DNA of 64,000 nucleotides from Mucilaginibacter rubeus (GTDB lineage: Bacteria > Bacteroidota > Bacteroidia > Sphingobacteriales > Sphingobacteriaceae): contig NZ_BMKD01000009.1 in assembly GCF_014643835.1 (NCBI RefSeq), positions 62,001 through 126,000 on the forward strand. Reading direction: 5' to 3'. A model generated the notes under the pieces. The model had not been told where the DNA came from. It saw only the letters and a list, made by a program, of their open reading frames with translations, and did not search any database. The first letter of the stretch is position 1. Each line of letters starts with the position of its first letter. Positions 1-64,000 of the stretch are shown here, in pieces. The translations under genes were made by a program, and so were the position numbers.

Positions 1-21
1 ACGCAATGACCTAATGACAAA

Positions 22-858
22 TTATATAGTCCCTGTAATTCCTTTATATATCATTTGCGATGCCAAAAACGTAACCACCACGGCAAAAACTACACGTAGC
101 CATCCCGACGATGAAGTATGTACCAATATTTTTGATCCGCTTAAGGCACCTAATAAAACCCCAATAGCTACCGGCATCGAAAGCCCGGGATCAATGTACC
201 CCCGTTGCAGGTAAACTACCGCGCTTGCTGCTGCGGTAACCCCTATCATAAAATTGCTGGTAGTAGTTGATACCTTAAAAGGGATGCGCATAACACCATC
301 CATCGCCAAAACTTTCAGCGCTCCCGAACCTATGCCCAGCAAGCCTGATATTACCCCCGCAAAAAGCATCATGAAAAAGCCGCCACCTACGTTCCTTACC
401 GAATAAGTAATTTCGCCTGCCGGGCCGGGGAAACTGCCGTTTAGTTTCAGCCTTTCGGCCAATGCACTTTTTTGCTGATGGATTTGCTGCGATTTTTTTC
501 GTAACGACATTACAGCCGAGAGGATCAGGATCACTCCAAATAATACCGCTATAAAATTAGTCGGGATATAAACTGCTATCAGTGCGCCAACCATGGCGCC
601 GGCCGTTGTGGCAATCTCCAGGAACATCCCCAGCCTGATATTGGTAATCCCTTCTTTAACGTAAGCTGCTGCCGAACCTGATGACGTGGCAATAACCGAG
701 ATCAGCGAAGCCCCGATGGCGTACTGAATATCCACTCCAAGTAAAATAGTAAGCAGCGGAATAATAACAACCCCTCCGCCCAACCCGGTTAACGAGCCCA
801 GCAAACCCGCTAAATACGATCCAACAAGTATAATAAGCGTTAGTACTGTTACCGACAT
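22..858 (-). CDS. TauE/SafE-family membrane permease
   Basis: A 278-residue hydrophobic protein of the TauE/SafE (DUF81) family, inner-membrane carriers linked in characterised members to export of sulfite, sulfoacetate or similar organosulfur anions. The two-fold family pattern is visible: a glycine-rich GLTGLGGG segment near residue 25 and its counterpart GLLGIGSGALK near residue 175, each opening a bundle of membrane helices, with a short hydrophilic loop (about 118-150) between the halves. The start is at the edge of the first helix, as is normal. It is divergent from the UbiD-type gene across about 155 bases. The substrate cannot be read from the sequence. Confidence 0.85.
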   Translation of the reverse strand: MSVTVLTLIILVGSYLAGLLGSLTGLGGGVVIIPLLTILLGVDIQYAIGASLISVIATSSGSAAAYVKEGITNIRLGMFLEIATTAGAMVGALIAVYIPTNFIAVLFGVILILSAVMSLRKKSQQIHQQKSALAERLKLNGSFPGPAGEITYSVRNVGGGFFMMLFAGVISGLLGIGSGALKVLAMDGVMRIPFKVSTTTSNFMIGVTAAASAVVYLQRGYIDPGLSMPVAIGVLLGALSGSKILVHTSSSGWLRVVFAVVVTFLASQMIYKGITGTI

Positions 859-1014
859 AGGGTAATTGATATTTACCGGCTAAAGTAAGGATTTTATCAT
901 TAGGTCATTGAGTTGTTGCCTATGTTAATTGAGCGTGAAACTTACCCGAAATGTCAATGACCCAATGACAATGAAATGAATGACCCAATGAACTAATTTC
1001 TTAATTTCGCACCT

Positions 1015-2853
1015 ATGGGTTACTCAAGTTTACAAGCCTGCATTGCCGATCTCGAAAAAAACGGCCGCTTATTACGCATTAAGGAACAGGTGGATCCTTA
1101 CTTGCAAATGGCGGCCATACACCTGCGTGTATTTGAAAACGAAGGGCCTGCCATACTATTTGAAAACGTAAAAGGGAATCGTTTTCCGGCAGTATCCAAC
1201 CTGTTTGGTACACTCGACAGGTCGAAATTTATTTTCAGGGACACACTTGAAAAGATCAAGGTACTCGTCGATATTAAAAACGATCCGATAAAGGCCATCA
1301 AAAATCCTTTTAAATATGCGGGCATTGGGTTAACGGCGCTCTCGGCGTTGCCTATGAAAAGCGGCGCAGGCGCACCCATTAAATTTGGCAAATGTAACAT
1401 CAGCGATATCCCGCAAATTGTAAACTGGCCTATGGATGGTGGCCCGTTTGTTACCATGCCCCAGGTGTATACCGAAGATGTGGATAAACCCGGCATCATG
1501 AACGCCAACCTGGGCATGTACCGCATCCAGCTTGCCGGTAATGACTATGTACAAAACCAGGAGATCGGTTTACATTACCAGATACACCGGGGTATTGGCG
1601 TGCATCAAACCAAAGCCAATGCCAAAGGGCAACCATTAAAAGTCAGCATTTTTGTAGGCGGGCCACCGGCACATCCCGTAGCTGCCGTAATGCCCCTGCC
1701 CGAAGGTTTATCAGAAATGACTTTTGCAGGTGCATTAGGGAACCGTCGCTTCCGATATTTTTATGATGCCGAAGGTTTCTGTATTTCGGCTGATGCTGAT
1801 TTTGTGATCACCGGCACAGTTATGCCGCACGAAAATAAACCTGAAGGGCCCTTTGGCGATCATTTGGGCTATTACAGTTTGGTACATCCTTTCCCGCTGA
1901 TGAAAGTACATAACGTTTATCACCGTAAAGATGCTGTATGGTCGTTCACTGTGGTTGGTCGCCCGCCGCAGGAGGACACCAGCTTTGGGGCTTTGATCCA
2001 TGAAATTACAGGTTCGGCTATTCCTAAAGAAATCCCCGGCCTACATGCTGTGAATGCGGTTGACGCGGCAGGTGTGCATCCCCTGCTTTTTGCCATTGGC
2101 AGCGAGCGCTATACCCCCTATCTCAAAGAGCGTAAGCCGCAGGAGATAGTTACTATCGCCAATCACATATTGGGCAAAGGCCAGCTAAGTCTTGCTAAAT
2201 ACCTATTCATTGCCGCGCAGGAAGATGACCCAAAACTTAATGTAAACGATATTGGCGGTTTCCTGAAGCACATTCTGCAAAGGATAGATCTTACCCGCGA
2301 CCTGCATTTTTATACCAATACAACTATCGATACGCTTGACTATAGCGGCGAAGGCTTAAACTCGGGTAGTAAAATAGCTGTTACCGTAGCCGGCGAAATC
2401 AAGCGTGAACTGTGGGCTGAGCTGCCCGATTGGTTTAGTCTCCCCCGCCCTATCAGCGCTTACAAAATGGCCATGCCTGGTGTGCTCATGGTTGAAGTGC
2501 CCAAACATGTAAATCACAAGGACATAGATAATATTATCAGCATTATAGAATACAGCCTGCAGGATGAAGACCTTACCGGCTTGCCTTTAATAGTGCTTTG
2601 TGATGATGCCGGTTTTGCCGCCCAAACCATTAACAATTTCGTCTGGGTAACCTTTACCCGCAGCAACCCGTCGCATGATATTTATGGTGTTGGCAGCATT
2701 ACCGAGCATAAACACTGGGGCTGTAAAGGTCCACTGATTATTGATGCCCGGATAAAACCACATCACGCCCCCGTGTTGGAGCGGGTACCGGAAGTAGAGA
2801 AAACGGTTGATAAGCTGGGCGAAAAGGGTGGATCGTTGTTTGGGATTATTTGA
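1015..2853 (+). CDS. UbiD-family decarboxylase
   Basis: A 612-residue UbiD-family protein. UbiD enzymes reversibly decarboxylate unsaturated or aromatic acids using prenylated FMN made by a UbiX partner; no ubiX lies in this window. The conserved block with EGPFGDHLGYYS (about 276-290) contains the glutamate region of the active site, and the cofactor-binding core RNRRFRYFYDAEG-like segment precedes it. The length and the continuous alignment with the family from the MGYSSLQACIADLEK start to GGSLFGII indicate an intact gene. Many Bacteroidota carry such a gene annotated as menaquinone-biosynthesis decarboxylase; that role is plausible but not proven. A heptanucleotide repeat starts three bases after the stop. 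Confidence 0.88.
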   Translation: MGYSSLQACIADLEKNGRLLRIKEQVDPYLQMAAIHLRVFENEGPAILFENVKGNRFPAVSNLFGTLDRSKFIFRDTLEKIKVLVDIKNDPIKAIKNPFKYAGIGLTALSALPMKSGAGAPIKFGKCNISDIPQIVNWPMDGGPFVTMPQVYTEDVDKPGIMNANLGMYRIQLAGNDYVQNQEIGLHYQIHRGIGVHQTKANAKGQPLKVSIFVGGPPAHPVAAVMPLPEGLSEMTFAGALGNRRFRYFYDAEGFCISADADFVITGTVMPHENKPEGPFGDHLGYYSLVHPFPLMKVHNVYHRKDAVWSFTVVGRPPQEDTSFGALIHEITGSAIPKEIPGLHAVNAVDAAGVHPLLFAIGSERYTPYLKERKPQEIVTIANHILGKGQLSLAKYLFIAAQEDDPKLNVNDIGGFLKHILQRIDLTRDLHFYTNTTIDTLDYSGEGLNSGSKIAVTVAGEIKRELWAELPDWFSLPRPISAYKMAMPGVLMVEVPKHVNHKDIDNIISIIEYSLQDEDLTGLPLIVLCDDAGFAAQTINNFVWVTFTRSNPSHDIYGVGSITEHKHWGCKGPLIIDARIKPHHAPVLERVPEVEKTVDKLGEKGGSLFGII

Positions 2854-2855
2854 GG

Positions 2856-2917
2856 AAAGGCTAAAGGCTAAAGGCTAAAGGCTAAAGGCTAAAGGCTAAA
2901 GGCTAAAGGCTAAAGGC
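2856..2917. repeat. heptanucleotide tandem repeat AAAGGCT x8.9
   Basis: Eight perfect tandem copies of AAAGGCT followed by six bases of a ninth, beginning three bases after the UbiD stop codon. The unit is not a multiple of three and there is no reading frame here, so copy-number change would not alter a protein. It most likely arose by replication slippage. Confidence 0.97.
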
Positions 2918-2972
2918 AATGCGTTTTGAAATGCTTTGTTTTATTTTTTTTAAGGTTTTTGCTTAGGGATAG

Positions 2973-3042
2973 TAGCGGATACCGGCCATGAGCGGAATGC
3001 CTGCAGGCGTATGAGCGGATAGCCCGGCCGCAGGCAACGCCA
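2973..3042. repeat. GC-rich palindromic intergenic repeat
   Basis: In an otherwise AT-rich 490-base spacer between the UbiD gene and dapA, this GC-rich stretch contains AGCGGATACCGGCC and AGCGGATAGCCCGGCC as near-duplicates either side of the palindrome GCCTGCAGGC. It looks like a REP-type dispersed element rather than a gene. The rest of the spacer holds only a short hairpin at 3148-3169 and AT-rich DNA before dapA. Confidence 0.6.
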
Positions 3043-3147
3043 TTATTAATTTCGGATTTGAGATGTTATTGTACTAAAAAGTCACAAGTGAACCCTCACA
3101 CAATCAACCGCACAACACTTGCGCCAAAAGAAGATACATACATCCCC

Positions 3148-3169
3148 GTTGCCGTGTCCCCACGGTAAC
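3148..3169. repeat. short inverted repeat
   Basis: GTTGCCGTG (3148-3156) faces CACGGTAAC (3161-3169) across four bases, with one mismatch. It is in the spacer upstream of dapA, and no T-run follows, so it is more likely a repeat remnant than a terminator. Confidence 0.45.
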
Positions 3170-3343
3170 CTTTACATTAGCCCAATATTTAAAGATGTAT
3201 TTCAATCCATTCAAATTAAACATCCCAATTATCCAAAATCTAACTTTAAACGCAATCAAGGCACTTTTTCAAAAAATAAACCTCTAATAAACTCTTAATC
3301 TACAATCACTAATCACTATATTAGCATCCTTTTAATTTTAATC

Positions 3344-4240
3344 ATGAATATATTTTACGGAACAGGGGTAGCTATGGTAACCCCTTTTCATGCGGATGGT
3401 CAAATTGACTACAACGGGTTGAGAAACCTGATTGAACATTTGATTGATGGCGGGGTGGAATACCTGGTGTCGTTAGGTACAACCGGCGAAAGTGCCACAT
3501 TGAGCGAGGCTGAACGAAAGCAGGTTTGGGCTTTCACAGCCGAAGTGGTAAATAAGCGCGTTGGCCTGGTGGCGGGTATTGGCGGTAATAATACTCATGA
3601 AGTTGTTGAGCAAATAAAATCGTTTGATACAGAAGGCTATGATGCTATACTTTCAGCAAGTCCGCATTATAACAAACCTACCCAGGAGGGTATTTATCAG
3701 CACTACAGGGCTATAGCACAAAATACTAAACTACCTATAATCCTGTATAACGTACCAAGCCGTACAGGCAGTACCATCAGCGCTGAAACAACTGTACGCC
3801 TGGCAAAGGAGTTTAAAAACATAATCGGTATCAAAGAAGCATCGGGCAATTTCGACCTGTTTAACCAGTTGATGCGCGACAAGCCCGAGGATTTCCTGTT
3901 TATATCAGGCGATGATCCGGTTACTTTGCCCATGATGGCTTTAGGCGGAGTTGGTGCGATATCTGTTATTGGTAATGCTTTGCCGCGTCAATTATCTGAC
4001 ATGGTTAGGCTTTTGCTGAACGGCGATTACAAAGCAGCACATGCCGCGCATTTTGATCTGATTGAGTTTACCCGATTAATGTTTGCCGAAGGTAGCCCTG
4101 CAGGTGTTAAAACTGCCCTAAAACAATTAGGCATCTGCGGCGATACAGTGCGGCTACCATTGGTACAGGTAAGCGAAAAAACTGCCGGTGCTATTGTGGA
4201 AGAGCTTAAAAAGCTGGCTCCGGTAGCAGTAAAAGCATAA
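3344..4240 (+). CDS. dapA: 4-hydroxy-tetrahydrodipicolinate synthase
   Basis: A 298-residue class I aldolase-fold enzyme that condenses pyruvate with aspartate semialdehyde, the first committed step to diaminopimelate and lysine. Diagnostic motifs are all present: TTGES at 46-50, the YNVPSRTG loop with the catalytic tyrosine near 135, and the Schiff-base lysine in GIKEASGN near 164. The C-terminal AEGSPAGVK segment is also typical. The length is standard. It stands alone on the plus strand. The product feeds meso-diaminopimelate to MurE, whose gene at 19-20.5 kb carries the matching DNPR motif. Confidence 0.96.
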   Translation: MNIFYGTGVAMVTPFHADGQIDYNGLRNLIEHLIDGGVEYLVSLGTTGESATLSEAERKQVWAFTAEVVNKRVGLVAGIGGNNTHEVVEQIKSFDTEGYDAILSASPHYNKPTQEGIYQHYRAIAQNTKLPIILYNVPSRTGSTISAETTVRLAKEFKNIIGIKEASGNFDLFNQLMRDKPEDFLFISGDDPVTLPMMALGGVGAISVIGNALPRQLSDMVRLLLNGDYKAAHAAHFDLIEFTRLMFAEGSPAGVKTALKQLGICGDTVRLPLVQVSEKTAGAIVEELKKLAPVAVKA

Positions 4241-4264
4241 AATACAAGAATCATCCTCTACAGG

Positions 4265-4346
4265 CGTCATGGCGAGGTACGAAGCAATTCCCTATTAGCA
4301 GGTATACCCTGTAAAGTTTGCGATTGCTTCGTACATAGCAATGACG
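4265..4346. repeat. inverted-repeat element, copy 1 (GTACGAAGCAAT family)
   Basis: Arms of about 24 bases, starting CGTCATGGCGAGG and ending GCAATGACG, share the core GTACGAAGCAAT and its complement ATTGCTTCGTAC around a 30-base loop. The right arm is followed by a run of T, so this copy could also end dapA transcription. Related copies are at 8080-8169 and 24871-24945. Confidence 0.8.
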
Positions 4347-4403
4347 TTTTTTATATTCCCTGGAGGGCTTTTTTAGTCACATGTCGAAAGCTTTCCATAA
4401 AAT

Positions 4404-4433
4404 AAAAAACCCGGTCCATGGACCGGGTTTTTT
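4404..4433. terminator. perfect palindrome, bidirectional terminator
   Basis: A perfect 30-base palindrome centred at 4418/4419 (A6, CCCGGTCC, then the mirror image ending in T6). It lies between the convergent dapA and the histone-like gene and has an A-run on one side and a T-run on the other, so it should terminate in both directions. Confidence 0.85.
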
Positions 4434-4459
4434 ATTGGAATAAGATGATAAAAATCTTA

Positions 4460-4639
4460 CTAAGCCTCTTTATTCTTCGCCTCCTGAACTTCAAGGCGGA
4501 TTGCCTGTGCCAGGTTTTTAAGATCCTGCATACCTTTACGTACACGTGTACCGGCAGCGCTGTTTCCTTTATTGTAGAATTTGTCGGCGTCGGCCTCTAA
4601 AGCTGCTACAAGCTCTTTTACTTCAGTAAATTTTTTCAT
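4460..4639 (-). CDS. small histone H1-like protein
   Basis: A 59-residue, lysine-rich protein starting MKKFTEVKELVAALEAD and containing NKGNSAAGTRVRKGMQDLK. This matches the short histone-H1-like (Hc1-related) DNA-binding proteins common in Bacteroidota, presumed nucleoid proteins. A strong AGGAG ribosome-binding site (complement of 4647-4651) is 7 bases before the ATG, unusually good for this genome and supportive of high expression. The stop is about 26 bases from the palindromic terminator. It is a single-gene unit. The function is inferred from family resemblance. Confidence 0.85.
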   Translation of the reverse strand: MKKFTEVKELVAALEADADKFYNKGNSAAGTRVRKGMQDLKNLAQAIRLEVQEAKNKEA

Positions 4640-4954
4640 TTAATTACTCCTTTTAAATTTTGAGGTTTATTGTTTTAATTAAAGCTAAGCTAAAATGTTT
4701 TTTGGTAATTAAAAACTTTTGAAGCCAAAAAATACGGCCTTAACAGTGGTTTTTTTCCACATTTTTGCCCATTTTGATTTATTAACCGTTGCTTATTTTT
4801 TATTAAAAAGTTTAAATCAAACCTATATTTAAAAATAAGATTCATTAATAATTAAAATACAAGCCATAATTCGGCATAAATAATATTTACAGCAAACCAT
4901 ACAACTTAAACGTAGTATTTTAAATACTATTAAGTATTAACATATTCAGCTGGT
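4640..4954. other. AT-rich intergenic spacer
   Basis: About 315 bases between the histone-like gene and the end of the GH125 gene. Apart from the ribosome-binding site of the histone-like gene, I see no open frame, tRNA or clear hairpin, only AT-rich sequence that must contain the promoter of the histone-like gene. No confident TAnnTTTG element could be placed. Confidence 0.6.
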
Positions 4955-6391
4955 TTAAAAAGTCTGTTGTAGTATGTCAGGGTAGTGTTCGTGCACTTTT
5001 AGTATCAATTCGCCAAATAAAGTGTTAGCCCAGGCAAACCATTTGCGGGTAAAGTCCTTTGCATCGTCTTTATTAAAGGATTCGTGCATGAAACCGGTGC
5101 CTGCATGTGTGCTTTTCAGCCATTTGATGCACTGTACAATCTCTGCTTTATCGGTTGATGTAATACCGCGCATAATGATTGCCATTGGCCAAATATAACC
5201 TATACCCACGTGCGGGCCTCCAATGCCTTCGGCAGCGGTGCCTTTAAAGTAGTAAGGATTACTATCGCTCAGTACAAATTTACGGGTACTTTGGTACAAC
5301 GGATCATCAACTTTTACAGAATCAAGATAAGGCAGGGCCAACAGACTCGGTACGTTCGAGTCATCCATGAAAAGTTGATTTCCATAACCATCAACTTCAA
5401 ACGGAATAACCTGGCCAAATTGCGGGTGATTACCTACAGCGTATTGCTTAAGCGCTACCTGAACTTCATTTGCTAATGCTTTGCAGGCATCAGCGGTCGC
5501 ACTATCATGGCCTATAGTGCTGTACATTTCGGCCATCTGATTTAAGCTTGCTACCGCGAAATAGTTTGACGGGATCAGAAATGGATAAATGGTAGCATCA
5601 TCCGACGGACGGAAGATAGAGCAGATCAAACCAACGGGTTTAACGGGATTCCCATAGCCTCTGTTTGGTGCGGTATCACTTTGTGTCTCGGTTTTGCGCT
5701 GGAAAAAGTAGGGGCCTTTACCATCCTTACGTTGCTGTTCTTTGAAAGTAGCCAGGATGATCTTACCTGCTTTTTGCCAGCTCTCGTCGAAAAAGCTGCT
5801 GTCGCCACTTATTTTCCAGTAATTATAAGCCAGCCTTACAGGGTAGCAAAGTGAATCTATTTCCCATTTACGCTCGTGCAATTCGGGTTTCATGGTGGTG
5901 CGGTCGCTGTCCCACTCGCTGCCGGTTGGGCCCTCGTTAAAGGCATTTGCATATGGGTCAATGATCACGCACTTAGCCTGGCGGCTCAATACACCCTGGA
6001 TTAATTTTTTTAATGCTGGGTCATTTTTAATGAGTGGCAAATATGGCCAAACCTGTGCCGACGAATCGCGCATCCACATAGCATTAATATCGCCCGTGAT
6101 TACGAAGGTATCAGGCTTACCATCTTTTTCAGAATAGTTTACGGTAGTATCTAAAGTGTTTGGATAGCAGTTTTCGAAAAGCCACGCAACTTCAGGGTCT
6201 TTAATATCGGCCTTAACTTTTTTAATGATGGCCTCAACCGCCTTACTGGTAAACTTACGGTCGGCCAGTTTTGGGCGCTGGCTTTCAAAGGCAGGAGCCA
6301 CAGCCGAAGCAAATACAGGAGTTACACCTAAACCGATACCGGCAGCCGCAACGCTGTTAATTTTTATAAAATGTCGTCTGGTTAATTTCAT
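4955..6391 (-). CDS. GH125 exo-alpha-1,6-mannosidase, Tat-exported
   Basis: A 478-residue glycoside hydrolase of family 125 (formerly DUF1237), metal-independent enzymes that release non-reducing-end alpha-1,6-mannose. The block with MWMRDSSAQVWPYLPL and the later GYIWPMAIIMRG are characteristic. The chosen start gives MKLTRRHFIKI followed by a hydrophobic stretch ending in PVFASA: a twin-arginine signal, so the folded enzyme should be exported. The frame is open for 43 codons further upstream, but that part is AT-rich, hydrophobic and not family-like. The GH18 protein at 31.7 kb suggests interest in mannose-containing N-glycans or yeast-type mannan. It is not in an operon. Confidence 0.87.
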   Translation of the reverse strand: MKLTRRHFIKINSVAAAGIGLGVTPVFASAVAPAFESQRPKLADRKFTSKAVEAIIKKVKADIKDPEVAWLFENCYPNTLDTTVNYSEKDGKPDTFVITGDINAMWMRDSSAQVWPYLPLIKNDPALKKLIQGVLSRQAKCVIIDPYANAFNEGPTGSEWDSDRTTMKPELHERKWEIDSLCYPVRLAYNYWKISGDSSFFDESWQKAGKIILATFKEQQRKDGKGPYFFQRKTETQSDTAPNRGYGNPVKPVGLICSIFRPSDDATIYPFLIPSNYFAVASLNQMAEMYSTIGHDSATADACKALANEVQVALKQYAVGNHPQFGQVIPFEVDGYGNQLFMDDSNVPSLLALPYLDSVKVDDPLYQSTRKFVLSDSNPYYFKGTAAEGIGGPHVGIGYIWPMAIIMRGITSTDKAEIVQCIKWLKSTHAGTGFMHESFNKDDAKDFTRKWFAWANTLFGELILKVHEHYPDILQQTF

Positions 6392-6505
6392 GGTTTTGAT
6401 ATGGTAGGCGTAAAAATAGAAAAGGGTTTTTGTTAAACAAAAAAGCTTGCTAAAATAATTTAGGAACGTTTTATCAAGGATTTTCAAGGGGTGGTAATCT
6501 TCAAC

Positions 6506-6607
6506 GTAGAGACGCATCACATACGTCTACTAAAAGGGCAAAAGCCCCTCGTAATTTATTCACCATAGCGGCATTTCAAACGAGAGACGCATGTGATGCG
6601 CCTCTAC
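6506..6607. repeat. inverted repeat of GAGACGCATCACATGCG type
   Basis: The left arm (6506-6530, beginning GTAGAGACGCATCACAT) and right arm (6582-6607, ending CCTCTAC) are imperfect reverse complements of about 25 bases with a few mismatches, and each arm is itself partly palindromic. It lies between two minus-strand genes and looks like a REP or MITE-type element distinct from the GTACGAAGCAAT family. Confidence 0.75.
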
Positions 6608-6614
6608 ATCAGAT

Positions 6615-6655
6615 GCAAAAAAAAACAAAAAAAGCCCCGGATCTCTCCGAGGCTT
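6615..6655 (-). terminator. terminator of the oxoamine synthase gene
   Basis: On the minus strand, AAGCCTCGG and CCGGGGCTT form a stem around a six-base loop, followed by a long T-rich tail. It begins 20 bases after the stop of the upstream minus-strand gene. Confidence 0.85.
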
Positions 6656-6675
6656 CTAAGTATTATCAAATGCGT

Positions 6676-7920
6676 TTAAGCAATTTCCAGTTTATTCTCT
6701 TTGTAATAACCGGCCTTTAATTTTTCACCGATAGCGCTGTACGCATCAAGGGTACGTTGTACATCCTCCAAACTATGAGCCGCTGTTGGGATCAGTCTTA
6801 GTACAATTAAGCCTTTAGGGATAACCGGGTACACTACTATCGAGCAAAAGATACCATAGTTCTCGCGTAAGTCTCGGGTTAGGGCTGTAGCCTCAAAAAG
6901 ATCACCCTTTAGAAATACCGGGGTAACCATAGTGTTTGAAGCACCCAGATCAAAGCCACGTTCTTTTAAACCTGCCTGCAAGGTATTTGCAATCAACCAT
7001 AATTTCTCGCGAAGTTCTGGTTGGGTCTTTAACATTTCAAAGCGTTTTTTCAAACCTAATACCATTGGCATTGGCAATGCCTTGGCAAATGTTTGCGAAC
7101 GCATGTTATAGCGCAGATAATGGATAATATCCTGATCAGCAGCTACAAAAGCGCCAATACCCGCCATTGATTTGGCAAAGGTGGCAAAGTACACATCCAC
7201 CTCGTCCATACAATCCTGCTCTTCATGTGTACCCGCACCGGTTTTACCCATGGTACCAAAACCGTGTGCGTCATCAACCAGTAAACGGAAGTTAAATTTC
7301 TTTTTAAGATCAGCAACTGCTTTAAGTTTGCCTTGAGCGCCCGACATACCAAAAACACCTTCGGTAATCAACAGGATACCCCCGCCGGTTTGCTCTGTTA
7401 AACGGGTTGCCCGTTCCAGCTGCTTTTCGCAGCTTTCAATATCGTTGTGCTGGTAAACAAAGCGCTTACCCATATGTAAACGTACGCCATCAATGATACA
7501 GGCGTGCGATTCGGCATCGTAAACAATAACGTCATTCCTGTCAACCAATGCATCAATTATCGATACCATTCCCTGGTAACCATAATTTAGCAAAAAGGCC
7601 GATTGTTTGCCAACAAAGGCAGCCAGGTTGTTCTCCAGCTCTTCGTGGTGAATGGAGTTTCCCGACATCATCCTTGCACCCATAGGGTAAGCCATACCGT
7701 AATCGGCAGCGGCTTGCGCATCAGCCTGCCTTACTTCAGGATGATTAGCCAAGCCAAGGTAATTGTTAAGACTCCAAACTAAATGCTCTTTTCCTTTAAA
7801 CTCCATGTGCGGGCCTATCTCACCTTCCAGCTTAGGAAAAGAAAAATAACCATGCGACCACTTTTGATGCTGACCTATCGGCCCACCCAAGCTTTTTGTT
7901 ATTTTATCAAATAAATCCAA
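6676..7920 (-). CDS. PLP-dependent alpha-oxoamine synthase
   Basis: A 414-residue fold-type I PLP enzyme of the alpha-oxoamine synthase family, which decarboxylatively condenses an amino acid with an acyl-thioester. Visible features are LNNYLGLANHP near 51, the stacking histidine in ESHACIIDG (about 137-145), DDAHGFG (216-222) and the Schiff-base lysine in TFAKSMAG at Lys250. Family members include serine palmitoyltransferase, 2-amino-3-ketobutyrate CoA ligase, 8-amino-7-oxononanoate synthase and cysteate acyltransferase. The absence of biotin or threonine-degradation neighbours and the presumed sphingolipid-making host favour a sphingolipid or sulfonolipid role, but the substrate is not settled. 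It has its own promoter and terminator. Confidence 0.85.
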   Translation of the reverse strand: MDLFDKITKSLGGPIGQHQKWSHGYFSFPKLEGEIGPHMEFKGKEHLVWSLNNYLGLANHPEVRQADAQAAADYGMAYPMGARMMSGNSIHHEELENNLAAFVGKQSAFLLNYGYQGMVSIIDALVDRNDVIVYDAESHACIIDGVRLHMGKRFVYQHNDIESCEKQLERATRLTEQTGGGILLITEGVFGMSGAQGKLKAVADLKKKFNFRLLVDDAHGFGTMGKTGAGTHEEQDCMDEVDVYFATFAKSMAGIGAFVAADQDIIHYLRYNMRSQTFAKALPMPMVLGLKKRFEMLKTQPELREKLWLIANTLQAGLKERGFDLGASNTMVTPVFLKGDLFEATALTRDLRENYGIFCSIVVYPVIPKGLIVLRLIPTAAHSLEDVQRTLDAYSAIGEKLKAGYYKENKLEIA

Positions 7921-7947
7921 AATGAATTGTTTTTATAAATTTAGTTG

Positions 7948-7979
7948 CAAATATAGCCGTTAAAACACCTTTAAACAAT
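7948..7979 (-). promoter_or_regulatory. Bacteroidota-type promoter of the oxoamine synthase gene
   Basis: On the minus strand a TATATTTG box (7955-7948) matches TAnnTTTG exactly, with an ATTG element 20 bases upstream (7979-7976). It is about 30 bases before the start codon. Confidence 0.65.
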
Positions 7980-8079
7980 AGCTATAACTTTTTAGAATAG
8001 GTTATAACCTTTAGGAAAGAAGCAAGACTATTAGAATCAAGAGCCAAGACTACATCCGTATAAAACTCTTTGAGCCATT

Positions 8080-8169
8080 TCATTGCCAGGGACGAAACAA
8101 TCGCGGACTGTACAGGGCGGACTTGCACTGCTACTCGGCCAGTATGCGATTGCTTCGCTCCTCGCAATA
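8080..8169. repeat. inverted-repeat element, copy 2 (GTACGAAGCAAT family)
   Basis: The left arm begins TCATTGCCAGGGACGAAACA and the right arm is GCGATTGCTTCGCTCCTCGC followed by AATA; the arms are imperfect reverse complements across about 40 bases. The same layout and core occur at 4265-4346, making this a dispersed family. With the promoter and the ftsZ terminator it fills the 380-base spacer. Confidence 0.72.
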
Positions 8170-8191
8170 ACATACTGGCTTAGTATCCAAT

Positions 8192-8237
8192 AAAAAAAGG
8201 AGACCAACGCTCAGATATAATTCTTTTGTTGATCTCC
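8192..8237 (-). terminator. terminator after ftsZ
   Basis: On the minus strand GGAGATCAAC and GTTGGTCTCC pair over ten bases with one G-U pair, followed directly by seven T. It is about 60 bases beyond the ftsZ stop and marks the end of the dcw cluster. Confidence 0.88.
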
Positions 8238-8299
8238 CATTCAATTATTGTGGTTTCTCTATTCTTTCTTGTCTCTTGACTCTAAAAGTCCTGACTCTC

Positions 8300-9907
8300 T
8301 TAATCAGCGTTTCCGTGCAGGTACGAGTTATTATTCCTGATCTCCACGTTACCTTCGCTATCCTGCATCAGGGAAAAACGTGAGATCTGGCTTTCGTCAG
8401 ATGCCGGGGTATCCTGCAGGGCTATCTCTTTACGTTTATAAGCCGGAACATTTTCCAATTCCTGAATATTACCTGTACGCAGTTTCATGCTCAGGTCTTT
8501 CAGTCTCATAATGCGCTCGCGCGATTTTTTTAACTGCTCTTCTATAGATTCGTTGGTTTTGTTATCATCAGCCCCAACAGGTTGCGGTGCAGGAGTTGGC
8601 TCTGGTTCAGGCTCGGGCATACGTGGCTGTTCCCTTACAGGCTGCTCATAGCTCACCGGCTCACTCATTTTAAAAGTGAAACCAGCAGTATCCGGCTCGT
8701 TATCAACCTCTGGCTCTTCATTCATTAGGCTATGCCTTACAACAGCAGGTTCTTCCTGGCGACTACCGGCAAACATATCAAACAACCCAGCTTGCTTTGC
8801 ATCTTCTTTAGGTGCTTTAGCATAAGGCTCGGCAGGAGCATCAACCTTAACTGGTTTAATAAATTCGTTAACCGGCCTTGCCTGCTGAGGCTCTTCGGGA
8901 ACCAGCATTGAAACTATTTTCTTGTTGCTGTTTTCCTTTTCGCGCTCATCTTTGGTTTGGAAACCGGTAGCAATAATGGTTACCGATAATTGCTCACCCA
9001 GGTTTTCGTCGATACAGTTACCCCAGATCAGGTCAGCAGCTAAGCCGGCTTCTTCCTGGATATAATCAGTAATTACGCTGATCTCATCCATGGTAACCTC
9101 TTTAAGGCCCGAGCTGATGTTCAGCAATATATACCTTGCACCTTCAATCTCATTATCTTTCAACAATGGTGATGCCAATGCACCTTCAACAGCTTTAAGG
9201 GCACGGTTTTCACCATCGGCGCTAAAGCTGCCCATGATAGATACACCGCTATCCTTCATTACCGTGCGCACATCTTTAAAGTCGACGTTGATATAGCCCG
9301 GCAAGGTGATGATCTCGGCAATACCTTTAGCTGCTGTAGTCAATATATTATCAGCCTGGGCAAATGCAGAGCTCATTGTCAGGTTACCAAAGATCTGCCG
9401 AAGCCTGTCGTTCGAGATCACCAGAAACGAATCGACATACTTGCGCAGTTCTTCCAAACCAGCATCCGCCTGCATTTTACGGCGTTTACCTTCAAAAGAG
9501 AAAGGTGTGGTTATGATACCCACCGTTAATATATCCATTTCGCGCGCAGCCTTGGCAATGATAGGGCTTGCGCCTGTACCTGTACCACCGCCCATACCAG
9601 CTGTGATAAACAGCATTTTGGTATTAACGCCCAACATCTGTTTAATATCGTCGATATTTTCAATAGCCGAATTTTTGCCTACTTCGGGTATTGAGCCTGC
9701 ACCCATGCCCTCGGTTAAACTGGCACCCAATTGCACCTTGTTAGGTATAGGGCTCAGCTCCAATGCCTGGGCATCAGTGTTGCATATTATAAAATCAACA
9801 CCGGTAATTCCTTGCCTGTACATATGGTTTACCGCGTTACCACCACCACCGCCAACACCAATTACCTTGATGATTGACGATTTTTCTTTTAACATTTCAA
9901 AATGCAT
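8300..9907 (-). CDS. ftsZ: cell division GTPase FtsZ
   Basis: The tubulin-like GTPase that polymerises into the division ring. The nucleotide-binding IKVIGVGGGGGNAVNHM (about 13-29) and the tubulin signature GMGGGTGTG (104-112) are intact, as are the T7-loop features. At 535 residues it is much longer than the roughly 380-residue E. coli protein. The excess is a Pro/Glu/Gln-rich linker (about 335-480) and a tail ending NNNSYLHGNAD, as in other Bacteroidota. It is the last gene of the cluster and is separated from ftsA by 130 bases containing three DnaA-box matches; a terminator follows. Confidence 0.98.
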   Translation of the reverse strand: MHFEMLKEKSSIIKVIGVGGGGGNAVNHMYRQGITGVDFIICNTDAQALELSPIPNKVQLGASLTEGMGAGSIPEVGKNSAIENIDDIKQMLGVNTKMLFITAGMGGGTGTGASPIIAKAAREMDILTVGIITTPFSFEGKRRKMQADAGLEELRKYVDSFLVISNDRLRQIFGNLTMSSAFAQADNILTTAAKGIAEIITLPGYINVDFKDVRTVMKDSGVSIMGSFSADGENRALKAVEGALASPLLKDNEIEGARYILLNISSGLKEVTMDEISVITDYIQEEAGLAADLIWGNCIDENLGEQLSVTIIATGFQTKDEREKENSNKKIVSMLVPEEPQQARPVNEFIKPVKVDAPAEPYAKAPKEDAKQAGLFDMFAGSRQEEPAVVRHSLMNEEPEVDNEPDTAGFTFKMSEPVSYEQPVREQPRMPEPEPEPTPAPQPVGADDNKTNESIEEQLKKSRERIMRLKDLSMKLRTGNIQELENVPAYKRKEIALQDTPASDESQISRFSLMQDSEGNVEIRNNNSYLHGNAD

Positions 9908-9986
9908 AATCTTCGTTTTCAGCTATATGTAATTCAACCCAACATTAGATTTTACCATCGTAATAATAACACTTTTTCAACAAGAT

Positions 9987-10034
9987 TTATCCACATTTGT
10001 GAGCAATGTGAATAAGTTTAACCCTTGTGAATAA
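9987..10034. promoter_or_regulatory. cluster of three DnaA-box matches between ftsA and ftsZ
   Basis: The 130-base ftsA-ftsZ gap contains TTATCCACA at 9987-9995 and TTATTCACA twice on the minus strand (complements of 10007-10015 and 10026-10034). All three fit TTATNCACA. They lie 80-127 bases upstream of the ftsZ ATG and immediately after the ftsA stop. By base-composition chance only about two such sites would be expected in the whole window, so three in 48 bases is striking. Confidence 0.65.
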
Positions 10035-10037
10035 ATA

Positions 10038-11381
10038 TTATTTCAGAAAGTCCTCATCCTTAATGTCATCCTTAATAAATGTGATGCTTTTTTTCAGCAG
10101 CCTGTCTAACAAGCCCCCTTCTTTACTTTTCGCATCGTACTTTGGCTTAGCCGTTTTCACTTCGGCAGGGATCGCTTCATTCATGTATTCCATTTTCTGG
10201 ATCCCTTTAATGAGCAAACCAATACCGGTAGCAAAAGTTGGGCTCTGCAATTCTTCGTATGTACCTTTCGGCAGCACTTCGTTTTTAGCCAGGTGCTCGG
10301 TTGGGTAACCTACGCGGCAATCCAAACCGGTAACAAACTCAACCAGTTGACGCAAGTGTTTCAACTGCGCACCACCACCTGTTATCACGATACCAGCAAT
10401 CAGCTTTTTCTCGTAGCCTGATGATTTGATCTCGTAGTAAACATGCTCCACGATCTCTTCCATACGGGCTTGAATTACATAAGCCAGGTTTTTCACCGAA
10501 ATTTCTTTTGGCTCACGGCCACGCAAACCTGGCACACATACAATCTCATTTTCCTTGTTCTCATCGGCCAGGGCAGATCCAAACCTTACTTTCAGTTGCT
10601 CGGCAATGTTGCGCATTACTGAACAGCCTTCGCGGATATCCTCAGTTACACTATTGCCGCCAAAAGGGATAACAGCTGTATGGCGAATGATACCTTCATG
10701 GAAAATAGCTACGTCGGTAGTACCGCCACCGATATCAACCAAAACCACGCCGGCTTCTTTTTCCTCTTCGCTCAAAACAGATTCTGAAGATGCCAGCGGC
10801 TCAAGGATCAGTTCCTGGCTCTCCAGGCTGGCCTTGTTAACACATTTTACAATGTTTTTAATGGCCGTAACCTGACCAGATATAATATGGAAGTTAGCCT
10901 CAAGCCTAACGCCAGCCATACCTATCGGATCTTTGATCCCAGGTTCATTATCCACAGTAAACTCCTGTGGCAACACATGGATGATCTCCTCGCCCGGAGG
11001 CATCACCAGGTTATACATATCCTCTATCAGCTTATCAATATCCTTACGACCGATCTCTGATTGCAGATCGCGACGGGTTATTAAACCGCGGTGTTGCAAG
11101 CTTTTGATGTGCTGACCTGCAATGCCTACGTTCACTACCCTGATTTCTACATTTGATTGCGAGCCCGCCACCTCCACCGCCTGATGAATGCCTTGTACTG
11201 TTTTATCTATATTTGACACCACGCCGCGCGTCACCCCCGCAGATTCGGCCTTGCCAATCCCTAAAACCTCAATCTTCCCGTTCTTGCTCCTGCGCCCAAC
11301 AATGGCACATATCTTGGTAGTCCCGATATCCAATCCTACTACAATTGGCGAACTTTTTTCCTGAGTTGAGCTTTTGTCCAT
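10038..11381 (-). CDS. ftsA: cell division protein FtsA
   Basis: An actin-like ATPase that tethers FtsZ to the membrane and helps recruit late division proteins. The phosphate-1 motif VGLDIGTTKICAIVG is at 15-29, the SHS2-type FtsA-specific 1C domain follows, and phosphate-2 VVLVDIGGGTTDVAIF lies in the middle. The 447 residues are slightly longer than usual. A C-terminal LLDRLLKKSITFIKDDI stretch can form the amphipathic membrane-targeting helix, although about ten residues follow it. The start is one base from the ftsQ stop, so the two are likely translationally coupled. Confidence 0.97.
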   Translation of the reverse strand: MDKSSTQEKSSPIVVGLDIGTTKICAIVGRRSKNGKIEVLGIGKAESAGVTRGVVSNIDKTVQGIHQAVEVAGSQSNVEIRVVNVGIAGQHIKSLQHRGLITRRDLQSEIGRKDIDKLIEDMYNLVMPPGEEIIHVLPQEFTVDNEPGIKDPIGMAGVRLEANFHIISGQVTAIKNIVKCVNKASLESQELILEPLASSESVLSEEEKEAGVVLVDIGGGTTDVAIFHEGIIRHTAVIPFGGNSVTEDIREGCSVMRNIAEQLKVRFGSALADENKENEIVCVPGLRGREPKEISVKNLAYVIQARMEEIVEHVYYEIKSSGYEKKLIAGIVITGGGAQLKHLRQLVEFVTGLDCRVGYPTEHLAKNEVLPKGTYEELQSPTFATGIGLLIKGIQKMEYMNEAIPAEVKTAKPKYDAKSKEGGLLDRLLKKSITFIKDDIKDEDFLK

Positions 11382-11382
11382 A

Positions 11383-12246
11383 TTACAATTTAATTTGAGA
11401 TGTATCCCTTTTCGTCCTAAGCGAATCCTGTTTGGCAGTTTTAGCTGCCTTAATTGAATCTGCTTTTATATTTTCATTTTTTATACCAATAACCTGGTTG
11501 GTATATTTTACATTGATCACTTTATAAGTATCCCAGCCTACCTTTGGCAGCACCTGCTTGTAAAAAGCCTGCAGGTTGTTCAACTTTACGTTAAGCGAAT
11601 CCGCATTACCGATCAGGATCCTTTGGTTGCCCACTCTCGGAATCAGCTCTATCTCGCGCTCACTGTTCACATACATCTGCGCTATCTGTGCATCCCAAAG
11701 CGAATCCTTACGGATATAATCAGCCGTTTTAAACAAATCTTTAGCCAGGCGCGTATGTAACGAATCAACCCGGTTGGTAAACAGCTCTTCGATAAAACCA
11801 TTAGCTACCAATACCCTCGCGGTAAAGTTTGATGATAGCGGAATCTTTAAGCCGTTTTGATCTACATAAAAATCCATATCATAATGGTTCATGATGCGCA
11901 ATATCGGCTGGCGCTGGCTTACTTCAACCCTCAGTACACCGTCCATTTCGGTATAAACTTTAGCAAACTCAATAAACGGGTTCGCTTTCAATTTATCTTC
12001 CAGTTCCTGGATATTGATATTTTCGATAGGCCTGCCTACCAATGAGTGACTGGTAACTTCAATAATATGATCAACCTCCTGCTTGTCAATAAAATATTGC
12101 CCGCCGGGGATGCTTACGTTTACCGCGGTACACTTTACACCCGCTTTTTTTGTTTCAATAAAACTCATAAGCACCACAAGGCCACCCAGGCTTATTACCC
12201 AGGCACAACCTATTAACAGACGCTTCCAAATGAGTTTTTTATTCAT
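11383..12246 (-). CDS. ftsQ: cell division protein FtsQ/DivIB
   Basis: A 287-residue bitopic membrane protein of the divisome. It has a short cytoplasmic N-terminus, one membrane helix (about 10-27, LLIGCAWVISLGGLVVLMSF), then a POTRA-like region (about 38-110) and a periplasmic beta domain. The charged C-terminal tail (KADSIKAAKTAKQDSLRTKR) is low complexity. Sequence conservation is weak in this family, so the call rests on topology and the position between murC and ftsA. Its ATG overlaps the murC stop by 8 bases. Confidence 0.9.
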   Translation of the reverse strand: MNKKLIWKRLLIGCAWVISLGGLVVLMSFIETKKAGVKCTAVNVSIPGGQYFIDKQEVDHIIEVTSHSLVGRPIENINIQELEDKLKANPFIEFAKVYTEMDGVLRVEVSQRQPILRIMNHYDMDFYVDQNGLKIPLSSNFTARVLVANGFIEELFTNRVDSLHTRLAKDLFKTADYIRKDSLWDAQIAQMYVNSEREIELIPRVGNQRILIGNADSLNVKLNNLQAFYKQVLPKVGWDTYKVINVKYTNQVIGIKNENIKADSIKAAKTAKQDSLRTKRDTSQIKL

Positions 12247-13597
12247 TGCTTAATACTTGTTTTAAAGGTTGTACCAGCGTGTCAATATCACCGGCACCTA
12301 CCGTTAACAATAGTTCGGGCTTTTCGGCAGCTACAGCGGCTACCGCGGCCTCTTTACTCAGTATCTTTTTATTTTGCAATTGCATGCGGTTAAGCAGCAT
12401 TTGCGAGTTAACCCCTTCTATCGGCAATTCGCGCGCCGGATAAATTTCCAGCAATATCAGCTCGTCTACCATATCCAGCACCTCGGCAAAACCATCGGCA
12501 AAGTCGCGGGTGCGGGTAAATAAATGAGGCTGAAATATGGCCGTTAACTTCTTAGCCGGGTATAATCTTTTTATTGATGATATACAAGCCCTCAGTTCCT
12601 CGGGGTGATGTGCGTAATCATCAATGTAGATATGCTCCGGTGTTTTAACAATGTATTCAAACCTGCGTTTAACTCCTCTGAAGGATGCCAGCGCTTCTTT
12701 AATATTTTCCGGTGATATAGCCAGTTTCAGTACCGCTTCAATGGCTGCTACGGCGTTCTCCACATTGTGGGTGCCGGCTATGCCCATTTTTATATCCGTG
12801 ATATTTACCGCATTACTGTTATAATCGAAATAGAAATCGCCGTCAATGATCCTCACGTTTGAAGCATGTGCATCAGCAGTTTCATCTTCGAAAGCATAGG
12901 TGTAACCACCATCCAAAGGCAAACCATTTTTGTGCACCAGCGTACCACCCGGTTTTATCTGCGAAGCGAACAGCTTAAACGATTCGGTTAGATGCGCGTG
13001 ATCACCATAGATATCCAAATGATCGGCATCCATTGAGGTGATGATAGCCACATCCGGATATAGGGTAAGGAACGAGCGATCATATTCATCGGCCTCAACC
13101 ACCATTACGTTGTTTTTGCCATACAGCACATTGGTTTGGTAATTTGATGAAATACCACCCAAAAAAGCAGAGCAATCATTACCCGATGCCTTAAGCAAAT
13201 GCGCTACCATGGTTGAGGTGGTAGTTTTGCCATGTGTACCCGCCACAGCAATAGTAAATGAGCTCTTGCTGATCAAGCCTAAAACCTGCGAGCGTTTATA
13301 GAGCTCAAAGCCGTGGTTTTTAAAATAGTTAACAATGTGCGAATCCTTCGGTACCGCCGGTGTATAAATAATCAGCGTATCGTTGCATGGTTTTTGGAAA
13401 CTCATAGGGATATAATCCGCATGATCTTCAAAAACAACCTGGATCCCCTCGTTGTGCAACTGGTTTGTTAAATCAGTCGACGTTTTGTCATATCCGCAAA
13501 CAATGCAACCCAAATGATGGAAATAGCGTGCCAGGCCGCTCATACCGATGCCGCCTATGCCTATGAGATAAACTCTTTTTATATCGTGCAGTTCCAT
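12239..13597 (-). CDS. murC: UDP-N-acetylmuramate--L-alanine ligase
   Basis: A cytoplasmic ATP-dependent ligase adding L-alanine to UDP-MurNAc, the first amino acid of the peptidoglycan stem. It has the N-terminal Rossmann motif GIGGIGMSGLA (13-23), the Mur-ligase P-loop GTHGKTTT (120-127), the EADEYDRSFL segment near 169 and the C-terminal ligase domain with DDYAHHPEE. At 452 residues the length is normal. A 53-base linker with a CCTCCTC/GAGGAGG hairpin (13616-13644) separates it from murG. Confidence 0.97.
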   Translation of the reverse strand: MELHDIKRVYLIGIGGIGMSGLARYFHHLGCIVCGYDKTSTDLTNQLHNEGIQVVFEDHADYIPMSFQKPCNDTLIIYTPAVPKDSHIVNYFKNHGFELYKRSQVLGLISKSSFTIAVAGTHGKTTTSTMVAHLLKASGNDCSAFLGGISSNYQTNVLYGKNNVMVVEADEYDRSFLTLYPDVAIITSMDADHLDIYGDHAHLTESFKLFASQIKPGGTLVHKNGLPLDGGYTYAFEDETADAHASNVRIIDGDFYFDYNSNAVNITDIKMGIAGTHNVENAVAAIEAVLKLAISPENIKEALASFRGVKRRFEYIVKTPEHIYIDDYAHHPEELRACISSIKRLYPAKKLTAIFQPHLFTRTRDFADGFAEVLDMVDELILLEIYPARELPIEGVNSQMLLNRMQLQNKKILSKEAAVAAVAAEKPELLLTVGAGDIDTLVQPLKQVLSNE

Positions 13598-13615
13598 TTC
13601 AATTTGTTTTAAAAA

Positions 13616-13644
13616 GGCCCTCCTCCCTTTGGAAGAGGAGGACC
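13616..13644. repeat. hairpin in the murC-murG linker
   Basis: A CT-rich arm (GGCCCTCCTC) pairs imperfectly with GAGGAGGACC across about nine bases. There is no T-run in the direction of transcription and the operon continues, so it is more likely a repeat or an mRNA-stability element than a terminator. Confidence 0.5.
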
Positions 13645-13650
13645 ATCATT

Positions 13651-14820
13651 TTAATTGTTACTTATTATTTGGATAAGTTCCTTTGCTATTACTTCATCGG
13701 CATTTGGCATGGCCATTTTACCAATGTTTGTGCTCAATTTTTTTTGCAGGTCGCGGTCTTCCAGTAATTCAAGCGCCCGGTCAACCAGTTTTGCCTCAGC
13801 ATCTCTGTCGGCAACAAAAACGGCTGCGTTTTCATGCACCAGCGCTAACGCGTTTTTTGTTTGATGATCTTCGGCCACATTTGGCGAAGGCACCAGGATC
13901 ACCGGCTTTTTAATGGCACACAGCTCGGCAATAGTGCCTGCACCCGCCCTTGATATGATAATATCGGCGGCGGCGTAAGCCAAATCCATCCGGGTTAAAA
14001 ACTCCCTGATCTGCAGATCGGGGTGATAATTTTCGCCCAACTTTTCGATAATGCTTTTATAATAAAACTTACCGGTTTGCCATATCACCTGTACATCGGC
14101 AGCCAGCAGTTTATCTATACCGTTCATGATACTATTGTTCAGCGTACGCGCGCCAAGACTACCGCCGGTTATCAGTATCGTTTTTTTAAAGTGCGACAAA
14201 TGGTACAACTCCAAAGCCTGCATATGCTTACCGGCAATGTTCACCGCATCCTTACGGATAGGGTTACCAGTTTTGATGATCTTATCGGCAGGGAAAAACT
14301 TCTCCATACCATCAAAGGCCACGCATATTTTTTGGGCATGTTTACCTAACCATTTATTGGTAATACCTGCATACGAGTTTTGCTCTTGTATGAGGTATGG
14401 GATCCCTTTCAGTGATGCAGCATATAATAACGGACCCGATGCATATCCACCTACACCTACTGCAGCATCGGGCTTAAAATCTTTAATGATTTTGATAGCC
14501 TTGCGTACACTATTGGCAAGTTTGATAGGGAACATCAGGTTTTTTACGATAGAACCGCGCTGAATCCCCTGAATATCCAAACCGATGATCTTGTAACCCG
14601 CCGCCGGCACCTTATCCATTTCCATGCGGCCGTTAGCGCCCACAAACAGGATTTCGGTATTGGGATCAATATGTTTTAAAGCATTGGCAATAGAGATAGC
14701 CGGGAAGATATGTCCTCCTGTTCCGCCACCGCTTATGATGATACGCGGCGACGCCCCCCCCGCCCCCTGAAGGGGGTGCTTTTGATTGGCTGCTTTCATA
14801 TCATTGCTTTTATCTGCCAC
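13651..14820 (-). CDS. murG: undecaprenyl-PP-MurNAc-pentapeptide GlcNAc transferase
   Basis: A peripheral inner-membrane GT-B glycosyltransferase (family GT28) that adds GlcNAc to lipid I, giving lipid II. The glycine-rich N-terminal motif SGGGTGGHIFPAI and the C-terminal-domain motifs TGGSLGARTLN and SRAGAGTIAEL are all present. At 389 residues it is slightly long because about 24 residues precede RIIISGGGTGG. Part of that extension (HPLQGAGGAS) is encoded by the GC-rich palindrome at 14751-14778. No start codon exists between the palindrome and the conserved core, so the extension is probably translated. Confidence 0.96.
   Translation of the reverse strand: MADKSNDMKAANQKHPLQGAGGASPRIIISGGGTGGHIFPAISIANALKHIDPNTEILFVGANGRMEMDKVPAAGYKIIGLDIQGIQRGSIVKNLMFPIKLANSVRKAIKIIKDFKPDAAVGVGGYASGPLLYAASLKGIPYLIQEQNSYAGITNKWLGKHAQKICVAFDGMEKFFPADKIIKTGNPIRKDAVNIAGKHMQALELYHLSHFKKTILITGGSLGARTLNNSIMNGIDKLLAADVQVIWQTGKFYYKSIIEKLGENYHPDLQIREFLTRMDLAYAAADIIISRAGAGTIAELCAIKKPVILVPSPNVAEDHQTKNALALVHENAAVFVADRDAEAKLVDRALELLEDRDLQKKLSTNIGKMAMPNADEVIAKELIQIISNN
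14751..14778. repeat. GC-rich palindrome inside the murG 5' end
   Basis: CCCCCTGAAGGGGG (14763-14776) beside a run of eight C. A similar half-site, CCTCCTTTAGGGGGG, is at 14856-14870 just before the murG start and next to the ftsW stop. This suggests a REP-like insertion that has been absorbed into the murG reading frame. Confidence 0.55.
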
Positions 14821-14870
14821 TTCTTATTAATTTTTATATAACCTTGTCAATCGTTCCTCCTTTAGGGGGG

Positions 14871-16055
14871 TTACGCCGTCCTGATCTCTCCCACTATAAT
14901 CTTATTAGGCCCGGCATTGTCCTCTTTAATAGTCTTATCTTTTTTAGGTTCTTCAATATCTTTACTCACCGACAGTATAATACCAAAGGCGATGCTTGTA
15001 AACAATATCGAAGTACCACCCATACTTACCAACGGTAGCGGCACGCCGGTTACCGGCCCTAAGCCTACAGCTACAGCCATATTGGCAAAAGCCTGTATTG
15101 TTAAACTAAAACTTAAACCACAGGCCAGTAGTGCCCCAAACGCTTTCGGAGCCTTCGTTATGATCTTGATACATCTATACAGCAGGAATACATAGATCCC
15201 TACTACTATCACTCCGCCTACCAAACCATACTCCTCAACTATAATGGCGTAGATCTCATCAGAGTATGACTCGGGCAGGTAATTTCTTTCTGTGCTGTTC
15301 CCTGGGCCTTTGCCAAATAACCCGCCTGTTGCGATGGCAATTTTTGCGTGATCGCTTTGGAAAGATTTATCGGCCTTTGCCAGTTCGGGGTGCATAAATA
15401 CCTTCATACGGGATACGTAAGTATGCCTCCTCGGCCCCAAGAATATTACGCCCAGCAACAATATAAAACCTGCAGCACAGGTAATAGCTATTTGCCTGAT
15501 ACTGATCCGGCCGATGATCAACAGTAATATGCTAACCCCAAATAACATTAACGCTGTTGAAAGGTTAGCTAATGCAATCAGGATAAACACCACACAAACC
15601 GAACCCATGATAGGCAAAAAAGATTCTTTAACATTCTTAATGTTTTCCTGCTTGCGCGATAATGTACGGGCCAGATAAGTGATCAATGCCAGTTTGGCCA
15701 AATCCGAAGTCTGAAAGCTTAACCCTGTTCCCGGGATAGCTATCCAGCGGCTTGCATTATTAATATGACTACCAAAAACCAATGTATACAGCAACAGCGG
15801 AATGGTAACGATCATCATTACCTTAGAGATACCTGCATAATAGCGGTAATCAAGCTTGTGCGAAAAATACATCAGCGCAATCCCACCTACTATCATGAAC
15901 ACGTGTTTCATGAGGATGATCTCGACCCCCTTACCCTGCTTAAATGCCAGCGTACCAACCGAACTATATACCGCCAACAAGGATATAACAGAAAGCAGTA
16001 TGACTATAAGCCATATCCAGCGATCTCCTTTTGTGTTATTTAATATCCTATGCAT
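14871..16055 (-). CDS. ftsW: lipid II polymerase FtsW
   Basis: A SEDS-family polytopic membrane protein, the septal peptidoglycan glycosyltransferase that works with the class B PBP encoded upstream. Ten-odd membrane helices are evident, with the family motif region PLVSMGGTSILF near the C-terminus. I start it at MHRILNNTKGDRWIW (394 residues). The frame extends 21 codons further upstream, but that part is encoded by the CCATAGTCGATAG-type repeat and is unlike the family. A cytoplasmic tail of about 40 charged residues ends the protein. Confidence 0.95.
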   Translation of the reverse strand: MHRILNNTKGDRWIWLIVILLSVISLLAVYSSVGTLAFKQGKGVEIILMKHVFMIVGGIALMYFSHKLDYRYYAGISKVMMIVTIPLLLYTLVFGSHINNASRWIAIPGTGLSFQTSDLAKLALITYLARTLSRKQENIKNVKESFLPIMGSVCVVFILIALANLSTALMLFGVSILLLIIGRISIRQIAITCAAGFILLLGVIFLGPRRHTYVSRMKVFMHPELAKADKSFQSDHAKIAIATGGLFGKGPGNSTERNYLPESYSDEIYAIIVEEYGLVGGVIVVGIYVFLLYRCIKIITKAPKAFGALLACGLSFSLTIQAFANMAVAVGLGPVTGVPLPLVSMGGTSILFTSIAFGIILSVSKDIEEPKKDKTIKEDNAGPNKIIVGEIRTA

Positions 16056-16077
16056 TGCAACTTTATTTTCTTTATTT

Positions 16078-16150
16078 GTCCATAGCCCATAGTCGATAGA
16101 CCATGATTTAATTTTCATAATCTATGGACTATCGACCATCGACTATGGAC
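16078..16150. repeat. inverted repeat in the ftsW-murD linker
   Basis: Arms containing CCATAGTCGATAGACC and ACTATCGACCATCGACTATGG face each other around an AT-rich loop. It occupies most of the 103-base gap between murD and ftsW and creates a spurious upstream ATG for ftsW. Confidence 0.7.
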
Positions 16151-16158
16151 TGTTTTAC

Positions 16159-17535
16159 TTACAATTCCTTCACAGCGTCCTTAAACTGCCTGCCGCGGTC
16201 TTCGTAGTTTTTAAACAGATCGAAGCTGGCGCAAGCCGGTGATAATAGCACCGTATCGCCTTTAGTTGCCAGGTGATAAGCTACGGTTGCCGCTTCCTGG
16301 GCTGATGACGTGTTTACTATAATTTCAACCATATCATCAAAGGCTTCGTGGATGCGTTTGTTATCCTTGCCTAAACACACAATGGCCTTTACCTTTTGCT
16401 TAACCAGATCATTAAGCATACTATAATCATTTCCTTTGTCAACACCACCCAAAATCAGCACTACATCGCTGGTCATACTTTCCAAAGCGTACCATGTTGA
16501 ATTAACATTGGTAGCTTTTGAATCGTTGATGAAGCGGATACCGGATATATTGGCAACAAACTCCAGGCGGTGCTCAATGCTTTTAAAGTTGCCCATGCTC
16601 TCCCTCATCGTTTCGTTGCGTAGCTCCAACACTTTTGCCACAATACCCGATGCCATGGAGTTGTAAATATTGTGTTTGCCTTGCAGGGCCAGATCTTGAA
16701 TTGACATTGTAAAATGTTCTTGTGTTGTGTTAATGACAATATTGTCGTTGTTATCCAGGTATGCCCCCGGTTCAAATTTTTGCTGTATGGAAAACGGCAA
16801 CAGCTGTGCCCCGAACGTTCGCTCTTTCATTCCCTTTATTGTTTCCGGATCATCGGCACAATAAATGAAATAATCGGCTGCAGTCTGGTTCTGCGTTATC
16901 CTGAATTTGGATGCCGCATAATTTTCCAGTTTATAATCATACCTATCCAAATGATCAGGTGTGATGTTTAGTAGTACCGCTATATCAACTTTAAACCTGA
17001 ACATATCATCAAGCATAAAACTGCTTAGCTCCAGCACATACCAGTCAAACTTTTCGGTAGCAACCTGGTAGGCAAAGCTTTTGCCGATGTTGCCCGCCAA
17101 CCCAACATTCATCCCCGCATCTTTTAAAATGTGGTAGGTTAAGCTGGTGGTGGTCGTTTTACCGTTTGAACCTGTTATACCAATGATCTTTGCATCAGTG
17201 TACCTCCCGGCAAACTCAATCTCCGATATCACAGGTGTCCCATTTTCATGCAGTTTTTTTATGATCGGGGCCTTATCCGGAATACCGGGGCTTTTGATCA
17301 CTTCTACCGCATTCAGGATCAGTTCTTCAGTATGCTGTTTCTCTTCAAAAGGAATATTCCAATCTTCGAGTTGCTTTTTGTAGTTATCGGCAATGCCGCC
17401 AAAATCCGACACAAAAACATCAAAGCCTTGCTGCCGCGCTAAGTAGGCTGCTCCAGCACCGCTCTCTCCCGCACCAAGGATTACTATCCTCACTTTAGGA
17501 ATTGACTGCGTTGATATGTTATTGTCCTGACTCAT
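16159..17535 (-). CDS. murD: UDP-MurNAc-L-alanine--D-glutamate ligase
   Basis: Adds D-glutamate to UDP-MurNAc-L-Ala in the cytoplasm. It shows the N-terminal Rossmann motif ILGAGESGAGAA (19-30), the P-loop GITGSNGKTTTT (119-130), NITPDHLDRY in the central domain and the C-terminal-domain block INDSKATNVNSTWYALES. The 458-residue length is normal for the enzyme. It follows mraY after a 132-base linker with short repeats. Confidence 0.97.
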   Translation of the reverse strand: MSQDNNISTQSIPKVRIVILGAGESGAGAAYLARQQGFDVFVSDFGGIADNYKKQLEDWNIPFEEKQHTEELILNAVEVIKSPGIPDKAPIIKKLHENGTPVISEIEFAGRYTDAKIIGITGSNGKTTTTSLTYHILKDAGMNVGLAGNIGKSFAYQVATEKFDWYVLELSSFMLDDMFRFKVDIAVLLNITPDHLDRYDYKLENYAASKFRITQNQTAADYFIYCADDPETIKGMKERTFGAQLLPFSIQQKFEPGAYLDNNDNIVINTTQEHFTMSIQDLALQGKHNIYNSMASGIVAKVLELRNETMRESMGNFKSIEHRLEFVANISGIRFINDSKATNVNSTWYALESMTSDVVLILGGVDKGNDYSMLNDLVKQKVKAIVCLGKDNKRIHEAFDDMVEIIVNTSSAQEAATVAYHLATKGDTVLLSPACASFDLFKNYEDRGRQFKDAVKEL

Positions 17536-17556
17536 TTCTTTTTTCTTTTGGGATTA

Positions 17557-17611
17557 CACCGATCTTTTGGTGATTCCACCGATTTCTTTTTGGTGATTCA
17601 ATGATATCACC
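17557..17611. repeat. CACCGAT/GGTGATT repeats in the mraY-murD linker
   Basis: CACC...GGTG occurs twice in tandem (17557-17572 and 17577-17595), followed by another CACCGATT at 17608. The arms are short; the array is repeat-like rather than a terminator. Confidence 0.5.
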
Positions 17612-17667
17612 GATTCGCTTTTCTAATATTTTTCTTTCCCTAACCTCTAAGCTTCAATCACTAACCT

Positions 17668-18909
17668 CTAACGAAGTTTCAACGTTATCACCGTCACTAT
17701 CGCCAGTATGATACAGATGATCCAGAAGCGGGTAACAATCTTTGCTTCATGGAAACCCTTTTTCTGGTAATGGTGATGCAGCGGCGCCATTAAAAACACG
17801 CGCCTGCCTTCGCCGAATTTCTTTTTGGTGTATTTAAACCATGAAACCTGGATAATCACCGAAAAATTCTCTACCAGGAAAATACCACACAGCAATGGCA
17901 GCATCAGTTCCTTACGGATCATGATAGCAAATACCGCTATGATACCACCTATAGCCAAACTACCAGTATCACCCATAAACACCTGTGCCGGGTACGAGTT
18001 GTACCATAAAAAGCCTACGCAAGCCCCGACAAAGGCACCGGCGAAAATTACTAGCTCACCCGAGTTAGGGATATACATGATGTTCAGATAGTCAGCAATA
18101 ACCGTGTTACCCGATACATAGGCCAGGATAGCCAGCGTAATGCCGATGATAGCCGAGGTGCCCGTCGCCAGGCCATCAATGCCATCTGTGATGTTGGCCC
18201 CGTTGGATATGAACGTGATAATGAGGATCACGAAAAACAGGAATACCACCAGCGCGTATTGCTCGTAACCTTTCCCTAAAAACTTCAACACCTTGGCATA
18301 ATCAAACTCGTTATTTTTGTAGAATGGCATGGTTGTTTTGGTGGAGTGCACATCCTGGGTATAAACCGGGGTGCTGCGCTTCATGTGAAACTCAACCGGG
18401 GCATCGTCCTTAACGGGTAATACAACCTCCTGCCGGATGATGATATTACTGTTGAAATACATTGTCCACCCAACAATGAGTGATAAACCTACCTGACCAA
18501 TGATCTTAAACCTGCCTGCTAAACCCTCTTTATTCTTTTTAAATACTTTAATATAATCGTCCAGAAAGCCGATGGCACCCAGCCAAACGGTGGTAATGAT
18601 CATCAGGATCACATACACATTCTCCAGCTTGGCAAACAGCAGTGTTGGTATTAAAATACCCAGCAAAATGATGATACCACCCATAGTTGGCGTACCTGAT
18701 TTTTGCATCTGGCCTTCCAAACCTAAATTCCTTACGGTTTCGCCCACCTGTTTAAAGCGTAGATAATCTATTAGCCGCCTGCCATAAACAGTAGTGATCA
18801 GCAATGAAGTAATTACAGCCATCGCCATCCTGAACGTGATGTATTGAAATACACCTACCCCGGGGATACTGTAATTTTTGCTTAAATAGTTAAACAGGTA
18901 ATACAACAT
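17668..18909 (-). CDS. mraY: phospho-MurNAc-pentapeptide transferase
   Basis: A polytopic inner-membrane enzyme that transfers phospho-MurNAc-pentapeptide to undecaprenyl phosphate, giving lipid I. Conserved blocks are visible: GTPTMGG near 75, [10 protein letters not shown] (aspartate-rich cytoplasmic loop), [21 protein letters not shown] and the [11 protein letters not shown] histidine motif near the C-terminus. The 413 residues are longer than the roughly 360 of E. coli, because of an insertion around residues 165-225 between membrane segments (containing [10 protein letters not shown]), seen in Bacteroidota enzymes. Confidence 0.97.
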
Positions 18910-18924
18910 TGCTTTTTCAATTTG

Positions 18925-18952
18925 CAGATGTGCAGATTTCAGATGTGCAGAT
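18925..18952. repeat. duplicated 13-mer upstream of mraY
   Basis: CAGATGTGCAGAT occurs twice (18925-18937 and 18940-18952) in the 117-base murE-mraY linker. The two copies are exact. No promoter motif could be assigned. Confidence 0.75.
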
Positions 18953-19026
18953 GATTGACTTGCTCATCTTAGTTCTTGCAGATTTGCGTTTTTAATTCCT
19001 TTTACTCTCTATCAATTAGTTGATGG

Positions 19027-20487
19027 TTATACCAAATCCTGGAATTGCCTTTCCAGTTCTTCCATATCATCGAAGTGGTTTTTCACCCCGTTTATTTCCT
19101 GATATTTTTCGTGCCCTTTGCCCGCTACCAGGATAATATCACCCGGATTTGCCAGCATACAGGCTGTTTTAATCGCCTCATGCCTGTCGATGATGCTTAC
19201 TGTATGACGCTTAAATGCCGGGTCGACACCTTCTTCCATTTCCTTGATGATCTGCGCCGGATCTTCGGTACGCGGATTATCGGATGTCAGGATCACTTTA
19301 TCACTCCACTCACATGCGGTTTTGGCCATGATGGGGCGCTTGGTTTTATCCCTGTCGCCGCCGCAGCCAATTACCGTAATCACCTTTTCATTTCCCTTGC
19401 GGATATCATGTATAGTGCTCAACACATTCTGCACAGCATCCGGCGTATGGGCATAGTCAACTATACCTACAACTTTGTTCGGTGCTGTGATATATTCAAA
19501 GCGGCCTTCGGCACCTGTAAGTTTGCTCAGGCTCGTAAGCACTTTCGCTTTATCCTGCTCAAGCAGCATCGCGGTAGCGTAAACACCTAACAGGTTGTAA
19601 GCATTGAATGTGCCCACCATTTTAAACCATACTTCCTCGCCGTCAATTTGCAGTAATAAGCCGCTGAACTGATTTTCGAGGATTCGGGCTTTATAATCGG
19701 CCATGGTTTTAAGGCCATAGCTTTTTTTATGTGCTGCTGTATTTTGCAGCATTACATTACCATTTTTATCATCGCTGTTGGTAAGCGCAAAAGCATCTTT
19801 AGGTAAACCATCAAAAAATTCCTTTTTGGCATTCAAATACCTCAGGAAGGTTTTGTGATAATCCAAATGATCGTGCGTTAAGTTGGTAAACACACCACCC
19901 GCAAAAACCAAACTCTCGATACGTTTTTGCGAAATGGCATGTGAGCTTACTTCCATAAAGCAATAGTCACAACCGCTGTCTACCATTTCGGCAAGCAAAC
20001 TGTTTAGCTCAACCGGATCAGGCGTGGTATGGGTTGATGGGATTACTTTACCATTGATCTGATTTTCGACAGTTGAAAGCAAGCCACATTTATACCCAAG
20101 ATCGCGGAACAGCTGATATAACAACGTTGCGATAGTTGTTTTGCCATTAGTACCAGTTACCCCAACCAGTTTCAGTTTGGCTGATGGATTATCATAAAAA
20201 TTAGCAGCTACAATGCCAAGCGCCACAGCCGAATCGGCCACCATCAAAAAGTCAACCTCGCCGGTAGTATGGGCAGGCAGGTCTTCGCAAACCACTGCTA
20301 CAGCACCTTTTTTTATGGCCTGGTCAATATAGTCGTGTCCGTCAACAACGGTGCCTTTTACGGCAACAAACATGGCCCCGGGGATCACTGCCCTCGAATC
20401 AAAAGCTATCGCCGTGATCTCCACATCAGCACTTCCCTGCAACTCAGTGAAGGCCAGTCCATCAATTACATCGCTTAAATACCTCAT
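19027..20487 (-). CDS. murE: UDP-MurNAc-tripeptide synthetase, meso-DAP type
   Basis: Adds the third stem-peptide residue to UDP-MurNAc-L-Ala-D-Glu. The P-loop GTNGKTT is at 112-118, NLTHDHLDYH near 202 and the specificity motif DNPR at 403-406. DNPR is the established signature of enzymes that add meso-diaminopimelate rather than lysine. At 486 residues it is the usual length. It overlaps the upstream PBP stop by 4 bases (ATGA), so translation is coupled. The next ligase, murF, is not in this window. Confidence 0.97.
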   Translation of the reverse strand: MRYLSDVIDGLAFTELQGSADVEITAIAFDSRAVIPGAMFVAVKGTVVDGHDYIDQAIKKGAVAVVCEDLPAHTTGEVDFLMVADSAVALGIVAANFYDNPSAKLKLVGVTGTNGKTTIATLLYQLFRDLGYKCGLLSTVENQINGKVIPSTHTTPDPVELNSLLAEMVDSGCDYCFMEVSSHAISQKRIESLVFAGGVFTNLTHDHLDYHKTFLRYLNAKKEFFDGLPKDAFALTNSDDKNGNVMLQNTAAHKKSYGLKTMADYKARILENQFSGLLLQIDGEEVWFKMVGTFNAYNLLGVYATAMLLEQDKAKVLTSLSKLTGAEGRFEYITAPNKVVGIVDYAHTPDAVQNVLSTIHDIRKGNEKVITVIGCGGDRDKTKRPIMAKTACEWSDKVILTSDNPRTEDPAQIIKEMEEGVDPAFKRHTVSIIDRHEAIKTACMLANPGDIILVAGKGHEKYQEINGVKNHFDDMEELERQFQDLV

Positions 20488-22589
20488 TGCAGTTCTATTA
20501 AAATTCGTGATCCTTTTGGTATTGCACTTCCTCCGGTAACCGATTGATTGGTTACTATACCGCTACCGCGTACAGTAACCTTATAGCCGGCGTTACCCAT
20601 TACATATAACGCATCGCTAAGCCCCATGCCTGTTACCGAAGGCACGGTACCATTTTTATAATTTACCTCTTCAAACGGGATACCATTGCTTGTATCAACA
20701 GTGCTGTTAGCCGAAGCATACAACGGTTTAACACCCAATTTTGAATAAACCTTTTTCAGGGCCTTCATATTGCCCTGTTTTACCTGCGGCATTACCGTAT
20801 TGCCTACATAATGGGCCTGCGGGGTTTGGTTAATGTCCAGATCGTTGGCATAAACCCTGTCGGCCACTTCCCTAAATACCGGGCCGGCAACCTTTGCAGC
20901 CAGGTAGTCGCCCTGGGTTGGATTATTGATCACCACAATCATCGAATATTTAGGATGATCGGCCGGAAAATAACCGCAAAAAGAGGCCTGGTATTTTTTA
21001 TCCTTATAACCTTTTGTTCCGTTAGCCACCTGTGCTGTACCGGTTTTACCCGCCACACTGTAAAGCTTATTTTTAATAACATTTTTGCCGGTACCATTAA
21101 GTACTACACCTTCAAGCATACCACGTACCTTACCCAGCGTAGCTTCCGAACATACCTGCTCATTGATCACCCGGGCCTGGAATTGCTCAATAGGGTTACC
21201 CAATCTCCTGATCTCACGAACCAGCAGCGGGGCTATCATTTTACCATTATTGGCCACTGAATTGTAATAAGCCAGCATTTGCAGCGGCGTAATATTCATT
21301 TCATAACCATAAGCCATCTCAGGCAAACTGTAATTTTTGTTCCAGCTGCGGTTTGATGGATTTTTGATCACCGGCCTGCCTTCGCCGGGAATTTGTAACT
21401 GAAGCTTTTCATTCAAATGATAGCTGTACAATTTATTGATATACTGCCACGGGTTATTATGGTAAAATTTATCGACCAATTTTGCCGCAGCCACGTTTGA
21501 TGATTCTTCAAAAGCACGTTTTACCGACATTTCATAGTTATCATGCTCGGTATCTGTAATTGTCGGCCCTTTCGGGAATTTATATTTACCACCCTCAGCA
21601 TTAACTATGGTGCTGGTGTCAATCTTATGCTGATCGAGCATGGTCATGTACGATGCCAGTTTAAAGGTCGACCCCGGATCGATAGCGTTACTGATAGCAT
21701 AGTTCATTTGCTCTTTGTAATCACCGTCCTTAGTACGCGTGTAATTAGCAATAGCCCTGATCTCGCCGGTAGATACTTCCATAAGCACAACGCAGCCATG
21801 ATCGGCCGCGCTTTTAACCAATTGTTTTTTCAACGCATCCTGAGCCACATCCTGAAAATTCACATTGATGGTTGAAATAATGTCAGCACCATCCTTAGGT
21901 GCTATTTCATCATCATCGTCAACCGGCATCCAGATACCGCCAGGTATCCGCTGCATTAAACGCCTGCCGCTTTCACCATTTATATATGATGAATAAGCAC
22001 CTTCCAAACCAACCGGGTTCTTTACGTTTTCGTTTTTATAACCGATAGTACGTGCCGCCAGCGACTGAAATGGCAGGATCCTTTTATTTTTTTGAATAAC
22101 GATCAACCCACCTTTGTATTTGCCCATGTTAAACACCGGGAACTGGCGGATCTTTTTCAAATCCTGGTAAGATACCTTACGCCTGATCAACACATAGCGT
22201 GAACTATCCCGGCGGGCCTCGCGCAATACACGCGAGTATTCCCTTGCCGATCTGTCACCAAACATACCCGATAGCTTTGCAGCTAACAGATCGATATTGT
22301 TGTTAAACGCCGTATCCGATGCAATACCACTGGCCAGCATGTCCATATGCAGCTCATACTCCGGCACCGAAGTAGCCAGCAAGCTTCCATCAACAGAAAA
22401 AATATTACCCCTTGCCGCTTCAACGGTTTGGTATTGCGCCGAAAGATCGGCAGCCATAGCTTTCCACTTATCGCCCTGAACATATTGCAGGCGGCAAAGC
22501 TGTACCACAACGGCAATGGCCAAAAGCAAAACAAGACCAAAGGCTAAATAAACCCTGGCCAGTATGTTAGTCCTAATTCCCATCTGCAA
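20484..22589 (-). CDS. ftsI: class B penicillin-binding protein (FtsI), PASTA-tailed
   Basis: A septal D,D-transpeptidase that crosslinks peptidoglycan in partnership with FtsW. One N-terminal membrane helix (about 12-32) is followed by a PBP dimerisation domain and then the transpeptidase domain with all three active-site motifs: STFK (Ser307/Lys310), SSN (363-365) and KTGT (515-518). A single PASTA-like domain (about 645-701, VPSVTGMGLSDALYVM) ends the protein, as in many Bacteroidota and Gram-positive PBPs but not E. coli FtsI. The 701-residue length is appropriate. It overlaps ftsL by 17 bases. Confidence 0.96.
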   Translation of the reverse strand: MQMGIRTNILARVYLAFGLVLLLAIAVVVQLCRLQYVQGDKWKAMAADLSAQYQTVEAARGNIFSVDGSLLATSVPEYELHMDMLASGIASDTAFNNNIDLLAAKLSGMFGDRSAREYSRVLREARRDSSRYVLIRRKVSYQDLKKIRQFPVFNMGKYKGGLIVIQKNKRILPFQSLAARTIGYKNENVKNPVGLEGAYSSYINGESGRRLMQRIPGGIWMPVDDDDEIAPKDGADIISTINVNFQDVAQDALKKQLVKSAADHGCVVLMEVSTGEIRAIANYTRTKDGDYKEQMNYAISNAIDPGSTFKLASYMTMLDQHKIDTSTIVNAEGGKYKFPKGPTITDTEHDNYEMSVKRAFEESSNVAAAKLVDKFYHNNPWQYINKLYSYHLNEKLQLQIPGEGRPVIKNPSNRSWNKNYSLPEMAYGYEMNITPLQMLAYYNSVANNGKMIAPLLVREIRRLGNPIEQFQARVINEQVCSEATLGKVRGMLEGVVLNGTGKNVIKNKLYSVAGKTGTAQVANGTKGYKDKKYQASFCGYFPADHPKYSMIVVINNPTQGDYLAAKVAGPVFREVADRVYANDLDINQTPQAHYVGNTVMPQVKQGNMKALKKVYSKLGVKPLYASANSTVDTSNGIPFEEVNYKNGTVPSVTGMGLSDALYVMGNAGYKVTVRGSGIVTNQSVTGGSAIPKGSRILIELQ

Positions 22590-22980
22590 CCTCCTTCACT
22601 GTTATTTTTCCCGGTGGATCAACGGATTGACTTAAGCCTAATGTATCTGCCCGCTTGGCCACTTCGGTAAGCGTACTTTTAAAAGCCATATCGGCCTTTG
22701 TCGATTTATAATCCCAGCCCAGTTCCTTAACCTCTTTGGTAAGCGCATCAATTTCACGCACCGATTTTTCGGCATAGTGCATATTTCCTATATACACCAT
22801 CCCCAAAAAGGCTAAAAACAAAATAAAGGGCAAAGCATTGGTGGCCTTCTCGGTTGTAAGAAAGCCTTTGGTAAAAAGTTGCGTAAAAAAGTTATCAGGC
22901 AGCTCCCTCGCAGGCCTCTCCTCAATTACCTCTTCAACTTCTTCCTCCTCCTGAATTTCTGTACGTAAACGATTGGTCAT
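22573..22980 (-). CDS. ftsL: FtsL-like divisome protein
   Basis: A 135-residue bitopic protein with an acidic cytoplasmic N-terminus (EEEEVEEVIEE near 11-21), one membrane helix (about 47-65, ALPFILFLAFLGMVYIG) and a periplasmic, probably coiled-coil segment rich in heptad-like Leu/Val. FtsL sequences are poorly conserved; size, topology and position between rsmH and ftsI make the assignment. The start overlaps the rsmH stop by 4 bases and its 3' end overlaps ftsI. Confidence 0.85.
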   Translation of the reverse strand: MTNRLRTEIQEEEEVEEVIEERPARELPDNFFTQLFTKGFLTTEKATNALPFILFLAFLGMVYIGNMHYAEKSVREIDALTKEVKELGWDYKSTKADMAFKSTLTEVAKRADTLGLSQSVDPPGKITVKEVADGN

Positions 22981-23879
22981 TTTTTTACAGCTATCCTTAA
23001 TTTAGCGCTCCGTGCCCTGTTATTTTTGGTTATCTCTTCTGCCGATGCCGTTACAGCCCCGCGGCTCACTGCGTCAAGCGGTTTATTATCGTTTCCATAA
23101 AGGTCTTTCTCCACCTCGCCGCTGAACTTGCCTTTGGTTATGAAGTTTTTTACCAGCCTGTCCTCAAGCGAATGGTATGACATTACCACCAACCTGCCTC
23201 CAACACCTAAAACCTCGGCCGACTGCGTTAAAAAATCTTTTAAAGCCTCCAGCTCCTGATTAACCTCTATCCTTAATGCCTGAAACACTTGTGCCAGGTA
23301 TTTATTTTCTTTTCCTTTCGGGATGCGTGCGCTGATCACATTTTTCAGATCAGCAATGGTAACTATTGGCATATTCAACCTCGCGGTAGCAATAGTTTCG
23401 GCCAATGATTTCGCATTCTGAATTTCTCCGTAAATGCCAAAAATCCGGTGCAGGTCGGCAACCGAATAGTTATTTACCACATCCTTTGCAGTTAGCTCGC
23501 CCAACTGGTTCATGCGCATATCCAGCCCGGCATCAAACCGAATGGAAAACCCTCGATCCGCCTCATCAAACTGGTGCGATGACACGCCCAAATCGGCCAG
23601 AATCCCGTTTACCGGGATAGCCCCATGTAAACGGCAAAAGTTTTTGAGATACCTGAAATTCTGATCTACAAAAACAAAACGTTCATCATCAATTAAATTC
23701 CGCTGCGCATCGGCATCCTGATCAAAAGCGATCAGCCTGCCGTTAGGCCCCAGGTGTTTTAAGATCTCGCGCGAATGCCCGCCACCGCCAAAAGTCACAT
23801 CCACATAAGTACCGTCCGGATCAATGTTTAGCCCATCAATACATTCCTTCAGCATTACCGGTACATGGTACTCACTCAT
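22977..23879 (-). CDS. rsmH: 16S rRNA (cytosine1402-N4)-methyltransferase
   Basis: A SAM-dependent methyltransferase (also called MraW) acting on C1402 of 16S rRNA in the decoding centre. The N-terminus reads YHVPVMLKECIDGL, and the SAM-binding motif YVDVTFGGGGHSREIL is at about 25-40; LADLGVSSHQFDEADRGFS and the late SYHSLEDRLVK are also typical. At 300 residues it is a normal length. It overlaps mraZ by 4 bases, giving the canonical mraZ-rsmH start of a dcw cluster. Confidence 0.97.
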   Translation of the reverse strand: MSEYHVPVMLKECIDGLNIDPDGTYVDVTFGGGGHSREILKHLGPNGRLIAFDQDADAQRNLIDDERFVFVDQNFRYLKNFCRLHGAIPVNGILADLGVSSHQFDEADRGFSIRFDAGLDMRMNQLGELTAKDVVNNYSVADLHRIFGIYGEIQNAKSLAETIATARLNMPIVTIADLKNVISARIPKGKENKYLAQVFQALRIEVNQELEALKDFLTQSAEVLGVGGRLVVMSYHSLEDRLVKNFITKGKFSGEVEKDLYGNDNKPLDAVSRGAVTASAEEITKNNRARSAKLRIAVKK

Positions 23880-24337
23880 TCCTGCTCCTTACTTTTATTG
23901 CCCATCACCCTTTTTGCCAGCGCTCCAAAACTTTTTGGCTCATCATCCATCAGCTTGCGATGCGCTTCGGCATCCCAAACTTCAATTTTATTCAGCTGGC
24001 AAGCCAACACTACATCACCTTTTATACCCGCATATTCCAACAGAAACTTTGGCAATAATACCCTGCCGGCAGCATCAGGCATAAGCTCGGTGGCACCACG
24101 GGTAAAATATCGTATAAAGGCTATATTATCCTCTTCGTATTCATTAAGTTTGCTCAGTTCTTCAAGTCGTTTATCCCATTCCTTTTTAGTGTATATGACA
24201 AGGTATTTTTCAAACCCACGATTGACCACCAGGCCTTCAGATTCCAGTTCAGGAAGCTTTTTTTTAAGGCCAGCCGGTATCATCATCCTAAATTTAGGAT
24301 CAAGCTTACACTCAAATTCACCGGTTAAAAACGACAT
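23876..24337 (-). CDS. mraZ: transcriptional regulator MraZ
   Basis: A 153-residue DNA-binding protein made of two AbrB-like (SpoVT/MraZ) domains, which assembles into ring oligomers and regulates the dcw operon, including its own promoter. It starts at MSFLTGEFECKLDPKFRM, the standard N-terminus; an in-frame ATG 16 codons upstream would add an AT-rich extension lying in the leader. The DxKxR-type motifs of both halves are visible (KLDPKFRMMIP and DAAGRVLLP). Three 10-bp repeats that fit MraZ boxes are 44-73 bases upstream of this start. Confidence 0.95.
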   Translation of the reverse strand: MSFLTGEFECKLDPKFRMMIPAGLKKKLPELESEGLVVNRGFEKYLVIYTKKEWDKRLEELSKLNEYEEDNIAFIRYFTRGATELMPDAAGRVLLPKFLLEYAGIKGDVVLACQLNKIEVWDAEAHRKLMDDEPKSFGALAKRVMGNKSKEQE

Positions 24338-24380
24338 TGTATGACTTGGGCAATTTTGTAACGTAAAAGTAAATACTTTT

Positions 24381-24410
24381 ACCACTTTCTACCACTTTCC
24401 CCCACTAAAA
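24381..24410 (-). promoter_or_regulatory. MraZ-box array upstream of mraZ
   Basis: Three consecutive 10-base units, reading on the minus strand TTTTAGTGGG, GGAAAGTGGT and AGAAAGTGGT. The last two contain AAAGTGG, the same core and 10-base period described for Mycoplasma MraZ boxes (AAAGTG[T/G] repeats), and they resemble the spaced TGGGN repeats of E. coli. The position just before mraZ fits autoregulation. Confidence 0.75.
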
Positions 24411-24693
24411 GTTTTCAACAATTTTTAGCCGGGTCTGTTTTATATTTTTTGAAGATTTTCCAAAATTTCACCTGCAACAAAACAGACTAATAACCAATTA
24501 GTTAAATCACATTTCAGTTATAAATATTGAATTATTAGAAAGTGGGAGAAAAACCCATTTATTGCGAAAGCATTACTTTGATAACCTCAGCTATCTGACC
24601 TGCCTTGGGGTACTAATATTTTGTATATTAAGCTATTGAACATAACAAATCGCATATACACCTATAAAGTACAAAGACCCGGCCTTAGCATAA

Positions 24694-24858
24694 TGCAACG
24701 CACTCATTCCGTCCCTTTTGCATAGAAATATTACGGAATATTACCGACAACGAGCGGAAAAGCTGGAAATATTGGTAAGATATAAGAAAGTATGGGAGCC
24801 CTTACCGGCCTTATTGGATCAGGGTTGGGGAGCCGGTGAGATGAATAGTAAGTATTGA
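24694..24858 (+). pseudogene. possible short coding remnant
   Basis: In the 668-base spacer between mraZ and the PepSY gene, one plus-strand frame is open from 24694 to a TGA at 24858. Its residues look protein-like (for example EKLEILVRYKKVWEPLPALL). There is no ATG before the last few codons and I do not recognise a family. It may be the decayed end of a gene or chance. The rest of the spacer holds the MraZ boxes, an opposite-strand AGAAAGTGGG at 24537-24546 and a repeat element at 24871-24945. Confidence 0.2.
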
Positions 24859-24870
24859 TACCACATCCGT

Positions 24871-24945
24871 GATTGCAAGGTACGAAGCAATCATCGACTT
24901 AAATGGCGAACCTGTAGGGCCCTTTCCGCTTCGTACCCTATAATA
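24871..24945. repeat. inverted-repeat element, copy 3 (degenerate)
   Basis: The left arm GATTGCAAGGTACGAAGCAA and right arm CCGCTTCGTACCCTATAAT share the core of copies 1 and 2, but the right arm has diverged. It lies downstream of the PepSY gene. Confidence 0.65.
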
Positions 24946-25005
24946 ATATTGTAAAAACGAGATTTCCTTTATAAGCCCGAATGATAAATCCCTTATGATA
25001 TTGTA

Positions 25006-26241
25006 TTATACCGTTGCCTCAGCAGATACCACTCTCATTCTGCCACGAACTGGTTTTTCCTTCTTTTTACGAATCCGGTTTAACCACATCATAACCCCGG
25101 TTACCGGGAAGATCAGCGAAATAAGTGTAATAAGAAAAGCTAAAACCTGGGTAGGCCAGCCATAAATGGAACCTGTATGGATTGGTTTAATTACCCCTCT
25201 GATACGCTGCCCGAGACTTTTGTCAGCATACAAAATAACTCCGGCAAGCTTGCCGCTGTACTGATCGATATAATAAGTATCAGTGGCCAGTTCAGCGGAA
25301 CCTTTTTTAAGCACATTAAAAGTATAAACCGCTGCCGTATCGCGCGGATAACGGATGGTGTAATTTTCGGCATCAGCTATTTTGTTGCCTAAGGCACTAA
25401 CAGCCGCATCTGGCGAGATGGCGGTAACGCCGGGTTGATGAACAGAAAGCAGAGCCTTGATATCTTCTTTACCAGCAATTTTTGAGTTAGTAAGGAAAAA
25501 CAAAGTGTTATTTGCCCACTTAAAGGTCATTACCAAACCCGAGGCAGAAATGATGATCAAAAATATAGAGGTATAAAAACCGGTGACAATATGCAGATCA
25601 TGCGTGAGGCGCTTGCCGCTGCCGTCCCATTTTATCTTAAGCCGCTGCTTCATAATGGCCTTGGTTTTAGGCCACCAAAGTATTACGCCCGTAATCAGTA
25701 TCCCCAGGAAAAAGAGGGTTGAAATACTGATCACCCAATCGCCCACACTATTCTTTCCGCCTAACAGATAACGGTGAAACATTTCTACCGAATACAGGAA
25801 TGTTTGCCTGCGGTTAAACCGATCAACTATTTGCCCGGTATAGGGGTTTACAAAAGCTATAAGGTTTGCGCGTTCGGCACCTTTTGCTTTGATATCTTTT
25901 TTTCCATGAGCTCCTGCATGCCTGTTTGCTTTTGGGGCGGCAACCGATTTATTATTTTTCTTTTCGGGCACAATAAGCCCAACCTCTACCGCACGCGCAG
26001 GATCATCATAAACCATAACCGTTGCCAGCTTTGATTTATGGATTTGTTTTAATACCCCTGCTGTTAAATCAGCCAGCAGCAACCTCTTTTCCTGCGGCTT
26101 TACGAAGTACCGCTGCGGATGAAGTGCCTGCTGAATTTCCTTTTCAAAAACCAGCATTGTACCTGTTAAGCACGAACAGAAAATAACCACCCCGGCAGCA
26201 AGGCTTAAATAAAGGTGTATGGTGCGAAAAAAAACTTTCAT
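25006..26241 (-). CDS. PepSY-associated TM-helix protein
   Basis: A 411-residue inner-membrane protein of the PepSY_TM family. It has an N-terminal helix (about 12-34), a periplasmic PepSY-like region, two central helices (about 170-190 and 215-240), a second periplasmic part and a C-terminal helix (about 365-388). Family members beside siderophore receptors are implicated in reducing or releasing iron from siderophores in the periplasm. It follows the TonB receptor by 56 bases, with a hairpin between them, so it is probably expressed with or after the receptor. A short basic His-containing segment (NRHAGAHGKK) is at about 105-115. The iron role is inferred from context. Confidence 0.85.
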   Translation of the reverse strand: MKVFFRTIHLYLSLAAGVVIFCSCLTGTMLVFEKEIQQALHPQRYFVKPQEKRLLLADLTAGVLKQIHKSKLATVMVYDDPARAVEVGLIVPEKKNNKSVAAPKANRHAGAHGKKDIKAKGAERANLIAFVNPYTGQIVDRFNRRQTFLYSVEMFHRYLLGGKNSVGDWVISISTLFFLGILITGVILWWPKTKAIMKQRLKIKWDGSGKRLTHDLHIVTGFYTSIFLIIISASGLVMTFKWANNTLFFLTNSKIAGKEDIKALLSVHQPGVTAISPDAAVSALGNKIADAENYTIRYPRDTAAVYTFNVLKKGSAELATDTYYIDQYSGKLAGVILYADKSLGQRIRGVIKPIHTGSIYGWPTQVLAFLITLISLIFPVTGVMMWLNRIRKKKEKPVRGRMRVVSAEATV

Positions 26242-26260
26242 CGGTTGTTATAAGCATAAA

Positions 26261-26286
26261 AACCGGGCATGTTGCCATGCCCGGTT
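26261..26286 (-). terminator. hairpin between receptor and PepSY genes
   Basis: AACCGGGCATG and CATGCCCGGTT form a perfect 11-base stem with a four-base loop. On the minus strand only a few T follow, so it may be an attenuating or mRNA-processing hairpin, letting some transcription reach the PepSY gene. Confidence 0.7.
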
Positions 26287-26297
26287 AGTTTAATTAA

Positions 26298-28757
26298 TTA
26301 AAATTTATAACTCAATGTGGTCAGGAACTGCCTTGGCGGTATAGGGTTAATGCTATAGTTTTCGTGCACATTGTAATTAAGCACGTTGCCAATATTAGAG
26401 ATCTTACCAATAATGGAAATCTTTTTATAAGTATAACCCACCGAAGCATCAACCGTTGTAAAGCCCGGCACATTAACTAATCTTGATATAGTTTGGGCTT
26501 GACCAACTGTATTGGTATTACCCGCAACACGATCGCCCAGGTAATAAACAGACGCACCTACTTTGAATCCTTTTAAATCGCCATTGTAAAAGGTATAAAA
26601 TATGCTTGTATTGGCGGTGTGTTTTGGTGTATTCAGCAAAGGCTGGCCGGCTATGTTACTGCCCAGCGCGGTTCCTGTTTTAGTATATTTGGCATTGGTA
26701 TAGCTATAGCCCGCCAATACATCCAAGCCCTTTACCGGGTGACCGGCGATATCAAGTTCCACCCCATCGCTTTTGGTTTCACCGCTCAGCACTTTGATGT
26801 TGGTATTGGTGTTCTCTTTCCCATCGGGACCGAAAGGTGCAGTTTGGGCCAGGTTATTATTTTTAATACGGTATGCTGTTACATTTACCGACAGGTTGCC
26901 ATTCAGGAAATCATTTTTAACGCCAACTTCATACTGGTCAACTATCGACGGATCAAGCGGAGCGCCATTAATATCAGACCCCGTATTCGTAATGAAAGAA
27001 TTGGAATAGCTTGCAAACAAGGCAGTATTTGCTATTGGTTTATAAACGATCCCAACACGCGGCGAAAACGCTTTATCTTCTTTCCCGGCAGCTGGTTTGG
27101 CTGGGGCAATAGGGCTGTAATTGGTAACTGTCGTAGGCGCTACATACTGGTATGACCAACGGATTCCCGCAAGCACCTTAACTTTTTCAGATAAACTGAT
27201 CAAATCGTTAGCATAAGCGCCAAAACGATTGGTAGCCGTTAAAATGCTATAAAACGGGTTCATCTGCGGTTTATCGGTACGGAGGATATACTTATTAAGG
27301 TCAAAAATGTTGATGGTATCATAAACCGCTTTTTGCTTAGTATTTGTTTGGTCAAGATAAGTCGAAACCCCATCTACGGTGGTAACGTAGGTATAAGCAT
27401 TATTGCGGTACCAATCGGCATCAACACCGACCAAAATATTGTGTTTTATAGCACCTGTGTTAAATTGTCCGGTAATATTGAACTGGCCGGTATAATAATC
27501 TTCAAGCGTTTTAGCCCGGTTCAGTGTGCGGCCCCAGTCACCATTGGGGTTAGGCAATACACGTTCGGTGGTTTGGTATTGGCGGTTAAAGTGCTGGTAT
27601 GAAAAACCGCCGCTTAACTGCCAAAGGCTATTAAGCTGATGGTTAATGGTTGCCGTTGCGGTAGTTTGTTTGGTATTACCGGTTGACCATGATGCACCCA
27701 AATACCGATTACGAGGAGCGTTGGCAATAACGTTATTGATTTGCCCGGTTCCGAAATCGGGGGTAAAATCGTAGTTAAGATAATCACCTTCAACAATTAA
27801 AGTCGTTTTATCACTTATTTTGTACAGGAATGAAGGATTGACGTATTCTTTTTCTGATTTTACATTATCGCGAAAGCTTTTGGCATTTTCATAGGTACCA
27901 TTTACGCGATATGCTAATTTGGAAGATATAGGGCCGTAAACGTCAAACGACGGGCGGTAAAGATCATAGCTGCCGTAGGTCATCGACACCTGGCCGCCCT
28001 GCGTAAATAAAGGTTTTTTGGTTACCATATTCAGGATGCCGCCGGGCGCAACGTTACCGTATAACAATGCAGCACTGCCTTTCAATATTTCAACACGCTC
28101 CAGTGAACTGATTTCCGGCACAACGCCCGAGTTAACCCTGAACCCGTTTTTAAAAATGTTATTGCTTCCAAAATTATAACCACGGGCGCCAAATGTTTCC
28201 TGGGTATTGCCCCTTCCACTGTACAGGTACACGCCATTTACGTTTTTGATAACATCGCTTAAACGCAATGACTGCTGCTGATCAAGCACATCGCGGCCTA
28301 TTACAGTAACGCTTTGCGGCAAGTCCATTGGCGATACGTTCATTTTGCCGATGCTTAACTTTTTACGGTTGATGGTTTTTGTTGAAGAAACTACCACCTC
28401 ATCTAACTGGGCCGAGCTTTCATTAAGTTTAAAGGATACTTCGGTTGTTTTATTTGCGAAAACTTTTACAGTTTGCTCTTCGGTTTTTGTACCAACATAT
28501 GAAGTAACCAGGGTGTAGGTGCCCGGTTTAACGTTATTGAAAGCGAATGATCCGTTATCGGTTGTGGTGGTACTTTTATTTAATCCTTTAATGGCAACAT
28601 TTACAAATGAAGCCGGCTTATCGTCGCTGGTTTTAACAACACCGGTTATTTTGCCGTTATTGCCTTCGTCATCAGCTTTAAGGATCAAGATATTTACAAA
28701 CAGGAATAAAATTAAAAAGGGGATTGTGCGCAGGTAATAGTAAAGATTATTCGTCAT
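26298..28757 (-). CDS. TonB-dependent siderophore receptor
   Basis: An outer-membrane receptor of 819 residues. From the chosen start, MTNNLYYYLRTIPF, there is a signal-like hydrophobic stretch, then a carboxypeptidase-regulatory-like (SusC-type N-terminal) beta domain (about 35-115, GKITGVVKTSDDKPA), the plug domain (about 135-240, with DVIKNVNGVYLYSGRGNTQE and ILKGSAALLYG) and a beta barrel ending in the terminal aromatic LSYKF. The plug and barrel resemble ferric-siderophore receptors of the FhuA/FoxA type rather than SusC, and no SusD partner is present. The frame is open for 19 codons upstream, overlapping the operator. Operator-like repeats suggest iron-responsive control. Confidence 0.9.
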   Translation of the reverse strand: MTNNLYYYLRTIPFLILFLFVNILILKADDEGNNGKITGVVKTSDDKPASFVNVAIKGLNKSTTTTDNGSFAFNNVKPGTYTLVTSYVGTKTEEQTVKVFANKTTEVSFKLNESSAQLDEVVVSSTKTINRKKLSIGKMNVSPMDLPQSVTVIGRDVLDQQQSLRLSDVIKNVNGVYLYSGRGNTQETFGARGYNFGSNNIFKNGFRVNSGVVPEISSLERVEILKGSAALLYGNVAPGGILNMVTKKPLFTQGGQVSMTYGSYDLYRPSFDVYGPISSKLAYRVNGTYENAKSFRDNVKSEKEYVNPSFLYKISDKTTLIVEGDYLNYDFTPDFGTGQINNVIANAPRNRYLGASWSTGNTKQTTATATINHQLNSLWQLSGGFSYQHFNRQYQTTERVLPNPNGDWGRTLNRAKTLEDYYTGQFNITGQFNTGAIKHNILVGVDADWYRNNAYTYVTTVDGVSTYLDQTNTKQKAVYDTINIFDLNKYILRTDKPQMNPFYSILTATNRFGAYANDLISLSEKVKVLAGIRWSYQYVAPTTVTNYSPIAPAKPAAGKEDKAFSPRVGIVYKPIANTALFASYSNSFITNTGSDINGAPLDPSIVDQYEVGVKNDFLNGNLSVNVTAYRIKNNNLAQTAPFGPDGKENTNTNIKVLSGETKSDGVELDIAGHPVKGLDVLAGYSYTNAKYTKTGTALGSNIAGQPLLNTPKHTANTSIFYTFYNGDLKGFKVGASVYYLGDRVAGNTNTVGQAQTISRLVNVPGFTTVDASVGYTYKKISIIGKISNIGNVLNYNVHENYSINPIPPRQFLTTLSYKF

Positions 28758-28760
28758 TCT

Positions 28761-28787
28761 ATTTAGATTAAGTCTAATTAAGCGCAA
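28761..28787 (-). promoter_or_regulatory. operator-like repeat, receptor-proximal copy
   Basis: A 27-base segment containing the dyad TTAGA-CTTAA-TCTAA on the minus strand. It is directly between the promoter -7 box and the start codon, where a repressor would block transcription. It matches the copy at 28820-28846 in 22 of 27 positions. The shape resembles Fur-type operators, but the regulator is not known. Confidence 0.55.
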
Positions 28788-28815
28788 AAGTATAAAAAGA
28801 CTTTTTATCTGCAAG
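28785..28815 (-). promoter_or_regulatory. Bacteroidota-type promoter of the TonB receptor
   Basis: On the minus strand TACTTTTG (28792-28785) matches TAnnTTTG exactly, with CTTG at 28815-28812 as the -33 element, 19 bases away. It is sandwiched between two operator-like repeats. Confidence 0.7.
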
Positions 28816-28819
28816 TTTT

Positions 28820-28846
28820 ATTTATAATTAGTTTAAATAAGCGCAA
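28820..28846 (-). promoter_or_regulatory. operator-like repeat, upstream copy
   Basis: The second copy of the 27-base sequence, 59 bases from the first and in the same orientation, just upstream of the -33 element. Shared features include the TAAGCGCAA end (plus strand) and the AT-rich dyad half. Confidence 0.5.
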
Positions 28847-28850
28847 GCAT

Positions 28851-28880
28851 AAAGGCCGCAATTTTCACTTGCAGCCTTTT
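28851..28880 (-). terminator. hairpin after the small lipoprotein gene
   Basis: AAAGGC-C-GCAA pairs with TTGC-A-GCCTTT across a seven-base loop. It follows the lipoprotein stop by about 20 bases on the minus strand. The T-tail is poor, so termination may be partial. Confidence 0.55.
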
Positions 28881-28899
28881 ATCGTAGGAAAAAAATGTA

Positions 28900-29325
28900 T
28901 TAATTAAGCACTATAGTAGCCGGACCGGATACTTTAGCTATATGGCAATTACATCCACCCGAAATTTTAAACAGCGCGGTTTGGGTGGCACCTGTTTGGA
29001 TATTGGTTACAGTAAGCTCCACGTCATCGCCTTCGGTCGAGAACTCATTTTTATTATTATCTGTAGCGATGGTATACAAATGCGGGCCTACAGTTGTTGA
29101 AGGAGGCCCCGGGTTTCCTTTAGCTATTACGGTTTGTTTGGTACGTAGATTTACAACCTTTACATCTTTTCCAAATGCCATTTGACCATCCTTATCAACA
29201 AAATTTACATATAGCGATGCGAAGTTCAGCGTGCAGGCCTGGCTTGGACAGCCGGTTTGCTGATTATGTTTTTTACAGCCCAATAAGACTGAAGCTATCA
29301 TAAAAAGGATGATATATTTATACAT
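28900..29325 (-). CDS. small cysteine-containing lipoprotein
   Basis: A 141-residue hypothetical protein. The N-terminus is a lipoprotein signal with lipobox LLGC (Cys17), followed by KK, so it should be acylated and reach the outer membrane. The mature part looks like a single beta-sandwich (alternating hydrophobic strands, YVNFVDKDGQMAFGKDVKV). It has further cysteines in GCPSQAC near the N-terminus and GGCNCHIA near the C-terminus, which could form disulfides or bind metal. It lies between a CocE-type hydrolase and the TonB receptor, each with its own hairpin. No function is assigned. Confidence 0.75.
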   Translation of the reverse strand: MYKYIILFMIASVLLGCKKHNQQTGCPSQACTLNFASLYVNFVDKDGQMAFGKDVKVVNLRTKQTVIAKGNPGPPSTTVGPHLYTIATDNNKNEFSTEGDDVELTVTNIQTGATQTALFKISGGCNCHIAKVSGPATIVLN

Positions 29326-29372
29326 GGCTATAGGTTTAATTAATAACCTTTACGACATTATGGTATAAAATG

Positions 29373-29404
29373 CGACAGCCCCATGTAAATACATGAGGCT
29401 GTCG
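29373..29404 (-). terminator. terminator-like hairpin after the CocE-type gene
   Basis: CGACAGCC-CCATGT and ACATG-A-GGCTGTCG pair around a short AT loop, followed on the minus strand by CATTTTATA. It begins 20 bases after the upstream stop. Confidence 0.7.
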
Positions 29405-29423
29405 TACTTGCATTGCAAGTATT

Positions 29424-31295
29424 TTATTCCATAACCCTAACCTTTAAGTAACTTGGGTTTGTTTTGGATGTATAAACTTTATGTGTAGCCTTTTTAAAAT
29501 CGGTATCTTTTGCCTTCATAATATCCTGAAACTGCTGTGTGTTCCTATCAATAAGCGGGAACCAGGTACTTTGTATCTGAACCATCATGCGGTGCCCTTT
29601 TTTGAAGGTGTGCAGCACATCCTGTAATTCAAAATTTACCGGCGTTACTTTTCCAGGCACAAAAGGTTCGGGCTTATCAAAACCGTTGCGGAACTTGCCG
29701 CGCATGGCCTCGCTGCGTACCATTTGCTGGTAGCCACTCAGGTACACCTCCTTGCCAGCCCATTTGGTATTTTTGGTAGAGTCGGGATAAACATCAATCA
29801 CTTTAACCACCCAATCAGCATCTGTGCCAGTAGTTGATACTTTAAGATTGGTCCAGATATTACCTGCGATGGTTACATCCTTATCTAAAATATCAGTTTC
29901 GTAAGTAAGCACATCCGGACGTTGCGATGCAAAACGCTGATCGGCGGTCATGTATTCGCGCTTCATATCCATATCAATACTATTGATGAAAGGCACCGGT
30001 TTGTTAGGGTCGGATATAAACTCATCAAAAGTATTTGCAACTGCTACAGGGGCTGCGAAAGACAACTTGCCACCGGGAAGCAGGTATAGATTTTTTTCTG
30101 TAGCTTCTTTTGGAGGCCAGGTGTTATAGGTTTTCCACTGATTAACACCGGTTTCAAACGTTGATACCGGCTTCAGGTCAAAGTCAGCAGTACCTTTTAA
30201 ATAGTGGCTAAAAAAGGCGAACTCAATTTTTTCACGGTAGAAAGGGCCTGTAGGGCCGCCGAACCCCACATCGCCCAGGTGATCCCCGTCACCTCGTGCC
30301 CAGCCCCCGTGCACCCAAGGGCCCATGGTAAAGTAAACCGGGGTTTTAGGATTTTCTTTAACCAGCGTTTTATAGGTATTGATAGCTCCGTATAAATCTT
30401 CGGCATCGTACCAGCCGCCGGTTACCAGTACCGCTGTTTTTATATCATGCAAATGATAAAGCACATTACGGTCTTTCCAATGCTGATCGTAGTTAGGGTG
30501 ATCAAGCATTTCGTTCCATAAACGGATAGTATCCTTATAGTATTTAGTGTTTGAATTTTTTACCGATCCCATCTTCAGGAAAAAGTCATACCCATCTTCG
30601 GTGCCTGCGTCAAAGCCTTTGCCACGGCGCTGGGTTGGTTTATCGTCCTGCCTGTTGGTAAAGCCCGGATAAAAACCAAAGTTTGCTACCAGCATAAAGG
30701 CACCGTTATGAAATGCGTCATCGCGATACAGGTCGGCAATTGGAGCCTGCGGCGATGCGGCTACCAGGGCCGGGTGACGGCTTAACAAAGCTGTTGTGGT
30801 ATAAAAGCCCGGATACGAAATACCCCACACACCAACCTTGCCATTGTTATTGGGGATGTTTTTCAGTAACCAGTCGATAGTATCGTAAGTATCCGTGCCT
30901 TCATCAACATCTTTATTGGTTTTATGATCTTCCTTTTCGGGGGTCATTTCTTCGTAAATACCTTCACTCATCCAACGGCCACGTACATCCTGGTAAACAA
31001 AGATGTACCCATCGTGAGCGAATAATGATGATGGCCCAAGGCTGCCTTTATACAGTTCTGTACCATAGGGCGCTACGCTATACGGGGTCCTGTCCATCAT
31101 AAAAGGATATTTTTTTGACTGGTCCTTAGGTACATATACCGAGGTAAACAGCTTTTTACCATCCCTCATTGGGATCTGGTATTCATATTTCTGGTAATTG
31201 GCTTTAATGTAATCAGCATCCGGCGCTTTGGGCTGCGCGTACAGGCCTGATGCCGAAAGCAAAAGGCAGAAAATGAAAAGTAAATTTTTCTTCAT
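29424..31295 (-). CDS. CocE/NonD-family alpha/beta hydrolase
   Basis: A 623-residue secreted hydrolase of the X-Pro dipeptidyl-peptidase (S15)/CocE type, which cleaves esters or amide bonds such as alpha-amino-acid esters or beta-lactam precursors in characterised members. The chosen start, MKKNLLFIFC, gives a clean Sec signal ending LYAQ; six codons upstream were dropped. The nucleophile is the serine of GVWGISYPGF (about Ser160). A probable acid is in TGGWYDAEDLYG and the histidine in GPWVHGGW. A C-terminal jelly-roll domain follows (about 400-620). The physiological substrate is not evident. Confidence 0.88.
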   Translation of the reverse strand: MKKNLLFIFCLLLSASGLYAQPKAPDADYIKANYQKYEYQIPMRDGKKLFTSVYVPKDQSKKYPFMMDRTPYSVAPYGTELYKGSLGPSSLFAHDGYIFVYQDVRGRWMSEGIYEEMTPEKEDHKTNKDVDEGTDTYDTIDWLLKNIPNNNGKVGVWGISYPGFYTTTALLSRHPALVAASPQAPIADLYRDDAFHNGAFMLVANFGFYPGFTNRQDDKPTQRRGKGFDAGTEDGYDFFLKMGSVKNSNTKYYKDTIRLWNEMLDHPNYDQHWKDRNVLYHLHDIKTAVLVTGGWYDAEDLYGAINTYKTLVKENPKTPVYFTMGPWVHGGWARGDGDHLGDVGFGGPTGPFYREKIEFAFFSHYLKGTADFDLKPVSTFETGVNQWKTYNTWPPKEATEKNLYLLPGGKLSFAAPVAVANTFDEFISDPNKPVPFINSIDMDMKREYMTADQRFASQRPDVLTYETDILDKDVTIAGNIWTNLKVSTTGTDADWVVKVIDVYPDSTKNTKWAGKEVYLSGYQQMVRSEAMRGKFRNGFDKPEPFVPGKVTPVNFELQDVLHTFKKGHRMMVQIQSTWFPLIDRNTQQFQDIMKAKDTDFKKATHKVYTSKTNPSYLKVRVME

Positions 31296-31529
31296 AAAAT
31301 TTTTGTCAGTCAATCAAATGTAGCCGAATAAAATAAAAAGGACAACTAACCATACGGCAATTTACAAAAAGCCTCTTTTTTGTTACAGAACAAAGGTTTT
31401 TGTTATAGTTAAAATTAAGTGTAATAAGCACATTTATTAACCATAGTAATATTTTTATAAAATAATAATTAAAACCTGTAGGCGATTATACACGTTTAAT
31501 GGTCTATTACTTTGAACCAAATAATACCG

Positions 31530-31560
31530 GAGCGAGGACCTAAGCGCCCGGCAACCTAAA
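31530..31560 (+). other. GC-rich conserved-looking leader segment
   Basis: Within a very AT-rich leader, about 130 bases before the GH18 gene, there is CGGAGCGAGGACC and then GCGCCCGGCAACCT. The second part resembles the CCGGCAACC core of SAM-I riboswitches, but no P1 helix or full core is seen. It may be a structured leader or a fragment of a repeat. Confidence 0.25.
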
Positions 31561-31685
31561 ATATTTAAACAGTTTTTTTTTGAGATAGTGACTATCCCCT
31601 GGCTATGCCATGGGCCGGCTTTATGCAAACCAGTTATGCTAAAACAATTTATCTTTTTATAAACAATTTAACAAACACACCAATT

Positions 31686-32915
31686 ATGAGAACAAACTTT
31701 AATCTACCACTTACAAAAACACTAACCGCCTTATTCGGCGCAGTTGTACTCCTCACATCCGCCTGTAAAAAAGAAAAAGCGGCACTGCCTACTGATGCCG
31801 GCAACACTCCGTCAAAGTTAAGCACCAATGCCATAGGCGTGGCCGGGCCTAAGGGTGTTTGCTATGTGGAGGTAAATAATAATGATATCCGCAATGTGGG
31901 TAATTATACCCTTTCAACCGGGGAGCAGCTTTTTGATATTGCTATTATATTTGCGGCCAACATCAACTATGACACCGGCACGCAAAAAGCAGTGCTGTAC
32001 TTTAACCCGCAAGTAACCAACGTACTCAACAATAAAGCCACTTATATTCAAAGCCTGCAGGCTAAAGGTATTAAGGTATTGTTATCTATTTTGGGCAATC
32101 ACCAGGGCGCGGGGATCTCTAATTTTCCATCTCAGGCTGCCGCAAATGATTTTGCTCAGCAATTAAGCAACGCCGTTACCACTTACGGCCTGGACGGTAT
32201 TGACTTTGACGATGAATATGCCGACTATGGCACCAATGGTACCGGTCAGCCAAACGACAGCTCATTTGTTTACCTTGTTACTGCCTTACGTAACCTGATG
32301 CCTACCAAAATAATTTCGTTTTACTTTTATGGCCCGGCTGCGTCACGGCTGAGCTACAATGGTGTAACGGTAGGCTCAAAAGTTAACTATAGCTGGAACG
32401 CTATTTATGGCACTTATTCTGTTCCAAATGTTCCGGGATTAACCGCAGCCAACCTTGGCCCGGCCGCTATTGATATTCAAAGTACCAGTTCATCAACAGC
32501 AGCATCACTGGCAACCCAAACTGTAAATAACAATTATGGCATCTATCTGTATTACAATTTGCCTAATAGCGACGTACATACTTACCTTTCGAGTGTATCA
32601 AACGCGTTATACGGCAAGTCTACTGTATATACGGGAACCAGTACTACAGGGATAACTTTTTACCAGGACATCAATTACGGCGGTACAGTAACGAGTGCCA
32701 TACCTAAGGGCACTTATACCCTGGCACAATTGCAGGCTTATGGCTTTGTAGATAACTGGGCTTCGTCGGTAAAGATCCCAACCGGTTGGACAGTGACGAT
32801 GTATGCAAACGATAACTCTACCGGTACATCCTGGACACGAACATCAAACACAGCTAATTTTACCACCCTATTTCCAAATGCAAATGATGTGGTGACTTCG
32901 GTTAAAATTCAATAA
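31686..32915 (+). CDS. GH18 glycosidase lipoprotein with beta/gamma-crystallin domain
   Basis: A 409-residue protein. The start MRTNFNLPLTK gives a lipoprotein signal with lipobox near LLTSAC; an upstream in-frame ATG would add an unlikely extension. The catalytic GH18 motif DxxDxDxE is intact as DGIDFDDE (Asp170, Asp173, Asp175, Glu177). The family includes chitinases and EndoF/EndoH-type endo-beta-N-acetylglucosaminidases, and the compact domain resembles the latter. The C-terminal 88 residues (from about 322, GITFYQDINYGG) form a beta/gamma-crystallin-like domain, a calcium- or carbohydrate-binding module. With GH125 it could take part in N-glycan degradation. Confidence 0.82.
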   Translation: MRTNFNLPLTKTLTALFGAVVLLTSACKKEKAALPTDAGNTPSKLSTNAIGVAGPKGVCYVEVNNNDIRNVGNYTLSTGEQLFDIAIIFAANINYDTGTQKAVLYFNPQVTNVLNNKATYIQSLQAKGIKVLLSILGNHQGAGISNFPSQAAANDFAQQLSNAVTTYGLDGIDFDDEYADYGTNGTGQPNDSSFVYLVTALRNLMPTKIISFYFYGPAASRLSYNGVTVGSKVNYSWNAIYGTYSVPNVPGLTAANLGPAAIDIQSTSSSTAASLATQTVNNNYGIYLYYNLPNSDVHTYLSSVSNALYGKSTVYTGTSTTGITFYQDINYGGTVTSAIPKGTYTLAQLQAYGFVDNWASSVKIPTGWTVTMYANDNSTGTSWTRTSNTANFTTLFPNANDVVTSVKIQ

Positions 32916-32923
32916 TTAAATAA

Positions 32924-32954
32924 AATGAGCGTTTCCATATTGGGAACGCTCATT
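32924..32954. terminator. bidirectional terminator
   Basis: AATGAGCGTTTCC and GGGAACGCTCATT pair with one G-U over 13 bases around a five-base loop, between the convergent GH18 and GNAT genes. Confidence 0.8.
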
Positions 32955-32959
32955 ACTTA

Positions 32960-33397
32960 TTATATACTTTGCTGCATTACGTAATAATCTCCAAGGCTGT
33001 CAGTGCCGCTATCTCTCACTTCCCAATTTAAAGCCCGATAAAATTGAACCGCTGCCTCGTTTTTAATGAGACATTTTAAACTAAGCGGAGTTGGGTAAGT
33101 TTGAGCTGCTAAAGCAAGCAGTGCTTTCCCAGTACCTTTTCCCCTGTATCTGGCGTCGATATACAAATGATGAATAAAAGCATCGGGAGGCCATACTGCC
33201 ATAAAGCCTGCTATCTGATCATCATATTCGGCTACCCATATATCTTCATCACGTGTGTGAGCGTCAAAGTCATTCAACGTAAACAAGGAGCTGTCTGTCC
33301 AGTAAAAAGTCTGGATCCGGCAAAGCAGATAGATTTCACTAAGTTTTTGGCGGTCTTTCTCTTCAAAACTCCGGATATGTAGACTAACCAATTTCAA
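32960..33397 (-). CDS. GNAT-family N-acetyltransferase
   Basis: A 145-residue single-domain GNAT enzyme using acetyl-CoA; the substrate is unknown. The pyrophosphate-binding motif A, DARYRGKGTGKALL, is at about 79-92, preceded by the beta-strand DAFIHHLYI. The C-terminal half contains the usual FYRALNWEV segment. It is a stand-alone gene on the minus strand, downstream of the GMC oxidoreductase and separated from it by about 90 bases. Confidence 0.87.
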   Translation of the reverse strand: MKLVSLHIRSFEEKDRQKLSEIYLLCRIQTFYWTDSSLFTLNDFDAHTRDEDIWVAEYDDQIAGFMAVWPPDAFIHHLYIDARYRGKGTGKALLALAAQTYPTPLSLKCLIKNEAAVQFYRALNWEVRDSGTDSLGDYYVMQQSI

Positions 33398-33485
33398 TAT
33401 CTGCGAAAATACTATTTATCAATCATCCAATCTATCTGAAAACCAGATAAGTAATCTGTCAATAGGCTTAACAGAAAGCCAAGCA

Positions 33486-35201
33486 CTAAATATTATTTTT
33501 CCGCAATTCATCAACAGCATAATTTGCAGCCCTCACAGTAAGGGCCATGAAAGTTAAAGAAGGATTTTGAGTGCCGGTAGATGTCATACAAGCTCCATCG
33601 GTTACAAACACATTAGGACATTCATGCAGCTGGTTCCATTTATTTAGCAACGAGTTTTTGGGATTGGTTCCCATCCTTACCCCTCCAACTTCGTGGATAT
33701 CTAAACCAGGCGCCTGTTTGCTATCATTAGGGGTGATATTTTTACATCCAGCCTTATCAAGCATCTCAGCACCCTGCTGCAAAAAATCATTTAGGGATTT
33801 TACATCATTATCATCATAATCTACCGAAACTGACAGTAACGGTATTCCCCATTCATCTGTTCGGTCTTTACTCAGGCTCACCCTATTTTCGGCCTTGGGA
33901 ATGGTTTCGCCCTGCATCATCATATATACATTCCAGTTGCCCGGTTCGGAGATATTTTCCTTATAGTTAGCCCCAATCTGATCGCCATCAACAGCATGCC
34001 CCCAACTGCTCCTTGTAGCGCTATAAAACGTCATATACCCTCTTAAAAAGTCGGTTTCCTGCTTGTAAACATTTCTGAAATTTGGCATCATAACCGCAGC
34101 AGGCCTCCGGCCATAATAATAGGTATCCAGGTAACCATCAATGGTTGCCGTTAACGATCCGCGATAATTATGAAATGCAATATACCTGCCAAGCAAATCA
34201 TTATCGTTTCCTAAACCGTTTGGAAACCTGCCTGATTTTGAATTGAGTAAAATAAGGTTAGAGTTTAACGTAGCTGCGTTTACAAAAATAATACGGGCAT
34301 AATATTCGGTAACCGATTTAGTGTGTGCATCTATTACCCTGACACCTGTTGCCTTTCCCTTTTTTTCATCGTAAATAATTGAATGTACTACGGCATCGGG
34401 CCGGAGGGTAAGATTCCCCGTTTTGGCCGCCCATGGCAAGGTTGATGAATTAGAGCTAAAGTAACCCCCAAACGGACAACCGCGCTCACATAAACTCCTG
34501 GCCTGGCATTGCCCCCGGCCCTGTTGTAAATGAACTGGTTGCGGTTTGGTTAAATGCGCGCACCTGCCAATAACAACATGCCTGTCATGGTATGCATCCA
34601 TTATTCTTTTTTGAATCTGCTTTTCAACCACATTCATTTCCCATGGCGGTAAAAACTCGCCATCCGGCAGCGTTTCCAATCCATCCTTGTTACCGGCAAT
34701 GCCGGCAAATAACTCTACATGACTATACCATGGTGCAATATCGTTGTAACTTATAGGCCATGCTGTAGCAAAGCCATCTCTTGCCGGGCCCTCAAAATCA
34801 AACTTGCTCCAGCGCTGGGTTTGCCTGGCCCACAGCAATGATTTCCCTCCCACCTGGTACCCGCGAATCCAGTCGAACGGCTTTTCCTGAACATACGGGT
34901 GTTCTTTATCTTTAACAAAAAAATGAGTTGTAGCCTCGCTAAATGCGTAACACTTTTCAGCTATCGGATTTTCATTTTTTATAGCTTCAGGTAAATGCCC
35001 GCGATGAGGGAAATCCCAGGGATTTTTAGTAGCTGTTGGATAATCCCTTAAATGTGTAACATTCCGGCCACGTTCCAGTACCAATGTTTTCAGCCCTTTT
35101 TCGCACAGCTCTTTGGCAGCCCATCCGCCGCTGATACCCGATCCAATCACAATGGCGTCAAACGTGTGTTGAGCCTCTCCTCCCGAATTAATGTTGATCA
35201 T
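33486..35201 (-). CDS. GMC-family FAD oxidoreductase
   Basis: A 571-residue FAD-dependent oxidoreductase of the glucose-methanol-choline family. The dinucleotide-binding motif VIGSGISGGWAAKEL is at about 16-30 and the ADP-ribose acid in VLERG follows. A cysteine-containing loop (CERGCPFGG) and the C-terminal HEVGGVRMGTN and GTQNPSLTFMALTVRAA blocks carry the catalytic histidine and asparagine. This subfamily often pairs with a gluconate-2-dehydrogenase subunit-3-like protein in Bacteroidota; no such gene is adjacent. It has no obvious signal peptide. The substrate, probably a sugar or polyol, is not determined. Confidence 0.88.
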   Translation of the reverse strand: MININSGGEAQHTFDAIVIGSGISGGWAAKELCEKGLKTLVLERGRNVTHLRDYPTATKNPWDFPHRGHLPEAIKNENPIAEKCYAFSEATTHFFVKDKEHPYVQEKPFDWIRGYQVGGKSLLWARQTQRWSKFDFEGPARDGFATAWPISYNDIAPWYSHVELFAGIAGNKDGLETLPDGEFLPPWEMNVVEKQIQKRIMDAYHDRHVVIGRCAHLTKPQPVHLQQGRGQCQARSLCERGCPFGGYFSSNSSTLPWAAKTGNLTLRPDAVVHSIIYDEKKGKATGVRVIDAHTKSVTEYYARIIFVNAATLNSNLILLNSKSGRFPNGLGNDNDLLGRYIAFHNYRGSLTATIDGYLDTYYYGRRPAAVMMPNFRNVYKQETDFLRGYMTFYSATRSSWGHAVDGDQIGANYKENISEPGNWNVYMMMQGETIPKAENRVSLSKDRTDEWGIPLLSVSVDYDDNDVKSLNDFLQQGAEMLDKAGCKNITPNDSKQAPGLDIHEVGGVRMGTNPKNSLLNKWNQLHECPNVFVTDGACMTSTGTQNPSLTFMALTVRAANYAVDELRKNNI

Positions 35202-35291
35202 ATTTCATAATTGGCTTAAACAACAATGCAAAACTCAATTTGAAGTTAAGATAATTATCAGGGAATAAATTGATCAGCAACGGATTTAAAC

Positions 35292-35321
35292 AAAAAAAGC
35301 CCCGTTACCGGAGCTTTTTTT
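35292..35321 (-). terminator. terminator after pgk
   Basis: On the minus strand AGCTCCG and CGGGGCT pair around GTAA, with seven A before and seven T after. It begins about 18 bases after the pgk stop. Confidence 0.88.
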
Positions 35322-35338
35322 GTCTGTTTTAATCCTTA

Positions 35339-36529
35339 TTAGTCGTTGATTGCTTTTACACCTGGCAATTCTTTACCTTCCATGTATTCAAGCAAAGCAC
35401 CGCCGCCGGTTGATACGTAGCTTACTTCATCGGTCATGCCAAATTTGGCTACCGCAGCGGCAGAATCACCACCACCTATCAGCGAGAAGGCACCGTTTTC
35501 AGTAGCTTTGGCCACAGCTTCGGCAATGGCTTTGGTTCCGCCTAAAAATTTCTCCATTTCAAAAACCCCCATCGGGCCGTTCCATAAAATGGTTTTTGAT
35601 TCTTCAACCACCTTGCTAAATAAAGCAACCGTTTCCGGGCCGATATCAAGACCCATCCAGTTATCTTTTATTTCGCCGGTTTTGGCAACATCCGTGTTAG
35701 CATCATTTGAAAATGCATCGGCAATGATGTTATCTAAAGGCAATAACAGGTTTACACCTTTTTCTTTAGCTTTTTGCCTTAGGCTGATTGCCAGATCAAG
35801 CTTGTCCATCTCAACCAGTGAGGTACCAATGTTACCACCATCAGCTTTAGCAAATGTATAAGCCATGCCACCACCAATAATCAGGTTATCCACTTTTTCA
35901 AGCAATTTTTCAATAAGCTCTATTTTATCCGATACCTTCGAACCGCCCATAATAGCTGTAAATGGCTTAGGTGCGTTGTTCAGGATCTTTTCAGCATTGT
36001 TTAATTCGGCTGCCATCAGGTAGCCAAAGTATTTGGCGTCAGGGAAAAACTGAGCGATGATAGCGGTTGAAGCGTGCGCTCGGTGAGCGGTACCGAATGC
36101 ATCGTTCACATATACATCACCTAATTTTGATAATTTTTCGGCAAAGGCAACATCACCTTTCTCTTCTTCTTTATAAAAACGAAGGTTTTCTAATAATAAA
36201 ACCTCGCCGTTACCAAGCGCTTTCGCTTTTTCAACAGCCTGCTCGCCGATACAATCATCAGCAAACTGTACCTGCTGACCAAGCAGATCAGACAAATGAG
36301 ATACGATATGTTTTAATGAATATTTTTCTGTAGGACCATCTTTCGGTCTGCCTAAGTGCGACATCAGAATAACTTTGCCACCATCTTTCAATATTTTTTT
36401 TATGGTTGGCAAAGCTGCCGTCATACGGTTATCGTCGGTAATATTGTAATTCTCGTCAAGAGGCACGTTAAAATCAACCCTGATGAGGGCTTTTTTACCT
36501 GCAAAACTAATTTGATCTACTGTTTTCAT
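35339..36529 (-). CDS. pgk: phosphoglycerate kinase
   Basis: A glycolytic enzyme that transfers phosphate from 1,3-bisphosphoglycerate to ADP in the cytoplasm. The start at [18 protein letters not shown] gives 396 residues, the standard length; an upstream in-frame ATG adds 15 residues that do not belong to the family. RVDFNVPLD (substrate-binding N-domain), [23 protein letters not shown] and the C-terminal nucleotide-binding [13 protein letters not shown] are all present. It is not in an operon with gapA, about 650 bases away, but the two share strand and pathway. Confidence 0.97.
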
Positions 36530-36630
36530 ATCTATTAAAGGGTCATTTGTTATGAACGGGCGCAAATTGGGCATTTTAATTCAAAATACTGAACGAAAAA
36601 CGAAAAAAGCTGTTTTAATCGGCCAAAATT

Positions 36631-37065
36631 TCATCTTATTTTAACATACATTACATAATGAGGACCAATGCCCGGCACCTCAAATTCGGGCAAAACGACC
36701 TCAAAACCAAGGTTGTTATAAAAGTGCACTGCTTTTTTACGGGCATTGCACCACAGATAATCGGCCTTATGCCCTCGCAGGTATACCAAAGCAAAGTTAA
36801 CCAACTGATTGCCGAAGCCCTGCCCTCTATATTTTTCGATAGTGGCCATACCCCTGAGCTGGTATCCTGTACCGTTAAATTCGCCATAACTTTGCGGGTG
36901 AAACGAAGCAATACAAGCCAGTTCATCATTAACAAAATAGCCAAGGTGAAAATTGCCTTCATTATCATCTGACGGGAAACGGCATTCATCAAGAGTGAGC
37001 CTGCCTTCGCGCAGTACCTCATTACGTAGATGCAGCAGCTCATCAACTTTTACAAACCTGATCAT
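36631..37065 (-). CDS. GNAT-family N-acetyltransferase
   Basis: A 144-residue GNAT protein. The motif A region EKYRGQGFGNQLVNFAL (about 78-94) binds the acetyl-CoA pyrophosphate, with the preceding beta-strand GYQLRGMATI. The C-terminal FYNNLGFEV stretch and the GPHYVMYVKI end are typical. The substrate is unknown. It lies between pgk and gapA without tight coupling to either. It is not closely similar to the other GNAT gene at 33 kb. Confidence 0.87.
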   Translation of the reverse strand: MIRFVKVDELLHLRNEVLREGRLTLDECRFPSDDNEGNFHLGYFVNDELACIASFHPQSYGEFNGTGYQLRGMATIEKYRGQGFGNQLVNFALVYLRGHKADYLWCNARKKAVHFYNNLGFEVVLPEFEVPGIGPHYVMYVKIR

Positions 37066-37189
37066 GCAGCAAAATTGAAAAAATTCATGGAACAGGAAAT
37101 TTTAATTCCATTAAATTAAAGCAGCAACGCTTATTTCGCGTATACCGGGCGCTACTCAAAATTATACAGAAAATAACTTATACTATTGT

Positions 37190-38197
37190 TTAGGCAGGCT
37201 GTTTTTTAAGTTCGGCTATTCGTACTACCAAATCGGCCAGCCGGCTGCTGTATCCCATTTCATTATCATACCAGCCAACAACTTTTACAAGGCCACCCAC
37301 TATTGACGTTAGCTGCGCATCAAAAATGCAGCTGTGCGGATTATCCAATATATCAGTTGACACAATGGGGTCTTCAGTGTATTCAAGTACATTTTTCATT
37401 GGCCCGTTGGCAGCTTGTTTAAATGCTTCATTAATTTGAGTTATGGTTGGCTGCTTTTTGAGGCTGCAGGTAAAATCAGTTAATGAACCGTTAAGTACCG
37501 GTACACGAATCCCTGCTCCGCCCAAACGGCCGTCCAAATGAGGGAATATAGCTGTTATTGCTTTAGCAGCCCCCGTAGTGGTGGGTATAATAGAAGCCGA
37601 TGCAGCCCTTGCCCGCCTAAGATCTTTATGAGGTGCGTCATGCAGGCTTTGATCGCCTGTCATAGAGTGAACGGTGGTAATGTAACCATCAATGATGCCC
37701 CAGTTTTCATCTAATATTTTTACCATTGCGGCAACATTATTAGTTGTACATGATGCGTTTGACAGCACAGGAGATTGTAGGTCAACCTCCTGGTCGTTTA
37801 CGCCAAGCACTACAGTTGGTACATTTTTATCGGTTGATGGTGCAGATATGATAACCTGCCGTGCCCCGGCGGTTAAATGAGCCTCAGCACCCTGTTTGGA
37901 AGTAAATTTACCGGTTGACTCTATTACGATATCAATATCCAGAGCCTTCCAGGGCAGGTTAAAAGGGTCGCGCTCGGCAAATACCCGTATACAGTTACCG
38001 TTAATAACAAGATTGTTATCATCAAAACTCACCGTACCCTTAAACCCTCGATGAACAGAGTCATACTTAAATAAATGCGCGAGGGTTTGCGTATCGGTAA
38101 GATCATTTATAGCTACCACCCGTATTTCGGGATGTAATAAAATATTCCTTAAAAATATGCGGCCAATGCGACCAAACCCGTTTATAGCTATCTTCAT
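37190..38197 (-). CDS. gapA: glyceraldehyde-3-phosphate dehydrogenase, type I
   Basis: Oxidises glyceraldehyde-3-phosphate to 1,3-bisphosphoglycerate with NAD. The Rossmann motif AINGFGRIGR is at 4-12, the NAD-preferring aspartate follows in AINDL (Asp32), and the catalytic cysteine is in SNASCTTNN (Cys150). The WYDNEMGYSSRLADL segment is near the C-terminus. The 335-residue length is normal. A TAACTTTG box (complement of 38220-38227) fits the -7 consensus about 23 bases before the start, although no clear -33 element accompanies it. Together with pgk this places lower glycolysis in the window. Confidence 0.97.
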   Translation of the reverse strand: MKIAINGFGRIGRIFLRNILLHPEIRVVAINDLTDTQTLAHLFKYDSVHRGFKGTVSFDDNNLVINGNCIRVFAERDPFNLPWKALDIDIVIESTGKFTSKQGAEAHLTAGARQVIISAPSTDKNVPTVVLGVNDQEVDLQSPVLSNASCTTNNVAAMVKILDENWGIIDGYITTVHSMTGDQSLHDAPHKDLRRARAASASIIPTTTGAAKAITAIFPHLDGRLGGAGIRVPVLNGSLTDFTCSLKKQPTITQINEAFKQAANGPMKNVLEYTEDPIVSTDILDNPHSCIFDAQLTSIVGGLVKVVGWYDNEMGYSSRLADLVVRIAELKKQPA

Positions 38198-38219
38198 GGT
38201 ATGCTGATAAATAAAGCAT

Positions 38220-38227
38220 CAAAGTTA
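38220..38227 (-). promoter_or_regulatory. putative -7 element of gapA
   Basis: TAACTTTG on the minus strand matches TAnnTTTG, 23 bases before the gapA ATG. The region 19-21 bases upstream has no TTTG. Confidence 0.4.
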
Positions 38228-38289
38228 ATGAAGATGGATGGTTAATTTGCTTATTTACGGTATTACTACTTGCAGGTTACAATTGGTTA

Positions 38290-39393
38290 TTAGTCGCTAA
38301 AATTCCGGACTACCAGGGCTTCGCCTTTTTTTGAACGGATAAAATAAGTGATCATCCCGTTAAAGGATATCGACAATAAAAATATAAGAACAATAAGCCA
38401 GGAGTTATTTAAATTATTAAATACCAGCACCATTACTATCGAAACAAGGTTCAGGCATCCTAAAACAAAAGTAGTTTGCAGATGCGTTAAACCCATTTTT
38501 AACATACGGTGGTGGATATGGTTGCGGTCTGCATCAAAAGGGGATTTTTTGTTTAAGATCCGGATAGTAAAAACCCTTAGCGTGTCAAAAACAGGACCTA
38601 TAAGTATCGCTACGATTAATGCCGGTGCTGTATATATGAAAGGCAGTTTGACCGTCGAAACTTTACTTAACTCAATAAATTTAATAGCCATTACTGCCGA
38701 TACCAGGCCAATGAGTAGGGCGCCGGTATCGCCCATAAATATTTTAGCAGGAGTTACGTTAAAACGCAAAAAACCAACCACCGCCCCAACCATGGCAAGT
38801 GAAATTGCTGCAAGCTCGTACTGGTTCATATAAATAAAAAGCGCCGCAAAAGCGCTGTTGGCAATAATCCCGGTAGTTGCAGCCAACCCATCAATACCGT
38901 CAATAAGGTTAAAAGAATTGATGATAAGCATAATAACAAGTATTGACAATATTACACTGGGGATATATGGCAGCGATGCAATATCAAACACCCCATACAT
39001 GCTGCTGATCCGGATATCTCCGGGGATAACAAGTATGGCGGCAACCACAAACTGGATCATGAATTTGGTACTTGAATTAACCCCCGAAAGATCATCCTTC
39101 AGCCCCATTGCAAACAAAATAATACATGCGGTAAGCAGGTAACTAATCGGCAACGATTTGTCGATAATACTGAATAACAAAACTGTAATAGTAAAGCTTA
39201 CAAAAATAGCAACACCTCCTAAGCGGGGAATACCATGATCATGTTGTTTCCTGAAATGGCCAACATCATCATATAAATGGCGGGCACGCGCAACATGTAA
39301 TATTGAAGGGATACATAATAATGTAATAAGTGTTGAAAATACAACTATTAGCACATTATAAACAAAATGATAAGAGCGTAGAAATTCAAGCAT
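38290..39393 (-). CDS. WecA/MraY-like undecaprenyl-phosphate sugar-1-P transferase
   Basis: A 367-residue polytopic membrane protein of the glycosyltransferase-4/MraY family. In related enzymes this activity attaches a HexNAc-1-phosphate to undecaprenyl phosphate, priming O-antigen, teichoic-acid or other glycan synthesis. Visible motifs are GLKDDLSGV (aspartate pair), NLIDGIDGLAA, MGDTGALLIG and the histidine motif NRNHIHHRM. It differs from the dcw mraY at 17.7 kb in lacking APLHHHYQ. It is the likely initiating transferase of the adjacent polysaccharide locus, although it is on the opposite strand and 80 bases downstream of a GT2 gene. Confidence 0.88.
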   Translation of the reverse strand: MLEFLRSYHFVYNVLIVVFSTLITLLCIPSILHVARARHLYDDVGHFRKQHDHGIPRLGGVAIFVSFTITVLLFSIIDKSLPISYLLTACIILFAMGLKDDLSGVNSSTKFMIQFVVAAILVIPGDIRISSMYGVFDIASLPYIPSVILSILVIMLIINSFNLIDGIDGLAATTGIIANSAFAALFIYMNQYELAAISLAMVGAVVGFLRFNVTPAKIFMGDTGALLIGLVSAVMAIKFIELSKVSTVKLPFIYTAPALIVAILIGPVFDTLRVFTIRILNKKSPFDADRNHIHHRMLKMGLTHLQTTFVLGCLNLVSIVMVLVFNNLNNSWLIVLIFLLSISFNGMITYFIRSKKGEALVVRNFSD

Positions 39394-39472
39394 ATGCTAT
39401 AAATGTGTTAGTGACCGGCTTATTCATTTATAAATACTTATACGACAGGAAACACAAAAGGTTAACTAAAGA

Positions 39473-40210
39473 TTAAAGAAATTGTGAAATTTTCCTAAGG
39501 GGCTTCAGCACAATTGCCAAAACGGGTAAAAACACATTATTTTTACGCATCGCTTTCAAATCAAATGACCACGCCTTAAACCTGCTCATTAAATTGCTGT
39601 TGCTTATACCCCCTACCTGCATTTTAACCATAACTTTGTTAAGATAAAAGCTCCTTACCTGCCATTTATGCAGAAACCTCGCCATTAATTCATAATCGCC
39701 TGCAGAACCGTATTCAAGACTGTAAAAGCCGTGCTTTTCAAACAAATATCGTTTACAGTAAAAGGTAGGATGTGGGGGCATAAAACCACGGTTAAAGGAA
39801 TTTTTTCCACAAGCGTGACTTTTCCATTTACGGGTAATTTTCCCTGCAGAATTTATATAATCAAGGTTTCCGTAAACGATTCCGGCTACGCTGTCTGAAA
39901 AAGCCTGCGCTACTGCTGATATAACTTCCTGATTAGCAAAAAAATCGTCGGCATTAAGCGTTCCAACTATTTCGCCTGTTGCTAAACGGATCCCTTTATT
40001 GACTGCATCATAAATGCCCTGGTCAGGCTCAGATATCAAAACTTTGATGTGCGATTTATATTGCTTAATTATTTGCAGGGAACTATCTGTTGAGCCGCCA
40101 TCAATTATAATATACTCAATGTTGTTGTAATTCTGGCCGATAACAGATTCGATACATCTTTTAATAGTATCCTGGGCATTGTAAACAACAGTGATAACCG
40201 AGATCTTCAA
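39473..40210 (-). CDS. family 2 glycosyltransferase
   Basis: A 245-residue GT-A enzyme. The nucleotide-binding N-terminus ISVITVVYNAQDTIKR, the EYIIIDGGSTDSS strand-loop (about 31-43) and GTLNADD (about 83-89, the DxD-like metal site) are clear. A C-terminal hydrophobic stretch may associate with membrane. It resembles the WcaA-type GT2 enzymes and the GT2 encoded at 61.6 kb (VDGGSND, GDD). It diverges from the polysaccharide export operon across 106 bases. Confidence 0.88.
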   Translation of the reverse strand: MKISVITVVYNAQDTIKRCIESVIGQNYNNIEYIIIDGGSTDSSLQIIKQYKSHIKVLISEPDQGIYDAVNKGIRLATGEIVGTLNADDFFANQEVISAVAQAFSDSVAGIVYGNLDYINSAGKITRKWKSHACGKNSFNRGFMPPHPTFYCKRYLFEKHGFYSLEYGSAGDYELMARFLHKWQVRSFYLNKVMVKMQVGGISNSNLMSRFKAWSFDLKAMRKNNVFLPVLAIVLKPLRKISQFL

Positions 40211-40268
40211 CCTTGCAACTTTGGGAAAAATACAACGTATTAATACCTCGAAATTATGTAATTTTGAC

Positions 40269-40300
40269 TTTGAAGCCTAATTATATTAAATATAACTTGG
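40269..40300 (+). promoter_or_regulatory. Bacteroidota-type promoter of the polysaccharide operon
   Basis: TTTG at 40269-40272, a 20-base spacer, and TAACTTGG at 40293-40300 (7 of 8 to TAnnTTTG). The start codon is about 16 bases downstream, so the leader would be short. Confidence 0.6.
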
Positions 40301-40316
40301 AACTTTATAGCTGAAC

Positions 40317-41099
40317 ATGCGCAACTATACATTTATCTGCTTAATTACTGGGATACTTTTTTTGTTAACCTCCTGCTCAAGCAAACAATATCAATATCTT
40401 TTTGAACAAAAGAATAATGTTACTGATACCTTATCAAAAGCAAGCGATGTCGCAATAAGCCCGTACCGCATTAAAGCACAGGATATATTACAGATCAGGA
40501 ACCTGCAAAGCATAAAATATATAGTAGATGAAGCGCCTTCCACTAATGCGGGAGGAGGGGGAGGAGGAGGCACTGCCGGACAAACGTTCCAGGTTGAAGA
40601 CGACGGCACTGTTGCGCTGCCTGTTATCGGCCATGTAAAAGTTGCAGGCCTTACCAGGCCAGAAGCAGCAAAACAAATTGAGGGGCTTTACCGTACAAAC
40701 CTGTTGAAAGACCCCATCATTGAACTAAAGATAATTAACCTAAAGGTTACCATGCTTGGCGAAATAAAAGGGCAGGGAAATTATACGTTAACAAAAGACA
40801 GGACCACTTTAGTTGAAATGATTGGAGAAGCAGGAGGCCTGACAGATAAGGCTAATGAAGCAAATGTAAAAATAATAAGAGGCGATCAAAAAAATCCCCA
40901 GGTTACTGAAATTAACCTGCGGGATATCCAATCAATAAATGATCCCCGTGCTATACTTCAAAGTGGAGATGTTATTTATATAGCACAAAACAAGCGCACC
41001 ATACGCAATGATAAATTGCAAAACCTTTCGGTAATAACGCAGCCGGTTTTACTGTTGCTTAATACTGCCTTAATTATTTTTACGCTTTCTCATCGGTAA
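40317..41099 (+). CDS. Wza-like outer-membrane polysaccharide export lipoprotein
   Basis: A 260-residue OPX-family protein. The signal ends in lipobox LLTSC (Cys20). A polysaccharide-export (Poly_export) domain (about 48-130, YRIKAQDILQIRN then VEDDGTVALPVIGHVKVAGLT) and an SLBB domain (about 135-215) follow, with a C-terminal hydrophobic segment (LLLNTALIIFTL). Unusually, seven consecutive glycines (about 79-85) lie inside the Poly_export domain, coded by a GGA/GGG-rich stretch. It is the first gene of the rightward operon and is directly abutted by the Wzc-like kinase (stop at 41099, ATG at 41100). Confidence 0.88.
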   Translation: MRNYTFICLITGILFLLTSCSSKQYQYLFEQKNNVTDTLSKASDVAISPYRIKAQDILQIRNLQSIKYIVDEAPSTNAGGGGGGGTAGQTFQVEDDGTVALPVIGHVKVAGLTRPEAAKQIEGLYRTNLLKDPIIELKIINLKVTMLGEIKGQGNYTLTKDRTTLVEMIGEAGGLTDKANEANVKIIRGDQKNPQVTEINLRDIQSINDPRAILQSGDVIYIAQNKRTIRNDKLQNLSVITQPVLLLLNTALIIFTLSHR

Positions 41100-43520
41100 A
41101 TGGAAGAGTTAGAAAAAGTACAAAGAAAGCTGCCCAACCAGGAAATTGACTATTTTAAGATCGGCAAAATACTACTCAGCCGCTGGTACTGGATATTGGC
41201 ATCCGTTGTTATTACATCAGCTATCTCGTACACTTATTTATGGTATACACCTAAAACATATGCTACCGGGGGGACGCTTAAGGTAGAAGAAAAAAAATCA
41301 GAGATTTCTGACATTATCAGTGTAATGACCACGCCCGAACGCGGCCCGTCAAAAATTCAGAGTATAACTTCAGTATTAACCAGCCGTACCCTCATCCTAA
41401 CAGCAATAAAAGACCTCGACTATCGTATCAGCTTTTATATCTCGGGCAGGGTACGTACCTCCGAAACCTATCCGCAAAAGCCTCTCGGTATTACTCTGGT
41501 AAAGTTTGATAGCCTTAATTTTTTCCATAGCCTGATAACTTTTAAGCCGATCAGTGCTCAAAACTTCAATCTTACCTATAGCATAAACGGTAAGGAGATT
41601 CAAAACAACTACAAATACGGCGATATTGTAACCATTGGCAATACCAGTTTCAGAATTAAATACCCGGGGTTAATTCCATCCAAAACAATTTATTTATTTA
41701 AGTTCAATATCCCCGAAGATTTTATCGGCCGGGTACAGGGTAATTTATATGCTGGCGAAACAGCAAAAAACTCAAATATAATTGCCATTCAGCAAACAGA
41801 TTCCAATCCGCAGTTTGCAGCGGATGTACTTAATGCGATCATGAACAATTATGTGATTTTTGACCGGAACCAAAAGGCGCAGTCAGCTTCACAAATGATC
41901 GATTTTATTGACAGTCAGCTGGATTATCTGTCGGCTGAAGTAAAAGGCTCTGAAAACTCGATAGAAAAATACAGGAAAAAATCCAAGATCCTTGACGTTA
42001 CATCCGCATCAACTACTTCTGTAACCAAGGCAACCGAGCTTGAATCAAACAAATCGTTACTAAAAATACAATTAATAGCACTCGACCAGCTTAGCAGCGA
42101 AATAGCCAAGGAAAAAAACAATGTAACTTTAAACTTTAATGTAGGCAGCGCTAATCTACCATCGTTAGAAGTTATGGTAAGCCGCCTGGACAACCTGATT
42201 ACAGAACGGGCAAGTTTATTAACTACCTATAATGCCGATTCGCAGCCTATTCAAAACATTAACCAAAGCATTATCCAAATTAAAAACACCGCTTTAAACA
42301 ATATAAAACAGATCCGGGCTGGCATTGAAAAAAACATTCAATATCTTGATAATCAACTTGGCCAGGTTAACTCAACTATAGCGGCATTGCCTGCCGCCCA
42401 GCGTGATATGGTGAGCCTGCAGCGTGATTTTGATATTAATGATAAGGTATACTCTTTTCTGTCCGAAAAAAAACTGGAAGCGCAGATCAGCCGTGCCGGG
42501 ATTTTGCCTGGTGCAACTATTATTGAGCTGGCTCAGCCAAACTTTAATCCAGTTTCGCCCAATGAACATAATATCCACCGTACTGCTACTATATTAGGTC
42601 TGGCTATAGGCCTGGGGCTTATCATTCTCATCAGGATATTAAACCCCTATATTTATGATAAGGAAACCATTGAAAGTCTAACCAGCATACCTATCCTGGG
42701 CGTTATCCGAAAATTTCCGTATGCCCTTGACGAAAGCAGCGAACAAATCCTTGCTATCAGCAAACCCAAATCAATTTTTGCCGAATCGGTCCGTTCTGTA
42801 CGTACTAATCTTAGCTTCCTTTCGTCAGAAAAAGCAAGCAAAGTTATTTGTATAACCTCGGAAGTAGCCGGCGAAGGCAAATCATTTGTTGCCGTAAATT
42901 TGTCAAGCACACTTTCACTTATTGATAAAAAAGTAATATTAATAGGAGCCGATTTACGTCGTTCAAGGCTGCATAAAACTTTTCATGTGGCCAATGATAT
43001 TGGCTTGACCAATTACCTTGCACACCAAACTGAAATTGATGATATCATTCATCACTCTGAACAGGAAAACCTTGATTTTATAGTGTCGGGGCCCGTACCG
43101 CCTAACCCATCAGAGCTACTACACAGCAAAAGGATGAACGCTTTAATTGAAACACTTAAAACGATGTATGATATAGTGATGATTGATACCGCTCCGATCG
43201 GACTGGTATCAGATGCTATACCGCTTATCAGGATAAGTGACATCAATGTTTTTGTGATCCGGTCGGGCAAATCAAAATATTATGCCGCAACTGTGCCACA
43301 GCGCATAGCGCAGGAATATCACCTCGATAATACCGTGATAATTTTAAATGCATTCGAAGAAGATTTGCTGCATTCAAGATATTACACTACCAAATTTACC
43401 GGCGAAAATACAGGCACACGATATTACTATTATTCAGATTACAGCGGCTACGAAGGTTCGGGCTATTATCTTGATGATGAAAAGAAAAAATGGTGGAATT
43501 TAAAACGATGGTTTAAATAA
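41100..43520 (+). CDS. Wzc-like polysaccharide co-polymerase/tyrosine autokinase
   Basis: An 806-residue inner-membrane protein. It has an N-terminal Wzz (PCP) domain with a membrane helix near 30-50 (ILLSRWYWILASVVIT), a long periplasmic coiled-coil region (about 250-430), a second helix near 490-510 and a cytoplasmic BY-kinase. The kinase has Walker A in EVAGEGKS (about 587-594), Walker A' ILIGADLRRSR and Walker B VMIDTAP. A C-terminal tyrosine cluster (YYYYSDYSGYEGSGYY) is the expected autophosphorylation tail. It controls polymer length and export with the Wza-like protein. Confidence 0.92.
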   Translation: MEELEKVQRKLPNQEIDYFKIGKILLSRWYWILASVVITSAISYTYLWYTPKTYATGGTLKVEEKKSEISDIISVMTTPERGPSKIQSITSVLTSRTLILTAIKDLDYRISFYISGRVRTSETYPQKPLGITLVKFDSLNFFHSLITFKPISAQNFNLTYSINGKEIQNNYKYGDIVTIGNTSFRIKYPGLIPSKTIYLFKFNIPEDFIGRVQGNLYAGETAKNSNIIAIQQTDSNPQFAADVLNAIMNNYVIFDRNQKAQSASQMIDFIDSQLDYLSAEVKGSENSIEKYRKKSKILDVTSASTTSVTKATELESNKSLLKIQLIALDQLSSEIAKEKNNVTLNFNVGSANLPSLEVMVSRLDNLITERASLLTTYNADSQPIQNINQSIIQIKNTALNNIKQIRAGIEKNIQYLDNQLGQVNSTIAALPAAQRDMVSLQRDFDINDKVYSFLSEKKLEAQISRAGILPGATIIELAQPNFNPVSPNEHNIHRTATILGLAIGLGLIILIRILNPYIYDKETIESLTSIPILGVIRKFPYALDESSEQILAISKPKSIFAESVRSVRTNLSFLSSEKASKVICITSEVAGEGKSFVAVNLSSTLSLIDKKVILIGADLRRSRLHKTFHVANDIGLTNYLAHQTEIDDIIHHSEQENLDFIVSGPVPPNPSELLHSKRMNALIETLKTMYDIVMIDTAPIGLVSDAIPLIRISDINVFVIRSGKSKYYAATVPQRIAQEYHLDNTVIILNAFEEDLLHSRYYTTKFTGENTGTRYYYYSDYSGYEGSGYYLDDEKKKWWNLKRWFK

Positions 43521-43556
43521 GCTTGTTTATTTAAAAAGATTGTTACTAAAATCAAT

Positions 43557-44054
43557 ATGGCAGTAAACAAATGGTATCCGGTTTACACCAACCCACGAGC
43601 CGAAAAAAAGGCATATGATGCATTAGTGAGCAAAGGCATTAATGTTTACCTGCCACTGCACCGTCAGCTTAAACAATGGAGCGACCGCAGAAAATGGGTT
43701 GAGGAACCATTGTTAAAATCATACCTGTTTGTAAATATTGCCGAACAAGAGCAGGCCGAAGTGTTAATGACCAAAGGTATTGCGCGGTTCCTTTATTTTT
43801 CGGGCAAGCCTGCAGTTATGCCTGATAAGCAGATCCATGAACTTAAATTACTCATGGCAAGTCCATATGAACTGGAGGTAACAGAGGAAGACCTGCAGCC
43901 GGGCGAGAAGATTATCATCAGAGCAGGTGCACTAAAGGGCATGACAGGCGAAGTTGTATCACGCAGATCGCAAAAACAACTGATATTACGACTGGAAAGT
44001 ATTGGTTACTCCATTATCGTTAATGTTGCTGCATCGCTCATTGAGCGGTTTTAA
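43557..44054 (+). CDS. UpxY/NusG-like transcription antiterminator
   Basis: A 165-residue NusG-family protein: an NGN domain (about 4-100, KWYPVYTNPRAEKKAYDAL, then LLKSYLFVNI) and a KOW domain (about 118-160, GALKGMTGEVV). Specialised NusG paralogs such as UpxY prevent premature termination inside long polysaccharide operons. In Bacteroides upxY is the first gene; here it follows wza-wzc and is followed by the largest gap in the operon (160 bases), where its target leader may lie. It is too short and degenerate to be the housekeeping NusG, and no secE-nusG-rplK context is present. Confidence 0.87.
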   Translation: MAVNKWYPVYTNPRAEKKAYDALVSKGINVYLPLHRQLKQWSDRRKWVEEPLLKSYLFVNIAEQEQAEVLMTKGIARFLYFSGKPAVMPDKQIHELKLLMASPYELEVTEEDLQPGEKIIIRAGALKGMTGEVVSRRSQKQLILRLESIGYSIIVNVAASLIERF

Positions 44055-44214
44055 AATAAAAGGAATTGTTTTGGACAACAGATAATATTTCATTATTTGC
44101 GCCGAAAATTCAATAAATAGACAGCTTGTGCCCTGCAACACAAGTAATTAATAACTAATTAGTTACAAGATATCAATGTAACTTACGGGGCGAAGCTATG
44201 AAATTTAATGAACA
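44055..44214 (+). promoter_or_regulatory. leader-like spacer downstream of the antiterminator gene
   Basis: The longest gap in the operon. It contains a hairpin CTTGTG/CACAAG (44125-44144) and the pair AGTTAC (44161-44166)/GTAACT (44178-44183). No classic JUMPstart sequence was seen. It is a candidate site for antiterminator action or an internal promoter. Confidence 0.4.
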
Positions 44215-46002
44215 ATGTGCCGTATAGCAGGAATCGTTTCTGAAAAAATATCCCAAAACGAGATCAGGAATAGCGTAAAATTAATGTGCCGCGCGTTACA
44301 GCATGGGGGGCCGGATGATGAGGGCATATTTGAAGATGAAAAAGCCAGCCTTGTTTTCGGTCACCGCAGGTTATCAATTATTGACCTCAGCAGCAACGGG
44401 CATCAGCCCATGGCAGATGTAGGTCAAAATGCATGGATCACCTTCAATGGCGAAATTTACAATTACCCCGAATTAAGACAGGAATTGCTAAGATCAGGAG
44501 CACAATTTAAGTCAGGCACCGATACCGAAGTTATACTCCAGGCCTATCTTAATTGGGGCACCGCGGCTTTTGCAAGGTTCAGGGGTATGTTTGCTTTTGC
44601 CTTATATGATGTTGGCAAAGCCCTGACTTACCTTGTACGTGATACCACCGGTATAAAACCGCTATATTATTCGGCTGCAAACAACGAGCTTTGTTTTGCA
44701 TCTGAAGTACGGGCATTTAAACAGTCGGGACTGAATATCGAAAAAGATCCGGACTGGCCGGTAAGGCTACTGGCATTTGGCCATATTCCTGAACCCTATA
44801 CCACATTAAAAAATGTATTCAGCTTGCCCAAAGGACATTTTTTATGCTGGGACCACAGGAGCGCGGGGTATACTTTAAGCAGATATCATATTGATGGTTT
44901 GCAAAGTGTAATAACCGATAAAAATGAAGCGCATCGGATAATCTACAATGCACTTAGTCTGGGTGTGAAAAGGCAATTAATTGCCGATGCACCCATAGGT
45001 GTATTTTTAAGCGGGGGGATTGATTCAAGCCTGCTCACACTCCTGGCCAATCGGCAAAAAAAAGAGCAACTTAAAACCATTTCTATATTTTTTGATGAAA
45101 AAAGTTATGATGAACGCAGCTATCAAAACATCATTAACAATAAAATAAATGGCCAAAACTTTTCACACCTGGTAAAACAATCAGATTTTGAAGCGGTTTT
45201 TTCGCAAATTATTGGTGCTATGGATATGCCTACCACTGATGGCATTAACAGCTGGTTTATTAGTAAATATGCCCATGACGATGGTTTGAAGGCCGTATTA
45301 TCAGGTGTGGGCGCCGATGAACTTTTTGGAGGTTATCCCTCATTTAACCGCATAAAATATCTTGGCTATCTGCGTAAACTGCCATCATGGATGTTAAAAA
45401 TATCCGGTCATTTTTTGCCTGATCATTATAAGAGATTGGCATTCCTCGCTGTTAACCATCCCGTAGCTGATTACCTGGCTTTGCGTGGATTATTTTCATT
45501 GGCTGATGTTTCTGCTTTACTGGATACAAGCATTGATCATATTAATGATGTATTGTTCGGCGCAGCTTTGTCGCCCGCACCACACGGTTATAATAACGAG
45601 CATGCAGAATGGTTTGAAACGCATTTCTACATGCAAAACCAATTGCTTAGGGATACCGACATAATGAGCATGAACCATGGTCTTGAAGTCAGAGTTCCGT
45701 TTTTGGATGAAGATTTTAATCGTGCAGCCCGGAATATCGCACCAGCCATCAGATTTAATAAACGCCAGCCGAAAAAACTTCTTATTGAAAGTTTCGACAA
45801 CCTTATTCCGCCCGAGGTTTGGAACAGGCCTAAAATGGGTTTCACATTCCCCTTACAAAAATGGATGAAGGAGCACCAGCTAATTAGCGATACTGATAAT
45901 TACAAAGGGAAAGCGGCACAAAATGCTATAAAACAGTTTAAAAACGACAGCATTCATTGGTCAAAGGCTTTCGCCTTGTACCAGGTTCAAAATGATGGCT
46001 AA
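44215..46002 (+). CDS. asnB: asparagine synthase-like glutamine amidotransferase
   Basis: A 595-residue two-domain enzyme of the AsnB family. The N-terminal class II glutaminase starts MCRIAGIVS, so Cys2 is the nucleophile after Met removal; RALQHGGPDDEG and FNGEIYNYPELR follow. The synthase domain has the PP-loop pyrophosphatase motif FLSGGIDSSLL (about 264-274) and SGVGADELFGGYP. AsnB paralogs inside polysaccharide clusters are thought to amidate uronic acids or other sugar carboxylates; that is an inference from context. The coding sequence ends overlapping the next gene by 11 bases. Confidence 0.9.
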   Translation: MCRIAGIVSEKISQNEIRNSVKLMCRALQHGGPDDEGIFEDEKASLVFGHRRLSIIDLSSNGHQPMADVGQNAWITFNGEIYNYPELRQELLRSGAQFKSGTDTEVILQAYLNWGTAAFARFRGMFAFALYDVGKALTYLVRDTTGIKPLYYSAANNELCFASEVRAFKQSGLNIEKDPDWPVRLLAFGHIPEPYTTLKNVFSLPKGHFLCWDHRSAGYTLSRYHIDGLQSVITDKNEAHRIIYNALSLGVKRQLIADAPIGVFLSGGIDSSLLTLLANRQKKEQLKTISIFFDEKSYDERSYQNIINNKINGQNFSHLVKQSDFEAVFSQIIGAMDMPTTDGINSWFISKYAHDDGLKAVLSGVGADELFGGYPSFNRIKYLGYLRKLPSWMLKISGHFLPDHYKRLAFLAVNHPVADYLALRGLFSLADVSALLDTSIDHINDVLFGAALSPAPHGYNNEHAEWFETHFYMQNQLLRDTDIMSMNHGLEVRVPFLDEDFNRAARNIAPAIRFNKRQPKKLLIESFDNLIPPEVWNRPKMGFTFPLQKWMKEHQLISDTDNYKGKAAQNAIKQFKNDSIHWSKAFALYQVQNDG

Positions 46003-47113
46003 AAATGTAATTCTTTTTACTTTACAAACATTTAGCACTACCGGCGGCATCCAGAAAATGACACGCACACTTGGTCATTCCTTGCATCGTGCTGCCTTAA
46101 AAAACAATTGGAATTTTGAGCTTTGGTCGGCTTATGATAAGCAGGATGACCTGATGGCGCAATATTTACCTTCTGCAAATTTCAAAGGGTTTGGCATAAA
46201 CCGGGCAGGTTTTGTTTTAGAAACCATTGGCCATTCCGCAAAGCCCCATGTTGCTATATTAAGTCATATTAACCTGGCTATCATTGGCCTGTTAATTAAA
46301 CTGATTAACCCTAAATGCCGGCTATGGCTTGTAGTACACGGTATTGAGGTTTGGCGTCCACTTTCGTTTTTAAAGCGCCTAATGCTTAAACACTGCGACA
46401 GCGTAATTTGTGTAAGTAATTATACCAAACAGCAAATGATAAAAAGGCATAACCTGAATGCAGATAAATGCATTGTCCTGAATAATGCCATTGACCCTTT
46501 TATGCGTTTGCCCAATATCTTCACGAAGCCACAAAAACTGTTGCGCAGTTATGGTTTAAACCACGATGATTTTATCATATTTTCGTTAACACGCATGGCA
46601 TCTACCGAGCTATACAAAGGGTATGACCAGGTAATTAATGCTCTGGGGAGCCTTAAGTCAAAATTCCCGCAAATAAAATATATACTTTCGGGCAAATATG
46701 ATGAGCAGGAACACATCCGTATAAAAGAATTAATAGCGGCGCATGATGTAAGGGAACAGGTAATTTTAACCGGCTTTATTGATGAAGCCGAACTTACCGA
46801 CTATTTCCTGCTGGCCGACCTGTTTGTTTTACCAAGCAAAAAGGAGGGCTTTGGCATTGTATTTATTGAAGCCCTTGCCTGCGGCTTACCCGTTATTTGT
46901 GGCAATGCCGATGGTAGTATTGACGCCATCCGGAACGGCGAACTGGGAGAAGCCATTGACCCGGACAACCTTACCGAACTTAACAAAGCAATAACAAAGC
47001 ATTTGCAAAAACACTTAGCTGCTGATACCCGCAAAAGCTTACAGGAAAAATGTTTAAGCCATTTTAACGAGCGCGATTATATGACCAAACTTGAGCAGCT
47101 GATAAATGACTGA
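45992..47113 (+). CDS. family 4 glycosyltransferase
   Basis: A 373-residue GT-B enzyme. The N-terminal domain opens NVILFTLQTFSTTGGIQKM, the acceptor half; the C-terminal domain has the nucleotide-sugar site LPSKKEGFGIVFIEALACG, with the EX7E pair near 285-293. The length is typical. The gene starts ATGATG, so the second ATG (45995) is an equally likely start. The sugar specificity is unknown. Its 3' end overlaps the ABC-permease gene by 8 bases, so coupling is tight. Confidence 0.9.
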   Translation: MMAKNVILFTLQTFSTTGGIQKMTRTLGHSLHRAALKNNWNFELWSAYDKQDDLMAQYLPSANFKGFGINRAGFVLETIGHSAKPHVAILSHINLAIIGLLIKLINPKCRLWLVVHGIEVWRPLSFLKRLMLKHCDSVICVSNYTKQQMIKRHNLNADKCIVLNNAIDPFMRLPNIFTKPQKLLRSYGLNHDDFIIFSLTRMASTELYKGYDQVINALGSLKSKFPQIKYILSGKYDEQEHIRIKELIAAHDVREQVILTGFIDEAELTDYFLLADLFVLPSKKEGFGIVFIEALACGLPVICGNADGSIDAIRNGELGEAIDPDNLTELNKAITKHLQKHLAADTRKSLQEKCLSHFNERDYMTKLEQLIND

Positions 47114-47969
47114 TTTGCATCCTGAAAAATGGGACATCGAAATAAATGCGAAAGGCAGCTTGCTCGACCTTAAGCTTAAAGAGGTGTGGCATTACCGCGA
47201 CTTGCTTGTGCTACTCGTTAGGCGCGATTTTATTTCCTTTTATAAGCAAACCATTTTGGGCCCGGTGTGGTTTTTTATTCAGCCGGTTATTACTATCCTG
47301 TTTTATACCCTGATATTTGGCAATTTGGCCGGCATCCCGGTTGATGGCCTGCCCAAGCCACTTTTTTACCTGGCCGGCACCATCATTTGGAACTATTTTG
47401 CCGATTGCCTGAACAAAACGTCAACTGTTTTTAAAGATAATGCCGGTATACTTGGCAAGGTATATTTTCCAAGACTTATTATGCCCTTAAGTATTGTGCT
47501 TTCAAACTTGATCCGTTTCGCGGTTCAGTTTCTACTTTTCATAATCCTGTACATCATATTTATCTTAAAGGGCGAACATATTATTCCCAATATAGCAGCC
47601 TTGCTGCTGCCATTACTCATTATCATGATAGCATCATTGGGTTTAGGCTTAGGTATGATCATATCGGCTGTTACCACAAAATACAGGGATATAGCGTTTA
47701 TAGTGGCCTTTGGCGTACCACTTTTAATGTATGCAACAACGGTTATATACCCTTTATCGGTGGCACAGGCTAAATATCCTAAATACAGCTGGCTTATTAA
47801 GTTTAACCCCATTACGGCCATAATTGAAACGTTCAGGTATGGCTTTTTAGGCAAAGGAAGCTTTAACTGGGAGCTGTTAGCTTACAGTATCGTTAGCACT
47901 ATTGTAATACTGCTTACAGGCATAGTAATATTTAATAAGGTTGAAAAAACTTTTGTTGATACTGTATAA
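47106..47969 (+). CDS. Wzm-like polysaccharide ABC-exporter permease
   Basis: A 287-residue permease of the ABC-2 polysaccharide/polyol-phosphate family. It has six membrane helices, preceded by the amphipathic N-terminal region LLVLLVRRDFISFYKQTILGPVWFF typical of Wzm/TagG proteins. The motif FNPITAIIETFRYGFLGKG near the C-terminus is also typical. It directly abuts the ATP-binding subunit gene (stop 47969, ATG 47970). Its role is to move a lipid-linked polysaccharide across the inner membrane. Confidence 0.92.
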   Translation: MTDLHPEKWDIEINAKGSLLDLKLKEVWHYRDLLVLLVRRDFISFYKQTILGPVWFFIQPVITILFYTLIFGNLAGIPVDGLPKPLFYLAGTIIWNYFADCLNKTSTVFKDNAGILGKVYFPRLIMPLSIVLSNLIRFAVQFLLFIILYIIFILKGEHIIPNIAALLLPLLIIMIASLGLGLGMIISAVTTKYRDIAFIVAFGVPLLMYATTVIYPLSVAQAKYPKYSWLIKFNPITAIIETFRYGFLGKGSFNWELLAYSIVSTIVILLTGIVIFNKVEKTFVDTV

Positions 47970-49235
47970 ATGAGTAAGGCAATAAAAGTTGAAAACTTAT
48001 CAAAAGCCTACCAACTAGGCGATTTTGGTACGGGCACTATCTCCCGCGACCTGGAGCGCTTTTGGGCACGTCTGCGGGGTAAGGAAGATCCTTTTTTAAA
48101 AATAGGCGAAGTGAATGATCGTACCATCAAAGGCGAAAGTGATGTGGTATGGAGCTTGAACGATATTAATTTTGAAGTTGAACAGGGCGATGCTGTTGGC
48201 ATTATAGGCCGCAACGGAGCAGGTAAAAGCACCCTGCTTAAAATTTTAAGCCGTGTTACCTCTCCTACTACCGGTTCGGTAAAACTAAAGGGCCGGATAG
48301 CCAGTTTACTTGAAGTAGGCACAGGTTTCCACCCGGAACTGAGCGGGCGGGAAAATATTTATCTCAATGGTGCCATACTGGGGATGCGCAAGGCCGAGAT
48401 CAAACAAAAGTTTGATGAGATCGTGAGCTTTTCGGGGGTTGAAAGATACATCGATACGCCGGTTAAGCGTTACTCGTCGGGAATGTATGTACGGTTGGCC
48501 TTTGCGGTGGCTGCGCACCTTGAAAGCGAAATTTTGATAGTAGATGAAGTACTGGCAGTTGGCGATGCCGAGTTTCAGAAAAAATGTCTCGGTAAAATGG
48601 GACAGGTGAGCAAAAGCGAAGGGCGCACGGTTTTGTTTGTGAGCCACAATATGGCCGCTGTGAAAACATTATGTAACCGGGGCATTGTACTTGCCAACGG
48701 ACAGCTAATATATGAAAACCGCCAGCTTGAAGCCGTTAGCTTTTATCAAACCAATAATAATACCCGGTCAACATTTGAGCATCATGGTGATCTAAGCTCA
48801 GCGCCGGGAAATGAAAATATAAGGGTGCTTAAATTTATTATCCGCCCGCTTACGGGCGACAGTATTTCCATTTCGACAGGTGTTAGCTTTGAGATGATCT
48901 TTTTTAATCAAAAGGCAGGTATTAACCTCGATGCCACATTTGAGTTAAAAAACAGCGATGAGATTCCGGTATTTCATAATGGCGTACTTATATCAACCAA
49001 TAACAATTCAAAAACCGGCTTGTATACGATTAAGTGTACTATCCCGCCTAACCTGTTGAATGCCGGTAATTATTCATTCAAGTTAATTTTCGGTGAAAAT
49101 CAGCGCTACCTGTTATTCGGTGCTGATGACTTTATCGGGTTTGAGGTTGAAAATGAAAGCAGGGGGAGTAACAGTGCTTTAGCTCCGGGAGTTATTCATC
49201 CTAAACTTGACTTTAACGTTAGTTACCAGGCATAA
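47970..49235 (+). CDS. Wzt-like ABC-exporter ATP-binding protein
   Basis: A 421-residue ABC ATPase. Walker A GRNGAGKST is at about 80-88, the signature is the Wzt-type SSGMYVRLAFA (about 169-179) and Walker B ILIVDEVLAVGD is at about 188-199; SHNMAAV follows. Residues 250-421 form a C-terminal domain of the Wzt carbohydrate-binding (beta-sandwich) type, which in O9a-like systems recognises the modified chain end before export. Thus the exporter may be coupled to a specific terminal modification of the glycan. A 93-base gap to the next start codon follows. Confidence 0.92.
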   Translation: MSKAIKVENLSKAYQLGDFGTGTISRDLERFWARLRGKEDPFLKIGEVNDRTIKGESDVVWSLNDINFEVEQGDAVGIIGRNGAGKSTLLKILSRVTSPTTGSVKLKGRIASLLEVGTGFHPELSGRENIYLNGAILGMRKAEIKQKFDEIVSFSGVERYIDTPVKRYSSGMYVRLAFAVAAHLESEILIVDEVLAVGDAEFQKKCLGKMGQVSKSEGRTVLFVSHNMAAVKTLCNRGIVLANGQLIYENRQLEAVSFYQTNNNTRSTFEHHGDLSSAPGNENIRVLKFIIRPLTGDSISISTGVSFEMIFFNQKAGINLDATFELKNSDEIPVFHNGVLISTNNNSKTGLYTIKCTIPPNLLNAGNYSFKLIFGENQRYLLFGADDFIGFEVENESRGSNSALAPGVIHPKLDFNVSYQA

Positions 49236-49328
49236 AAGCATATATAAGCCCCGCATATCATACAATTGCCCAAATTGTTAAACGACAGAGGTAACGTTCA
49301 TAGAAGAAAACAACTCCCCTCCTTTGCA

Positions 49329-49859
49329 ATGCGTAAAATTTTAATTGTAAATGGCCATCTGGTTATAGGCGGTGCCGAAAAGCTCGTCTATGAATTGGCT
49401 GTTTTCGCCCAGAAAAATAACATTGCCCCAACCGTTCTTATAATTGATAACTACATCAGGGAATACTACGATCCGATATTTAAACAAAAGAAAATAAAAG
49501 TAGTGCGAACCAGGCTCAGCACCATACGAAACTTCAGGGCTCCTTTAAAAATGCTAAGGTCAATGTACTGGTCGCTTAGGTTAAAATATTTTGCCAATAG
49601 TGTATATGATAGTGTCCATGTCATCGGTTTGCATAACATTTACAGGGCAAAAGATTTCATTAATCATAGTAACCGGTTTTATTGGCATGTAACCAATGCA
49701 GCACAGGGTGCTTACAACTATCCTGAAAGCTACTTCGATAATCCCAATGATACGCTGGTTTGCATCAATCAATACCAGGAAAATGAACTCGACAGCCATT
49801 ACGGGAATGATGTATTTAAATGCAAAAGGGTTTTATTCCCGCTTTTTTTGAATGATTAA
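49329..49859 (+). CDS. N-terminal half of a split GT-B glycosyltransferase
   Basis: A 176-residue protein starting MRKILIVNGHLVIGGAEKLV, the classic acceptor-domain start of GT4 enzymes (GGAEK loop). It ends just where the N-terminal Rossmann domain of a GT-B fold should end, after NQYQENELDSHYGNDVF and FPLFLND. An open frame continues 21 codons upstream to a TTG, but the ATG at 49329 is preferred. The next frame (+1) starts with an ATG inside this gene's last codons (8-base overlap) and supplies the missing C-terminal domain. It is either a natural two-subunit enzyme or a frameshifted gene. Confidence 0.72.
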   Translation: MRKILIVNGHLVIGGAEKLVYELAVFAQKNNIAPTVLIIDNYIREYYDPIFKQKKIKVVRTRLSTIRNFRAPLKMLRSMYWSLRLKYFANSVYDSVHVIGLHNIYRAKDFINHSNRFYWHVTNAAQGAYNYPESYFDNPNDTLVCINQYQENELDSHYGNDVFKCKRVLFPLFLND

Positions 49860-50400
49860 TTTAAACGTCGTATCACGCATCTCTGATGATAAGAATTATT
49901 TTCCCGATCTGTTAGAAACATTGTACTTGTTAAAAAACAACGGGATCACTGATGTTCATATACTATTTATAGGTACCGTATATAGCCCGAAAGTTTACCA
50001 AAACATTCTTGATACGGCCAGCCGGCTTAATGTTTCTTCAAACATCGCGTTTACAGAAAGGTCTATCCCGATGAATGAACTAAATGATGAAATAAAAAGC
50101 GGATATTTTATCAACTTCACTATTGGTGAATTTACCGGCTATTCAGGTCTGGAAAGTATCAAAAACGGGTTTAAGACAATTTTTTATAACATTGATAAGT
50201 CGCTTAAAAATGATCACAATGACTTAATCACCTACTGTCACACGCTTGATGAACTAACGGCCCTGATTATAAATATCAGCCGGGAGCAGGCTCTTATAAA
50301 CAAAGAAATTACAGCTTGTAACCATGATATGCTTAACAGGTTTGTACTAAACAGTACCAAGAAGCAGCAATTGCTTTCTATGATGTTGCCAAAACATTAA
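49852..50400 (+). CDS. C-terminal half of a split GT-B glycosyltransferase
   Basis: A 182-residue protein beginning MINLNVVSRISDDKNYFPDLL, which matches the beta-strand opening the C-terminal domain of GT4 enzymes (VGR...KN). LETLYLLKNNG..DVHILFIGT and the IGEFTGYSGLESIKNG segment correspond to the nucleotide-sugar-binding half, though the EX7E glutamates are not conventional. On its own it lacks an acceptor domain. It has no good ribosome-binding site and probably depends on coupling with the upstream half. Confidence 0.7.
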   Translation: MINLNVVSRISDDKNYFPDLLETLYLLKNNGITDVHILFIGTVYSPKVYQNILDTASRLNVSSNIAFTERSIPMNELNDEIKSGYFINFTIGEFTGYSGLESIKNGFKTIFYNIDKSLKNDHNDLITYCHTLDELTALIINISREQALINKEITACNHDMLNRFVLNSTKKQQLLSMMLPKH

Positions 50401-50421
50401 TTATTAAACACATTAGCCCAA

Positions 50422-51339
50422 ATGAGTAAGGTTGCCTTGATAATTATTTACAACCACCAGTACAATAAAAACATACCTGTTTTAGAAAAAATTTATCATA
50501 ATAGATTTACCAACATCTACCATTTGGTTCCTTTTTATACCGGCGATTTATCCAATGTAATTTCTGTTTATGAAAACTCATTCTACTTTCAGGGATATGT
50601 TACCCAGAGCTTGGGTTCTTTTTTTGACGATAAATATGATCACTATTTTTTCGTTGCAGATGATCTGCTGTTGAACCCCGCAATAAATGAGAACAACTAT
50701 GCGGGCTTTTTTAAACTAAAAGCCGGCACATGTTTCATCCCTGAGCTTATCAACCTGCATGAAACCGACCTAAACAAGCGTTGGGAAAGGGTGGCCGATG
50801 GCTTTAATTATAACATAGAATTGAGTGGTGTTGAAGCGAAAAGCTTTCTTCCCGATTACAACACCGCTTTAGCTATATTCAATAAGTTTGGTTTATCGGT
50901 AGGGCCTTTGAATTTCAGGCAAATTTGGGACGCCCCAAAAACACTGAAAGACTGGTTTACAATGCCACTGCGGGAAGTATTGCGCTATTTAAAAAACCTG
51001 ATCACTAAACAACAACACCATCTTCGGTATCCTGTGGTTGGTGGTTATTCAGATGTGTTTATTATAAGTGCCGATACCATCAAACAATTTAGTCATTATT
51101 GCGGCATAACAGCCGTAACTAAATTGTTTGTGGAGGTTGGTTTGCCTACCTCGTTAGTATTATCGGCAAATGAAATCGTTACCGAAACAGACCTTAACTT
51201 AAAAGGTTTCCCATTGTGGACAGCTCAAGACTATACCATACTCGATAAATACAACAATAGCCTTACCGATCTTGTAAATAATTTCCCGGAAAATTTACTT
51301 TACATCCATCCCATTAAACTTTCTAAATGGAAAGCCTAA
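50422..51339 (+). CDS. unrecognised protein of a glycan locus
   Basis: A 305-residue protein I do not recognise. It opens with a hydrophobic strand (KVALIIIYNHQYNKNI), as GT-A enzymes do. It carries HYFFVADDLLLNP near 75-87, whose DD could be a metal/nucleotide-sugar site. It also has a hydrophilic middle (FPDY/TLKDWFTMPLRE) and WTAQDYTILDKY near the C-terminus. No signal peptide or membrane helix is seen. It overlaps the STELLO-like gene by 13 bases, so the two are probably made together. A glycosyltransferase role is a guess from fold-like features and context. Confidence 0.6.
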   Translation: MSKVALIIIYNHQYNKNIPVLEKIYHNRFTNIYHLVPFYTGDLSNVISVYENSFYFQGYVTQSLGSFFDDKYDHYFFVADDLLLNPAINENNYAGFFKLKAGTCFIPELINLHETDLNKRWERVADGFNYNIELSGVEAKSFLPDYNTALAIFNKFGLSVGPLNFRQIWDAPKTLKDWFTMPLREVLRYLKNLITKQQHHLRYPVVGGYSDVFIISADTIKQFSHYCGITAVTKLFVEVGLPTSLVLSANEIVTETDLNLKGFPLWTAQDYTILDKYNNSLTDLVNNFPENLLYIHPIKLSKWKA

Positions 51340-52322
51340 AAAAAGCAATTGTAATAACATCAATATTTGAACCAACAGAGGCCGTCGTTTCTTTTTCAAA
51401 ACTGTCCGATTATCACCTGATAGTAGTTGGCGACAAAAAGTCGCCCAAAGATTGGCACTGTGATAATGTTGAATATCTTTCTGTCGACCGGCAGGAAACA
51501 TTACCATATCAATTATCAAAAGTGCTGCCCTTTAACCATTATTGCCGTAAAATGCTCGGTTACCTGGCGGCCATTGGGCAAAAAGCAGCATATATAATTG
51601 ATACCGATGATGACAATTACCCAAAGGGGAATTGGGACTTTCCGGTATTTGAGAGTGAATTTGACATGATAGACGGGCCTGCAGGATTTGTTAATATTTA
51701 CCAATACTATACAAAACAAAAAATATGGCCCCGCGGGCTCCCGCTCGACCTTATCAATACCGATTTTCAGATTGAAAAATTTACTTCAAGACAAAATTGT
51801 AATGTTGGGATCTGGCAGGGCTTAGCGGATGAAGACCCTGATGTAGACGCGATTTACCGCTTAACAGATAATACCCCATGCTATTTTGATGACAAGCCAC
51901 CCATTGTTTTAAACCGTGGAACGGTTTGTCCGTTTAACACTCAAAATACCATAATACGGAAAGAGTTATTTGCATTGCTTTATCTTCCAACATATGTAAC
52001 ATTCCGCTTTACGGATATTCTTCGTGGTTTAGTGGCACAGCCAGTTATGTGGCTTTATGGTTATCAGCTTGGTTTTATCAATGCCACGGTTGTGCAAAAA
52101 AGAAACCTGCATAATTATATGGATGATTTCACATCAGAGATACCCATGTACCAGCATTGTAACAAAATAGTGGATTTAGTAACTACTGTTATATCTGCGG
52201 ATAATACAGTTGAGGTTAATCTGCTGAATGCATATAAAGCATTGTTAGAAAATAATATAGTTTGCGAAAAGGAAATAATTACACTGGAAAGCTGGCTCGC
52301 AGACATCACATCGCTCCAATAA
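51327..52322 (+). CDS. STELLO/DUF288-like glycosyltransferase
   Basis: A 331-residue protein with the opening IVITSIFEPTEAVVSF and the DxD-like motif IIDTDDDNYP (about 90-99), both typical of the STELLO (DUF288) glycosyltransferase-like family. Plant STELLO proteins sit in the Golgi and affect cellulose-synthase assembly; in bacteria they occur in polysaccharide loci with poorly known roles. There is no signal peptide. The length is close to a single catalytic domain. It starts inside the end of the preceding unrecognised gene. Confidence 0.75.
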   Translation: MESLKKAIVITSIFEPTEAVVSFSKLSDYHLIVVGDKKSPKDWHCDNVEYLSVDRQETLPYQLSKVLPFNHYCRKMLGYLAAIGQKAAYIIDTDDDNYPKGNWDFPVFESEFDMIDGPAGFVNIYQYYTKQKIWPRGLPLDLINTDFQIEKFTSRQNCNVGIWQGLADEDPDVDAIYRLTDNTPCYFDDKPPIVLNRGTVCPFNTQNTIIRKELFALLYLPTYVTFRFTDILRGLVAQPVMWLYGYQLGFINATVVQKRNLHNYMDDFTSEIPMYQHCNKIVDLVTTVISADNTVEVNLLNAYKALLENNIVCEKEIITLESWLADITSLQ

Positions 52323-52376
52323 AACAATCAAGTCGGGAAAAAGACGAGCAGTTATATATTTTACCCCATCAATAAT

Positions 52377-53399
52377 TTGAGCCCCGGTATATCCGTCATA
52401 GTTTGCTGTTACAATAGCAGCAAACGGCTTCCCTTAACCATTAAACACCTGGCCTTACAACAAGCAGCTGTTAATTGGGAAGTTATTATCGTTGATAACG
52501 CCTCAACAGATGGGACAGCTACCACAGCTGCGGCCGAATGGGAGAAATACAAGCTAACCAATGTTCCGTTCAGTGTTTTGAATCAACCGATTGCAGGATT
52601 GAGCCATGCGCGAGACATGGGCTTGAGCTATGCCCGGTATGAATACCTTCTTTTTTGCGATGATGATAACTGGCTTTGTGATGATTATGTTGAACGTTGC
52701 TTCATGATTATGAACGATGATAGCCAAATTGGTGTATTAGGGGGATGTGGAGTGATAGAAGCTGAACAACCAGCCCTGATTACTGAAGATCTACTGAAAT
52801 TCACCACGGTTTGGGGCCCTCAAACATGGGCAGCGGATAGCCATTGGGTTTACGGTGCCGGGGCTGTTTACCGGAAAAGTATCCTGCTTGAACTAAAGAA
52901 CGCCAATTGGAGGCAGGTAACAACCGGGCGGATAGGTAAAAAACTGCTTTCGGGCGAAGATGTTGAGATCTGCCTGATGAATTATTTGATGGGCTATAAG
53001 ATCCTCGCCGATGATAACCTAAAATTTAAACACTTTGTTCCCCATCAAAGGCAAAATATCGACTATATATTAAAGGTTGCATTTTGGTTAAATTACAGCA
53101 GCGTTTTGCTCAATGGCTATTTTGCACTGGTTAATGATAATAAACGGCCTATCGAACAGATCATAAATCACGATCTGCTTTCCGCAGCAAAATCCTTAAT
53201 CAAGTTAACGGTTAACTTGTTTTATCAAAAGGTTAATAGATCCCGGCCTGTAAACGTCGAACAAAAAATTTCATACTACAAAAAATCTGGCCAGCTCAAA
53301 TCGCTGTTAACTAACAGGCAACTGATAAAAAATCAGTACCAGCATATAAAACAATTATTAAAAATTGTAAAAACAGCCCAGGCTTTCACAAGCTATTAA
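52377..53399 (+). CDS. family 2 glycosyltransferase (TTG start)
   Basis: A 340-residue GT-A enzyme. It opens SPGISVIVCCYNSSKRL, followed by EVIIVDNASTDGT (about 35-47) and the DxD-like FCDDDNW (about 95-101); GAGAVYRKS and LLSGEDVEICL are typical of the WcaA/GT2 subgroup. The first codon is TTG (52377): the conserved fold starts 4 residues later and the next in-frame methionine is beyond residue 75, so no ATG start is possible. It resembles the incomplete GT2 at 63.4 kb in the glycine-alanine acceptor loop. Confidence 0.85.
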   Translation: MSPGISVIVCCYNSSKRLPLTIKHLALQQAAVNWEVIIVDNASTDGTATTAAAEWEKYKLTNVPFSVLNQPIAGLSHARDMGLSYARYEYLLFCDDDNWLCDDYVERCFMIMNDDSQIGVLGGCGVIEAEQPALITEDLLKFTTVWGPQTWAADSHWVYGAGAVYRKSILLELKNANWRQVTTGRIGKKLLSGEDVEICLMNYLMGYKILADDNLKFKHFVPHQRQNIDYILKVAFWLNYSSVLLNGYFALVNDNKRPIEQIINHDLLSAAKSLIKLTVNLFYQKVNRSRPVNVEQKISYYKKSGQLKSLLTNRQLIKNQYQHIKQLLKIVKTAQAFTSY

Positions 53400-53403
53400 G
53401 CTT

Positions 53404-54312
53404 ATGGGATATTCCGTACCGATACTTTTTTTAATATTTAACCGCCCGGCTTTTACAGAAATGGTTTTTGAAGCTATAGCTGAAATTAAACCTAAATACC
53501 TGTATATAGCTGCCGACGGACCAAGACCTGATAAACCCGATGACATCGACCTATGCGCTAAAACACGTTCGGTAATTGAGCGCATAAACTGGGATTGTGA
53601 AGTTAAAACACTATTAAGGGATAAAAACCTCGGCTGCAAATCGGCAGTTAGCGAAGCCATCAACTGGTTTTTTGAAAATGTTAACGAAGGCATCATTTTA
53701 GAAGACGACTGCCTGCCCGATAGAACATTTTTCCCCTTTTGCGAGGAGCTGTTGACAAAATACCGTTTTGACGACAGGGTAATGTCAATATCAGGTTCAA
53801 ATTTACTAACCGATGGCTGGAAAAAAGATGCCCAATCATATCATTGGGGGTATGGCGGTATCTGGGGTTGGGCCACCTGGAAACGTGCATGGAAACTTTA
53901 TGACATAGAAATGAAAGACTGGCCCAAGCAGCAAATAAAGGATAAGGTTGAAGCTCAACTTGGTACTACCGACTGGTTCCGTAGTTATTACGGCATGTTT
54001 GAATCATCCTTTAACAAATCATTAAATACCTGGGATATTCAATGGTTCTATAGCATTCTGATCAACGGTGGCATGGCCATTAATCCTTGCGTAAATCTTG
54101 TAAAAAATATCGGCTATGGGAATGGGACACATACGCATTCGGCAGATGATGCTATTGCCGATCTGCCATTGGGCACAATGACATTCCCGCTAAAACATCC
54201 TAAAAAAATGCTTTTGGATATCGCTTATTTAAAACAGGTTTATGCCCGGCTTAACAAAAAATACAAAAGTTCTGTTATACGCAGGGCGCTTCAATTTTTT
54301 AAGATAGCATAA
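53404..54312 (+). CDS. GT-A nucleotide-sugar transferase, GNT-I-like
   Basis: A 302-residue GT-A protein beginning VPILFLIFNRPAFTEMVFE, with the metal-binding motif GIILEDDCLPDRTFFPFCEE (about 95-115) and the WGYGGIWGWATWKRAW block typical of bacterial nucleotide-diphospho-sugar transferases related to eukaryotic GNT-I. The sugar is unknown. Its stop overlaps the next ATG by one base, so the operon is tightly packed. Confidence 0.82.
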   Translation: MGYSVPILFLIFNRPAFTEMVFEAIAEIKPKYLYIAADGPRPDKPDDIDLCAKTRSVIERINWDCEVKTLLRDKNLGCKSAVSEAINWFFENVNEGIILEDDCLPDRTFFPFCEELLTKYRFDDRVMSISGSNLLTDGWKKDAQSYHWGYGGIWGWATWKRAWKLYDIEMKDWPKQQIKDKVEAQLGTTDWFRSYYGMFESSFNKSLNTWDIQWFYSILINGGMAINPCVNLVKNIGYGNGTHTHSADDAIADLPLGTMTFPLKHPKKMLLDIAYLKQVYARLNKKYKSSVIRRALQFFKIA

Positions 54313-54938
54313 TGAAACAATTCATAAAACGGTTATTGCTTGGCCTTTTTGAAAAAATAAACCTTGTCCATTTAATTTACCTGCTTAATGAAAAACAGGC
54401 AAAACGCAACATTCAGTTAAGCATTACCGATCTCGGGGCCACTTTTTATCCGGAGGCGGTGGTTTCGAACTCGCTCGACAAATCAAGAATAGTGGTTGGC
54501 AAAGGAACCCATATCCGGGGGATGCTCAATATATTTAAATACGGCGGTAGAATTGTGATTGGCGAAAACTGCTACATTGGCGATCACACCAGGATCTGGT
54601 CGGGCGAAAGCATAACCATTGGCAATTTTGTGCAAATCTCACATAATGTAAATATTATGGACACAAATGCGCATGAGCTTGAAGCCATTGAAAGGGCCGA
54701 ACGGTGGATGGACCTGGTACACAACGGGCACTGGGCCGATAAAGGCAATGTACACACCGCACCGATAATAATTGATGACTATGCCTGGATCAGCCTGAAC
54801 GCTGTAATTTTAAAAGGCGTTACCATTGGCAAAGGCGCTATCGTAGCAGCAGGAGCAGTGGTTACTAAAAATGTTGAACCGTTTACCATGGTTGCCGGGA
54901 ACCCGGCAAGTTTTATAAAAACATTACCACAGCAATGA
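54312..54938 (+). CDS. hexapeptide-repeat acyltransferase
   Basis: A 208-residue left-handed beta-helix acyltransferase. An N-terminal amphipathic segment is followed by isoleucine-rich hexapeptide repeats (KGTHIRGML, IGENCYIGDHTRIWSGESITIGNFVQIS) and the catalytic-type histidine in DTNAHELEA. The C-terminal AAGAVVTKNVEPFTMVAGNPASFIK is the usual end. Related enzymes O- or N-acetylate sugars in surface polysaccharides. It overlaps the following epimerase start by 4 bases. Confidence 0.88.
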   Translation: MKQFIKRLLLGLFEKINLVHLIYLLNEKQAKRNIQLSITDLGATFYPEAVVSNSLDKSRIVVGKGTHIRGMLNIFKYGGRIVIGENCYIGDHTRIWSGESITIGNFVQISHNVNIMDTNAHELEAIERAERWMDLVHNGHWADKGNVHTAPIIIDDYAWISLNAVILKGVTIGKGAIVAAGAVVTKNVEPFTMVAGNPASFIKTLPQQ

Positions 54939-55834
54939 AAATACTTGTCATAGGCTCCAAAGGATTTATCGGTTCGGCCTGTTACAGCTATTTTAAAAAT
55001 CAGCCAGGCTATGAAGTTTATGGCGCTGATGTGGTGGTAGAATATGACGATCCCAACTACTTTTTAATTGATGCTATCAACGCCGATTTTAAGAAGGTAT
55101 TTCATAAACAACAGTTCAATTGGTGTATTAACTGTGCAGGGGCTGCGTCAGTGCCCGAATCATTCAATAACCCTGAGCGCGATTACCTGCTAAACGTTTA
55201 TCACCTTGTGAGCATCCTCAATGCCATAAAAGAAGGTAATGCCAATTGCAGGCTCATCCAATTGTCAAGCGCGGCAGTTTACGGTAATCCGCAAATGCTA
55301 CCTATTACAGAGTCCCATACGCTTAATCCGCTCTCACCCTATGGTGTGCATAAAAAACAAGCCGAAGAGCTCTGCCAGCTATATCATACTCATTTTAGCT
55401 TAAATGTTCATATCTTCCGTGTATTTTCGGCATATGGAGCCGGTTTGAAAAAGCAGCTGTTTTGGGACCTTTACAAAAAATCGCAGACTCAAACAAATAT
55501 CACATTGTTCGGTACCGGTAACGAAACACGCGAATTTATTCATGTTACCGATATTGTAAATGCCATGAACCTATTTGTCAATGCCGATAGGCCCGGGTTC
55601 AGCATTACAAATATTGCTAATAATAATACCATCACTATAACAACAGCAGCCAAAACTTTTTTGAAATATATAGGCTTTAGCGGCGGTTTATCATTTACAG
55701 GCACCAACCGCGTTGGCGATCCGTTATACTGGCAAGCCGATAACAGCCGGCTAATTAGCCTGGGCTACCAACAAAAAGTAAATTTTGAGGATGGTATTAA
55801 TATCTATTGTAAATGGCTAAAAGGAAAAGAATAG
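54935..55834 (+). CDS. NAD-dependent sugar epimerase/dehydratase
   Basis: A 299-residue extended short-chain dehydrogenase. The Rossmann motif GSKGFIGSACY (about 7-17), the NCAGAASVPES strand and the catalytic YGVHKK (Y-x3-K) are present, with a Ser/Thr just upstream in LSSAAVYG. It probably makes or modifies a nucleotide sugar, but 4-epimerase, reductase and dehydratase cannot be told apart from sequence alone. The end overlaps the next gene by 22 bases. Confidence 0.88.
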   Translation: MKILVIGSKGFIGSACYSYFKNQPGYEVYGADVVVEYDDPNYFLIDAINADFKKVFHKQQFNWCINCAGAASVPESFNNPERDYLLNVYHLVSILNAIKEGNANCRLIQLSSAAVYGNPQMLPITESHTLNPLSPYGVHKKQAEELCQLYHTHFSLNVHIFRVFSAYGAGLKKQLFWDLYKKSQTQTNITLFGTGNETREFIHVTDIVNAMNLFVNADRPGFSITNIANNNTITITTAAKTFLKYIGFSGGLSFTGTNRVGDPLYWQADNSRLISLGYQQKVNFEDGINIYCKWLKGKE

Positions 55835-56958
55835 GACTAAGCTACACCTACAACGAAAACTGGATCGGCGGCACTTACTACATCGAAAACCTGGTAAATG
55901 CGTTAAACGCCCTTAATGATGAGGAAAAGCCGCATATTGTTTTGCTTACCGATAGTTACGAAAGCTTCAGGACGGCGCAGCAAAAATTCAACTATCCTTA
56001 TATCAGCTTTCAGCTTGGTTCGGGCGAAGCAAATAAGGGTTTCCAATTGCTGAACAGGATAACAAACCGGCTGTTTAACATTCGTTTGTTTAGCCAGAAA
56101 ATTAAAGCCCTTGATGCTGTTTTTCCTTATTATAAAAGTGAGCAACAATCGGCTGCTAAAAAGAAAATATATTGGGTAGCTGATTTCCAGGAACATTTTG
56201 CCCCTGAATTTTTCAGTAAAGACGATATTGCCTCGCGCCTGAAAAACCAGCAGGAAATTCAAGCCTCTACCGGGCATTTAATTGTGAGCAGCAATACTGC
56301 GCTCGGACATTTCAAATCCATTTTCCCTCAGCATACGGTTAAGATAAACGTTCTGCCTTTCGCAGTAGCGCATCCTCCGTATCAGGATATCAACATCAAA
56401 TTACTGCTTGAAAAATATCAGTTGCTCGCCCGTTATTTTATCTGCCCCAACCAATTCTGGAAACACAAAAATCAGCTGGCAGTTTTGAAAGCAGTTAAAG
56501 AACTAAAAACGAAAGGCATTGAAATTACCGTAGCTTTTACCGGTAATACCAACGACTACCGGAACCCTCATTATTTTACGGAGATGAAAGCGTTTGTCGA
56601 AGACAATAACATCGGCAACAACATTAAGTTCCTGGGTTTTATTGACAGACGTGATCAGCTTCAGTTAATGAATAATGCCATTGCCATTATACAGCCTTCG
56701 TTGTTTGAAGGCTGGAGCACTGTTGTGGAGGATGCTAAGCTAATGAATAAATTTTTACTGGTTTCAGATATTGAGATCCATAGGGAGCAACTGGTTAACA
56801 GCTCGGCATGCTTTTTTAATCCGCATAATGTTAACCAGTTAGCGCAACTGCTTCAGCAGTTCAGTGAACATCAAACCCCTCCCCCGCTCTTTGAAAGTAA
56901 CACTTATCATGAAAGCGTTAAAAAATTTGGCCGAACATTTCTGCAGATCATTGACTGA
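55813..56958 (+). CDS. family 4 glycosyltransferase
   Basis: A 381-residue GT-B glycosyltransferase. The N-terminal half opens with GLSYTYNENWIGGTYYIENLV. The C-terminal domain has FICPNQFWKHKNQLAVLKAV and the donor-site IIQPSLFEGWSTVVEDAKL (EX7E region). The basic start MAKRKR is inside the end of the previous gene. The length is typical. No membrane helix. Confidence 0.88.
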   Translation: MAKRKRIGLSYTYNENWIGGTYYIENLVNALNALNDEEKPHIVLLTDSYESFRTAQQKFNYPYISFQLGSGEANKGFQLLNRITNRLFNIRLFSQKIKALDAVFPYYKSEQQSAAKKKIYWVADFQEHFAPEFFSKDDIASRLKNQQEIQASTGHLIVSSNTALGHFKSIFPQHTVKINVLPFAVAHPPYQDINIKLLLEKYQLLARYFICPNQFWKHKNQLAVLKAVKELKTKGIEITVAFTGNTNDYRNPHYFTEMKAFVEDNNIGNNIKFLGFIDRRDQLQLMNNAIAIIQPSLFEGWSTVVEDAKLMNKFLLVSDIEIHREQLVNSSACFFNPHNVNQLAQLLQQFSEHQTPPPLFESNTYHESVKKFGRTFLQIID

Positions 56959-56967
56959 ACAAAAAAC

Positions 56968-57900
56968 ATGACCCTTCCCGATCTTCAGTTATACCGTTCA
57001 AACTTTATTAATAAAGGCGTTCAATTGCCCCTGCCCATAGTAGCCGGTACCGAAAACGGATTATTGCACCAGTTACCCCTACCTCCGTCCGGTAAAACCG
57101 GATGGCCTTGGGATGAGGAAGTTGCACCAGTTATTTATGATAACAGAATAAACTGGCCTAAGCTTACCATCGTAACCCCATCATATAACCAGGCCGATTT
57201 TCTGGAGCAAACCATCAGGGCCGTGCTTCTGCAAAATTATCCCAACCTGGAGTATATCATCATTGACGGCGGCAGTACCGATCAATCCAAACAGATTATT
57301 GAAAAGTATGCCCCATGGACCAGTTACTATCAAAGTGAAAAAGATAGCGGGCAAAGCCACGCCATCAACATGGGCTTCAGCCTTTCTTCGGGCAGGTACC
57401 ATGCATGGATCAACAGTGATGATTATTACCTTAATGGTATTTTCCACAAAGTGGTGAGCAAGTTTATAAGTGCTAAAGTCGATTTTATATACGGTTACGG
57501 AAACGACTATAATGTGGTATCCGGCAAAACAACCACAACGCGGGTATTGCCTTTTATTGATTATTTTATCAAGATTCCGAGTCTCGTACAGCCCTCCACT
57601 TTTTGGAGTGCCTCCATTCATGAGCCCGTCTGGGAGGAGCTTCATTGCTCCCTTGATTTTGAATTATGGCTCAGGCTGGTAAAAGGACACAGCAGGGCAT
57701 TGATCAAAGAGCCGCTTTCCGTTGCCAACGTGCATGACCAGGCCAAAACTCATTCGCCAAAAATGAAGGCCCAATGGGAGGCCGATCATCAGAAAATATG
57801 GGCGGCAGATGCTCACGGCACTGTTTATGAATGGAAGAAAATTATTTTTTTAAACAGGATCAGGATCAAATTATATAAGGTATTTGGATATTATTCATGA
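56968..57900 (+). CDS. family 2 glycosyltransferase
   Basis: A 310-residue GT-A enzyme with a roughly 65-residue N-terminal extension (LPLPIVAGTENG) before the conserved KLTIVTPSYNQADFLEQTI, EYIIIDGGSTDQSKQII and INSDDYY (DxD-like) motifs. Similar enzymes with this layout are common in Bacteroidota and cyanobacterial glycan loci. The stop is shared with the ATGA start of the following gene. Confidence 0.88.
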   Translation: MTLPDLQLYRSNFINKGVQLPLPIVAGTENGLLHQLPLPPSGKTGWPWDEEVAPVIYDNRINWPKLTIVTPSYNQADFLEQTIRAVLLQNYPNLEYIIIDGGSTDQSKQIIEKYAPWTSYYQSEKDSGQSHAINMGFSLSSGRYHAWINSDDYYLNGIFHKVVSKFISAKVDFIYGYGNDYNVVSGKTTTTRVLPFIDYFIKIPSLVQPSTFWSASIHEPVWEELHCSLDFELWLRLVKGHSRALIKEPLSVANVHDQAKTHSPKMKAQWEADHQKIWAADAHGTVYEWKKIIFLNRIRIKLYKVFGYYS

Positions 57901-59048
57901 TGTTGCTAAAAAGAAGTACAAACAAGATCCGGAGGATCTTATTCCATTTCTTTAACCAAACGTCCCTTCCTTTTAAAAGTAACCGGATTTTAATTGTAAG
58001 ACTTGATGCTATTGGTGATTACATTCTTTTCAGAAACTATGTAAGATGTATCAAACACGCACCAAAATTTAAAGGCTATAAACTGACGCTCCTTGGAAAT
58101 ATAGGATTTAAAGATATAGCCGAAGCATATGATAAAGACGTTATTGATGAATTTATCTGGATAACGCCCTCATTAATTTATGATATAAATGAAAAAATAA
58201 GGTTATCATTTGCCATTAAAAAAAAAGCATTTGATATCTTAATCAATCCGGTTCATTCAAGAGTTTTTCACACTGACGAGTTTATATCCCAACTTGGAGC
58301 CAAACAAAAGATTTGCAGCAGCGGCGATTATACTAATATGGAATCATTAGAAGAATTAAAACGCTCTTATAAATTTTATGATAGTATTATAGATGTGCCC
58401 GGAATTGACTATTTTGAATACTTGAGAAATCGCAAATTTATTGAAACCCTTACAGGTCAAAAAATTGACACCTCCTTAAATTTGCCAACCAAAAGTAAGT
58501 CAACCAAAAAAAGGGTTTTGCAATTGGTAATATTTCCCGGTGCGGGCCAGGAGTATAGAAGATGGGGAACAAATTTATTTGCAACAGCAATTGATTCCAT
58601 AATGGCAAATTCAACATTTAAAGTTACCGTTACAATTGCGGGCTCATCTGCAGATTCATGCCTGGCTACGGAAATAATATCACAATCAATAAACAAAGAA
58701 AAAATTGAAGATAAAACCGGTAAAACTAACCTTGTTGAATTAATTGAACTTATTAACAATGCAGATTTACTAATTTCAAATGATACCAGTGCTATACATA
58801 TTGCTGCAGGTACACAAACTACCGCAATTTGTATCTCCAATGGCAACCATTTCGGTCGTTTTGTTCCCTATCCCTTAAACATAACAAACAATATATACAC
58901 GTTTTATCCTTCTGAAGAGTTTAGCAATAAACATAACTATGCATTACTGAACGATTTATACAAGCGCGGCTCCAACCTGAATATCAACAATGTCGATCCT
59001 ATTGTAATCAGTAATAAGGCAATATCAATTCTTAATAATGCAAGCTAA
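57897..59048 (+). CDS. GT9-like (heptosyltransferase-type) glycosyltransferase
   Basis: A 383-residue GT-B protein of the ADP-heptose:LPS heptosyltransferase family. It has RILIVRLDAIGDYILFRNYV near 30 (nucleotide-sugar site), VIFPGAGQEYRRWG (about 211-224) and the C-terminal LISNDTSAIHIAAGTQTTAI. The codon and base use is noticeably AT-rich relative to neighbours. Whether the donor is heptose or another sugar is not known. It starts ATGA, overlapping the preceding stop. Confidence 0.85.
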   Translation: MMLLKRSTNKIRRILFHFFNQTSLPFKSNRILIVRLDAIGDYILFRNYVRCIKHAPKFKGYKLTLLGNIGFKDIAEAYDKDVIDEFIWITPSLIYDINEKIRLSFAIKKKAFDILINPVHSRVFHTDEFISQLGAKQKICSSGDYTNMESLEELKRSYKFYDSIIDVPGIDYFEYLRNRKFIETLTGQKIDTSLNLPTKSKSTKKRVLQLVIFPGAGQEYRRWGTNLFATAIDSIMANSTFKVTVTIAGSSADSCLATEIISQSINKEKIEDKTGKTNLVELIELINNADLLISNDTSAIHIAAGTQTTAICISNGNHFGRFVPYPLNITNNIYTFYPSEEFSNKHNYALLNDLYKRGSNLNINNVDPIVISNKAISILNNAS

Positions 59049-59104
59049 ACCAGGTGCCGACGTCAAAATTATTGTGAACTAAATTATATATCTGCTTTTT
59101 TTAA

Positions 59105-60493
59105 ATGCTTTTTAACTCCCTGTTGTTCCTTATATTTTTTGTAATTGTAACTATTACATATTACCTGCTGCCGCATAAATTAAGATGGATGTGGCTTTTA
59201 GCCGCAAGCAGCTATTTTTACATGTACTTTAAGCCGGTATACATCCTCATCATTCTTTTCACCATTATTGTTGATTATTGTGCCGGCATCCTGATAGAAA
59301 AAGCCACAGGCAAAACCCGCAGGTTTTATCTCATTTTAAGCCTGATCACCAATATTGGTGTACTGGCCTTTTATAAATATTTCAACTTTTTGGCCGCGAA
59401 CCTGAATTTGCTATCTGACACATTCCATGGCCCGCAATTACCATTGCTTGATTTTATATTGCCTATTGGCTTATCGTTCCATACATTCCAGGCTATGAGC
59501 TACACCATTGAGGTTTACCGGGGTAATCAACCCGCCGAGCGTCACTTTGGCCTTTATGCCTTGTATGTAATGTTTTACCCGCAAATGGTAGCAGGCCCAA
59601 TTGAACGGCCCCAGCATATTTTGCCCCAGTTACACCGGGTGAACAATTTCCGAAGCAGTAACTTGATAACTGGTTTATTTTTTATGGCGATGGGCCTGTT
59701 TAAAAAAGTGGTGATTGCCGATAGACTGGGCCTTTACGTCGACCCTGTTTTCAATAATCCGCATGGTCATTCGGCACTTGAACTGCTCGTAGCTACCTAT
59801 TTTTTTGCATTCCAGATCTATTGCGACTTTAGCGGGTATTCGGATATCGCGGTTGGCACGGCCCTCGTTTTGGGTATCGAGCTAATGCAGAATTTTAACT
59901 TGCCCTATCTCGCCTCCAATGTTTCTGATTTTTGGAAACGCTGGCATATCTCACTTTCCACCTGGTTTCGTGATTATTTGTATATCCCGTTGGGGGGCAG
60001 CAAGATTAATTTCCGGGTAACCTGCATTAACCTGCTTATCGTATTTATGATAAGCGGCCTGTGGCATGGCGCCAACTGGAAATATCTTGTTTGGGGCCTG
60101 ATTCATGGTTTGCTGCTCGTTGCTTACCAGTTATTCAACAAGTACGATATCGGGATCAAAGGCTTTACCTTCCTGAAATGGCTTTTCACTTTTAACCTGG
60201 TTTCTCTTGCCTGGGTGTTTTTCAGGGCAGCTACAGTATCCGATGCTTTTTATATTTTAAGTAAAATATTGGCCGGTAAAGGATTTACCTATTCGGCCGG
60301 TAATTTGATGTCTGTCCCTGAACTTTGGTATTGTGCCTTTATTATCATTATCCTGCTTTTAGGCGAACGTTATTTGCGAAAAGCGAAAGATTATTCAAAC
60401 ACAACAAAGGCGGTCATTATAGGCGGGCTTATCCTTGCCTGTTACTTTTTAGGGATCTTTAACGAAGCTCAGTTTATTTATTTCCAGTTTTAA
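59105..60493 (+). CDS. MBOAT-family O-acyltransferase (AlgI-like)
   Basis: A 462-residue polytopic membrane protein of the MBOAT family, like AlgI and DltB. It has about ten helices, the catalytic histidine in SGLWHGANW (about His321), and the typical MBOAT loop WKRWHISLSTWFRDYLYIPLGG near 275-296. It is followed by an AlgJ-like gene (ATG/TAA overlap by one base), the standard pair for passing an acyl, usually acetyl, group to a polysaccharide in the periplasm. Confidence 0.93.
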   Translation: MLFNSLLFLIFFVIVTITYYLLPHKLRWMWLLAASSYFYMYFKPVYILIILFTIIVDYCAGILIEKATGKTRRFYLILSLITNIGVLAFYKYFNFLAANLNLLSDTFHGPQLPLLDFILPIGLSFHTFQAMSYTIEVYRGNQPAERHFGLYALYVMFYPQMVAGPIERPQHILPQLHRVNNFRSSNLITGLFFMAMGLFKKVVIADRLGLYVDPVFNNPHGHSALELLVATYFFAFQIYCDFSGYSDIAVGTALVLGIELMQNFNLPYLASNVSDFWKRWHISLSTWFRDYLYIPLGGSKINFRVTCINLLIVFMISGLWHGANWKYLVWGLIHGLLLVAYQLFNKYDIGIKGFTFLKWLFTFNLVSLAWVFFRAATVSDAFYILSKILAGKGFTYSAGNLMSVPELWYCAFIIIILLLGERYLRKAKDYSNTTKAVIIGGLILACYFLGIFNEAQFIYFQF

Positions 60494-61602
60494 TGCGTAA
60501 GGTTACCAGTTTATTCATATTGCTCATTAGTGTTGCGTTGCTGCTTAGTTCCATGAACCGGTCATTCATCAATAAATTATATTTTGACAAATATTTCAGC
60601 CACATTTATTCCAAAACAACAAAGGAAACCAACTGGTATAAAGCCTTTTTTTCCTATTCGGACAAGTGGCGCTATGGCGATCTTTACGGCATGTCAAATC
60701 TGCCTCAATACAAATTTGAACTCGAACTTTTTAAACACTACAACCCCAAACCCGGCAGGCAAAACACCAATAGGGTATTATATATTATAGGCGACAGCTT
60801 TTTGGCAGATAAAATACTTTATGGCGCTTTTGATGCATTTGATAATGTAATTTTCCTTGATCGTCGTTTTGCCTTCGGTCCAATTAAACTGGATAGTACC
60901 AAACAAAACTATCTCATAATGGAATTTGCCGAGCGTAACCTGGTCAGCTATGATATCAGCAAAACAGATGAAACAAGGTGGACAAATAATGAAATTAAAA
61001 ATGGCCTAAATTTTAGTAATGCCCCCCGGTTGGGTAACCAACCGCCGGCAGCATCTATTTTTGAACGGGTAGGCAATGTCATCTTTAACAAGGATCTAAG
61101 CCGCAATCTCGAACTAATTCTTTTTGATAATAAACTGGCGACCTCTTTCAAAGAGATCAAAGCATCACTCAACTATAAACTTTTTAATCGCGTAGCCAAA
61201 GAGGTAACGGAGAGTACTGATAAAAAAAGGCTTTTTTATAATACTACCGTCGATACCGCCAGTTTACAGTCAGCATTTAGGCCTAAAACCAGGGCCGCTT
61301 TAGATTCTATAGTCCGCAAACTGGATATTGCACGCGATTATTATCGGGCTATTGGCTTTAAAAAGGTTTTCCTTTCAGTGATCCCAAATGCGGTTTCAAT
61401 CTATGACGATAAACGGATGCCTTATAATCATCTGTTAGAAAGAGTTGAACAAAAAACTGATCTTCCTGTAATACCACTATACAAAACTTTCAAAGCCGAG
61501 AAGCGCAATCTATTCTACCGCAGTGACACACACTGGAACCCGCAGGGCTTGGATACCTGGGTAAATGAAGCGGACAAGGTATTAACATCAAACCTCAATT
61601 GA
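60493..61602 (+). CDS. AlgJ/AlgX-like acyl-transfer protein
   Basis: A 369-residue protein with an N-terminal membrane anchor or signal (about 4-20, VTSLFILLISVALLLSS) and SGNH-like catalytic features: YIIGDSF with Ser102 and SDTHWN with Asp345 and His347. These are the hallmark of the AlgJ/AlgX (DHHW-like) family that receives an acyl group from the MBOAT partner and transfers it to a polymer. The 3' end overlaps the following TTG start by 4 bases. Specificity for acetyl is presumed. Confidence 0.82.
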   Translation: MRKVTSLFILLISVALLLSSMNRSFINKLYFDKYFSHIYSKTTKETNWYKAFFSYSDKWRYGDLYGMSNLPQYKFELELFKHYNPKPGRQNTNRVLYIIGDSFLADKILYGAFDAFDNVIFLDRRFAFGPIKLDSTKQNYLIMEFAERNLVSYDISKTDETRWTNNEIKNGLNFSNAPRLGNQPPAASIFERVGNVIFNKDLSRNLELILFDNKLATSFKEIKASLNYKLFNRVAKEVTESTDKKRLFYNTTVDTASLQSAFRPKTRAALDSIVRKLDIARDYYRAIGFKKVFLSVIPNAVSIYDDKRMPYNHLLERVEQKTDLPVIPLYKTFKAEKRNLFYRSDTHWNPQGLDTWVNEADKVLTSNLN

Positions 61603-62459
61603 AGCCATTTTTTTCCATCGTCATGCCGTTGTATAACTGTGAGGGCACCTTACAGCAGACATTAGATAGCATCAATTGCCAGGCTTTTAAAAACTACGAA
61701 CTGGTTTTGGTTGATGGTGGTTCAAATGATGATACACAGTATATCATCAGTAATTTAAAAAAAACAGGTAAGGTTGGTATCCAGTTCATTTCTGAACCCG
61801 ACAAGGGCATTTATGATGCTATGAACAAAGGAATTGATATGGCGAGCGGTCAATGGCTTTATTTTATGGGTGGCGATGATATTTTCAACAGCTCCGCAGT
61901 GTTGGATCAGGTTTATCAGGCCATCCAAAATGAACCTGCTGATCTTATATATGGTAATGTAACAGGCGCTACATCAAAGACGAAATATACGGATGATACT
62001 ATTGATAAAGTATTATCACGCGGCATCCATCACCAGGGCATTTTTTATAAACGCGGGATATTTAATTACACCGGTAAATACAACATAAAGTTTAAGGTAG
62101 CTGCTGACTACCATTTAACATTGAAAGTATTTTGTAACCCCGTATTTAAAACCAAATACATCAATCTGGATATCGCGCGTTTTGGCGAGGCTGGTTTAAG
62201 CTCATCAACTTATGACTATCGTTTTTTCAGTTATCATTATAAGTTTCTGTCAACACGTAAAGCCCTCGGCAATATCAATGATAAAGCCACATGTTTGCAG
62301 CAATCAATTTACTGCTGCCTGTGGCTGGCGAAGGAAAAACAAAGCATAACTTTTGCCTGGTTCAATATTTTATACTACATAACTGGGTTAAACGGGCTGA
62401 GCATTCCATTCAGGTTTAAAACATTTTTAAGAATGATGTACTGGAGTATGAAAAGGTAA
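61599..62459 (+). CDS. family 2 glycosyltransferase (TTG start)
   Basis: A 286-residue GT-A enzyme: FSIVMPLYNCEGTLQQTL, ELVLVDGGSNDDTQYI (about 31-46) and MGGDDIF (about 90-96). It is similar to the GT2 at 39.5-40.2 kb in both motif sequence and spacing. The first codon is TTG, within TTGA overlapping the previous stop; the next methionine falls inside the first beta-strand, so TTG is the realistic start. Confidence 0.85.
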   Translation: MKPFFSIVMPLYNCEGTLQQTLDSINCQAFKNYELVLVDGGSNDDTQYIISNLKKTGKVGIQFISEPDKGIYDAMNKGIDMASGQWLYFMGGDDIFNSSAVLDQVYQAIQNEPADLIYGNVTGATSKTKYTDDTIDKVLSRGIHHQGIFYKRGIFNYTGKYNIKFKVAADYHLTLKVFCNPVFKTKYINLDIARFGEAGLSSSTYDYRFFSYHYKFLSTRKALGNINDKATCLQQSIYCCLWLAKEKQSITFAWFNILYYITGLNGLSIPFRFKTFLRMMYWSMKR

Positions 62460-62501
62460 GATGATAATACGCTTAGCTGTTGGAAGCCTCAAAGCAATAT
62501 T

Positions 62502-63443
62502 TTGAAAAACCGAATTAAAACTATAAAATCAACGCTGTTTTACTTTTATAAATACGGTATACCATCCTATATCATTGCTTTTGGCGAATCGCTGGGCGAT
62601 AATCTGCTGCTCACTGTATTAAGCCGGGAGCTCTACGGGCGCAGAAATAAAAATATCTGGGTAAAAAGTAACCAACAACAACTCTTTGAGCATAATCCGA
62701 ATATCAAACTTATTTTACCTTTTGGGGCATTATTATCGGGTATGCTTCTTAAAGCCTTCAACGTAAAAACTGTTTTTCCAAAATACACAGTTTATCACCC
62801 CGAAACCGACGGCGACGAAATACCCGAAAAGCATATCATTTTAAAAATGGCCGATGATTTACAGCTTAAAGGTAAAATAGATCTTAAGCCCGTTTTAATT
62901 TTAACTGCTAATGAGCTGGAAGCAGCGCAGTGGGCAAAAAACCATATCGTAATAACAACATCCGGCTCAGCAGCATTGTTCCCGATGGGTAATAAAGAAT
63001 GGGACATTAAAAAATATCAACAGGTTGTTGATCTGCTTTGCCAAACCCACAAATTCATCCAGTTAGGTTCTCAAACAGATGCGCCGCTGAAAAACGTTAT
63101 CGATCTGCGCGGGAAAACTACTATCCGGCAAACAGCAGCCATATTAAGTAATGCCGCCCTTTTGGTATCACACGTAGGGTTTATGATGCATCTGGCACGC
63201 GCAGTCGACTGCCGGTCGGTAATCATATATGGTGGGCGCGAAAGGCCAGACCAATCGGGGTATATCAGTTTTAAAAATGTATACTCTGCGGTTGAATGCT
63301 CACCATGCTGGTTACATAATACCTGCCGTTACGATAAAAAATGCATGCAAATGATTTTACCTGGCACAGTTGAGGCGGCTGTAATAGAACAGTTGGCTTT
63401 AATTAACGAACCTTTACCTGCCGATATCTTATATAATGGCTAA
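62502..63443 (+). CDS. GT9-like glycosyltransferase (TTG start)
   Basis: A 313-residue GT-B protein of the heptosyltransferase-like GT9 group. It has AFGESLGDNLLLTVL near 27, LVSHVGFMMHLARAVDCRSVIIYGG (about 227-252, the donor-binding half), and a cysteine-rich end ECSPCWLHNTCRYDKKCM common to these enzymes. The first codon is TTG; the nearest internal ATG is far downstream. A 42-base gap precedes it. Its stop overlaps the following gene by 8 bases. Confidence 0.82.
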   Translation: MKNRIKTIKSTLFYFYKYGIPSYIIAFGESLGDNLLLTVLSRELYGRRNKNIWVKSNQQQLFEHNPNIKLILPFGALLSGMLLKAFNVKTVFPKYTVYHPETDGDEIPEKHIILKMADDLQLKGKIDLKPVLILTANELEAAQWAKNHIVITTSGSAALFPMGNKEWDIKKYQQVVDLLCQTHKFIQLGSQTDAPLKNVIDLRGKTTIRQTAAILSNAALLVSHVGFMMHLARAVDCRSVIIYGGRERPDQSGYISFKNVYSAVECSPCWLHNTCRYDKKCMQMILPGTVEAAVIEQLALINEPLPADILYNG

Positions 63444-64000
63444 ATTAAGCGTAATCATCCCTACTTATAACCCGGATACAGCAAGATTACAGCAAACGCT
63501 TTCGGCCTTAAAAAGCCAATCACTGCCTGCCAACCAATGGGAGTTAATCATTATCGACAATAATTCATCTAACAATTTCCGGCAGCAGCTTAATTTAAGC
63601 TGGCACCCTGCCGTTCAAATTATAGATGAAACAAAGCAAGGTTTAACCTATGCCCGGCTTAAGGGTTTCAATGAATCAACGGGCGATATTATAGTAATGG
63701 TTGATGATGATAATATGATTGAAGGCGGCTATCTTGAAAAAGTCCTTAATATATTTGGCCAAAATCCCAAAATGGGCGCTATAGGTGGTAAATCAATCCC
63801 ATTGTTTGAAACTAACCCTCCCGAATGGCTGTGGGAGTTTTACGGAAGCCTGGCCCTGCGCGACCTTGGCGATACCCCCTTAACAGCGGCATGGAATAAT
63901 CAATATCCAACAGCTGCACCCATAGGCGCAGGGATGGCTATAAAACGCGAAGCGCTATCATCCTATTTGGAAAAAATAACACAGGGCAAAAACAACATCA
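63436..64000 (+). CDS. family 2 glycosyltransferase (cut by the window end)
   Basis: The N-terminal 188 codons of a GT-A enzyme. It starts MAKLSVIIPTYNPD, with ELIIIDNNSSNN (about 37-48) and the DxD-like VMVDDDNMI near 94, and GAIGGKSIPLFE. The layout is like the GT2 at 52.4-53.4 kb, including a GAGMAIKR-type loop. The frame is still open at the right edge of the window, so the real end is not seen. Confidence 0.88.
   Translation, partial: MAKLSVIIPTYNPDTARLQQTLSALKSQSLPANQWELIIIDNNSSNNFRQQLNLSWHPAVQIIDETKQGLTYARLKGFNESTGDIIVMVDDDNMIEGGYLEKVLNIFGQNPKMGAIGGKSIPLFETNPPEWLWEFYGSLALRDLGDTPLTAAWNNQYPTAAPIGAGMAIKREALSSYLEKITQGKNNI

Follow-up and report, generated by a model that had tools for sequence, protein, structure and literature searches.

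The stretch of DNA analysed here (the window; 64,000 nucleotides) carries a dcw cluster on the minus strand, in which murC, ftsQ, ftsA, a 130-bp gap and ftsZ surround an array of short repeats. Except for ftsZ, the dcw genes were named from their sequence and order. The FtsZ protein of the window is 100% identical to FtsZ of Mucilaginibacter gossypii, and the genus is Mucilaginibacter, family Sphingobacteriaceae. The features of the locus are as follows.

8300-9907, minus strand: ftsZ, 535 aa.
9908-10037: the ftsA-ftsZ gap, 130 bp, which encloses the complete array.
9960-9968, minus strand: the TA[AT]TATTAC element, 5 bp beyond box 4; putative ftsZ core promoter.
9974-9982, plus strand: box 4, TTTTCAACA; inverted, weak relative to the DnaA consensus.
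9987-9995, plus strand: box 3, TTATCCACA in the window and TTTTCCACA in 82 of 114 arrays; inverted relative to ftsZ.
9998-10006, minus strand: box 2b, TTGCTCACA in the window; a degenerate box abutting box 2, with the family pattern ~TT[AG]TNNACA.
10007-10015, minus strand: box 2, TTATTCACA in the window and TTTTCCACA in 87 of 114 arrays; oriented toward ftsZ.
10026-10034, minus strand: box 1, TTATTCACA; oriented toward ftsZ, it is the first box of an array that 114 of 119 regions of the family share.
10038-11381, minus strand: ftsA, 447 aa; named by sequence and gene order, without a family search.

The first-pass annotation had placed three TTATNCACA sites in the gap, 80-127 bases upstream of the ftsZ ATG, and both this distance and the positions and strands it gave them (boxes 1, 2 and 3 above) are correct. 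It counted one other perfect match in the window and overlooked two further strict ones: TTATCCACA at 10948-10956 (plus strand), inside ftsA and about 0.9 kb from the array, and TTATGCACA at 55345-55353. The total number of TTATNCACA matches in the window is ordinary (6 found and 3.76 expected; a count of 6 is attained in 20 of 100 shuffles). In none of 150 windows simulated with a first-order Markov model did three starts fall within 60 bp, and none of 20000 random 130-mers with the dinucleotide make-up of the gap held three TTATNCACA sites. The clustering of the three sites in the ftsA-ftsZ gap is not chance. All three boxes are present as claimed, but two weaker members of the array, boxes 4 (TTTTCAACA) and 2b (TTGCTCACA), had been missed; these stand out only when the gap is compared with that of relatives.

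Counting strict TTATNCACA sites in Mucilaginibacter loci mostly yields 0-2 boxes, a misleadingly poor picture of conservation, and reading the sequences themselves reveals a steady, relaxed array. Its commonest order is TTATTCACA, TTTTCCACA, inverted TGTGGAAAA and inverted TGTGGAAAA or TGTTGAAAA, followed by TA[AT]TATTAC, and the same array follows the ftsA stop in other genera of Sphingobacteriaceae. The layout consists of two boxes pointing toward ftsZ, a degenerate box that abuts the second and makes up the spacer between boxes 2 and 3, two inverted boxes, and TA[AT]TATTAC 5 bp further on. We compared 119 regions of the family, comprising the window, 78 Mucilaginibacter loci (including five near relatives of the window, L001-L005) and 40 others; the latter come from the better-scoring part of the ftsZ match list and represent 17 genera, g5, g8, g9, g11, g17, g23 and g24 not being among them. 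Two loci, L057 and L061, were left out because their upstream sequence is missing. A finder with loose spacing limits, anchored on TTTTCCACA and favouring that letter at every position alike, located a four-box array in 114 of the 119 regions, above all 150 shuffles: the arrays score 27-36 of 36 matches and the shuffles at most 26, with the lowest arrays (L065, L066, L078 and L132, at 27-28) being marginal. None of 20 regions from other Bacteroidia families has the array, their scores of 19-24 falling inside the shuffle range. Box starts are 18/19, 19/20 and 13 bp apart, so that four geometries describe 110 of the 114 arrays, and the distance from the end of box 4 to the start of ftsZ is 64-67 bases in 99 of the 114. 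The five family regions that lack the array are L049, L079 and L111-L113, the last being all three members of genus g3.

We built a sequence-only model (R1) from 77 arrays, using an alignment (A1) that omits L129 and so holds 77 of the 78 references. In a class-wide draw of 395 genomes, 15 family genomes match R1 at E<=4.6e-11 among the rows listed; among these rows, too, the best of the 380 class genomes outside the family reaches E=3.5e-5, and none reaches E<=1e-6. The genomes without a match are listed in part, with none from the family among those listed. Searching 399 family genomes returned 375 matches at E<=0.01 and 360 at E<=1e-6 (manual count), 15 of the 375 being weaker than 1e-6. 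Strong matches span 18 of 25 family genera among the rows listed (the automatic tally at E<=0.01 gives 20 of 25); genus g17 matches, and in g3, g5, g8, g9, g11, g23 and g24 the rows listed hold no match or a weak one (E 0.0027-0.01). Since five of 119 regions are without the array and strong matches are missing from seven of 25 genera, the array is dispensable. All 21 match places that we compared with ftsZ positions end 50-73 bases before the ftsZ match, and of the weak matches outside the family (E 3.5e-5 to 0.01), the five loci inspected (L313-L317) show no FtsZ motif within their 3 kb. The first-pass annotation had let its reading hang on conservation in close relatives, and the array proves to be kept across most of the family.

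To describe which changes the boxes tolerate, we used parsimony on the ftsZ tree (79 leaves, 77 with the array). Summed over the four boxes, positions 1-9 changed 7, 1, 23, 2, 17, 22, 0, 1 and 1 times, with at most 6 changes per box and site. Elsewhere, three of the spacers changed 20.0, 16.2 and 16.0 times per site and the box 2-3 spacer 8.0 times; within the latter, T4 of box 2b changed twice, A7 never, C8 once and A9 five times. The corresponding values are 3.3 for TA[AT]TATTAC and 9.7 for the 20 bases following it. The most variable box positions are 3, 5 and 6, with positions 2, 4 and 7-9 hardly changing. Positions 3 and 5 are also the free positions of the DnaA consensus TTWTNCACA, which positions 2, 3, 4, 5 and 7-9 fit in nearly all 114 arrays. 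At position 6, however, A is found in 37, 7, 7 and 42 of the 114 arrays for boxes 1-4, and TTWTNCACA disallows it there. All four boxes are strict in 37 arrays, three in 44, two in 27 and one in 6. Box 2 of the window's clade, TTATTCACA, differs from the TTTTCCACA of most relatives at two positions, both inside TTWTNCACA. The first-pass reading of the sites as DnaA boxes is thus partly supported: the array is conserved, and at two of its three most variable positions the tolerated changes fit DnaA. The strict TTATNCACA on which that reading relied, however, belongs to the clade of the window, most relatives having TTTTCCACA or TTTTCAACA.

Positions 3 and 5 also depend on one another. C5 is present in 235 of 250 TTTT boxes with C6 and in 32 of 90 TTAT boxes with C6, counts that come from related rows and partly reflect box identity, so that a p-value drawn from them is not a probability. 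The commonest TTAT form is TTATT (51 of 90), to which boxes 1 and 2 of the window belong. E. coli DnaA requires C5 for good binding to TTTT boxes, and in TTAT boxes it binds C at position 5 better than A or G, and T most poorly (PMC5835720). The C5 dependence of TTTT boxes therefore resembles the preference of E. coli DnaA; the order in TTAT boxes does not, as T is commonest here and poorest there. Domain IV of the family's DnaA aligns with that of E. coli (1J1V) and retains the main DNA-contacting residues, R399, R401, R407, Q408 and GGRDH, one residue being different (T435 to S). Mismatches as such need not prevent binding, as B. subtilis DnaA reportedly tolerates up to three of them in a box (PMC4447404). 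Judged from sequence, DnaA is the best candidate binder of the array.

DnaA-type boxes clustered this tightly in an AT-rich gap could also mark the chromosomal origin, oriC, particularly as none of the dnaA loci read shows such a cluster, and as TTATCCACA, which occurs at 52 and 53 sites across the whole of G102 and G128, forms no tight cluster there (closest neighbours ~600-780 bp). GC skew speaks against this. In G102 the turn from negative to positive values falls near 0.3-0.8 Mb, whereas ftsZ lies at 4.26 of 5.30 Mb; the turn of G114 falls near 2.9-3.1 Mb, with ftsZ at 2.23 Mb. Sampling was coarse in both genomes, and one G102 sample, taken at 4.20 Mb and hence close to ftsZ, has a slightly positive skew. 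An origin is expected at the GC-skew minimum, and in these two genomes the array lies elsewhere, leaving it very improbable that the array is oriC. Three strict boxes within 400 bp were found neither in 460 kb of G102, a stretch from 5.14 Mb to 0.30 Mb that reaches only the edge of the turn, nor in 450 kb of G114, which spans it. Strict-type boxes lie within 330 bases upstream of dnaA at four of 19 loci (L153, L155, L164 and L165), and DnaA-type boxes were seen upstream of dnaA at none of the seven Mucilaginibacter loci with readable upstream sequence; five of the dnaA loci have no sequence before dnaA, and L156 just 105 bases. With no cluster at the dnaA loci or in the skew-minimum stretches that were read, TTWTNCACA is a presumptive DnaA box for the family. 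Two further observations concern these loci. A conserved AATATTCGATGTTCC-like element, devoid of DnaA-type boxes, stands ~60-90 bases before Mucilaginibacter dnaA (for example in L159-L163, L167 and L169). In G102 and G114 (L182-L201, L222-L241, L258-L297) the sampled skew minimum coincides with neither dnaA nor ftsZ, the stretches read show no dense cluster of DnaA boxes, and the usual marks did not reveal the origin.

We searched 19 genomes, 17 of which are single contigs, for pairs of boxes. Eleven of the 19 contain the inverted pair TTTTCCACA-N5..16-TGTGGAWAA, each of them once and always before ftsZ, and divergent pairs occur in none. Direct TTWTCCACA pairs gave 16 matches in nine of the 19 genomes, of which eight are at ftsZ, four are single matches elsewhere, and four are one repeated sequence in G030; the pattern TTATCCACA-N0..30-TTWTNCACA was absent from the five genomes searched for it. 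The four G030 places (L250, L254, L256 and L257) are identical direct box pairs, probably inside a repeated element.

A convergent palindrome that is found only before ftsZ in the genomes bearing it is what a dedicated regulator would leave, and the array might be the operator of another DNA-binding protein whose motif, TTWTNMACA, resembles the DnaA box. The exchange of C and A at position 6, which occurred as often on the tree as changes at positions 3 and 5, would suit such a protein, as would the absence of a similar cluster at dnaA and in the skew-minimum regions that were read. We nevertheless think this unlikely, though it deserves to be taken seriously: the tolerance and mutual dependence of positions 3 and 5 resemble E. 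coli DnaA, and unequal arms with a contiguous extra box would be unusual for a simple dimeric repressor.

The same pair searches bear on whether the gap serves to titrate or reactivate DnaA, in the manner of datA or DARS, and lies before ftsZ by happenstance. Half of the direct pairs and every inverted pair in the 19 genomes fall in the gap, and DARS1 and DARS2 are located in promoter regions (PMC5835720). E. coli datA and DARS are likewise small clusters of DnaA boxes outside the origin in that source (PMC5835720), and this is the only feature by which we liken them to the array. On the other hand, the array is tied to ftsZ and to TA[AT]TATTAC, as the narrow range of box 4 positions indicates, and its four to five boxes would probably hold few DnaA molecules; a titration site in this position is improbable.

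A third candidate is MraZ, a regulator of the dcw cluster. The operator of MraZ consists of direct GTGGK/TGGGN repeats with a period of ~10 bp. It shares with the array its gene cluster and GTGG-containing repeats, TGTGG being present inside boxes 3 and 4 of many relatives, and model R1 weakly cross-matches MraZ-like operators before mraZ in L313 and L316 (one genus; mraZ named from sequence). The array differs in its inverted arms and in its many boxes without GTGG, such as TTATTCACA. Direct repeats of the MraZ type at ~10-bp period are present before mraZ and absent from the ftsZ gap: the mraZ repeats of the window are three GTGGK at a 10-bp period, whereas box starts in the array are 18-20 and 13 bp apart. 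There is accordingly only a slim chance that MraZ binds the array. The three GTGGK repeats of the window, at 24381-24405 on the minus strand, stand shortly before mraZ and are presumably a typical MraZ operator, with a similar one before mraZ in L313 and L316; the mraZ ORF spans 23876-24385, its true ATG likely being near 24337.

Inverted boxes could, lastly, act in RNA, as the hairpin of a terminator or processing site. Boxes 2 and 3 are fully pairable in 80 of 114 arrays, and the RNA of the window folds slightly more favourably than shuffled sequence (z -2.06; matched by 8 of 200 shuffles). There is no covariation, however: over the 13 rows that are distinct, 102 of 117 pairs form where shuffled rows average 99.9 and 476 of 2000 shuffles do as well, and pairing between boxes 1 and 4 is no better than in shuffled sequence (283 of 360, compared with 285.9). 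No Rfam family reaches its threshold on 9700-10300. We give the hairpin almost no credence.

Returning to DnaA as the candidate binder, we asked how the array sits relative to the start of ftsZ transcription. TA[AT]TATTAC (TAATATTAC-type) persists where the array does not, in the three g3 regions (L111-L113), intact in L079 and in part in L049. We infer that this element is the ftsZ core promoter. A promoter rule for Bacteroidota, TAnnTTTG, is given in PMC9723704; applied to the gap, it allows two registers, neither of which is a good fit. As box 4 ends 5 bp from TA[AT]TATTAC, a protein bound there would touch the core promoter in either register. Taken together, we propose, with a probability of about 0.6, that the gap serves most Sphingobacteriaceae as the promoter region of ftsZ and that it contains a dedicated DnaA-binding array which would make ftsZ responsive to DnaA. 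DnaA would load on both arms of an array whose geometry is kept across the family, with two consensus-type boxes and the contiguous degenerate box facing two inverted boxes, the last of which would lie against or in the core promoter. Transcription of ftsZ would then depend on how much DnaA is present or on its nucleotide state. Given the overlap of box 4 with the likely core promoter, we lean toward repression by occlusion, which would be lifted once initiation has consumed or inactivated DnaA; we consider activation from boxes 1-3 almost as likely. A more elaborate version is tentative, and we rate it below even odds: that the array is a family-specific gate between replication and division, a convergent five-box DnaA array with a contiguous 9-bp tandem, the tightest consensus-type array that the scanned genomes contain and one that lies away from any recognisable origin, served by a family DnaA that would also accept A at position 6.

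DnaA boxes near ftsZ have precedents elsewhere. In Caulobacter, in vitro binding of DnaA to the region of the ftsZ promoter is reported, together with a dependence of ftsZ expression on the nucleotide switch of DnaA (PMC8203912, PMC3193534). The ftsZ promoter of Caulobacter crescentus likewise has DnaA boxes, two in number (PMC3193534, PMC8203912); here, in a different phylum, there are four to five predicted boxes, convergent and kept over most of a family. In E. coli, three DnaA boxes are likewise upstream of ftsZ, but within ftsQA, and they are reported to be without effect on ftsZ in the conditions tested (PMC8203912, PMC10532879), whereas the boxes of the array are in an intergenic gap under strong constraint. 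The commonest single box of the array, TTTTCCACA, is the R5-type box of mioC with C at position 5 (PMC5835720); mioC adjoins oriC (PMC8203912), whereas the array is far from the skew minimum in two genomes. Among the matches listed from the open-licence literature, we found no report of this array or of a link between DnaA and ftsZ in the phylum.

How Z-ring synthesis is coupled to replication initiation in bacteria is a long-standing question. A strongly constrained array at a putative ftsZ promoter, together with relatives that naturally lack it (g3 and Mucilaginibacter L049 and L079), offers a ready comparison. The first-pass annotation had suggested a replication-division link in a Bacteroidota; the conserved array agrees with this, but the trait belongs to one family and not to Bacteroidota at large. 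In summary, the conservation of the array suggests that most Sphingobacteriaceae may tie cell division to DNA replication at ftsZ.
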